Positions 1 through 37,047 of a stretch of DNA of 37,047 bases are shown here, piece by piece. Below the pieces are notes generated by a model that was given only the letters and a program-made list of their open reading frames with translations, was not told the DNA's origin and did not search any database. Source of the DNA: Firmicutes bacterium ZOR0006 (GTDB taxonomy: Bacteria; Bacillota_I; Bacilli_A; Culicoidibacterales; ZOR0006); assembly GCA_000798955.1 (NCBI GenBank), contig JTLC01000032.1, positions 1 through 37,047 on the forward strand, read 5' to 3'. The translations under genes and the position numbers were made by a program. Positions within the stretch are counted from its first letter, which is position 1; the number at the start of each line of letters is the position of its first letter.

Positions 1-5
1 AAAAT

Positions 6-97
6 AGTACTGATTACCACTTGGTCACCTGAAGTTGTTTCAACCTGTTATGCCTAGCGTTGAATCGGTGTCGGGCACTCTTTTTTTGAAACGTGCC
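6..97 (-). repeat. Modular intergenic repeat, copy R1 (arm 2 + core)
   Basis: This stretch is nearly identical to 36855-36944, with about ten differences including small indels. It has an outer arm (6-36) starting AGTACTGATTACCACTTGG and a core (about 37-97) that ends GAAACGTGCC. The core contains an inverted repeat TTCAAC/GTTGAA and a second one, GGCAC/GTGCC, around a T-rich loop. The strand is given as minus because, in the other copies, the second stem keeps pairing only in minus-strand RNA (G-U). The family is not one I recognise. The copy starts at the window edge and may extend further left. Confidence 0.85.
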
Positions 98-114
98 GCT
101 GCCTAGTGATCGGC

Positions 115-229
115 TGAAAATCGAAAATGATTGAATTTCAATCTCTCTGATTTCACTCATTTCCTTATTTTCGTCGCCATCACTTTTTCACCTTTTATTG
201 TTGGGATGAAAATTGGCATCGGGCACTCT
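115..229 (-). repeat. Modular intergenic repeat, copy R2 (arm 1 + decayed core)
   Basis: Arm 1 (115-187) matches 36667-36736 closely. It is an imperfect inverted repeat: 116-139 pairs with 149-172 at about 17 of 24 positions around a 9-nt centre. The following core (188-229) is degenerate: TTCA/TGAA remains of the first stem, the GGGCACTC block is kept, and the closing GTGCC half is missing. The copy ends directly against the polC stop codon (230-232), so the repeat forms the polC 3' flank. Confidence 0.75.
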
Positions 230-3200
230 TTAAAATAAATCGAGCATCATTTGGTTACTATCTGGTAAATGCTTCAAAACATCCATTGTCGTTAATTTTG
301 CAATGAGTGTTTTAGAAACTTTTCCACGTGATTGCAAATCTTCTTTTGAAGTAAATGTTCGCTCTTCTCGGGCACTAACAATCGCTTCAGCAACGTTGTT
401 TCCTAAGCCATCAATCGTCTTAAATGGTGGAATCAATGCATTATCTTCAATGAGGAAATTATATGCATCTGATTTTTCAACATCAATATTTTTAAAGTAA
501 TAGCCACGTTCGCACATCTCCAGTGCAACTTCTAATACTGTCATTAATGATTTCTCTTTTGTACTTGCTTCAAGACCTTTGGCATTAATTTCATCAATAC
601 GTGAACGAATAAAGTTCTTCCCTTTAATCATTGCTTCAATGTCAAAGTCACTTGCTCGCACTGAAAAGTAAGCAGCATAAAAATAGAGTGGATGATGTAC
701 TTTGAACCAAGCAATTCGCACTGCCATCAACACATACGCTGTGGCATGGGCTTTGGGGAACATATACTTGATTTGCTTACATGACCAAATATACCATTCT
801 GGGACTTCATTTGCTTTCATATCAATTTCCCAATCTTCCGTTAGCCCTTTTCCTTTACGGACACTCTCCATAATCGTAAATGCGAGCGACGGTTCAAGTC
901 CAGCATACATGAGGTAAACCATGATATCATCACGACAACCAATGACATCTTTTAATGTACAGGTCTTGTCATTTACTAATGTTTGAGCATTATTAATCCA
1001 AACATCAGTCCCATGTGATAATCCCGAAATTTGGACAAGCTCAGCGAAAGTCGATGGTTTTGTATCAAGTAACATTTGTCGAACAAATTTTGTTCCAAAC
1101 TCAGGAACACCAAATGTTCCGACTTCAGAATTAATTTGTTCTGGAGTTACACCTAAAGCATCAGTTCCCGCAAAAAGTGAATAAACCTTTGGATCATCTG
1201 TTGGAATTGTTTGTGGATCAATCCCACTTAAATCTTGTAGCATCCGGATTACTGTCGGATCATCATGCCCAAGAATATCAAGTTTTAGTAAGTTATCATG
1301 AATAGCATGGAAATCAAAATGCGTTGTTTTCCATGGACTACTAACATCATCCGCCGGATATTGAATTGGTGTAATATCATAAATGTCCATATAATCAGGA
1401 ACAACAATAATTCCACCTGGATGTTGTCCAGTTGTGCGTTTTACACCGGCACAACCTTGCACGAGTCGATCAATTTCAGCGCCTTTTAATTTCATGCCTT
1501 TATCACTTTCATAGCCACGAACATACCCAAACGCTGTTTTTTCCGCTACTGTTCCGATTGTTCCGGCACGGTATACTTTATCCTCACCGAAAAGAACTTT
1601 TGTGTAATTGTGTGCTTGTGCTTGATAATCACCAGAGAAATTTAAATCGATATCGGGAACCTTGTCACCTTCAAACCCTAAGAACGTCTCAAAGGGAATA
1701 TCATGCCCATCTTTATTCATTTGCTGTTGACAGCTTGGACACGTTTTATCTGGCATGTCATAGCCACACCCGTACTCACCACCATGGAATTCACTATGTT
1801 GACAGTTTGGACACACATAATGTGGTGGGAGGGGATTCACTTCGGTAATATCCATCATTGTTGCAACGAAAGAAGAACCGACAGACCCACGTGAACCAAC
1901 AAGATAGCCATCATCAAGTGATTTCTTTACTAATTGATGTGAAATAAAATAGATAACCGCAAATCCATTCCCAATAATACTCGTTAGCTCTTTTTCCAGT
2001 CGTGCTACTATCAATTCAGGTAAGTCCACACCATAAATCGAACGGGCTTTGTCATAAGACATGTTTCGCACATCGTCATTAGCTGTATCCATATGCGGTG
2101 TAAACAATTCATCTTTAATCACTTGAATCGGACTGAATTGATCAACGAGAGCATGCGGATTGTCAATGACGAGCTGATTACGAGTCTCATTATCTAGAAA
2201 ACCAAAGCAATCGAGCATTTCTTGTGTCGTGCGGAAATACATAGATGGGATTTGTGTAATTTCACGTTTAGCAAGTGGATGCACTCCAATTTGTGATTGC
2301 ACATAAATATCTCGCAACAACCATTCATCCTGATTTAAATGATGGACATCTCCACTTGCAACATATGGTTTGCCGAGCTCTTGTGCAATTTGAATATGCC
2401 AACGAATAAGTTGTTCCAAATCAGCATTTGTTCCAACATTATCAGTTTGAACAAGGTGCTGGTAATTTTGTGGTGGTTGTACCTCAATATAATCATAAAA
2501 TTCAGCAACTGCTTTTGCTTCCTCATATGAACCTGAAAGCAGCGTTTTAAATAATTCACTTGAATCACAGCTTGAACCCACAAGCAGATTTTCACGATAT
2601 TGATTGAAAACACTCTTAGGAATTCGTGCACCTGCATGGTAGTATGTCGTATTTGCAAATGATACAAGCTTAAATAAATTCGATAATCCAGCTTCATTTT
2701 TCGCAAATACAACTGTGTGAAACGGTCGGCCACCTTTGTAGGCAAAAGCAGGATCAATGAGTTCATGAATCCCTTCAATTGTCGTAATTCCGGCTTCTTT
2801 TAAGTCACGTAACATAAATAAGAATACTTCTCCGGTTGCTTGGGCATCATAGATAGCACGGTGATGATTATCCAAAACGATACCAAATTTACGCGTTAAA
2901 AATTTCAACCCATGTCGTTTCATTTGCGTATACAAATTTCGTGATAATTCTAAGGTATCAATCACTGTATTTTCTAGCGGTCCTAAGCCAAATTGGCGAT
3001 AAGCTGCTTTAATGAAGCTAGCATCAAAGGTCGCATTGTGAGCAACAAGAATTGCATCACCGCACCATTGTTGAAAGTCACGCACAACATTTTCCACATC
3101 GGGAGCTGTTTGGACATCACGTTCACTGATATTTGTTAATTCCATTGTTTTTGCTGAAAGTGGTTGGTGTGGATTCGCAAAACTTTGAAATTTATCAATA

Positions 3201-4468
3201 ATCTGACCATTTTTAACTTTAACAGCACCAATTTCAATGATTTTTTCAAATGTTGCTGATAATCCTGTTGTCTCTAAGTCGAAAATAACATATGTTTGGC
3301 TATCTAATGCTCCTGGACGTTCATTGACAACGATTGGGGTGAAATCATTGACAACATTTAATTCCACACCATACAAGACTTGAATTGCTTTGTTTTTTCC
3401 TGATGCATAGTAAGCATCGGGAAATGATTGTACACCGTTGTGATCTGTAATGGCAATCGCTCGGTGGCCGAAATTAATTGCCTGTTTAACTAAATCTTTC
3501 GCACTCACTACCCCATCGAGGGTGCTCATTTGCGTATGTGCATGTAATTCAATACGTTTTTGTTCCGCACGATCGCTACGCCCACTCTTTTCGATGACTT
3601 CAAAATTTTTCACCATCATCACCAACTCATGATTCATGAAAGTATCAACATCAATCGGTCCACCAGCTTTAATCCATGTTCCCTTTTTGATTGGTTCTTC
3701 ACCCTCATTTAACCACGCTTTGAGATACAATGAATCACTATAATCAGTAATTTTTGCTGTCATGATTTTTTTACCACTGCGGGTTTCGCGAACCTCGACA
3801 TCAAAAACATAGCCTTCAATTACGGTAAATCCGTCTGGCTCTTGAATATTTTTGAGTTGTTGAATCTCACCAGTTAGTTTCCGTTTTCCATACTCGTTTC
3901 CACCTTTTCGTCGCGGTTGCGGTTGCGGCTGTGGTTGTGGTTTTGGTGCTACTGCTTCAATCACAATCTCTTCTTGATGCTTCTGTTTCACTGCTTCAGC
4001 TTTTACTTGATCAATTCCTAGTTGCAAGCGTTGGGGCATACCTAGTTGTTGATAAAAAGTTTCTAATGCCCCGACAAAGCGTTGACTCTTTTCCAACGTT
4101 GGCATATCAATCAACCCAACACTCAAATGATTATCATCACAGACTTGAAGTGCTGCTTCTTGTAATAATCGCGCAACCATTGCTGATTCACGTGTTAATG
4201 TTTGGCAGGCAATTGGCCAATATTCATAAATATGCTCTTGCTCATAGTTTTGTGGCTCTACAAATAACATACTTTCGTACGGAAAGCGTTCTTGCATGGC
4301 TGTTACTAATTGGACATAAACCTCAGTTGCTAACGGTAGAGGTGTTTGCAAATAAAAATGCCATTGCTGACTGCTCGAATCGACAACGAGACGTTGTAAC
4401 TGAACTTCTGGCAAGGCAAGTTGTGACAATTGTAATTGTTCTAAAAAAATCGCGAGTTTATTTGTCAC
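230..4468 (-). CDS. polC: DNA polymerase III alpha subunit, Gram-positive PolC type
   Basis: This is the replicative polymerase with built-in 3'-5' proofreading, 1412 aa (B. subtilis PolC is about 1437). The N-terminal region is followed by a Pro-Gln linker (about 174-185), an OB fold (about 213-290), a PHP domain with HAH at 309-311, and a DEDDh exonuclease inserted in it (DLET with D397 and E399; HNATFD at 477-482; HHRAIYD ending at D541). The polymerase part shows GSRGSVGSS (858-866), a cysteine zinc site (C886, C889, C901, C910, C913) and the palm motif PDIDLNFSG with D939 and D941. The start is GTG; no in-frame ATG lies upstream, and a GAGTG-like ribosome site is weak. A terminator and an extended -10 promoter separate it from proS, so it is at least partly transcribed independently. 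Identification is very secure; the start is less so. Confidence 0.97.
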   Translation of the reverse strand: MTNKLAIFLEQLQLSQLALPEVQLQRLVVDSSSQQWHFYLQTPLPLATEVYVQLVTAMQERFPYESMLFVEPQNYEQEHIYEYWPIACQTLTRESAMVARLLQEAALQVCDDNHLSVGLIDMPTLEKSQRFVGALETFYQQLGMPQRLQLGIDQVKAEAVKQKHQEEIVIEAVAPKPQPQPQPQPRRKGGNEYGKRKLTGEIQQLKNIQEPDGFTVIEGYVFDVEVRETRSGKKIMTAKITDYSDSLYLKAWLNEGEEPIKKGTWIKAGGPIDVDTFMNHELVMMVKNFEVIEKSGRSDRAEQKRIELHAHTQMSTLDGVVSAKDLVKQAINFGHRAIAITDHNGVQSFPDAYYASGKNKAIQVLYGVELNVVNDFTPIVVNERPGALDSQTYVIFDLETTGLSATFEKIIEIGAVKVKNGQIIDKFQSFANPHQPLSAKTMELTNISERDVQTAPDVENVVRDFQQWCGDAILVAHNATFDASFIKAAYRQFGLGPLENTVIDTLELSRNLYTQMKRHGLKFLTRKFGIVLDNHHRAIYDAQATGEVFLFMLRDLKEAGITTIEGIHELIDPAFAYKGGRPFHTVVFAKNEAGLSNLFKLVSFANTTYYHAGARIPKSVFNQYRENLLVGSSCDSSELFKTLLSGSYEEAKAVAEFYDYIEVQPPQNYQHLVQTDNVGTNADLEQLIRWHIQIAQELGKPYVASGDVHHLNQDEWLLRDIYVQSQIGVHPLAKREITQIPSMYFRTTQEMLDCFGFLDNETRNQLVIDNPHALVDQFSPIQVIKDELFTPHMDTANDDVRNMSYDKARSIYGVDLPELIVARLEKELTSIIGNGFAVIYFISHQLVKKSLDDGYLVGSRGSVGSSFVATMMDITEVNPLPPHYVCPNCQHSEFHGGEYGCGYDMPDKTCPSCQQQMNKDGHDIPFETFLGFEGDKVPDIDLNFSGDYQAQAHNYTKVLFGEDKVYRAGTIGTVAEKTAFGYVRGYESDKGMKLKGAEIDRLVQGCAGVKRTTGQHPGGIIVVPDYMDIYDITPIQYPADDVSSPWKTTHFDFHAIHDNLLKLDILGHDDPTVIRMLQDLSGIDPQTIPTDDPKVYSLFAGTDALGVTPEQINSEVGTFGVPEFGTKFVRQMLLDTKPSTFAELVQISGLSHGTDVWINNAQTLVNDKTCTLKDVIGCRDDIMVYLMYAGLEPSLAFTIMESVRKGKGLTEDWEIDMKANEVPEWYIWSCKQIKYMFPKAHATAYVLMAVRIAWFKVHHPLYFYAAYFSVRASDFDIEAMIKGKNFIRSRIDEINAKGLEASTKEKSLMTVLEVALEMCERGYYFKNIDVEKSDAYNFLIEDNALIPPFKTIDGLGNNVAEAIVSAREERTFTSKEDLQSRGKVSKTLIAKLTTMDVLKHLPDSNQMMLDLF

Positions 4469-4520
4469 GCGCTCATCACTCTTTTCTGTTTCATTTTTCT
4501 CACAAAAACTGTGTATTTCT

Positions 4521-4526
4521 ATTGTA
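4521..4526 (-). promoter_or_regulatory. Extended -10 promoter candidate for polC
   Basis: The minus strand reads TGG-TACAAT, an extended -10 element, about 53 bp upstream of the GTG start and downstream of the proS terminator. No good -35 hexamer is visible at 17 bp. Confidence 0.5.
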
Positions 4527-4561
4527 CCATATTTCTGCTTCGTTTGGCCTTTTCCAAGTTC

Positions 4562-4598
4562 AAAAAAAGATCAAAATCCTCAATTGAGAATTTTGACC
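4562..4598 (-). terminator. Rho-independent terminator after proS
   Basis: A 13-bp stem with one mismatch (4571-4583 with 4584-4596, centred on CTCAATTGAG) is followed on the minus strand by seven T. It lies 11 bp beyond the proS stop and separates proS from polC. Confidence 0.8.
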
Positions 4599-4608
4599 TA
4601 ACCTACTT

Positions 4609-5868
<1,260 letters not shown>

Positions 5869-7176
5869 CTAAAATAAACGTAAAATGTCATTAAATGTGA
5901 CATAAATAATCAAGCCAAATAATAACATAATTCCGGCTAAATTTAAATACATTTCGAATTTTGGATTCGCTTTTCGCCGTGTAATTGCTTCATAGGCAAC
6001 AAAAACGAGTCGACCACCGTCTAATGCCGGTAATGGTAAAAGATTCAAGAATCCAATGTTGACACTTAAGAATGCCATCCAGCGTACTAATCCTGTGAAT
6101 CCTGCTGTCTCTGTAACTTGCGAAGTCATGACTGCAATTCCAACTGGACCTGACAAGTCATTGACACTTGCTGCACCACTGAAAAGCATTCCTAGTGAAG
6201 TAAAGACACTAGCAATATCTTGATACAGGCCTTCAAAACTACTTTTAATGGCAACAAGTGGGTTGTATGTCATTGAGCGGTAGACACCTAGTTGCCCAAC
6301 TTCGACTACTTCAACAGCTCCTGATTCGTTCATGACTTCGCGTTCTACTGCGGCAATCTTCACTTGTACACTCTGTGGTTCACCATCACGAATAAATTCA
6401 ATTGTGACGATTTCATTCGGTACACCTTGCGTCAGCGTAGCGATTTCTTCGTATGTTGCGACTGATTCACCATTAAATTTTGTAATCTCATCACCTGCTT
6501 CTAATCCTGCACGTTCCGCTGGCGAACTCGCAATGACTTCACCTAGAACTGGATCATTAACTGGTGTTCCGCCAATAGCAAAAATTGCAAAGAGTAAGAC
6601 AAAAGCTAAAATAAAGTTCATTGCTGGCCCAGCAAAAATTGTTTGAAATTTTTGCCACGGTGTTTTCGAACCAAATCGACGATTTTCCAAAGCGAGTTGA
6701 ATTGGCTCATGTTTCTCAACGAGATACACTTCTTTTGCTACTGGAAATGTTTGTAACGTGTGTGACTCATCCGTCTGAACATATCCTGTAAATGTTAAAG
6801 CATCACTGAGATCAAGATGCTGTGTTTTTACTATAGTTGCTCGGTGTTCGCTCACTAATTGTTCATATTCATCTAAATGAATATGTGTAATTTCCTGGTT
6901 TTCATTTTGCTCAATAGCGACGATGACATCTTCGGTAATACCTAAATCATCACCATCTTCTCCCGCCATTGCGACGAAACCACCAATTGGGAATAAACGA
7001 ATCGAATAAGTTGTTTCCCCGATTTTTTTACGCCACAATTTCGGTCCCATTCCAATAGAAAATTCACGGCATAAAATTCCGGCACGTTTTGCAAAAATGA
7101 AGTGACCAATTTCATGAATTGTCACAATAACACCTAAAATAAGTACGAAAATGATAATATTTCCAACGACTGACAT
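5869..7176 (-). CDS. rseP: Site-2 zinc metalloprotease RseP/RasP
   Basis: An intramembrane protease, 435 aa, that cleaves membrane anti-sigma factors and remnant signal peptides. The first membrane helix carries the zinc motif HEIGH. A PDZ domain follows (GEVIASSPAERAGLEAGDEI), and the third zinc ligand lies in PLPALDGGRL in a late helix. At least four membrane segments are visible. The start chosen is the ATG at 7176 because AGGGGGAA lies 7 nt before it and overlaps the dxr stop; the longer upstream frame would run 65 bp into dxr without a ribosome site. Order dxr-rseP-proS-polC is the usual one in Bacilli. Confidence 0.94.
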   Translation of the reverse strand: MSVVGNIIIFVLILGVIVTIHEIGHFIFAKRAGILCREFSIGMGPKLWRKKIGETTYSIRLFPIGGFVAMAGEDGDDLGITEDVIVAIEQNENQEITHIHLDEYEQLVSEHRATIVKTQHLDLSDALTFTGYVQTDESHTLQTFPVAKEVYLVEKHEPIQLALENRRFGSKTPWQKFQTIFAGPAMNFILAFVLLFAIFAIGGTPVNDPVLGEVIASSPAERAGLEAGDEITKFNGESVATYEEIATLTQGVPNEIVTIEFIRDGEPQSVQVKIAAVEREVMNESGAVEVVEVGQLGVYRSMTYNPLVAIKSSFEGLYQDIASVFTSLGMLFSGAASVNDLSGPVGIAVMTSQVTETAGFTGLVRWMAFLSVNIGFLNLLPLPALDGGRLVFVAYEAITRRKANPKFEMYLNLAGIMLLFGLIIYVTFNDILRLF

Positions 7177-7189
7177 AGTCCGCTTCCCC

Positions 7190-8347
7190 CTAATTCTGTA
7201 ACTGCTCAGCGAGTACCTGTACTCGTTGTCGTGTTTGTTGATCAATGTTGGCAATTGTTTCTAAATCCGGATGTGGAATCGTTTGATGCTCATCCATTGC
7301 CATGGCAATTAATTTTTCGATATCTAAGAACGTAATCTTATCAGCTAAAAACAAGGCCACTGCTGCTTCATTCGCTGCATTCATTACTGTCGGCAACGTC
7401 CCTTTTTCTCGCCCTGCCCGATACGCGAGTGCAAGACATGGGTAGCGTTCAAAATCTGCTGGACCAAAATGTAATTGTCCCGCTTCGGCCAATGAAAGGC
7501 GTTTGGCACCTTGAAGTGGCAAACGATCTGGATATGTGAGTGCATATTGAATTGGCATACGCATATCTGGTGTTCCCAGTTGCGCCATAACACTTGTATC
7601 ACAAAATTCGACCATCGAATGAATGATACTTTCACGGTGCATCAATACTTCAATATCATCATAGGCAATATCAAAGAGCCAATGCGCTTCAATGACTTCA
7701 AGCCCTTTATTCATCATCGTTGCTGAATCGATGGTAATTTTTGCTCCCATTGACCAGTTCGGATGATTGAGCGCTTCTGCTACTGTTACATCAGCAAGCT
7801 CCGCACGTGTACGATCACGGAAACTACCGCCTGAAGCTGTTAAGACTAATTTGGCAATATTTTTTGTTTGCTCTCCCTGTAAACATTGATAAATCGCTGC
7901 GTGTTCGCTATCAACTGGCAAAATTGCAACATCGTGTTCACGAGCCGCTGCCATAACTAAATGACCTGCGGTTACAAGCGTTTCCTTATTTGCTAAGGCA
8001 ATTGTTTTTTTGGCAGCAATTGCTGCCAGTGTCGGCTCTAATCCAACACTCCCAACAACAGCATTTACAAGTACTTCTGCTTTTTCATAGGTCGCAACTG
8101 CTCGTAATCCCTCACTTCCACTCACAAAGGTATGATCAGGATATTCACTCGCTAATTGCGCGGCATCGCTTGCTTCTTGCACACAAATTAATTCTGGTGT
8201 AAAGTTCGCTAATAATGTTCTCACCGCCGAGATATTTCTTCCAGCTGCTACTGCAACTAAGCAAAAAGCTTCTGGGTTATTTCCAAGCACATCAAGAGTT
8301 TGTTGCCCTATCGATCCTGTTGCTCCAATTAAACTAATATATTTCAT
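7190..8347 (-). CDS. dxr: 1-deoxy-D-xylulose 5-phosphate reductoisomerase
   Basis: Second step of the MEP isoprenoid pathway: DXP plus NADPH to MEP. It is 385 aa, the usual length. The N-terminus has the dinucleotide motif [13 protein letters not shown]; the metal and substrate region includes [11 protein letters not shown] and [10 protein letters not shown]. The MEP pathway supplies IPP/DMAPP for the undecaprenyl phosphate made by UppS, encoded just upstream. ATG start with AAAAGGAG 9 nt upstream. It has its own promoter behind the cdsA terminator and heads the transcript into rseP and proS. Its presence argues against the many Lactobacillales that rely only on mevalonate. Confidence 0.97.
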
Positions 8348-8383
8348 CGCAAAGTGCTCCTTTTAATTCCAAGTTTCCTTTCT

Positions 8384-8389
8384 AGTATA
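8384..8389 (-). promoter_or_regulatory. Extended -10 promoter for dxr
   Basis: The minus strand reads TGG-TATACT 37 bp upstream of the dxr ATG and just downstream of the cdsA terminator. The -35 region is only a T-run, so the extended -10 would carry the recognition. Confidence 0.6.
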
Positions 8390-8404
8390 CCAAAACCTAG
8401 ACTA

Positions 8405-8432
8405 TAAAAAAAGTGGTCTTCTTCAGACCACT
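8405..8432 (-). terminator. Terminator after cdsA
   Basis: A perfect 8-bp stem AGTGGTCT/AGACCACT (8412-8419 with 8425-8432) followed by seven T on the minus strand. It sits 5 bp past the cdsA stop and divides aroK-uppS-cdsA from dxr. Confidence 0.9.
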
Positions 8433-8437
8433 CACTT

Positions 8438-9274
8438 CTAAATATATAGATGACTGACTTCTACAACAAGTGCCAGGAGCGCGAGCACAACCAAGATACC
8501 ATCTACACGGTCCATGACACCGCCATGACCTGGGAAGAGGTTTCCAAAATCTTTCACACCAAATTGACGCTTAATATTTGAAGCAACAAGATCACCAAAT
8601 TGGGTAGCAATTGATAAGAGGAGCAAAATAACAATCGTAATTATGAAGGTTCCTCCACTAAATAATGGTTGATATGTTTGCCACACATCAGGTGCAAATT
8701 GTTGCAGCAAGTACGGAAATAGCCCGACTCCCATCAATAGACCAATCACACTCCCGCCAATTGAACCTTCAATTGTTTTTTTCGGGCTAACTTGGGGTGC
8801 TAACTTGTGCTTTCCAAAGAAAACTCCTACAAAATAAGCGGCACTATCTGTTCCTGAGGCAATAAAACCAACTAATAAAATAAACCACATCGAATATTGA
8901 CTCAATGTTACTGCCGCCACAGCTGGAATCAGCATATAAAAGTAGCTAAATCCCATGTAGGCAATTTGTTCAACCTGAAAACGATCACGTTGAAACATAC
9001 CAAAAATCAAAATGATAAAAAATGGAATAAATGCAAAATATAATGTTAATGTTGGTGCAAAAACATGGATAATTACTTGCAAAATTAAACTACCAATTAG
9101 CCCCCATTGAATACTTGGCGGTATGACAAATTTTGATTCTGGAGTTTGTAGTAACTCACGCAGCCCAATTGCAAACACTCCCATAATTAATCCATAAAAA
9201 TACCAGCTTCCCAAGACCATTGCTGCTACAACAACAGCGATGATTGCTAAGGCGCTCATAATACGTGTAATCAC
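8438..9274 (-). CDS. cdsA: Phosphatidate cytidylyltransferase
   Basis: Makes CDP-diacylglycerol from phosphatidate and CTP at the membrane, the branch point to phosphatidylglycerol and cardiolipin. The 278-aa protein has about eight hydrophobic segments and the C-terminal family signature around GDLVASNIKRQFGVKDFG and PGHGGVMDRVDG (residues about 228-263), which holds the metal-binding aspartates. The GTG start is preferred because AGAAAGG lies about 7 nt upstream; an ATG five codons in (9259) has no site. It follows uppS by 22 bp, a common pairing in bacteria. Confidence 0.95.
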   Translation of the reverse strand: MITRIMSALAIIAVVVAAMVLGSWYFYGLIMGVFAIGLRELLQTPESKFVIPPSIQWGLIGSLILQVIIHVFAPTLTLYFAFIPFFIILIFGMFQRDRFQVEQIAYMGFSYFYMLIPAVAAVTLSQYSMWFILLVGFIASGTDSAAYFVGVFFGKHKLAPQVSPKKTIEGSIGGSVIGLLMGVGLFPYLLQQFAPDVWQTYQPLFSGGTFIITIVILLLLSIATQFGDLVASNIKRQFGVKDFGNLFPGHGGVMDRVDGILVVLALLALVVEVSHLYI

Positions 9275-9296
9275 TCTATTTCCTTCTTTCTTCTGC

Positions 9297-10091
9297 CTAT
9301 TTTTGGCTTAATCCACCTTTACGGCGATCACGGTTTTGATACGCATAGATTGCTTCATAAAACTCAGTGGCATTAAAATCTGGCCATAGTGTATCTGTAA
9401 AATAAAATTCAGCATATGCAATTTGCCAAAGTAAAAAGTTACTTACGCGTTCTTCACCACTTGTTCGAATTAACAATTCGACCTCAGGGTATTCTGGTGT
9501 ATATAAATGTTTTGCAAACTCAGCCTCAGTAATAGCGTCTGGCATCAATTCACCTGCACTCACTGCTTGAGCAATTCGTTGCGTAGCTCGAACTAATTCT
9601 TGACGGCCACCATAATTGACAGCAATATTAAAAATTGTTCCCGTATTATTTTTTGTCCGCTCATACGCATCAATAATTCCTTTTTGGACATTATTCGGCA
9701 AACGCGTAATGTCACCGATAGCCCGCACCTGAATATTCTCCTCAATTGCACTTGGGACAAATCCTTTTAAAAATTGTTCTGGTAATGACATAATATAATT
9801 AATTTCATCGGTTGGACGACTCCAATTTTCCGTTGAAAAAGCATACACTGTTACCATTTTGATACCCACTGCTGCTGCAGCTTCAATAATTTCTTCAATT
9901 CGTTTCACGCCACGCTTATGACCCGCCGTTCGTGGTAATCCTTGTTGATTCGCCCATCGACCATTTCCATCCATAATAATTGCGATATGTTCTGGCAAAT
10001 CATTTGCCAAAATAGCCGTTTTCATATCTAACTGTTCTTCAGGTGTTCCTTCTGGGGCCACAACCGGTTTTTTCTTAAATAAATTTAGCAT
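9297..10091 (-). CDS. uppS: Undecaprenyl diphosphate synthase
   Basis: A cis-prenyltransferase that adds eight IPP units to farnesyl diphosphate, making the carrier lipid for cell-wall synthesis. Motifs are IIMDGNGRWANQQG near the N-terminus with the catalytic Asp, TVYAFSTENWSRP, and ELLIRTSGEERVSNFLLWQ toward the C-terminus. The start used is the ATG at 10091, where GGAGTG sits about 7 nt upstream; a longer frame reaching back into aroK has no ribosome site and would add 17 unconserved residues. This gives 264 aa, close to the usual 250. Between aroK and cdsA in one probable operon. Confidence 0.96.
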   Translation of the reverse strand: MLNLFKKKPVVAPEGTPEEQLDMKTAILANDLPEHIAIIMDGNGRWANQQGLPRTAGHKRGVKRIEEIIEAAAAVGIKMVTVYAFSTENWSRPTDEINYIMSLPEQFLKGFVPSAIEENIQVRAIGDITRLPNNVQKGIIDAYERTKNNTGTIFNIAVNYGGRQELVRATQRIAQAVSAGELMPDAITEAEFAKHLYTPEYPEVELLIRTSGEERVSNFLLWQIAYAEFYFTDTLWPDFNATEFYEAIYAYQNRDRRKGGLSQK

Positions 10092-10128
10092 CCCGTTCAC
10101 TCCAATCTTATCTATTTTAAAAAAATAT

Positions 10129-10644
10129 TTATTCTTTTGCAAGTAGTGGTTCGACTTTCGTGATAATTTCCGCTAAAATTTTAGGCACTGGCTTCCGATG
10201 GCAATTAATACGAATTGTTGCAACCTCTTTATAATAGCGTTGTCGTTCATAAAAAAGCTCTCGTACTTGCCGTTGCTGCAGCAGTGGCCGGACTGGCCCT
10301 GTTTTCCTTGCTGCTCGTGCTTCTAATAAAGGTATGGGAACATCTAAATAAATAATAATCGACGTCAACTTTTTGAGTTTCTCGCGATTTTTTACTGTTG
10401 TAATGATTCCACCACCCGTTGCTATGACACTCTGTTGTTGCCCCGCCATGAACTCAAGTGCTTGATACTCATACTCCCGGAATTGCGCTTCACCTGCACT
10501 CGCAAAAATATCACTGACTTTCGCACCAAATTCGCGTTCAATCCAAGTATCAGTATCATAAAATGTCATACCGAGTTGTTTTGCTAAGCGTTTGCCTAAC
10601 GTACTTTTGCCACTATATGGCATTCCGATTAACACAATTTGCAT
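10129..10644 (-). CDS. aroK: Shikimate kinase
   Basis: Phosphorylates shikimate at the 3-hydroxyl in the aromatic amino-acid pathway; 171 aa, the usual size. It has the P-loop GMPYSGKSTLGKRL at residues 7-20, the shikimate-binding Asp in DTDTWIE, and ATGGGIITT of the Walker B/substrate region. ATG start with GAGGAG 7 nt upstream. It stands downstream of the comG region, an arrangement also known in some Bacilli, and starts the aroK-uppS-cdsA run. A terminator separates it from the ComGG-like gene, but no convincing promoter is visible in the 50 bp between. Confidence 0.95.
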   Translation of the reverse strand: MQIVLIGMPYSGKSTLGKRLAKQLGMTFYDTDTWIEREFGAKVSDIFASAGEAQFREYEYQALEFMAGQQQSVIATGGGIITTVKNREKLKKLTSIIIYLDVPIPLLEARAARKTGPVRPLLQQRQVRELFYERQRYYKEVATIRINCHRKPVPKILAEIITKVEPLLAKE

Positions 10645-10689
10645 CTTGCCACTCCTCGAATTTCGTTCTCATCACCAACACGCTTTTCC

Positions 10690-10719
10690 AACAAAAAAAG
10701 CTTAGGTGTACCTAAGCTT
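10690..10719 (-). terminator. Terminator after the ComGG-like gene
   Basis: A perfect 9-bp stem AAGCTTAGG/CCTAAGCTT (10698-10706 with 10711-10719), 4-nt loop, followed by a T-run on the minus strand. Confidence 0.9.
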
Positions 10720-10735
10720 CATTGTAGCATTTTCT

Positions 10736-10915
10736 TTAATTTTTACTAGCCTTTAACACTGATTTTTCTAATAACGCCTGAAATGGTGTTTGAATATTTG
10801 CTTGACTGCGTTGCATACGTTCGTATTGTGCCGTCAAAGTTAACAAACTACTCGTGATGATAAATAACAGCATGACTAGATAAATTAAAATAAAACCCTG
10901 TTGATTCCTTTGCAT
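10736..10915 (-). CDS. Short ComGG-like pseudopilin-like protein
   Basis: A 59-aa product, MQRNQQGFILIYLVMLLF then a hydrophobic run and TAQYERMQRSQ. The N-terminal QGFIL plus a 20-residue hydrophobic helix followed by AQYE resembles ComGG, the last minor pseudopilin-like protein of the Bacilli competence pilus. ComGG is normally about 120 residues, so this would be a shortened form or a remnant. The ATG at 10915 has AAAGGA 8 nt upstream, so it looks translatable. It is separated from comGF by queT and lies 48 bp downstream of queT with no terminator between, which suggests transcription with queT. Function is inferred only from the N-terminus and the position. Confidence 0.55.
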   Translation of the reverse strand: MQRNQQGFILIYLVMLLFIITSSLLTLTAQYERMQRSQANIQTPFQALLEKSVLKASKN

Positions 10916-10963
10916 AATTCTATTCCTTTCAGTCAAGATGATAGAATTTGCGATGATAGATAT

Positions 10964-11443
10964 TTACTTTTTTAATCGTGGATACAATTTTTTTATTATG
11001 AAAACACCGAGAATCAAGACAGCAATTTGGCCTAACATTACTGTTATCCAAGCTTCTGTCAACGGAATTGCGTAAACCAAGTTTAATTCAACGGCAATAA
11101 CAAACATTCCAATGACACCAAAAGCAATTAAAAAATACACCACTTGTTGCCAAAATTTAGCACTCGGTAATACTTTCTTTGCTGCCATAAAACTGAAAAT
11201 ACCCACTGCTGTTCCTAACGTTCCGAAAACGACATCCGTCATTCCTAGCGGTGAGAAGAAGTTTGCTATCGCTGTCCCAATTAAAAGTGGCCAAGCAAAT
11301 CCAAAATCAAACATGATTAACGGTACTAAAAGCTCACTTAAACGAAATTGAAGCTGCCCATAAGCTAATGGCGCTACTGCTACTGTTAAGACAACATACA
11401 GTGCAGCAATGATTCCATACAATGCAATTTTACGACTTTCCAT
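10964..11443 (-). CDS. queT: QueT-family preQ1 transporter (ECF S-component-like)
   Basis: A 159-aa membrane protein of five to six helices matching the QueT family: RKIALYGIIAALYVVLTVA at the N-terminus, then QFRLSELLVPLIMF and GLTDVVFGT-like TDVVFGTLGTAVGIF. QueT proteins are S-components thought to import queuosine precursors with the shared ECF module; no ECF ATPase is in this window. The start is the ATG at 11443, with AGAGGTG 10 nt upstream; a TTG three codons earlier would sit on that site. It is preceded by its own promoter and a preQ1-I-like riboswitch, which supports the substrate. tgt, the enzyme that uses preQ1, lies at 35.4-36.6 kb. Confidence 0.88.
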   Translation of the reverse strand: MESRKIALYGIIAALYVVLTVAVAPLAYGQLQFRLSELLVPLIMFDFGFAWPLLIGTAIANFFSPLGMTDVVFGTLGTAVGIFSFMAAKKVLPSAKFWQQVVYFLIAFGVIGMFVIAVELNLVYAIPLTEAWITVMLGQIAVLILGVFIIKKLYPRLKK

Positions 11444-11460
11444 AAAAAACAAACACCTCT

Positions 11461-11506
11461 CTAGTTTTGATTACGCGGGTGTGCTTCTGCACTCGCTGAT
11501 ACCGCG
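11461..11506 (-). promoter_or_regulatory. preQ1-I-like riboswitch aptamer with an expanded loop
   Basis: On the minus strand P1 is CGCGG (11506-11502) with CCGCG (11478-11474). The loop opens UAUCAGC and closes CACAC, matching the UUCUAGC...ACAC pattern of preQ1-I, and the tail UAAUCAAAACUAG (11473-11461) matches the A-rich strand ending CUA. The ribosome site AGAGG follows at once, so ligand binding should hide it. An extra small hairpin (GUGC-AGAA-GCAC) is inserted in the loop. Assigned by eye from the conserved pattern. Confidence 0.75.
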
Positions 11507-11508
11507 GT

Positions 11509-11534
11509 TTGTCACAGCAAAAATTCTGTGACAA
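11509..11534 (-). other. Perfect hairpin at the 5' end of the queT mRNA
   Basis: A 9-bp perfect stem TTGTCACAG/CTGTGACAA with an 8-nt loop lies between the promoter and the riboswitch, only 2 nt from the aptamer P1. The predicted transcription start (about 11535) is at its first base. No T-run follows, so it is not a terminator. Confidence 0.8.
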
Positions 11535-11541
11535 CTACACT

Positions 11542-11570
11542 ATTATATCAAAACAAGAGCTGCGAAACAA
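11542..11570 (-). promoter_or_regulatory. SigA-type promoter of queT
   Basis: Minus strand -35 TTGTTT, 17-bp spacer, -10 TATAAT (11542-11547). It lies just downstream of the comGF stop, so queT does not depend on the comG promoter. Confidence 0.8.
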
Positions 11571-11579
11571 GGTTTCTCT

Positions 11580-12011
11580 TTATTTTTCACGTTCTTGGCA
11601 TGCAGCAGAAAATTCGTAACTTGCATCTTCAAAAATAAATTTCAGCGTGACCTGATCTGTTTTCACTTGAAATTCACCGCTAAAATCTACACCTACTCGT
11701 TCGTAGCCACCATTTTTTTTGCGAATGAATTGTTGGTTTTGAAACTGATACTCAATATAATCAATAAGATTTCCATCATCACTTAACGTTTCTAAGCGTA
11801 ACGCCTGTTTGGTTCCCGTACACGTATCACTCGCTGTTATATCCAACAGTACTACTGGTAGTACTGCTTGCACCATTGCCAATGACTCACCAACTGGTAC
11901 TTGTCGTTTCACCAACTGCCAAAGCGGTTGTGTAGTCATAATGATAAAGGCCAACAAACTCAGTACACACAGACATTCTAACAAAATAATTCCTGTTTGT
12001 TTTTTAACCAT
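11580..12011 (-). CDS. comGF: Competence pseudopilus protein ComGF
   Basis: A 143-aa protein with an N-terminal pilin-like helix (KKQTGIILLECLCVLSLLAF) and a C-terminal part matching ComGF in outline (IDYIEYQFQNQQFIRKKNGGYERVG, then TLKFIFEDASYEFSAAC). ComGF is a minor pseudopilin needed for DNA uptake. The ATG at 12011 overlaps the end of comGE by 8 nt, suggesting coupled translation; the frame is open for five more codons to a TTG, but no ribosome site supports that. Its stop is followed within 40 bp by the queT promoter. Confidence 0.8.
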   Translation of the reverse strand: MVKKQTGIILLECLCVLSLLAFIIMTTQPLWQLVKRQVPVGESLAMVQAVLPVVLLDITASDTCTGTKQALRLETLSDDGNLIDYIEYQFQNQQFIRKKNGGYERVGVDFSGEFQVKTDQVTLKFIFEDASYEFSAACQEREK

Positions 12012-12195
12012 CTGGTGCTGTTTCAATGATTAGCCATTGTTGATAAGATTGTTGCCACTGGTATTCTTCCTTCTCAGCTTTGGCTAACAACCAAACAAAT
12101 ACACTACAGCTATGTGCAAGTATCATTAGCACGAGTGTTGCAACACACAATTCTAAAAGAAAAAAACCGTGTTCACTTCGTTTTTTATCGAACAT
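12004..12195 (-). CDS. comGE: Minor pseudopilin, ComGE position
   Basis: A 63-aa protein starting MFDKKRSEHGFFLLELCVATLVLM, with the pilin-like G-F-x4-E pattern (GFFLLE) before a hydrophobic helix. By position between comGD and comGF it is ComGE, though it is shorter than the B. subtilis protein (about 115). It overlaps comGD by 11 nt and comGF by 8 nt, and its ribosome site (GGTG) is weak, so coupling is likely. The gene symbol rests on position and the N-terminus. Confidence 0.65.
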   Translation of the reverse strand: MFDKKRSEHGFFLLELCVATLVLMILAHSCSVFVWLLAKAEKEEYQWQQSYQQWLIIETAPDG

Positions 12196-12646
12196 ACTGA
12201 TACACCGCATTTCCTGGAGTCATCACAAGCTTGTGTGTTGTACTTGCCTGTTGCTGGCAGTCTGGCACAGTCGCAAAGTAAACTGTATGGCCTTGGCTAA
12301 TTGTTCCTTGTGCTGTATAGTGAACAAAAGTTGGCAGATTATTCGGAATACAGATATAATTTGGGATTGTTTTCACAAGTAGTGGCTGGCTACTCCTTTC
12401 ATAAATACGGTATTCTCGTTCTTGGGGGAAAATCCGGATATAGACACGTGTTTGCTGGTATTGTGCATAATTTTTAGCGTAAATACTATCGGCTTGGAAC
12501 TGGTTGACAAAAGTACTCATCTCGTTGTTCTGGCTTTGGCGGTAAATCACAGCAGGTGTGACTGTGCCAATAATTCCGACTAATGCTAATACGACCATCA
12601 TTTCAACTAAAGTCACACCTCGTTCCTGATTTTGATACCCAATCAC
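12185..12646 (-). CDS. comGD: Competence pseudopilin ComGD
   Basis: A 153-aa type IV pilin-like protein. The N-terminus ERGVTLVEMMVVLALVGIIG carries the prepilin cleavage pattern, with the conserved Glu five residues after the cleavage-site Gly, and a GspH-like body follows (SIYAKNYAQYQQTRVYIRIF). It starts at a GTG that overlaps the comGC stop (GTGA), so translation is coupled. It needs processing by prepilin peptidase ComC, which is not in this window. Confidence 0.85.
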   Translation of the reverse strand: MIGYQNQERGVTLVEMMVVLALVGIIGTVTPAVIYRQSQNNEMSTFVNQFQADSIYAKNYAQYQQTRVYIRIFPQEREYRIYERSSQPLLVKTIPNYICIPNNLPTFVHYTAQGTISQGHTVYFATVPDCQQQASTTHKLVMTPGNAVYQYVR

Positions 12647-12978
12647 AACGAGCGCAAGCTAGTAAATCGTGATGGAATTGTGGCTGAACCATTTGCTTGA
12701 ATCGTAATTACTTCTCCATTCGGACAAGTCTCACTTGGCAAGTAACCTTCACTAACAAGTGTTGCTAGCGTTGGAATAGCACTCGTATTATTGTCAATTA
12801 AATATAATTGTACTTGTGCTTCAACCGTTTTTAAATAAGCTCCACAGCCCTGATCTTTTGCCGTATCAAGCACACCAACCGCGTTCGGAATGACGACAAT
12901 CAATAAAATTCCGACAATGGCGATGACAACCATCATTTCTGTCAACGTAAATCCTGCTTGTTTCGTTCGTTTCATCAT
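12643..12978 (-). CDS. comGC: Major competence pseudopilin ComGC
   Basis: A 111-aa major subunit of the DNA-uptake pseudopilus. The prepilin site is clear: KQAGFTLTEMMVVIAIVGIL, with G-F at the cleavage point and E at position 5 of the mature chain. Two cysteines (QGCGAYL and SETCPNG) could form the disulphide seen in this family. ATG start with GGAGG 7 nt upstream, the best ribosome site in the operon, which suits the most abundant subunit. Confidence 0.93.
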   Translation of the reverse strand: MMKRTKQAGFTLTEMMVVIAIVGILLIVVIPNAVGVLDTAKDQGCGAYLKTVEAQVQLYLIDNNTSAIPTLATLVSEGYLPSETCPNGEVITIQANGSATIPSRFTSLRSL

Positions 12979-12989
12979 ATAAATTCCTC

Positions 12990-13991
12990 CTAAAATTGTG
13001 TTGTTATTTCAAATATTGGTAAAAATAAGGCCAGATAGAATTGTAATAAAATACCACCAATGATGAGAAAGCAAATCGTCTGACCGATTTGACACCATTT
13101 TTCCGCTGTTTGTTGTAATTGCCGAAATGCATGTTGCCAATAAAATTCACTTGCGATTAAAATTTGTTGATTCGTTGGTTGCCATTGAAAAAAACTCAAC
13201 CATGTTTGATCATTAAAACCATGATGTTCCATCACTTGATTCAATGCTATCCCTTGGTGCAGCTCATCATGCATGCTTGCCAATTGATGTGCAAAAAAAC
13301 TGCGTTCATGATTTTTTGCAAAAATTTCAATCAAAGTTTTTCCTTGCAGAAGTCCAAGTTGACAGTGGAGTGCTAAACGTAGACAGCTCCAAATTTGACA
13401 AAATCGTGCTCGTTGCATATAACGCCAAACTCGCATTTTCCGACTAAAGCTGATCCGTGACCAGACTCCGTAACTAATACCCCAACTAGCAACTAACAGC
13501 AAACAACTGCCACCTATGATTTCTGGGAGTGCAAATAGAATGACCGTTCCGCTGATTTGTAAGAATTGGAGCTGTGGCAAGATAAAGAGACTAAAACCAG
13601 TTCCAAACAATAATAATAACCCTAGCATCACAAGCGGATAGGCAAACGTTTTTTGTAATTGTGTCCGAATATGTAATTCCCATTGTAAGAGTTGGACAGT
13701 TTTTTCAACTGCTTGATCTAAATCGCTTCCTTCCCCGGTTCCACACAACCATGATAATGTCTTGTTCCGAAAGTGGAGTTCAGTTAACAAAACTTGGATA
13801 CTTGCACCTTGGGCCGCAAGCTCGCTTATTCGTTCCCAAGTAACATTTTTGGCAAACGCACTCATGCACTGTAAACTTTCTTGAATTGCATAACCTTGTT
13901 CAAATCCTTGGCGCAAGATAAAAAGTTGTTCTAATTCATATGTGATTTGTTTGCGTGAATACTTGCTCCATTTTTTCAGCCAAGCGAACAT
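12990..13991 (-). CDS. comGB: Competence pilus platform protein ComGB
   Basis: A 333-aa inner-membrane platform protein of the GspF/PilC family that anchors pseudopilus assembly. Two GspF-like halves can be seen, each with an ERISELAAQGASIQVLLTEL- or MHDELHQGIALNQVMEHHGF-type segment, and hydrophobic helices near the middle (PLVMLGLLLLFGTGFSLFIL) and at the C-terminus (FLIIGGILLQFYLALFLPIF). The start is the ATG at 13991, 6 nt after GGAGGTGG; it overlaps comGA by 56 nt. The longer frame to 14072 has no ribosome site. Confidence 0.9.
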   Translation of the reverse strand: MFAWLKKWSKYSRKQITYELEQLFILRQGFEQGYAIQESLQCMSAFAKNVTWERISELAAQGASIQVLLTELHFRNKTLSWLCGTGEGSDLDQAVEKTVQLLQWELHIRTQLQKTFAYPLVMLGLLLLFGTGFSLFILPQLQFLQISGTVILFALPEIIGGSCLLLVASWGISYGVWSRISFSRKMRVWRYMQRARFCQIWSCLRLALHCQLGLLQGKTLIEIFAKNHERSFFAHQLASMHDELHQGIALNQVMEHHGFNDQTWLSFFQWQPTNQQILIASEFYWQHAFRQLQQTAEKWCQIGQTICFLIIGGILLQFYLALFLPIFEITTQF

Positions 13992-14886
13992 ATTCCACCT
14001 CCACTCCAGTAAACCATGTTTCAAGTTGCTCGCTTTCGAGGTATTCATAAATCCCGTACACGTGCTCATCATTGACGACTAATTGTTGAGTACTAATAAA
14101 GCGTAATGTGGCTTCAAGTTCATGGTTTGTGACGCCAAGATCTCGTAAACGCTCAAAACATTGGTGGACACTCCCACTATGCACGGTCGCAATAACTAAG
14201 TGACCTGTTAATGCTGCTCGTTTGGCCATTTTCATCACATGTTCACTGCGAATTTCACCAATGACAATCACATCTGGATCATGCCTGAGTGTCGTCTGTA
14301 ATGCCGATTCATAACTCACCCCACTCGCTTCATGAATCTGAATTTGCGTAATTCCATAAATTTGCCGTTCTACAGGATCCTCAAGTGAGACAATACTCCT
14401 TCCTAATTGTTTACAGTGCTCCATTAAGGCATATAATGTTGTTGTTTTGCCAACACCAGTTGGGCCACTAAAAATAACTAACCCTTGTTGTAAGCGACTG
14501 ATATTCGCCAATGCTTGTTGATCAGTTTTAATAGGTGTGAGCTGTTCGTAGTTACGAATCGCACTTTGATCTAAAATTCGAATCACGATGCTTTCACCAC
14601 GCGGAGTCGGTACAAAAGAACAGCGTAAGTAGCATTCATATGCAGCATCATCATAGTGAAATTGACCACACTGTAACAATCGCACCCCTAATTGCAAGTT
14701 TGCCTGAAACTTTAAATAGCGGCTAAATTGCTCAAATCGCTCATGATTCATCGTAAAAAGCAATTCCATTCGTGTATCCATTAGTCGGCGCATCACTAAC
14801 ACTTCATCTTGTTCGGGTATAAAATGCAAATCGCGGCTTGAAACTTCGGCACTTAATGTCAGGCAATGTCGTAAAAGTTTTTGCAT
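13936..14886 (-). CDS. comGA: Competence pilus assembly ATPase ComGA
   Basis: A 316-aa secretion ATPase (GspE/PilB-PilT superfamily) that powers pseudopilus assembly. It has Walker A GPTGVGKTTTLYAL, the Asp box SLEDPVERQIYGITQIQI, Walker B region LRHDPDVIVIGEIR and the His box ATVHSGSVHQCFERL. It lacks the tetracysteine zinc motif of longer PilB proteins, as ComGA does. ATG start with AAAGGAG 9 nt upstream. It is the first gene of the comG operon. The 200-bp upstream region, shared with a divergent protease gene, has no clear SigA promoter for this direction, in keeping with competence-specific control. Confidence 0.95.
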   Translation of the reverse strand: MQKLLRHCLTLSAEVSSRDLHFIPEQDEVLVMRRLMDTRMELLFTMNHERFEQFSRYLKFQANLQLGVRLLQCGQFHYDDAAYECYLRCSFVPTPRGESIVIRILDQSAIRNYEQLTPIKTDQQALANISRLQQGLVIFSGPTGVGKTTTLYALMEHCKQLGRSIVSLEDPVERQIYGITQIQIHEASGVSYESALQTTLRHDPDVIVIGEIRSEHVMKMAKRAALTGHLVIATVHSGSVHQCFERLRDLGVTNHELEATLRFISTQQLVVNDEHVYGIYEYLESEQLETWFTGVEVEYVRLAEKMEQVFTQTNHI

Positions 14887-15044
14887 GTATTTTTTCTCCT
14901 TTCCTCTTTATATGCACCAGTTTTTCCCAGAATGGCACAAAAAATCAGAAATTTAAGCGAAAATTTATTTTCATCGTTGTCATCATACATCTCATTTTTT
15001 TATAAAAACAAGTATAAGTGACTAGTATTTTCGAAGTGAGCTTG

Positions 15045-15050
15045 TATAAT
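15045..15050 (+). promoter_or_regulatory. -10 element for the CPBP protease gene
   Basis: TATAAT on the plus strand 38 bp before the CPBP start. The matching -35 position is poor, so activity from this site alone is uncertain. Confidence 0.45.
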
Positions 15051-15087
15051 TGACACACAACTTTTCTTCAGTTAGGGGGAGGAAACA

Positions 15088-15843
15088 ATGAAAAAAAATG
15101 ATGGTATGGCACAAGCTTGGCTGGCTTTTTGGGTGTATTTTATCAGTTATCTTTGGCTTGGACCAATACTCGTTGCGAATATTCACCTCTGGAGTCAACA
15201 ATTTGTCCTGAATGCTCCCCACAGTTTCTGGTCTTGGATTTTACCTATAGAGTTTAATCCGAATGTATTCAGTATGATTTTTGCTAATTTACTTCTCTAC
15301 TTTTTTTTGACACTCTTTTTTGTTGCTTTGTTTCGAAAGTTATTATATCGAGATTTAAAAAGTCTTTTGACCTCTCCACGTTTCGCCATACGCGGTGTTC
15401 TGTTCGGTCTCAGCATTATCATTATGTTCAGTTTCATCGGTTCAATCGGTGCTTTCGTCATCCAACAACAACGTATTTTCCCTGAAAACCAGCAATTAAT
15501 TAATCTCATGTTTGCTCAGAATTTTGGCGCAACTGCACTTTTAACACTTTTATTTGCTCCGTTTGTCGAAGAACTTATTTTTCGCCTCGTGCTTTTCCGA
15601 CTTGGTCACAACTTCCATTTACAACCATGGACCTTGGTTGTACTATCAACATTGAGTTACGCCTGCATCCACTTGATTGCCGGTGAACAATTAATTGTTA
15701 TCGTTCCATATGTAGCAATTGGTTTTGCATTAGCACTCACTTACCAACGTTACCATAATTTCTGGATTTGTTTTTGCATCCACAGTGCGAATAATTTACT
15801 CGCTTTACTGATTGCTATATTTTTTCAATTCCCCACTAATTAA
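15088..15843 (+). CDS. CPBP-family intramembrane metalloprotease
   Basis: A 251-aa membrane protein with about seven hydrophobic segments and the three CPBP (Abi/CAAX protease-like) motifs: FVEELIFRLVLFRL with EExxxR, a mid-motif His in SYACIHLIAG, and FCIHSANNLLAL with HxxxN. Bacterial members are glutamic-type intramembrane proteases, some tied to bacteriocin self-immunity or peptide maturation. No bacteriocin gene is visible nearby, so the substrate is unknown. Strong ribosome site AGGGGGAGG 6 nt before the ATG. It is divergent from comGA and convergent with the DUF3221-like gene. Confidence 0.88.
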   Translation: MKKNDGMAQAWLAFWVYFISYLWLGPILVANIHLWSQQFVLNAPHSFWSWILPIEFNPNVFSMIFANLLLYFFLTLFFVALFRKLLYRDLKSLLTSPRFAIRGVLFGLSIIIMFSFIGSIGAFVIQQQRIFPENQQLINLMFAQNFGATALLTLLFAPFVEELIFRLVLFRLGHNFHLQPWTLVVLSTLSYACIHLIAGEQLIVIVPYVAIGFALALTYQRYHNFWICFCIHSANNLLALLIAIFFQFPTN

Positions 15844-15846
15844 CAA

Positions 15847-15885
15847 AAAGAGGCGGGATTACATTCACTGTAATCCCGCCTCTTT
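15847..15885. terminator. Bidirectional terminator between convergent genes
   Basis: A perfect 17-bp stem (15847-15863 with 15869-15885) with a TTCAC loop. AAA and TTT at the two ends of the stem suit both directions, although the flanking T-runs are short. Confidence 0.9.
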
Positions 15886-15891
15886 ATCCTC

Positions 15892-16260
15892 TCATTTTAA
15901 TTGATCAGTTTGAATAACTTCGACTTCACGAGCGACAGCCTGAACCGGGTAAGATTCGGCTACGGGCCCCTCAAACTGAATAGCAACGTACATCCCAACC
16001 TCAAGTTGCTTAAGTTGGAGTCGTTGGCTATCGAGCATAATCGGAGTTTGCTGCGTAAGCCGAACAGCCGCTTTATCATATGCCGCAACTTCATCGCCGC
16101 TTGGTGTTTCAACAAGAATCACAGCACCATCTTCACTCGCTTGTAATTGGGTAATTGTACCCCTAATTTCAATTTCATCAATTTCGACAGTTCGTTGCAC
16201 CGAAACAATCGCCAACACCATAGCAATAATTATGAAAATCCAGAGATATTTGTGTTTCAC
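15892..16260 (-). CDS. Membrane-anchored DUF3221/YobA-like protein
   Basis: A 122-aa protein. An N-terminal hydrophobic anchor (KHKYLWIFIIIAMVLAIVSV) leads to an all-beta extracytoplasmic part with RGTITQLQASEDGAVILVET and ending near GPVAESYPVQAVAREVEVI. The G-P-V-x-E-S-Y-P-x-Q-A pattern is typical of DUF3221 lipoproteins, but no lipobox Cys is seen here, so it would be membrane-anchored. The role of this family is not known. It starts at a GTG just 1 nt after the pepV stop, so it is translated from the pepV mRNA, with only a weak ribosome site. Confidence 0.65.
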   Translation of the reverse strand: MKHKYLWIFIIIAMVLAIVSVQRTVEIDEIEIRGTITQLQASEDGAVILVETPSGDEVAAYDKAAVRLTQQTPIMLDSQRLQLKQLEVGMYVAIQFEGPVAESYPVQAVAREVEVIQTDQLK

Positions 16261-16261
16261 T

Positions 16262-17605
16262 TTATTTTACCAACTGATAAATTGCTTGCGCATAAATTTG
16301 TGTCGCTTTTTCTAAATCAGCTAATGTGATATATTCATTCGGCTGGTGTTCAGTTTTGACACTATCTGGAAAAACCATACCAAAAGCGACGCAATTATCG
16401 AGTGCACGAGCAAATGTTGCCCCACCTGATGACTCAGGTGTTGAATCTAATCCTGTTTCCGTTTCATAGACATCACGAAGGGTTTTGACTAAGAAATGAT
16501 CGGTAGGCACGTGAATCGCTGCTAACCAATCAAATTCTTCATAACTGAGTGCATATTTTTGGGCGATTGCTTGTAATGGTTCAACAATTGTCGCTTTTTC
16601 ATAGCTCACAGGAATCCGAATATCTAACGCAATCTCTTGACCTGTTTCATCTAGTCGCACTTTCCCAATGTTCACTGTAAGTTTCCCTGACACTTCATCT
16701 TCGCAGTTGGCAATAATTTGGTTCGCATTCGCATCTTCACCAATCACTTCGGCAATAAAATCAATAGCCTCGCAGTGAAGCCCAACTTCATGTAAACTAA
16801 TTGCTAAGCGGCTAATGGCATTTTCACCACGATCTGCTGCTTGAGAATGAATTCCGGTCCCTAAGACCAAGACACTCGTGGCAGTTTCTTTAAACTGAAA
16901 GTTATGTTTACTCAATGCCGTTTTCACTTCGGCTTGCTTTTCACCAGTATATTCTGCTTGATCAGGTACAGAATTAAACGCATTTCCCGCGATTAATTTC
17001 ACCGGTGCTGGGTTTGTTGTTTTCAACACGGCTTGTAACAATCCTTTTTCAGCATTAATCATCGGGAATTTTGAATCTGGTGTAAATCCGAAGTCTGGAA
17101 TAGTTTCCCCATTTTCACGATACTTTGCCATATCACGCCAAAGTGTTTCTTCATCTGTCCCAAAAATAAAACGAATTTTTTTATTGAATGTTACGCCACT
17201 ATCGATTAAAGCTTTCACCGCGTATAAGGCTGCGAGCGTTGGTCCCTTATCATCCTGAGTCCCTCGTCCAATCAGCTTTCCATCATTAATCTGACAATCA
17301 AATGGATCATGGTGCCAATTTGCTAAATCTCCAACTGGTACTACGTCAAGATGTCCTAAAATCCCCAAAGTTTCTGACCCTTCACCAATTTCAGCATATC
17401 CATAGTATCCTTCACCGTTTTTCACGGTAAATCCAAGGCTTTCACATAAATTGAGCATTGTCTCTAAAGACTGCGCAATTGCTTGACCAAATGGTGCTCC
17501 TTCTTTCGCTTCACCAATGACACTAGGAATTGCAACTTGTTGCTGAATTGCACGAATTAGCGTTGGCTGTAACTGAATCACTTTTTCTTGAATGGTTGTT
17601 TTCAT
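16262..17605 (-). CDS. pepV: Dipeptidase PepV (M20 family)
   Basis: A 447-aa cytoplasmic zinc dipeptidase that splits a wide range of dipeptides. Metal and catalytic motifs are visible: GILGHLDVVPVGDLANWHHDPF, GRGTQDDKGPTLAALYAVKA (bridging Asp), FGTDEETLWRDM (catalytic Glu pair), FTPDSKFPMINAEKG and, near the C-terminus, DSVKTEHQPNEYI with the last His. The start used is the ATG at 17605, matching the family N-terminus; a longer frame reads into the promoter. Its promoter is an extended -10 (TGT-TATAAT), behind the arsR terminator. Confidence 0.95.
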   Translation of the reverse strand: MKTTIQEKVIQLQPTLIRAIQQQVAIPSVIGEAKEGAPFGQAIAQSLETMLNLCESLGFTVKNGEGYYGYAEIGEGSETLGILGHLDVVPVGDLANWHHDPFDCQINDGKLIGRGTQDDKGPTLAALYAVKALIDSGVTFNKKIRFIFGTDEETLWRDMAKYRENGETIPDFGFTPDSKFPMINAEKGLLQAVLKTTNPAPVKLIAGNAFNSVPDQAEYTGEKQAEVKTALSKHNFQFKETATSVLVLGTGIHSQAADRGENAISRLAISLHEVGLHCEAIDFIAEVIGEDANANQIIANCEDEVSGKLTVNIGKVRLDETGQEIALDIRIPVSYEKATIVEPLQAIAQKYALSYEEFDWLAAIHVPTDHFLVKTLRDVYETETGLDSTPESSGGATFARALDNCVAFGMVFPDSVKTEHQPNEYITLADLEKATQIYAQAIYQLVK

Positions 17606-17659
17606 AAAATTGATACCCGTCCCTTTCTCTCTTGTTTGTTTATAACAAGTATTATTTTT

Positions 17660-17665
17660 ATTATA
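17660..17665 (-). promoter_or_regulatory. Extended -10 promoter of pepV
   Basis: The minus strand reads TGT-TATAAT about 55 bp upstream of the pepV start. No good -35 is present. Confidence 0.6.
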
Positions 17666-17702
17666 ACATAGTTCATTCTGGGCAAAACTTAAAAATGCCC
17701 AC

Positions 17703-17728
17703 AAAAAAAACTATGATCATTCATAGTT
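17703..17728 (-). terminator. Terminator overlapping the arsR stop codon
   Basis: A perfect 8-bp stem AACTATGA/TCATAGTT (17709-17716 with 17721-17728) followed by eight T on the minus strand. The stop codon of arsR (17727-17729) lies partly inside the stem. Confidence 0.85.
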
Positions 17729-18026
17729 AATCCTGGCATGGCTGACAGCCAAATTCGACTTTATTATTTCCTGAAAATTGCAAAAGGTAATCTACCATAT
17801 TCGCTAACTCACTCTCATTAATTGTATAATACACATTTTTGCCAATCTTTTCTGATTCCACAACTCCGGCATCGACAAGAATTTTCATGTGATGTGATAA
17901 CGTTGGCTGGGAAACCGAAAATTGGTTCTGTAAATGACAAATACAATTTTGACCTTGGCTAATTTGTTCGATGAGCTTTAAGCGAATTGGTTCACCTAGT
18001 GCTTTCAAATATCGTGCTTCTTTCAT
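17727..18026 (-). CDS. ArsR-family metal-type transcriptional repressor
   Basis: A 99-aa winged-helix repressor. The helix-turn-helix is in CHLQNQFSVSQPTLSHHMKIL and the wing in SEKIGKNVYYTINE. Cys28 and Cys30 (NCICHL) lie where ArsR proteins bind As(III)/Sb(III) in the recognition region, and a second pair, Cys94 and Cys97 (GCQPC), ends the protein. The start is the ATG at 18026, with AGAGGTGG about 8 nt upstream; the ATG 24 bp earlier overlaps the -10 box and cannot be used. No arsenic or metal efflux gene is adjacent, so its target is elsewhere or is its own promoter. Confidence 0.88.
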   Translation of the reverse strand: MKEARYLKALGEPIRLKLIEQISQGQNCICHLQNQFSVSQPTLSHHMKILVDAGVVESEKIGKNVYYTINESELANMVDYLLQFSGNNKVEFGCQPCQD

Positions 18027-18048
18027 TCTCTCTGCCACCTCTCTCTTC

Positions 18049-18077
18049 ATTATACGGATTTTTTACGTTGTTGCCAA
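18049..18077 (-). promoter_or_regulatory. SigA-type promoter of the arsR gene
   Basis: Minus strand -35 TTGGCA, 17-bp spacer, -10 TATAAT. The -10 ends in ATG, which explains why the upstream ATG in the reading frame is not the start. Confidence 0.8.
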
Positions 18078-18080
18078 CTA

Positions 18081-18108
18081 AAAAGACTATATCTCTCGAT
18101 ATAGCCTT
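18081..18108 (-). terminator. Terminator after the YbjQ gene
   Basis: A 9-position stem (18085-18093 with 18098-18106, loop of 4, one imperfect pair near the base) and five T downstream on the minus strand. Confidence 0.75.
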
Positions 18109-18134
18109 CTTGTTACCGTCTCAACGTGTACTGA

Positions 18135-18461
18135 CTAGCTTTTTGTAATCGTCACCGCTGTTCCAGAAGCTGTTACCATCAACATACTTCCACCTTGTCC
18201 AACTGTCTCATAGTCCATTTTAACACCAATAACAGCATTTGCTCCTAATGCACTTGAACGTTGTTCTAATTCAGCTAGTGCTTCTTCACGTGCTTTCGTT
18301 AACTCATGCTCATATCCTTGTGAGCGTCCACCAAAAACATCTCGTAATCCGGCACCGATATCTCGGAACACGTTCACCCCTGTAATCACTTCTCCAAATT
18401 GAATGCCTTTATATTCCGTAATTGTGTAGCCATCAACGGTATTTCCTGTTGTTAAAATCAT
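18135..18461 (-). CDS. YbjQ/UPF0145-family protein
   Basis: A 108-aa protein matching the YbjQ family from its first residues ([17 protein letters not shown]) through [19 protein letters not shown] and [15 protein letters not shown]. Family members form small cytoplasmic oligomers of unknown biochemical role. The ATG at 18461 is chosen because the family starts here and AAAGGA lies 10 nt upstream; the GTG three codons earlier sits too close to that site. It stands alone between two terminators. Confidence 0.85.
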
Positions 18462-18517
18462 CTCCGCCACATCCTTTCATTTTTATCACTATACCACTTT
18501 CAATTGTTACTTTCAAT

Positions 18518-18550
18518 AAAAAAGCCACTGATTTTACTCAGTGACTTTTT
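18518..18550 (-). terminator. Terminator after the PHP phosphatase gene
   Basis: A stem formed by the A-rich arm plus GCCACTGA and TCAGTGAC plus T-rich arm (one G-U pair), followed by six T on the minus strand, ending the pepA-trx-phosphatase run. Confidence 0.85.
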
Positions 18551-18552
18551 GC

Positions 18553-19311
18553 TTATTTTGCTCGTAATCGTTGCCAGAATGTTTTTTTGGCAACAGTTGG
18601 GGCTTGAAACCCACATGGATTAATTGCTTCATCCATAACAATATGGGTTGCCATTGCCATTAACTGGTCAAATACTTCCTGTCCGAGTGCTTGCTGTCCA
18701 GCTTGCATCAACATCGGTCTTGTTGATTCATTATGTGCATCACTCCCGACACAGCAGTAGAGTCCACGTTCAAGGAACATGTTCGCAACTGTTTGAATCC
18801 GCTCACCATGTCGCCCAAGTAGGCTTGATAAATTCAATTGGAATTGACACCCAAGCTCGGCAAGTGTTTGTGCCAAAGCGGGATTTTCACGTAGTTGCTG
18901 GTTTCGTTCCGGGTGAGCAATAATTGGGACTATTCCCCTTTGCAATAACTCGGTCAAAACCTTTTCCGTATAGTCAGGATATTCACGCATTGGCAATTCA
19001 ACTAACATATAACGCGATTGATTTAATGTCCAAATCCGCTGTTGATCATATAACTCACCTAAATTAGCTTGCAAATATACTTCCAAACCTAAAGCGAGTT
19101 CAATTCCTTTTGGTGCCTGTGCCTGTAAAACAGCTAAACGTTCTTCACAGTCTTGCCGAATTTGTTTATATTCATGGTCATAATGTGGTGTACAAACAAG
19201 TAACTGTGTTCCTTGTTCAGCAGCCGTTGCTACCATTGAATGCGATGTTTCAACGACACTCGCACCATCATCAATATCAAATAAGACGTGGTTATGGATA
19301 TCAACAATCAT
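18553..19311 (-). CDS. PHP-family tyrosine-protein phosphatase (CpsB/YwqE type)
   Basis: A 252-aa manganese-dependent phosphatase of the kind that dephosphorylates bacterial tyrosine kinases controlling exopolysaccharide synthesis. PHP metal ligands are in MIVDIHNHVLFDIDDG (HNH near residue 6-8), VCTPHYDHEYK, IIAHPERNQQL and CVGSDAHNEST. Length fits the family (about 250). It is not beside a capsule locus or a tyrosine kinase; instead its ATG overlaps the thioredoxin-like stop (TAATG), so the two are translationally coupled. The substrate is therefore unknown. Confidence 0.9.
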   Translation of the reverse strand: MIVDIHNHVLFDIDDGASVVETSHSMVATAAEQGTQLLVCTPHYDHEYKQIRQDCEERLAVLQAQAPKGIELALGLEVYLQANLGELYDQQRIWTLNQSRYMLVELPMREYPDYTEKVLTELLQRGIVPIIAHPERNQQLRENPALAQTLAELGCQFQLNLSSLLGRHGERIQTVANMFLERGLYCCVGSDAHNESTRPMLMQAGQQALGQEVFDQLMAMATHIVMDEAINPCGFQAPTVAKKTFWQRLRAK

Positions 19312-19628
19312 TATGCGACTCCGTTCACAAAAGCAATAATTTCTTCAGCTGTTTTTCGGTTCTTGCTGACAAAACTATCAACAACAACACCGTCTTTAAA
19401 TGCAATGAAACTTGGAATACCAATAATATCATATGCAATCGCTTGATCAATAAACTGATCACGATCAATATAGTAGAATTTTGCTTGTGGACAAGCTGCT
19501 TCAATTGCTGGCAATTGCGGTGCTAAGACAATGCAATCACCACACCATTGTGCTGTAAAAAGGTAAATGACTGTTCCCTCTTGATTTTTAAAACTTTCAA
19601 ATTGTTCAACTGTTTCAATTGTTGTCAT
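19311..19628 (-). CDS. Thioredoxin-like protein with CGDC active site
   Basis: A 105-aa thioredoxin fold: LFTAQWCGDCIVLAPQLP with Cys29 and Cys32, FYYIDRDQF, and the cis-Pro loop IGIPSFIAFKDG. The active site is C-G-D-C in place of the classic C-G-P-C, as in YtpP/YdbP-like proteins, where a more reducing or bacillithiol-linked role has been suggested. AAGGAG lies 8 nt before the ATG. It follows pepA by 18 bp and overlaps the phosphatase gene by 1 nt, so all three are on one message. Confidence 0.9.
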   Translation of the reverse strand: MTTIETVEQFESFKNQEGTVIYLFTAQWCGDCIVLAPQLPAIEAACPQAKFYYIDRDQFIDQAIAYDIIGIPSFIAFKDGVVVDSFVSKNRKTAEEIIAFVNGVA

Positions 19629-19646
19629 GGTGTCTACTCCTTTATG

Positions 19647-20723
19647 TTAACGTGGTAATAATTGTGCAAATCGCTCACTACTAAAGTCTTCAATGAGCTT
19701 AAAGACAAGTTGTTTTGCCGCTTGATAATCCCGACTATCAATAATTGATGAACTACAGTGGATGTACCGTGCTGATAAACAAATCGAAATTGTTGGTACT
19801 CCCGTTTCATGCAAATGGAAATTTCCTGCATCTGTTCCACCAGGTGAAATAAAATATTGATGATTAATATCGTATTTTTCACACGTTTCAAGGACATAAT
19901 CGAGCATTGGTTGTGACATCACCATCGTACGATCATGAATACGAATTAAAACTCCATCACCTAATTGACCAAATTGGTTTTTATCTCCTGTTGCATCATT
20001 TGCTGGTGAAACATCAACGACAATAGCAAAATCAGGCTTTGTCAATGCGGCTGCCGTTTTCGCACCACGTAATCCAACTTCTTCTTGGACCGTAGCTCCA
20101 CAAATAAGTGTGTGTGGGAGTTTAATATCTTGAAAATGGGCCATTGTCTCTAATGCTAATCCACATCCTAAACGGTTATCCCACGCTTTTGCCATGAATC
20201 GCTCATTACCTGCCAATGGCGTAAATGCACCATCCATAATAATTTGATCTCCCGGACGAACACCAAAGCTCACAGCTTCTTCGCGTGATTGTGCTCCGAT
20301 GTCAATTAACATTTGTTTGATCTCCATTGGTTTCGCTAATTGTTCAGGTGTTAATAAATGAGTTGGAATTGAACCAATTGTGCCCGGTAAAATCCCTTCG
20401 CGTGTGTGTACGCTCACTCGATGACCTAACATTGTTTGATTCCACCAACCACCAATTGTTTGGAAGCGAATCATACCATTATCAGTAATTTGTGTGACCA
20501 TGAAACCAACTTCATCCATATGTCCAGCAACAACAATACGGAGTGGATTTTCATCCGTTCCTGCTTTTACGCCAAAAATACTTCCTAAACGATCTCGGAC
20601 AATTGTTTCTGATGTTTTTGTTAATTCATCATGCATGAACTTACGAACCTCATGTTCAAATCCTGAGGTTCCTGGTAATTCTGTCAATGTTTTATACAAT
20701 TCTTGTTCTTGTGGTGTTAACAT
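19647..20723 (-). CDS. pepA: M42-family aminopeptidase (PepA/glutamyl aminopeptidase type)
   Basis: A 358-aa cytoplasmic metallo-aminopeptidase. Metal and catalytic motifs are visible: VVAGHMDEVGFMVTQI (first His-Asp), AWDNRLGCGLALE (bridging Asp), ATVQEEVGLRGAK (catalytic Glu pair), VVDVSPANDATGD and, at the C-terminus, SARYIHCSSSIID (last His). M42 enzymes form large tetrahedral particles that trim peptides. The start is the ATG at 20723 with AGGCGGA just upstream; an ATG six codons earlier (20741) is possible. First gene of the pepA-trx-phosphatase run. Confidence 0.9.
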   Translation of the reverse strand: MLTPQEQELYKTLTELPGTSGFEHEVRKFMHDELTKTSETIVRDRLGSIFGVKAGTDENPLRIVVAGHMDEVGFMVTQITDNGMIRFQTIGGWWNQTMLGHRVSVHTREGILPGTIGSIPTHLLTPEQLAKPMEIKQMLIDIGAQSREEAVSFGVRPGDQIIMDGAFTPLAGNERFMAKAWDNRLGCGLALETMAHFQDIKLPHTLICGATVQEEVGLRGAKTAAALTKPDFAIVVDVSPANDATGDKNQFGQLGDGVLIRIHDRTMVMSQPMLDYVLETCEKYDINHQYFISPGGTDAGNFHLHETGVPTISICLSARYIHCSSSIIDSRDYQAAKQLVFKLIEDFSSERFAQLLPR

Positions 20724-20772
20724 TTTTCCGCCTACTTTCATTAGTTACTCTTTTTTATTATAGATGAATTCA

Positions 20773-20803
20773 GCAAAAAAACCAAACAAAACTGTTTGGT
20801 TTT
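20773..20803 (-). terminator. Terminator after the diguanylate cyclase gene
   Basis: A perfect 9-bp stem AACCAAACA/TGTTTGGTT around a 4-nt loop, followed by six to seven T on the minus strand. Confidence 0.88.
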
Positions 20804-22769
20804 AAAAATTTGTCAACTCAGCCTCATTGATAAAAACAAAGGCTTTATTGATAATTTGTAAAAATTCAAGATCTTCTTCGCGAGCACAAATTGTGCGCTC
20901 GACATAATAGGGGAATTGATATTCCATTCGCAATGGTGCCCGTTGAATTGCTTCCTCTGCCGTATCACGACTCAAAATCAAGGCTTGAATTTCATAATTT
21001 TGCAAAGCAAGAATCAATTCTCTCACAGTTGTATACTGCACAACATTTTCTGCCTGAATATTAAAAACCCGCAAATAATTCTTCACATATGATGTTGCTA
21101 ACAACCCCACCTTCATTCGTGATAAGTGAGTCAGCGATAATTTTGCCCGATTCATCGAAGTCAACACAACTGGTGCTGTATGACTGAATGGTAAGGACAG
21201 TGATAATCCTTGAAAAAACTGGTTCTCATACGCTAAGTTTTCTGCTAAAAAAACAGCAAAGCTCAGATCGGCCTGATGGTTCCGTAAAGAAGCAATTACG
21301 GGAGATTGTTCCTCATTTCCGCCTTGATAATCAACAATTTCAAATTGTAAATCAAGTACGGTCGCAAGATAATTTAAAACATTTGTCGCTTGTCCAGTAT
21401 AACAATCAAGATGGTGATTAAATCGGGAAAATCCTCCATGATTTTGTTGTAAAAATACCCGAATCGTCGCTTTTTGTCGTAATAATTGCTTCTCTTCTGT
21501 CGTTAAAAACGCTTGCACTTTCGTTCGCAATGCTTGGGGATGCTTCGTTTGCCGTCGAAAAGCATTTTTCCCTCCGGTTTGCAAATAGCGTTTAATAATT
21601 GGCGCTAAAAAAGCTGCTGGACTATGATGATTCACAACTATCCCTGTTGTGACATCACTGACTTCTTGTCGATAAACTGGCACTGCCATCTCTTTCAAAT
21701 TTGCATACTTAAAGAAGTAGCTTGAAGTCAAGAGTGCAGCAACTTCACCTTTTTCAAAAGCAATAGTCGCCTCATCTAAGGTCTCATATACATGAAAATA
21801 ATCACTGCCATTTACATATTCTTTGATCGTATTATACAGTAACCTTGACATCCCCATCGGGACATCTTTTGCTTGTTCAATACTATAGCGTGTGCCATCT
21901 TTTTGTGTTAATAATACAAGTGGTGACAATTCAAATGGAATATATGTCGCCTCTAGTGTATCAGGAATCGCAATCGAAACCGCATGGATTAAGCAATCAA
22001 ATTGCGAAAAATTTTCATTTGTATGTTGCTTTTGGGTAATTTTCTCAAGTTTGATTTTAAGACCTAAAAATTCCGTCAAAAATTGATAATAATATTCTTC
22101 AAAGGTGCTTAACATATCAAAATAACCAATTCGCAGTTCTTGTTCGCGAAGTTGGGCTAACATGTGTAACTCTTCGTCAGTAATAATCGGTAATTCTTCA
22201 ATTTTCGTTGTCAGTGTCATTTCAATCCGATTCCGTCCTTTACGCTTGGCAACATAAACCATTTCATCAGATTGAGCCAGTGCTTGTGGAAATCCACAAA
22301 CTGCTTTCTCATAACACGAAATACCAATCGAAGCACCTAAAACGAGTTTTTGGTCCACTTCTGCACAAAAAATTGGTTCTCGGCAAACTTCGAGTAATTG
22401 TTGGGCTTTCGTATATGCTTGCTTATAATCACTTGTTGGCCAAACAACTAAAAATTCATCACCGCCCATGCGAAATTTATAATGGTCTTCTTGTGCAAAC
22501 ACACGTGATATTTTTTGCGTCATACCGCGAACAGCACTATCCCCAACAATATGACCGTATGTATCGTTAATTAACTTCAGGTGATCAAGGTCAATTAAAA
22601 TTAACATTGCCTGTGAAAATTTCGGATGCTGTGTTAGCACCTCTAAAGCGTGACGATTATAAAATCCTGTTAAGTAGTCCGTTTGTGATTGTTCGTGAAT
22701 TTCTTGAATACGTGCATAATCAACATCCCGCACCTCGCGATTCATCAATTGCTGATGCCCTAGCTTCAT
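20802..22769 (-). CDS. Soluble diguanylate cyclase: N-terminal GGDEF plus two SBP-like modules
   Basis: A 655-aa protein (656 if the ATG just before is used); residue numbers here count from that earlier ATG. The GGDEF domain comes first (about 28-185), with TDYLTGFYNR, LIDLDHLKLINDTYGHIVGD, MGGDEFLVVW (103-107) and SIGISCY all intact, so c-di-GMP synthesis is expected. The inhibitory RxxD site is absent (QEDH at that place). After it come two regions that look like family 3 substrate-binding proteins (SBP_bac_3): a weaker one at about 213-395 and a clearer one at about 436-650 (RNHQADLSFAVFLAEN, LSLPFSHTAPVVL). There is no signal peptide or membrane helix. Usual relatives have sensor, membrane helix, then GGDEF. 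The second ATG has AAGGAG at better spacing. It is a single-gene unit with its own terminator. Confidence 0.85.
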   Translation of the reverse strand: MKLGHQQLMNREVRDVDYARIQEIHEQSQTDYLTGFYNRHALEVLTQHPKFSQAMLILIDLDHLKLINDTYGHIVGDSAVRGMTQKISRVFAQEDHYKFRMGGDEFLVVWPTSDYKQAYTKAQQLLEVCREPIFCAEVDQKLVLGASIGISCYEKAVCGFPQALAQSDEMVYVAKRKGRNRIEMTLTTKIEELPIITDEELHMLAQLREQELRIGYFDMLSTFEEYYYQFLTEFLGLKIKLEKITQKQHTNENFSQFDCLIHAVSIAIPDTLEATYIPFELSPLVLLTQKDGTRYSIEQAKDVPMGMSRLLYNTIKEYVNGSDYFHVYETLDEATIAFEKGEVAALLTSSYFFKYANLKEMAVPVYRQEVSDVTTGIVVNHHSPAAFLAPIIKRYLQTGGKNAFRRQTKHPQALRTKVQAFLTTEEKQLLRQKATIRVFLQQNHGGFSRFNHHLDCYTGQATNVLNYLATVLDLQFEIVDYQGGNEEQSPVIASLRNHQADLSFAVFLAENLAYENQFFQGLSLSLPFSHTAPVVLTSMNRAKLSLTHLSRMKVGLLATSYVKNYLRVFNIQAENVVQYTTVRELILALQNYEIQALILSRDTAEEAIQRAPLRMEYQFPYYVERTICAREEDLEFLQIINKAFVFINEAELTNF

Positions 22770-22789
22770 CATTTTCTCCTTTTCACTTT

Positions 22790-22808
22790 TTTTGAAAAGT
22801 TTTCAAAA
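22790..22808. promoter_or_regulatory. 19-bp perfect palindrome ahead of the diguanylate cyclase gene
   Basis: TTTTGAAAAGTTTTCAAAA is a perfect palindrome around one central base, 9-18 bp before the ribosome site and downstream of the predicted promoter. It could be a repressor operator in the 5' UTR. It lacks the central CG of a cre site. Confidence 0.6.
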
Positions 22809-22826
22809 ATTGATTTTATACTTTCT

Positions 22827-22855
22827 ATTCTAACACGCGTTGTTATCTCCATCAA
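22827..22855 (-). promoter_or_regulatory. Promoter candidate of the diguanylate cyclase gene
   Basis: Minus strand -35 TTGATG, 17-bp spacer, -10 TAGAAT with TGT before it (extended -10). Confidence 0.6.
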
Positions 22856-22934
22856 CCTCTCATTAATTCGATATTTAAATTTAATTTCACAAAAAAATAG
22901 CATTTTTTTCTGATTTCAGCTTAATAAACATAAT

Positions 22935-22969
22935 AAAAGGGAAGTCAATTTAATTTTGACCTCCCTTTT
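22935..22969 (-). terminator. Terminator after tyrS
   Basis: A 14-bp stem (22935-22948 with 22956-22969, one G-U type pair) ending in a T-rich strand on the minus strand, 42 bp past the tyrS stop. Confidence 0.88.
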
Positions 22970-23010
22970 TATTTTTTCATTCTAATTATAAACCCTTTTC
23001 AACACTAAAA

Positions 23011-24557
<1,547 letters not shown>

Positions 24558-24563
24558 GTCTAC

Positions 24564-24592
24564 AGTTTAGCATCTGCTTTTCACCTTGTCAA
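24564..24592 (-). promoter_or_regulatory. SigA promoter of the tyrS T-box transcript
   Basis: Minus strand consensus -35 TTGACA, 17-bp spacer, -10 TAAACT, placing the RNA start near 24557. Confidence 0.88.
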
Positions 24593-24615
24593 GCGTGTTT
24601 TTTTCGTTTTTCTTG

Positions 24616-24948
24616 TTATTTTTTCGTTTCTGAACCACTAAACTCTGCTAAACTCTTTGTGACTTCTTGCGAAGTTTTTCGACCACGGATAAAAAAATAA
24701 CCGGCAGAGCTAACAAGTACAAGCGCAACAATAATCCCTTCGATTCCACCTAATACTTTGTACAGTGTGAGTGCTGCAACAAGAAAACTAATGACTGTTT
24801 GCATATAGGCTAAATGGGTTCGTTCGTTGGCTAAAATTGTCCGCTCAACAGCTAAATAATCATTGAGTGTCAATAATTGCGAGTTTTTTCTGAATGTTTG
24901 ATATTTCATCTTTTTACCGTTGCCAATTCCTTGTAAAAGTTTATACAT
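24616..24948 (-). CDS. DUF202 membrane protein
   Basis: A 110-aa protein with the DUF202 signature LNDYLAVERTILANERTHLAYMQT followed by two or three membrane helices (VISFLVAALTLYKVLG, GIIVALVLVSSAGYFFI). DUF202 domains are found alone or next to SPX domains in polyphosphate-related complexes; the function of stand-alone forms is not known. The start is uncertain: the ATG at 24948 has only a distant GGAAG, and the ATG at 24909 has a weak site. It is 24 bp before the tyrS promoter, with no clear terminator of its own. Confidence 0.8.
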   Translation of the reverse strand: MYKLLQGIGNGKKMKYQTFRKNSQLLTLNDYLAVERTILANERTHLAYMQTVISFLVAALTLYKVLGGIEGIIVALVLVSSAGYFFIRGRKTSQEVTKSLAEFSGSETKK

Positions 24949-25277
24949 CTAGCAAAGTTCTTCCCAAAAACTGTTTACTTCCACTTCAACGTGTTCAATT
25001 TAGTTAGCCTATCCCTCGCGAAATTGCATGTATCACACCCAGCAGCGCTGATGTTTCTAAACGTCGATGCAATCATTTGATTTTTGTTCAAGTTTCACTC
25101 TATTGTTCGTCGGTACGAATTGGCTTCCTTTCTTGTTTTTTTGCAGTCTACCTCAGTGTTTTTCAAACTAGCGTCCTATTTGTTTTAATATGTTCAGACG
25201 ACTGTTAACACCATCACAAAAAGACGAAAAGCGTCCGCATTCATTTGAACTACGGCCGCTTTTCTCATATGTAATCC
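24949..25277. other. Gene-free stretch between ccpA and the DUF202 gene
   Basis: 329 bp without a convincing gene. The ccpA terminator occupies 25216-25263. A perfect 7-bp inverted repeat ATTGCAT/ATGCAAT encloses about 40 nt at about 25025-25075, with the palindrome CAGCGCTG inside. A 33-codon minus-strand frame here has no ribosome site. I see no good promoter. Confidence 0.5.
25216..25263 (-). terminator. Terminator after ccpA
   Basis: An 11-bp stem with one mismatch (25227-25237 with 25253-25263, arms AAAAGCG and CGCTTTT). Five T follow four bases further along the minus strand. Confidence 0.7.
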
Positions 25278-26291
25278 TTATTTTTGTTTGCGCGTTGATT
25301 GGCGCCAAATAATTTCGTGAGCTTCAATAAATTTATTTTCATCCGATGTTTCATTACGCATGATTTTTGTTAATAAGCGCATTGAGAAAACTCCAATTTT
25401 ATAAATTGGATATGATACTGATGTTAATCCTGGACGAACCATTTGTGATGTTTTTGTATTTGAGAAACTAATAATTTCCAATTCTTCTGGGATTTTAATT
25501 CCTAAATCAAGTGCCGCATTCATGAACGCAATCGCTGCTGAGTCGCTTGTTGAAGCAATTGCTTGTGGTTTTTTTGTTGTTAAATATTCTTTCGCAAATT
25601 CATAGTTTTCTTCGTAACTACGGTACACGCGTAAAATATTCTCTTCATTCACTGGACGACCACTCTCTGAAAAAGCACGAACATATCCGCGTTTTTGTAC
25701 TTCAAGTGCCGATGTATAGTTCCGCGTACAGAACAAGACATCATCGTTACCATTATCAAGGAAATATTTTGTCACATCATAAAAAGCTTGTTCATAATCA
25801 ATTGATACTCGTGCTAATGTTTCACTATCTGTTGCTGAAGCGAACACAACAACTGGCACTGGTGAGTTTTCAATCATTTCTTGAATTTCATCCGTAATAT
25901 AGTCAAACATGACTAAAATTCCATCTACTTGATTCGAAAGTAGATCTTCCCAATACTTCTTAAAGAGATCAAGATCAGACGCGTATGATTTAATAAGCGT
26001 TGAATATTTGTACATTTCCATATTTGCCGTATCTAAAATCCCACTTAACATTTCTGCTACTGATAACCGACCAATTTCTGGTACAAGTACCCCAACAGTT
26101 GTTGAACGTTTACGTGCTAATCCACGAGCAACTTCATTTGGACGATAATTTAGACGTTCAATCACATCTAAGACCATTCGTTCTTTTTCTGGTGCTACTT
26201 TCGCACTCTTATTAAGCACACGTGATACGGTCGCCAAAGACACACCCGCTTCACGAGCAACATCATAAATCGTAATTTTTTTATTCTTCAT
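25278..26291 (-). CDS. ccpA: Catabolite control protein CcpA (LacI family)
   Basis: A 337-aa LacI/GalR regulator, the usual CcpA length. The helix-turn-helix and hinge match CcpA closely: ITIYDVAREAGVSLATVSRVLNKSAKV, VIERLNYRPNEVARGLARKRSTTVGVLVPEI. The core is more diverged (TLIKSYASDLDLFKKYWEDLL). CcpA binds cre sites when complexed with HPr-Ser46-P. Position directly downstream of the CM-DAHP synthase gene is the classic Bacilli arrangement. The start is the ATG at 26291 with GAGGTG 7 nt upstream; the frame further upstream runs into the -10 box. Its own promoter carries a cre-like site, so autoregulation is likely. Confidence 0.88.
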   Translation of the reverse strand: MKNKKITIYDVAREAGVSLATVSRVLNKSAKVAPEKERMVLDVIERLNYRPNEVARGLARKRSTTVGVLVPEIGRLSVAEMLSGILDTANMEMYKYSTLIKSYASDLDLFKKYWEDLLSNQVDGILVMFDYITDEIQEMIENSPVPVVVFASATDSETLARVSIDYEQAFYDVTKYFLDNGNDDVLFCTRNYTSALEVQKRGYVRAFSESGRPVNEENILRVYRSYEENYEFAKEYLTTKKPQAIASTSDSAAIAFMNAALDLGIKIPEELEIISFSNTKTSQMVRPGLTSVSYPIYKIGVFSMRLLTKIMRNETSDENKFIEAHEIIWRQSTRKQK

Positions 26292-26325
26292 TTCGAACAC
26301 CTCGTCTTTATTTTCATTTGTTTTC

Positions 26326-26354
26326 ATTATACAACTTTTGAAAACGATTGCAAA
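26326..26354 (-). promoter_or_regulatory. ccpA promoter
   Basis: Minus strand -35 TTTGCA (26349-26354), 17-bp spacer, -10 TATAAT (26326-26331). Confidence 0.82.
26339..26352. promoter_or_regulatory. cre-like operator in the ccpA promoter
   Basis: TGAAAACGATTGCA matches the cre consensus TGWAANCGNTNWCA at 13 of 14 positions. It lies across the spacer and -35 box of the ccpA promoter, where bound CcpA would block RNA polymerase. Confidence 0.75.
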
Positions 26355-26443
26355 CGAAATTATTTCATTCTAATGAAAATTCTTTCAAATCACATCTATT
26401 TATCATTTAACTTGTGAAAACTTGCTTTCTTTTGATTATTATT

Positions 26444-27511
26444 TTATAAGAATGGCTTCATTTCTGTCATGAATGCTGAAAACTCTGGAAAGTCAAGTTG
26501 TTGTTGAGCATCCGATAATGCTGTGCTTGGTAATGGGTGAACCTCTACCATGATTCCATCTGCACCTGCTGCTAACGCTGCCTTGGCCAATGGTAACATA
26601 ATATCTTTACGGCCCGCTGCATGTGTTACATCAACGAATACTGGCAAATGCGTTTTTTGTTTCATAAGTGGAACAGCTGAGATATCCAGTGTATTTCGTG
26701 TGGCATTTTCATAGGTCCGAATTCCTCGTTCACAGAAAATTACTTGTTCATTTCCCTGAGCCATAATATATTCAGCAGCATACATCCACTCTTCAATTGT
26801 TGCACTCATTCCTCGCTTCAACAAAACTGGCTTTTCTTGTTGACCAGCTGCTTTTAACAGCGCAAAGTTTTGCATATTTCGCGTACCAATTTGCACGATA
26901 TCTAAATACGGTAGCGCTGCTGTTAATTCAATCGGATCCATAATTTCTGTAATCACAACAAGGCCAAATTCTTTCGCAACACGGTAGAACATTTTCAGCC
27001 CTTCTAATCCGAGACCTTGAAAATCATATGGTGATGTCCGTGGTTTATACGCACCACCGCGCATCACTTGCACACCATTTGCGACAAGTTCTTGCGCAAC
27101 TGCACGAATTTGCGCTTCACTTTCCACAGCACATGGTCCAGCAATCATAATTGGCTCTTGACCACCAAAAGCAACAGCACCAACGTTAATAACAGTATCT
27201 GGTGTTTGTTCATGGCGTGTAACAAGTAATTTTTTTTCTTGCTCTTGTTCTTGGACAGCTAATGATGCTTTGAAAATTTCTTTAAACAATTGAATAATTG
27301 TTTCGTCATTTAGTGGGCCTTGATTTTGTTCCACGAGCCATAATAATAGCTCTTGTTCTCGTCGGGGATCAAATTTATTTGTCGTTCCTGACTGACTCTT
27401 TACCATCCCAATTTTTTGTGCGACCGCTGCGCGTTTATTGAGTAGTTGTAATATTTCTAAACTAATAGTATCAATCTCATTTCGTAATTGTGCCAGTGTT
27501 TCCACACTCAT
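26444..27511 (-). CDS. aroF: Chorismate mutase-DAHP synthase fusion
   Basis: A 355-aa bifunctional enzyme. The N-terminal 85 residues are an AroQ-type chorismate mutase (TLAQLRNEIDTISLEILQLLNKRAAVAQKIG, PRREQELLLWL); the rest is a DAHP synthase of the AroA/KDO8P class (PIMIAGPCAVESEAQI, GGAYKPRTSPYDFQGLG, VLLKRGMSAT, VFVDVTHAAGRKD, GADGIMVEVHPLP). DAHP synthase makes the first committed metabolite of aromatic synthesis; the mutase domain serves as a chorismate/prephenate feedback sensor in Bacilli. ATG start chosen at the family N-terminus with AAAGG 8 nt upstream. In B. subtilis the same gene (aroA) also precedes ccpA. Confidence 0.95.
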   Translation of the reverse strand: MSVETLAQLRNEIDTISLEILQLLNKRAAVAQKIGMVKSQSGTTNKFDPRREQELLLWLVEQNQGPLNDETIIQLFKEIFKASLAVQEQEQEKKLLVTRHEQTPDTVINVGAVAFGGQEPIMIAGPCAVESEAQIRAVAQELVANGVQVMRGGAYKPRTSPYDFQGLGLEGLKMFYRVAKEFGLVVITEIMDPIELTAALPYLDIVQIGTRNMQNFALLKAAGQQEKPVLLKRGMSATIEEWMYAAEYIMAQGNEQVIFCERGIRTYENATRNTLDISAVPLMKQKTHLPVFVDVTHAAGRKDIMLPLAKAALAAGADGIMVEVHPLPSTALSDAQQQLDFPEFSAFMTEMKPFL

Positions 27512-27595
27512 CACCTCGCCTTTCAATATTTCTATCATATCAATGAACACGTAATTTAGCAAAAGAAATACGTTTCTTCGCTCTTTTTTCGCTTC

Positions 27596-27628
27596 AATAA
27601 AAAAACAGGGAAGTGTTCCTCCCCTGTT
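27596..27628 (-). terminator. Terminator after ytxH
   Basis: Stem AACAGGG/CCCTGTT extended by two further pairs after a mismatch, followed by a T-run on the minus strand. It ends the ytxG-ytxH unit before aroF. Confidence 0.85.
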
Positions 27629-27634
27629 GTTCTT

Positions 27635-28267
27635 TTATTCGACTTCACCAACACGTGATTTGAATTCATTGACTTTTTTTGTCAACGTTTCGCGTAAATC
27701 TTCTTCGCTTGGTACAGCCTCTACTGCATCTGCTACTGTTTCTTCGACTGCAGTAACGACTGGTTCAACTGTTTCTGTTACTGTTTCTTCAACTGCAGCT
27801 ACTGTTGGTCCAACGATGTCGCCTGTTAACTCTTCTTCATCAGACTCTTCGCTGATTGTTTTCACGACTGGTGAAGCACTTGCTAATTCATCAACGCTCA
27901 ACGTTTCCCCTAAATTTTCTGTTGATTGTTTAATTTTATGTGCGATTTCAGTACGTTTTTGTTCCATTGATTGACGAACTTCTTCAAAATCAATGTGCTC
28001 TAATTGGTCTTTTGCTTCATCAAGCGAAACAGCGACTTTTTCTTTTAATTCTTCAGCTTTTTCGAAGGCTTTTTCTTTCATTTCTTCAGCTTTCTCAAGT
28101 GCTTTTTCCTTGATTTCTTCTGGTGTCATTGTTTTTAATTCTTCAGCTTTTTCTGCTAAATCTTCACGTGTTTCTTTTCCAGATTTTGGTGCGAGTAATA
28201 CTCCCGCTACTGCTCCTGCTGCAATCCCTAAAAATGCACCTAATACAAATTTCTTTTTCCCTGCCAT
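27635..28267 (-). CDS. ytxH: YtxH-domain protein
   Basis: A 210-aa protein. The N-terminus KKFVLGAFLGIAAGAVAGVLLAPKSGKETR is the YtxH signature: a glycine-rich membrane helix then APKSGKE. It is followed by a long charged helix with near-repeats (EKALEKAEEMKEKAFEKAEELKEK type, about residues 54-77) and an acidic, Val/Thr-rich tail (EETVTETVEPVVTAVEETV). Length is greater than B. subtilis YtxH (about 151) because of these low-complexity parts. A stress-related role is reported for ytxGH in Bacillus; the biochemical function is not known. It lies 2 bp after the ytxG gene. Confidence 0.88.
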   Translation of the reverse strand: MAGKKKFVLGAFLGIAAGAVAGVLLAPKSGKETREDLAEKAEELKTMTPEEIKEKALEKAEEMKEKAFEKAEELKEKVAVSLDEAKDQLEHIDFEEVRQSMEQKRTEIAHKIKQSTENLGETLSVDELASASPVVKTISEESDEEELTGDIVGPTVAAVEETVTETVEPVVTAVEETVADAVEAVPSEEDLRETLTKKVNEFKSRVGEVE

Positions 28268-28269
28268 AA

Positions 28270-28659
28270 TTAGTTACTTCCTTCCGTTTGGGCTTCATTT
28301 ACAACGACTGTTTCCGTTGCGGCTTGATTTGCCTTATTTTGATCTGAACTCGTTTGTGTTGTTTGTTTGCGGTTGAATTTTCCCCCAAAAACACCACCAA
28401 ACTGTTCCATTACTGACGATAACATCTCATTTAATTGTTGGTATTTCGTTGTAATATCATCCGTCATTTCTTTTGCATCACCAACGATTGCTTGAACATC
28501 ATCAAGCATTACATTTGTCTTCTGTAATGTAATATTGAGGTTTTTCAGAACTGGTAAAACTCCACTTAAAATCCTTACTAAATACACAACAAAAAAGAAA
28601 ACTGCGCCTAAAATGAGGACGTACATAATCCACGCGAGCTGCGCTAAATCAACTGTCAT
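28270..28659 (-). CDS. ytxG: DUF948 protein YtxG
   Basis: A 129-aa protein with one N-terminal membrane helix (IMYVLILGAVFFFVVYLV) and a coiled-coil DUF948 body (LPVLKNLNITLQKTNVMLDDVQAIVGDAKEMTDDI). The tail is Gln/Thr/Asn-rich and unstructured. Paired with ytxH as in other Bacilli. In that group the next gene upstream is normally murC; here the tetR-GAP pair lies between. ATG start with a GAGGCGGTG ribosome site, and a SigA promoter about 34-62 bp upstream. Confidence 0.88.
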   Translation of the reverse strand: MTVDLAQLAWIMYVLILGAVFFFVVYLVRILSGVLPVLKNLNITLQKTNVMLDDVQAIVGDAKEMTDDITTKYQQLNEMLSSVMEQFGGVFGGKFNRKQTTQTSSDQNKANQAATETVVVNEAQTEGSN

Positions 28660-28692
28660 TCGTTCACCGCCTCTTTTACTTACTCTACACTA

Positions 28693-28721
28693 AAGATAGC
28701 AAGTAAAATTGTAGAAGTCAA
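28693..28721 (-). promoter_or_regulatory. SigA promoter of ytxG-ytxH
   Basis: Minus strand -35 TTGACT, 17-bp spacer, -10 TATCTT. It gives the ytx genes an independent start now that murC is not directly upstream. Confidence 0.75.
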
Positions 28722-28827
28722 GGAATTCAATTGAAAATGATAATTATTTCATTTTTAGTTATTTCTTATCTTTTTCCTATATGTTTTTTTTATACTTGCT
28801 ATAGAAATTATTCACCTACAACTCCGC

Positions 28828-28856
28828 TTGTGTTTATTTTTAACCTCTGATACAAT
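28828..28856 (+). promoter_or_regulatory. Promoter of the tetR-GAP operon
   Basis: Plus strand -35 TTGTGT, 17-bp spacer, -10 TACAAT with TGA before it (extended -10). The predicted start of RNA is near 28863. Confidence 0.78.
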
Positions 28857-28863
28857 TATTAAA

Positions 28864-28881
28864 CTACCTATCGATAGGTAG
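28864..28881. promoter_or_regulatory. TetR operator, 18-bp perfect palindrome
   Basis: CTACCTATCGATAGGTAG is perfectly symmetric, covers the predicted transcription start and ends just before the tetR ribosome site (GGAAAGG). This placement and symmetry are typical of autoregulated TetR-family operators. Confidence 0.85.
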
Positions 28882-28898
28882 GAAAGGAAGACTTAATT

Positions 28899-29477
28899 AT
28901 GAAAACAAAAACGCTTATCATTGCTTGCTTTATCGAATTATTTTGCGAATCTGGTTTTGAAGGTACTTCGATGGCTGCTGTTGCAGAAAAAACCGGAATA
29001 AAAAAAGCCTCACTTTATGCTCATTTTACTAGCAAAAAAGCACTTTTCATTGCTGCTTGTGAAGTCATTTTAGCCCAAGTCACCTCTGAAATACTGTTGC
29101 TGCAAGGTGATAAAACAAAGAATCCCGACGAAAAATTATTTGATCTACTCCACTTTTTTTGCATCAAAAATGCCAATTTATCTCCACATACAATCCAATT
29201 TATTAACCGTCTATTCGTAACTGAATGGGATAATCATCTTGAGTTACGTGAGTTAGAAGCTGAATATTTGGCAATTACACAGCAGCATATCACGTCTATT
29301 TTTGATGAGTGTCTTGCCATGAACTATCTCCTCCCTGAGAATCGTGATCGGATTCAAAGTGCGTATACCTTCTTATTTCATAATTTGATTGTGCATGATG
29401 CTTATTCAGCCACTGATTTACGCAATTTTTGGGAAATTTTTTGGCCTGGTCATCTTAATAATGAGGTTAGATTATGA
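28899..29477 (+). CDS. TetR/AcrR-family repressor
   Basis: A 192-aa repressor with a TetR N-terminal helix-turn-helix: FCESGFEGTSMAAVAEKTGIKKASLYAHFTSKKALF. The C-terminal ligand domain is not one I can assign. It overlaps the following GAP gene by 4 nt (ATGA), so the two are co-translated, and the palindrome at 28864-28881 in its own leader is the likely operator. The ligand is unknown; the pairing suggests control of whatever the GAP protein exports. Confidence 0.9.
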   Translation: MKTKTLIIACFIELFCESGFEGTSMAAVAEKTGIKKASLYAHFTSKKALFIAACEVILAQVTSEILLLQGDKTKNPDEKLFDLLHFFCIKNANLSPHTIQFINRLFVTEWDNHLELRELEAEYLAITQQHITSIFDECLAMNYLLPENRDRIQSAYTFLFHNLIVHDAYSATDLRNFWEIFWPGHLNNEVRL

Positions 29478-30166
29478 TTCTTTTATCGACCCTAACTCTC
29501 GGGTTGTTAGACTCTCTCAATCCTTCAACGATTTTGACAACGATTCTCATTTTACTTGCTTCAAAAACAAATCGTCAGGCTTATGCTTTTATTTTCGGGA
29601 CCATCTGCATTTACACAATCTTTGGATTAATCATCCATTTTGGTAATACAGTCTATTTTTCGAAAATAATTTCCTCTTGGTTCACACAATTCAAATTTGA
29701 AATTGGTATTTTTGAAATTTTTTTAGCACTTATTTGTTTCCTTGTTAGTTGTTATTATAGTTATCACCTCTCTCGCCATCACCACGTATTTGTGGCAAAA
29801 GAGGCGAAAATTCCTCGGATTATTGGTATTCCACAAATGTTTGGCTTTGCTGTGATTTGCACACTTTCTGATCTACCAACTGCAATTCCATATTTTGGCT
29901 TCTTAAGCTTTCTTGAACGTGCCAATTTACATGAATTAGGCAGTGTTGTATTTATTTTTCTGTATTGCTTGCTATATGTCCTTCCATTGATAGTTCTTGC
30001 GCTTCTTTATCAGCGTGTTTCAGCCTCGCGGTTTCATGTCGTCCAAGAAAATTTTATGACCATTGTGAATAGATATACCCCCTGGATATTAATTATTTGT
30101 GGGTTTCTTGCTAGCTTCTTTTTTATATATGATGGTATTCATCGAATTGGACTCGTGCTTTTTTAA
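29474..30166 (+). CDS. GAP/Sap-family membrane protein (LysE-like transporter)
   Basis: A 230-aa integral membrane protein with about six helices. The N-terminus LGLLDSLNPSTILTTILILLAS has the D-x-x-N-P motif of GAP (Sap)/LysE-superfamily transporters, repeated in modified form in the second half (FAVICTLSDLPTAIPYFGFL). A His-rich cytoplasmic loop (RHHHVFVAKE) joins the halves. In mycobacteria a GAP protein aids glycopeptidolipid export; in Bacillota the substrate is not known. Translated from the tetR message through an ATGA overlap. Both genes are on the plus strand within a minus-strand neighbourhood. Confidence 0.8.
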   Translation: MILLSTLTLGLLDSLNPSTILTTILILLASKTNRQAYAFIFGTICIYTIFGLIIHFGNTVYFSKIISSWFTQFKFEIGIFEIFLALICFLVSCYYSYHLSRHHHVFVAKEAKIPRIIGIPQMFGFAVICTLSDLPTAIPYFGFLSFLERANLHELGSVVFIFLYCLLYVLPLIVLALLYQRVSASRFHVVQENFMTIVNRYTPWILIICGFLASFFFIYDGIHRIGLVLF

Positions 30167-30191
30167 TGCGAATACATCCGCTTTCATCAAT

Positions 30192-30230
30192 AAAAAACCT
30201 CGTCGTTCATGGTGAACAACGAGGTTTTTT
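30192..30230. terminator. Bidirectional terminator between the GAP gene and murC
   Basis: A 12-bp outer stem (30192-30203 with 30219-30230, arms AAAAAACCTCGT and ACGAGGTTTTTT) enclosing a second small stem GTTCA/TGAAC. T-runs are present on both strands. Confidence 0.92.
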
Positions 30231-31532
30231 TTAATTTTCTAACTTGCGATAGTCAGGGATTAAGCGATTAATATCGCCTGCTCCCATAAACACAACAACT
30301 GCATTATGATGGTCACGTAATTCATGAAGTTTTTCTGGTGCGAAAAACTTAGCATTGGGAATTAATGCGATTAAATCATCAGCATGCACTGTTCCCTTTG
30401 CCTCACGAGCTGATGCAAAAATTTCACTGATATAAACACAATCAGCTTGTGATAAAATTTCTGCGAATTCATGTAAGAATGTTGCTGTTCGTGAATACGT
30501 ATGTGGTTGGAAGGCAATCACTAATTCGCGTTCCGGATATTTTTGTTTTAAAGCTTGAATTGTCACTTTGATTTCTGTTGGGTGATGAGCATAATCATCA
30601 ACAACAACTTGATCACCAATCATCTCTAAATGAAAACGACGTTGAACACCATGAAAATGTTGGAGACTTGCTTCAATTTGACTTGCTTCTAAGCCTTCTA
30701 GGATACCGACCGTAATCACGGCTAAAGAATTTAAAATCATATGATCACCAAAGAATGGTAGTTGGAATGTTCCAATGATACGTCCTTGCATTTGTACATC
30801 GAATCTCACACCTGCTGTTGTTCGTTGCACATTTATCGCACGGACGTCATTATGCGCATCGAGTCCATAGAAGTACACTGGTGTTTGCGTCTGAAGTAAA
30901 CGTGTATTCGCGTCATCACCACAAGCAACTACTGCTTTAGTTGCTAAATCAGCATAATGATTAAAAGCATCGAGTACATCATCAAGGTCTTTAAAATAGT
31001 CTGGATGATCGTGTTCAATATTTGTAATTACGGCGTAATCTGGAGAATAATGTAAGAAGTGACGGCGATATTCGCACGATTCAAATAAAAACACCTCAGC
31101 ATTTTCTTGGGCTTTTCCAGTACCATCACCAATCAAAAACGCTGTTGGTTTTGCATCGGCAAAAACTTGTGCAAATAATCCTGTTGTTGTTGTTTTTCCG
31201 TGTGTTCCCGCAATTCCAACACTCATCAGATTACGTGTCATCTCACCTAAAAAGTCGTAATAGGTAACTAGTGGTATATTCTGGGCAATTGCTGCTGCAA
31301 CTTCGACATTATTTTCAGCATTAAATGCATTCCCTTGAATCAAAATCCAATCGGATGTAATATTTGCTGCTGCAAATGGCAGTAATGTAATTTCTCGAGC
31401 ATCTAAGCCTTTTTGTGTAAATAAGTATTCTGTTGTATCCGAACCTTGCACCTCGTGACCGAGATCAAAAAGAATACTTGCTAGGGCACTCATTCCTGAG
31501 CCTTTAATTCCAATAAAATGATACCGTGCCAT
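30231..31532 (-). CDS. murC: UDP-N-acetylmuramate-L-alanine ligase
   Basis: Adds the first amino acid (L-Ala) to UDP-MurNAc in the cytoplasmic phase of peptidoglycan synthesis. It is 433 aa, the usual length. The N-terminus RYHFIGIKGSGMSALASIL binds the UDP moiety; the P-loop is GIAGTHGKTTTTGLF; FLFESCEYRRHFLHY and TNIEHDHPDYF belong to the central domain; VVDDYAHHPTEI opens the C-terminal ligand domain. The ATG follows the ytpR stop with no gap, so translation is coupled. ytpR-murC is the known Bacilli order. Confidence 0.97.
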   Translation of the reverse strand: MARYHFIGIKGSGMSALASILFDLGHEVQGSDTTEYLFTQKGLDAREITLLPFAAANITSDWILIQGNAFNAENNVEVAAAIAQNIPLVTYYDFLGEMTRNLMSVGIAGTHGKTTTTGLFAQVFADAKPTAFLIGDGTGKAQENAEVFLFESCEYRRHFLHYSPDYAVITNIEHDHPDYFKDLDDVLDAFNHYADLATKAVVACGDDANTRLLQTQTPVYFYGLDAHNDVRAINVQRTTAGVRFDVQMQGRIIGTFQLPFFGDHMILNSLAVITVGILEGLEASQIEASLQHFHGVQRRFHLEMIGDQVVVDDYAHHPTEIKVTIQALKQKYPERELVIAFQPHTYSRTATFLHEFAEILSQADCVYISEIFASAREAKGTVHADDLIALIPNAKFFAPEKLHELRDHHNAVVVFMGAGDINRLIPDYRKLEN

Positions 31533-32153
31533 TTATGCATTCACCTCATTATAATAGGCAAAAAATCCTTTCCCTACTGGAGCATCCATCGGTAAAATCA
31601 TAATTCCTTTTTCTTGTGGTGCATTTGGTAAATTTAATTCACGCATTGCACAAATCATCCCATTTGAATCAACTGTTCGTAATTGTGCTGGTACGACTTG
31701 TAACCCTGATGGCATAATTGCGCCAACTACTGCAACTGGTACTTTTTGTCCAAGTGCAACATTTGCTGCTCCACAAACAATCTGCTCAACGCGAGTGCCA
31801 ATATTCACTTGGCAAATACTCAAGTGATCACTTTTTGGGTGAGCTTCACATGAAACAACTTCACCAACTACAAAATTTGGTTCATAAGCTTGCTCGGGAA
31901 ATGAATCAAAACCTGCTGCAACAACAACTGCCTCAGCTGCTTTCCCAGTTATCATATCATCAAGATACACGCCTGTATGTGTCAACGAAAGTTTTTCACT
32001 TGCAGCAAAAATATTATAACCAACAATCGTTCCTTGCTCATCAGTAATCTGAGCCACATCACCACGACGTTCAAATTTGAAATTATCACTAACTGTATCA
32101 AAATTAATTAATAAAACATCACCGATACCGGCATTATTATAAACAAGATTCAT
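31533..32153 (-). CDS. ytpR: YtpR, tRNA-binding-domain protein
   Basis: A 206-aa protein. The first half is a DUF4479-type domain; the second is an EMAP/tRNA-binding OB fold: VGEVVSCEAHPKSDHLSICQV, VCGAANVALGQKVPVAVVGA, and MICAMRELNLP. It is like the N-terminal part of PheT but free-standing. YtpR may bind tRNA or trigger RNA handling; no enzyme activity is established. The start at 32153 is preferred, as AGAGG lies 9 nt before it, over an ATG three codons earlier placed right on that site. Confidence 0.9.
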   Translation of the reverse strand: MNLVYNNAGIGDVLLINFDTVSDNFKFERRGDVAQITDEQGTIVGYNIFAASEKLSLTHTGVYLDDMITGKAAEAVVVAAGFDSFPEQAYEPNFVVGEVVSCEAHPKSDHLSICQVNIGTRVEQIVCGAANVALGQKVPVAVVGAIMPSGLQVVPAQLRTVDSNGMICAMRELNLPNAPQEKGIMILPMDAPVGKGFFAYYNEVNA

Positions 32154-32269
32154 TCTTCTCATCCTCTTTCAACTTATTTTCGTTCAATCGCTCACAGTCA
32201 TTTTTCGCAAGTGTAAGCCTATTCCATTTTAACATAAATTACTGTTGCTAACTACTGAATTTTTCAACA

Positions 32270-32312
32270 AAAAAACCAACATTCTACCTGATTCAATCAA
32301 ATAAAGCGTTGG
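32270..32312 (-). terminator. Possible terminator at the end of the acyltransferase gene
   Basis: CCAAC/GTTGG arms around a long imperfect loop with TGATT/AATCA inside, followed by seven T on the minus strand. The 5' arm lies within the coding end. Weak. Confidence 0.4.
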
Positions 32313-33313
32313 AAAAAGCGATTTTTTTTCATCAGATAACTAATTAAAAGTGAAATCAAAAAGACACTTATAGTGAGGAGCAATGGATTGCTGATCATCG
32401 GAAACCAACCAAATTCACCAAAGCTAGCCAAAATACTTAAGACGGCAACATGAACAAAATACACACCAAATGTATATGGGCTGAGTGCCACAATAATTTT
32501 GTTCAACCAGTCGTGTCGATATGTACGATGAATAAAACTCGTGAATAGCAACAAACTGCCGACAATAATAAGCGGAAAAAAATTATCTGTAATATAATTA
32601 ATTGTTTGTGATGGTGGCAAAAATTGATACAGCCAGATAAAGTTTAGAGCTGTAACCGCCATTGCGCCTAAGTAGCTACCTACACCAATCCAGACTGGTA
32701 CGGTTAATCGCGTTTGCTTCACGTAATAACCAAACAAGAAATATCCGAAAAAACCAATAATTTTTAAAATTTGAAATAGAAAAAAACCACTCCATGCTCC
32801 AAGCATTTGCATGAGAAATCCAATAACAAAGCTGCCAACAATCATGTAAATAAGTGTCCTTTTTTGCCAAGACTGTATTTGCTTATTTAGCCACGGTACC
32901 AATAAATAATAAAGACCTAGCACTGGTAAAAACCAAAAGTGATATGTAGTCACTCCAGCAAAAAATTCACGACTCATTAAAAGTGGGCTATCTATCTGAA
33001 ATCGCCAAGCATAAAACCCAAGACTAAATAGCCAATAGACACCTAACCAGAAAAGCAAAGGTAACAAAATTCGTTGATTCGTTTTTCGCCACATCGTTGC
33101 TAAATTGATCTGCTTCTCAGGATTTATCAAGAGGTATCCACTAATCATAAAAAAAATTGGTACTGCTGCACGAGCAAGCACATCAAGAAAGAGTGGAAAT
33201 TCATAGCTATAGCTGACCGTTTGTCGAATCGCTAATGCGGCAACATGGATAACTACAACACTTATACTTGCATACACCCGCAAATATTCAATCCCTACGT
33301 TACGTCCGTTCAT
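32297..33313 (-). CDS. Acyltransferase family 3 membrane protein
   Basis: A 338-aa integral membrane protein with about ten helices. The N-terminus EYLRVYASISVVVIHVAALA carries the R-x10-H signature of the AT3/OatA-WecH family, followed by RAAVPIFFMISGYLL. These enzymes move acyl groups (usually acetyl) onto extracytoplasmic sugars such as peptidoglycan, teichoic acid or exopolysaccharide. There is no C-terminal SGNH domain, so it is the short, stand-alone form and the acceptor cannot be told. AAGGGGGA lies 7 nt before the ATG. Single gene, divergent from the DedA gene. Confidence 0.88.
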   Translation of the reverse strand: MNGRNVGIEYLRVYASISVVVIHVAALAIRQTVSYSYEFPLFLDVLARAAVPIFFMISGYLLINPEKQINLATMWRKTNQRILLPLLFWLGVYWLFSLGFYAWRFQIDSPLLMSREFFAGVTTYHFWFLPVLGLYYLLVPWLNKQIQSWQKRTLIYMIVGSFVIGFLMQMLGAWSGFFLFQILKIIGFFGYFLFGYYVKQTRLTVPVWIGVGSYLGAMAVTALNFIWLYQFLPPSQTINYITDNFFPLIIVGSLLLFTSFIHRTYRHDWLNKIIVALSPYTFGVYFVHVAVLSILASFGEFGWFPMISNPLLLTISVFLISLLISYLMKKNRFFQRFI

Positions 33314-33411
33314 GTACCATCCCCCTTACACTTATTTTTCCTGACTTTATTTTACCATATTTTTATGCTTTAAAAAGGAAAATAACTTGATTGTATTTCA
33401 CAACATCTTTC

Positions 33412-33440
33412 TTGTCATCACGGTGCCAATTTGATAAAAT
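33412..33440 (+). promoter_or_regulatory. Promoter of the DedA gene
   Basis: Plus strand -35 TTGTCA, 17-bp spacer, -10 TAAAAT with TGA before it. Confidence 0.75.
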
Positions 33441-33472
33441 AAATAAATATTATGAAACACAGGTGAGTTTGT

Positions 33473-34099
33473 ATGCAAGATATCATTATGGAGATTTTAA
33501 ATCAATTTGGTTACTTAGGAATTGCTTCCTTAATCGCACTCGAAAATATTTTCCCACCAATTCCTTCTGAAATTATTTTGACTTTTGGTGGCTTTCTCAC
33601 AACATATACTGATTTAACTTTTGTGGGCGTCCTCATCGCTGCAACGGTTGGTGCTGTTATCGGTGCTGTTATTTTATATTCAGTTGGTCGCCTTCTGACA
33701 CCAGAACGGCTCGAAGCACTGCTTGATTACAAAGTTTTTCGTATGCTTGGCTTTAAACATGGTGATATCAATAAAACTGTGATTTGGTTTGAAAAACATG
33801 GAAAATCAGCAGTCTTTTTTGGTCGATTTGTCCCCGTTATCCGGAGTCTCATCTCAATTCCAGCTGGTATCGCCAAAATAAATTTTGTCATGTTTTTAAT
33901 TTTCACGACAGTTGGGAGTTTGATTTGGAACTTTGTCTTGATTGCTCTAGGCGTTTTTATGGGCAGCGCTTGGGAACAAGTTTCAACGTATGTCGGCATT
34001 TATTCTCAAGTAATCCTCATCAGTTTAATTGTTATGGCCGTTATCGGCGGGGCAATTTTCTACTACCAACGTCACCAAAAACAAAACCGCGAAAATTAA
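33473..34099 (+). CDS. DedA-family membrane protein
   Basis: A 208-aa protein of the DedA/SNARE-associated family: ALENIFPPIPSEIILTFGGF at the N-terminus (E and the PPIPSE motif in a re-entrant loop), then FFGRFVPVIRSLISIPAGIAKINF with the conserved arginines, and late membrane helices. DedA proteins act as lipid scramblases; some return undecaprenyl phosphate (UptA-like) or phosphatidylethanolamine to the inner face. Which lipid this one moves cannot be told from the sequence. AGGTGA lies 7 nt before the ATG. It converges on degV across a shared terminator. Confidence 0.92.
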   Translation: MQDIIMEILNQFGYLGIASLIALENIFPPIPSEIILTFGGFLTTYTDLTFVGVLIAATVGAVIGAVILYSVGRLLTPERLEALLDYKVFRMLGFKHGDINKTVIWFEKHGKSAVFFGRFVPVIRSLISIPAGIAKINFVMFLIFTTVGSLIWNFVLIALGVFMGSAWEQVSTYVGIYSQVILISLIVMAVIGGAIFYYQRHQKQNREN

Positions 34100-34106
34100 A
34101 TCATAT

Positions 34107-34143
34107 AAAAAGGCACCATCAGCAAAGCTGATGGTGCCTTTTT
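34107..34143. terminator. Bidirectional terminator between the DedA gene and degV
   Basis: A perfect 17-bp stem (34107-34123 with 34127-34143) with a 3-nt AAA loop, A-rich on one side and T-rich on the other. Confidence 0.93.
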
Positions 34144-34146
34144 ATG

Positions 34147-34998
34147 TTATTCTGGTCGAACCCAACTAATTCCGACTGATCCTGGTCCCCCATGGACACC
34201 GATTACAGCTGAAATAATAAGATCTTTGATTTGTGCTTGAGGCCGGTTGGCTTGGATATGCTCTTTGACATACGCTGTCAGTTCTGCATTATTCGAATTA
34301 CCGACAAAAATAATTCCCGAATAATCCACTGGTGTTTGATCGTAAAAACGCTGTAACATAGTAGCAACTGCTTTTTTACTCGTTCGTACTTTTTCCAACA
34401 CCTCAACACGTCCATCTACAAAATAAAGCACTGGTTTAATTTGCAGCATATTTCCAAAAAAGGCAGCTGCATGCGAAATTCGCCCACCTTTACGAATAAA
34501 ATCAAGCTCCTTAACACAGACCATAACTTCAACTTTTGGCTTCATTGTTTCCAACACAGTCACAATTTCACTAACTTCTGCTCCAGCTGCGATCATTTCT
34601 GATGCTTTTTGTACAAAAAACCATAACCCTGCTGTTAATGATTTTGTATCAACAACAAAAATTCGTTCCGGTGCTAATTCTTGAGCTAAATTGTAAAATG
34701 ATTGATATGTTCCACTGAGTTCGCTTGAAAGTACTGGGCAAATGATGTAGTCATATGTTTGTAGCAATAATTCTAATTTTTCAGCAATGAGCCCAACTGC
34801 TGGTTGGCTTGATTTTGGATGGTTTTCATCACTCCCGCATTTTTCATAAAAATCAGCTGACTTCAATTCAAAATATTCTTGAAATGATTGTTCACCAAAA
34901 ATAATATTCAGTGGAACGTAATAAATATTACTTGGCCCTTGAGTAATATCATTTTCGATAATACCTGTTGTATCAGTTAAAATTGCAATTTTCGCCAT
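34147..34998 (-). CDS. degV: DegV-family fatty-acid-binding protein
   Basis: A 283-aa cytosolic protein of the DegV/FakB family, with KIAILTDTTGIIEND at the N-terminus, PVLSSELSGTYQSFY (lipid-carboxylate-binding region) and FVDTKSLTAGLWF. FakB proteins bind fatty acids for phosphorylation by FakA, feeding exogenous fatty acids into phospholipids. FakA is not in this window, so the role is inferred from the family. The start is the ATG at 34998 with AAGGGGAG 7 nt upstream; longer reading reaches into the yajC terminator. Confidence 0.9.
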   Translation of the reverse strand: MAKIAILTDTTGIIENDITQGPSNIYYVPLNIIFGEQSFQEYFELKSADFYEKCGSDENHPKSSQPAVGLIAEKLELLLQTYDYIICPVLSSELSGTYQSFYNLAQELAPERIFVVDTKSLTAGLWFFVQKASEMIAAGAEVSEIVTVLETMKPKVEVMVCVKELDFIRKGGRISHAAAFFGNMLQIKPVLYFVDGRVEVLEKVRTSKKAVATMLQRFYDQTPVDYSGIIFVGNSNNAELTAYVKEHIQANRPQAQIKDLIISAVIGVHGGPGSVGISWVRPE

Positions 34999-35021
34999 AA
35001 AAAACTCCCCTTTAGAAAGCA

Positions 35022-35051
35022 AAAAGCTAAGCCCCAACTGGCTTAGCTTTT
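35022..35051 (-). terminator. Terminator after yajC
   Basis: A perfect 12-bp stem AAAAGCTAAGCC/GGCTTAGCTTTT with a 6-nt loop, T-run continuing on the minus strand. Confidence 0.92.
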
Positions 35052-35100
35052 GCTCATTTTTCCTTTTTGGTCAAATGAATAGTGCTGCTTGCACAGCTGG

Positions 35101-35376
35101 TTACGCTTGTTCGCGAACTTGCATAACAGCCATTTTATCAAACGTAATTCCCATACCACTTGCAACAACAACAGTTACTGTTTTGTCATCAATGCTATCG
35201 ATTGTTCCATAAATACCTGAAGTCATGACAACTTTGTCACCTTTTTTCAAGTTAGCTAACAATTGATTATGTTTTGTACGCTCTTTTTTCTGTGGACGGA
35301 TAACCATGAAATACATTAAGACAAATAATAAAAGTAACGGGAAAATCGTTGATACGATTGTAAAAATTTGATCCAT
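35101..35376 (-). CDS. yajC: YajC, preprotein translocase accessory subunit
   Basis: A 91-aa protein: one N-terminal membrane helix (TIFPLLLLFVLMYFMVI), then RPQKKERTKHNQLLANLKKGDKVVMTSGIYG, the hallmark of the family. It associates with SecDF and SecYEG in the inner membrane. AGGAGG precedes the ATG. It is 39 bp downstream of tgt with no terminator between, matching the widespread tgt-yajC pairing. Confidence 0.95.
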   Translation of the reverse strand: MDQIFTIVSTIFPLLLLFVLMYFMVIRPQKKERTKHNQLLANLKKGDKVVMTSGIYGTIDSIDDKTVTVVVASGMGITFDKMAVMQVREQA

Positions 35377-35415
35377 TGTGAATCCTCCTAAAAATTATTT
35401 ACATTCTTAATTATA

Positions 35416-36567
<1,152 letters not shown>

Positions 36568-36606
36568 TTATTTCTCTATTCTTGCGAATATTGTATTAAC
36601 AGTAAA

Positions 36607-36634
36607 ATTATACTACTTTTTTTCGATTTGAAAA
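36607..36634 (-). promoter_or_regulatory. tgt promoter candidate
   Basis: Minus strand -35 TTTTCA, 16-bp spacer, -10 TATAAT. It lies between the repeat block and tgt, so tgt does not need transcription through the repeats. Confidence 0.6.
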
Positions 36635-36642
36635 GAACTATA

Positions 36643-36673
36643 ATTTTCACACTCTATACTCTAGTGTGAAAAT
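36643..36673. repeat. Perfect 11-bp inverted repeat at the edge of repeat copy R3
   Basis: ATTTTCACACT (36643-36653) and AGTGTGAAAAT (36663-36673) are separated by 9 nt. The right arm is the first part of arm 1 of R3. There is no T-run of terminator type. Confidence 0.8.
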
Positions 36674-36792
36674 CGAAAATGATTGAATTTCATTTTTCTG
36701 ATTTCATTCATTTCCTTATTTTCGTGCCATCACTTTCAACCTGTTATTCCTAGCTGTTGAATCGGCGTCGGACACTCTTTTTGAAACGTGCC
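36667..36792 (-). repeat. Modular intergenic repeat, copy R3 (arm 1 + core)
   Basis: Arm 1 (36667-36736) matches R2 and is an imperfect inverted repeat (36668-36691 with 36700-36723, about 17 of 24 pairs). The core (36737-36792) matches those of R1 and R4, with TTCAAC/GTTGAA and the GACAC/GTGCC stem. A short CTGCCTA after the core is shared with R1. Confidence 0.85.
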
Positions 36793-36854
36793 TCTGCCTA
36801 CAACTTCTTCACCAAGCTCATCAGTACTATTTTTTCCTTTTTGAGTATGAAAAC

Positions 36855-36944
36855 AGTACTGATTACCACTTGGTCACCAGAAGTTGTTTCAACCTGTTAT
36901 CCCTAGCTGTTGAATCGGCATCGGACACTCTTTTGAAACGTGCC
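36855..36944 (-). repeat. Modular intergenic repeat, copy R4 (arm 2 + core)
   Basis: Nearly identical to R1. The arm-2 start AGTACTGA also forms a perfect 8-bp inverted repeat with TCAGTACT at 36820-36827. The core has TTCAAC (36888-36893) and GTTGAA (36909-36914) as one stem and GACAC with GTGCC (36940-36944) as a second. Downstream to the window end (36945-37047) I see no feature I can name. Confidence 0.85.
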
Positions 36945-37047
36945 TCCTGCTGCAAATCTCGTGAAAACGAAATAAACGTCTGAATTCTTCGTTCACATTT
37001 ATTCCTTTTTTCACATACCGATTTGCTGCTATCCTGAATTGCTTGTG

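Follow-up and report, generated by a model that had tools for sequence, protein, structure and literature searches.

In the genome of Firmicutes bacterium ZOR0006 and in one congener, we identified a family of short, folded, non-coding repeat units that stand in runs, mostly closely behind the stop codons of genes. These units are probably MITE-like insertion elements, restricted to the genus, that have also been selected as RNA and that build arrays in 3′ UTRs. The DNA analysed here (37,047 nucleotides, hereafter the window) is a complete contig, C33, of an assembly of 1.97 Mb in 93 contigs. The initial annotation of this sequence had described a repeat family framing the window, in which one core was joined to either of two unrelated arms. 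A repeat search (families D1, D4, D8, D14 and D15) recovered its four copies and both arms where they had been placed, and, read on the plus strand, the arms do follow the reported order, with arm 2 before arm 1 on the left and arm 1 before arm 2 on the right. However, the copies in the window are all in minus-strand orientation, the boundaries of the natural unit are offset from those of the copies first described, and a third type of unit at the right edge had been overlooked.

The extent of the natural unit was read from longer arrays elsewhere in the genome. It spans GTGCTGA to GAAGCAYG, measures approximately 118-145 nt (∼130 nt), and is followed by a linker of about 8-16 nt. The predicted fold is a three-way junction consisting of P1a (∼5 bp), a GA/GA internal loop, P1b (4 bp), a hairpin P2 and a long hairpin P3 that is interrupted by two small internal loops; the closing stem P1 has the form GTGCT-GA-4 bp / 4 bp-GA-AGCAC. 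Ends of the type GTGCTGACACC...GGTGGAAGCAC constitute terminal inverted repeats of a short, non-coding unit, as in MITEs, and no ORFs were found between the units of an array. The supposed core proved to be the join of neighbouring units (P1′, linker, P1 and P2), and the supposed arms 1 and 2 are P3 types A and B out of at least 10 P3 types named by pattern sorting, further P3s being left unsorted. A pseudoknot considered for type A (loop AATCACT with AGTGATGG) was discarded, as these pairs belong to the regular outer stem of P3 as soon as P1 is taken into account.

Several variations on this layout were also noticed. An apical P3 hairpin (GGYAGCTGAGATRCCG-like, with a 4-bp stem and a loop of about GCTGAGA) recurs across otherwise different P3 types in many units of both genomes, such as C57:29305 in this genome and C23:26680 in the congener. 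A longer P3-like module (AATAACGTGATTTAGTCTKCAATTGCTAG...) follows a P1-P2 start at C2:111680 and at C85 ∼350-500 in this genome, and a unit of P1 and P2 only, without P3, is present in C28 of the congener, just upstream of the unit at 16096-16232 (minus strand). At C44:12018 and C14:5361 of this genome, units appear to have entered the P2 loop of a second unit; these host loops read ...CTAA/TTAA followed by G, resembling the stop-codon junction described below.

At the left edge of the window, the array lies directly behind polC, which encodes a PolC-type DNA polymerase III (230..4468, minus strand; NCBIfam NF001688, 1956.8 bits). The polC stop codon TAA (232-230, minus) is followed by 3 nt and then by the array (TAA-AGA-GTGCCC...). 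Its first unit (92..226, minus) is a complete three-way-junction unit with P3 type A, the former arm 1 (covariance model R1, 90.5 bits). The linker TTTCAAAAAAAGA (79..91, minus) comes next, the last 5 nt of which repeat the 3′ end of polC (TTTTAAAGA), and the second unit, with P3 type B, the former arm 2 (1..78, minus; recognised from its sequence and BLAST matches), is cut by the contig end.

The right end of the window shares an exact 61-nt overlap with contig C35, which ends in queA (named from its C-terminus and from its position ahead of tgt, which is conserved, rather than by a family search). This places the right-edge array between queA and tgt (35416..36561, minus; NCBIfam TIGR00430, 577 bits). 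Its first unit (36939..37047, minus), the overlooked one with P3 type C, is cut by the contig end, and its 5′ part sits in C35 behind queA, as supported by a covariance model match at 36953-37025 and by the overlap. After the linker TTTCAAAAGA (36929..36938, minus) stands a complete unit with P3 type B (36787..36928, minus; P1 pairing TGCC/GGCA, predicted folding energy -54.3 kcal/mol), and after the linker TTTCAAAAAGA (36776..36786, minus) a third unit with P3 type A and a truncated 3′ end (∼36661..36775, minus; partial match to model R1 at 36661-36764). This third unit carries a P2 hairpin identical to that of the second, yet another P3 type, so that within the queA-tgt array a single P2 adjoins two different P3 hairpins. 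Thus, of the earlier proposal of mosaic assembly or recombination at the core, the modular exchange still fits, whereas the core itself is a junction between units.

The presence of the family at both edges of the window is an assembly effect: the contig broke inside two arrays, behind polC and between queA and tgt, because these repeats break the assembly. A unit was found within 150 nt of the end at no fewer than 29 contig ends of the same assembly, and hence the units help to explain why this genome assembled into 93 pieces.

A covariance model built only from the units of this genome detected 124 units here and another 35 in the congener (150 scored candidates each), which agrees with the earlier view of a genome-wide, multi-copy and modular family unlike simple REP elements. 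BLAST with one unit found nothing in the congener at E≤0.01, and a degenerate 29-nt unit pattern gave 0 matches across a collection of genome contigs. The other 294 of 296 Bacilli genomes yielded no units with the covariance model, although weak relatives could be missed with 11 candidates scored per genome. The queries used had no matches among phages, plasmids or viral contigs. The covariance models of Rfam 15 reported only a T-box elsewhere in the window and nothing for the repeats, and came near no gathering cut-off for any of 12 array loci. The earlier annotation gave no named family with this layout, which the Rfam result supports, and neither of the outcomes that had been set against the family was observed: the copies are not limited to four, and they matched no known family. 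The family is genus-restricted among the genomes examined, and no earlier description of it was found.

The T-box just mentioned is a leader (24328-24544, minus; 113 bits) before a tyrosyl-tRNA synthetase gene (23011-24285). Two other genes of the window were also noticed. The proline-tRNA ligase (4609-5853, minus) has just 414 aa, matches the bacterial-type model in two stretches and looks as if it were without the inserted editing domain. A protein of 656 aa (20802-22772, minus) has a strong GGDEF (diguanylate cyclase) match at residues 26-185, and no NCBIfam match was shown over most of the remainder.

The runs consist of few, head-to-tail units in sense with the upstream gene. Among 88 runs, a sense ORF ends close upstream in 55, and 50 of these 55 begin 0-12 nt after the stop codon; most of the remaining runs lie at contig edges, represent inner parts of split arrays or have decayed. 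The gene after the run is on the same strand in 46 cases and on the opposite strand in 15.

At least six loci were common to both species by their upstream genes, frr and pgk having been identified from their C-termini. The polC of the congener (93% identical) has no unit after the same C-terminus, and that of this genome has one. The queA-tgt array of this genome corresponds to a decayed remnant in the congener, where the tgt match (C2:73541-74680) also shows one in-frame TAG that may reflect a sequencing error, a pseudogene or recoding. One shared and presumably older unit (C2:97832 in this genome, C32 in the congener) directly follows the gene in one species but stands second in the other, which is the order that entry of new units beside the gene would produce.

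We then considered whether the fold itself is conserved. Most of 62 units, folded singly, gave the same predicted shape; as this list had been chosen by a script for pairing ends, it cannot test P1b. In 84 end pairs picked by end motifs alone, with complementarity not used, P1b was fully Watson-Crick (4/4) in 54, compared with 7% after partners were shuffled, and over a dozen pair combinations occurred. In an alignment of 24 diverse units (A1), 86.8% of cells were paired versus 63.5% in shuffles, and double-change cells numbered 202 versus 61.5; moving the structure one to three columns along the alignment abolished this signal. Units of the congener gave 391 double-change cells versus 122.8 after shuffling (0/500 as high). 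This second alignment was fitted to the covariance model, which favours pairing, but this matters little given the effect size and the slide control. In the same units, internal hairpins far from the ends covaried as strongly as P1.

The folding energies lead in the same direction. Against dinucleotide shuffles, the median z was -6.5 and 133 of 143 units fell below -3. The sense-minus-antisense difference was -9.5 kcal/mol, compared with -4.8 in shuffles, and GU was kept better than AC. The strand bias of the predicted fold points to an RNA that would be read together with the upstream gene. The covariation shows that the units share one predicted three-way junction on the gene-sense strand, maintained by compensatory change. 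Judged by such change in an independent set of sequences, the family qualifies as a candidate new structured RNA.

One alternative is that the units are purely parasitic MITE-like DNA, in which complementarity is maintained by hairpin-templated (quasipalindrome) repair and the position behind stop codons is simply what purifying selection allows. The high copy number, the truncated units, decayed remnants such as that between queA and tgt in the congener, and the very different sets of types in the two congeners are all in its favour. However, palindrome repair does not favour GU over AC and would not keep one multibranch layout across unrelated sequences, and selection alone would not put most insertions ≤12 nt from a stop codon rather than anywhere intergenic. 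We consider this explanation rather unlikely.

The linkers provide evidence on how the arrays may have been built. A linker usually opens with TT(T/A/G) or CCG, followed by a copy of the letters before the run, and it often repeats the 7-11 nt that precede the unit, sometimes including the last codons and the stop. Examples are TATCGTTTAA in C14, AAAAACTAA in C63 (ending Lys-Asn-stop), AATAACCAA in C38 and ACAGTCTAA (Thr-Val-stop) behind frr in both species. Over 57 runs, the exact match between flank and linker averaged 4.88 nt, compared with 1.95 when linkers were swapped between loci; the highest mean in 5000 linker shuffles was 2.81, and 0 reached the observed value. When swaps were confined to linkers from one genome that shared their last three letters, the match was 6.23 versus 5.58 of 9 (maximum of 2000 shuffles, 5.93), that is, the excess within one linker class is modest. 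The 5′ junction follows HRA^G (^ marks the junction) in nearly all units, with A at -1 in 141/144 and A/G at -2 in 142/144, and this motif includes TAA^G and TGA^G. As in MITEs, the linker copy can be regarded as a putative target-site duplication, incomplete at many loci.

On this basis, we propose that a unit inserts at an HRA^G junction and leaves the linker copy as a duplication of its target. As TAA^G and TGA^G fit the motif, the gene would retain its stop codon after insertion, and later units would enter at the same junction, so that the distal unit would be the oldest and often truncated. Nearly every run ends in a partial unit with the same start, an outcome that is not predicted by simple insertion with duplication and speaks against this model.

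A different possibility is array growth by slippage or unequal recombination, in which a segment comprising the last ∼10 nt of the gene and one unit was duplicated in tandem; modules would have been exchanged later between loci by gene conversion, with no transposition required after the first seeding. Near-identical neighbours (C2:111394/111537, C28:63301/63443 and C30:14563/14693) show that tandem duplication also occurs. The partial units with the same start that close the runs agree with this process, as does the one P2 on two P3 types between queA and tgt. Nevertheless, the runs at C57:29305-29873 and C53:15168-15598 mix units of different type, all of which carry the local linker; the unit types behind frr are unrelated between the two species, yet the ACAGTCTAA copy is identical; and the unit shared by C2:97832 and C32 of the congener changes its place in the run. 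The junction and linker sequences appear to fit repeated insertion at the same junction better than simple tandem duplication, which seems somewhat improbable as the main process.

With regard to the mover, the sequences examined yielded neither an autonomous element nor a transposase whose ends match, and a search for a long version with the same ends returned arrays only. The P1b sequence is highly varied, which is odd for terminal repeats recognised by a transposase. Another proposal, which is unlikely at present, is that the identity of the element resides in its three-dimensional RNA fold: a trans-acting enzyme might recognise the three-way junction, whatever P2 and P3 it carries, and insert it at stop codons (HRA^G, with a duplication of ∼9 nt). 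If this is true, one machinery would move many unrelated sequences and stack them in 3′ UTR arrays.

It also seems quite unlikely that the hairpin serves as a single-stranded-DNA recognition structure for a recombinase, as in REP/RAYT or attC/integron integrase systems, with covariation selected for DNA recognition and not for RNA. Such a structure would also yield a strand-specific fold and a directional HRA^G junction motif. However, a Y1 transposase (Y1_Tnp) is absent from this genome, hairpins in the interior of the unit covary no less strongly than P1, and a target-site duplication is seen, whereas single-strand transposition of the IS200/IS605 kind leaves none. No reverse transcriptase (RVT_1, PF00078) was detected in either genome, controls being positive, and mobilisation by reverse transcriptase or Y1 transposase was accordingly rejected. 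Group II introns and other retroelements were set aside on the same PF00078 result, on their layout and for want of a match to the ribozyme models of Rfam; and hammerheads on layout and the same ribozyme models. An integron attC reading also seems improbable, as the layout does not fit; no ORFs were seen between units.

Several known repeat families resemble these units in part. BOX elements of Streptococcus pneumoniae are composite, modular, high-copy intergenic repeats with secondary structure when transcribed, and are thought to be parasitic and mobilised in trans (PMC3049150). The present units are likewise composite, modular, high-copy, intergenic and folded. However, BOX has the layout boxA-(boxB)n-boxC with conserved module sequences, which sets it apart: here each unit forms a complete three-way junction by itself, its modules vary freely in sequence while the fold stays the same, and whole units are repeated and tied to stop codons. 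In excerpts of the reports on bcr1-bcr3 of the Bacillus cereus group, these are MITE-like, group-specific folded repeats in UTRs and operons, bcr1 being ∼150-170 nt, and bcr3-bearing transcripts are listed with a different half-life, 3.6 vs 2.5 (PMC3446304, PMC2267715). Our family is similarly group-specific, folded and intergenic, but the same excerpts do not describe tandem arrays of covarying three-way junctions whose linkers repeat the end of the gene.

MITEs of the ERIC, Correia and QMITE2 type are short elements that carry inverted repeats and duplications and whose transcripts fold stably; QMITE2 is found mainly in 3′ UTRs, and ERIC and Correia alter mRNA stability (PMC10969869). The units described here are likewise short, with inverted-repeat ends, putative duplications and a stable predicted fold, although those families are defined by sequence similarity and the present copies share structure far more than sequence. 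Like REP/BIME-RAYT, they are multi-copy folded intergenic elements downstream of genes, but REPs are 20-40 nt in alternating orientation, whereas our units are ∼130 nt, head to tail in one orientation and in a genome that lacks the Y1 transposase, and this assignment was rejected. The family is best regarded as a new variety of MITE-like structured repeat, which is structure-defined, stop-codon-linked and arrayed.

Once transcribed, the arrays may fold compactly in 3′ UTRs and in the spaces separating co-directional genes, where they could shield the upstream message from 3′ exonucleases or separate its fate from that of the next gene. By analogy with ERIC and Correia, and as has been suggested for bcr3, the arrays would most likely affect message decay or read-through, and for many copies parasitism free of any benefit is equally compatible with the data.

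ERIC, BOX, REP and bcr elements are generally identified from their sequence, and their movement is usually taken to depend on sequence as well; searches based on sequence only would miss families of this kind. The present family is united by its structure while the sequences diverge freely, its runs are tied to stop codons, and many of them copy the gene end. Whether structure alone specifies a mobile repeat, and whether this structure protects the upstream mRNA, are questions that can be tested.
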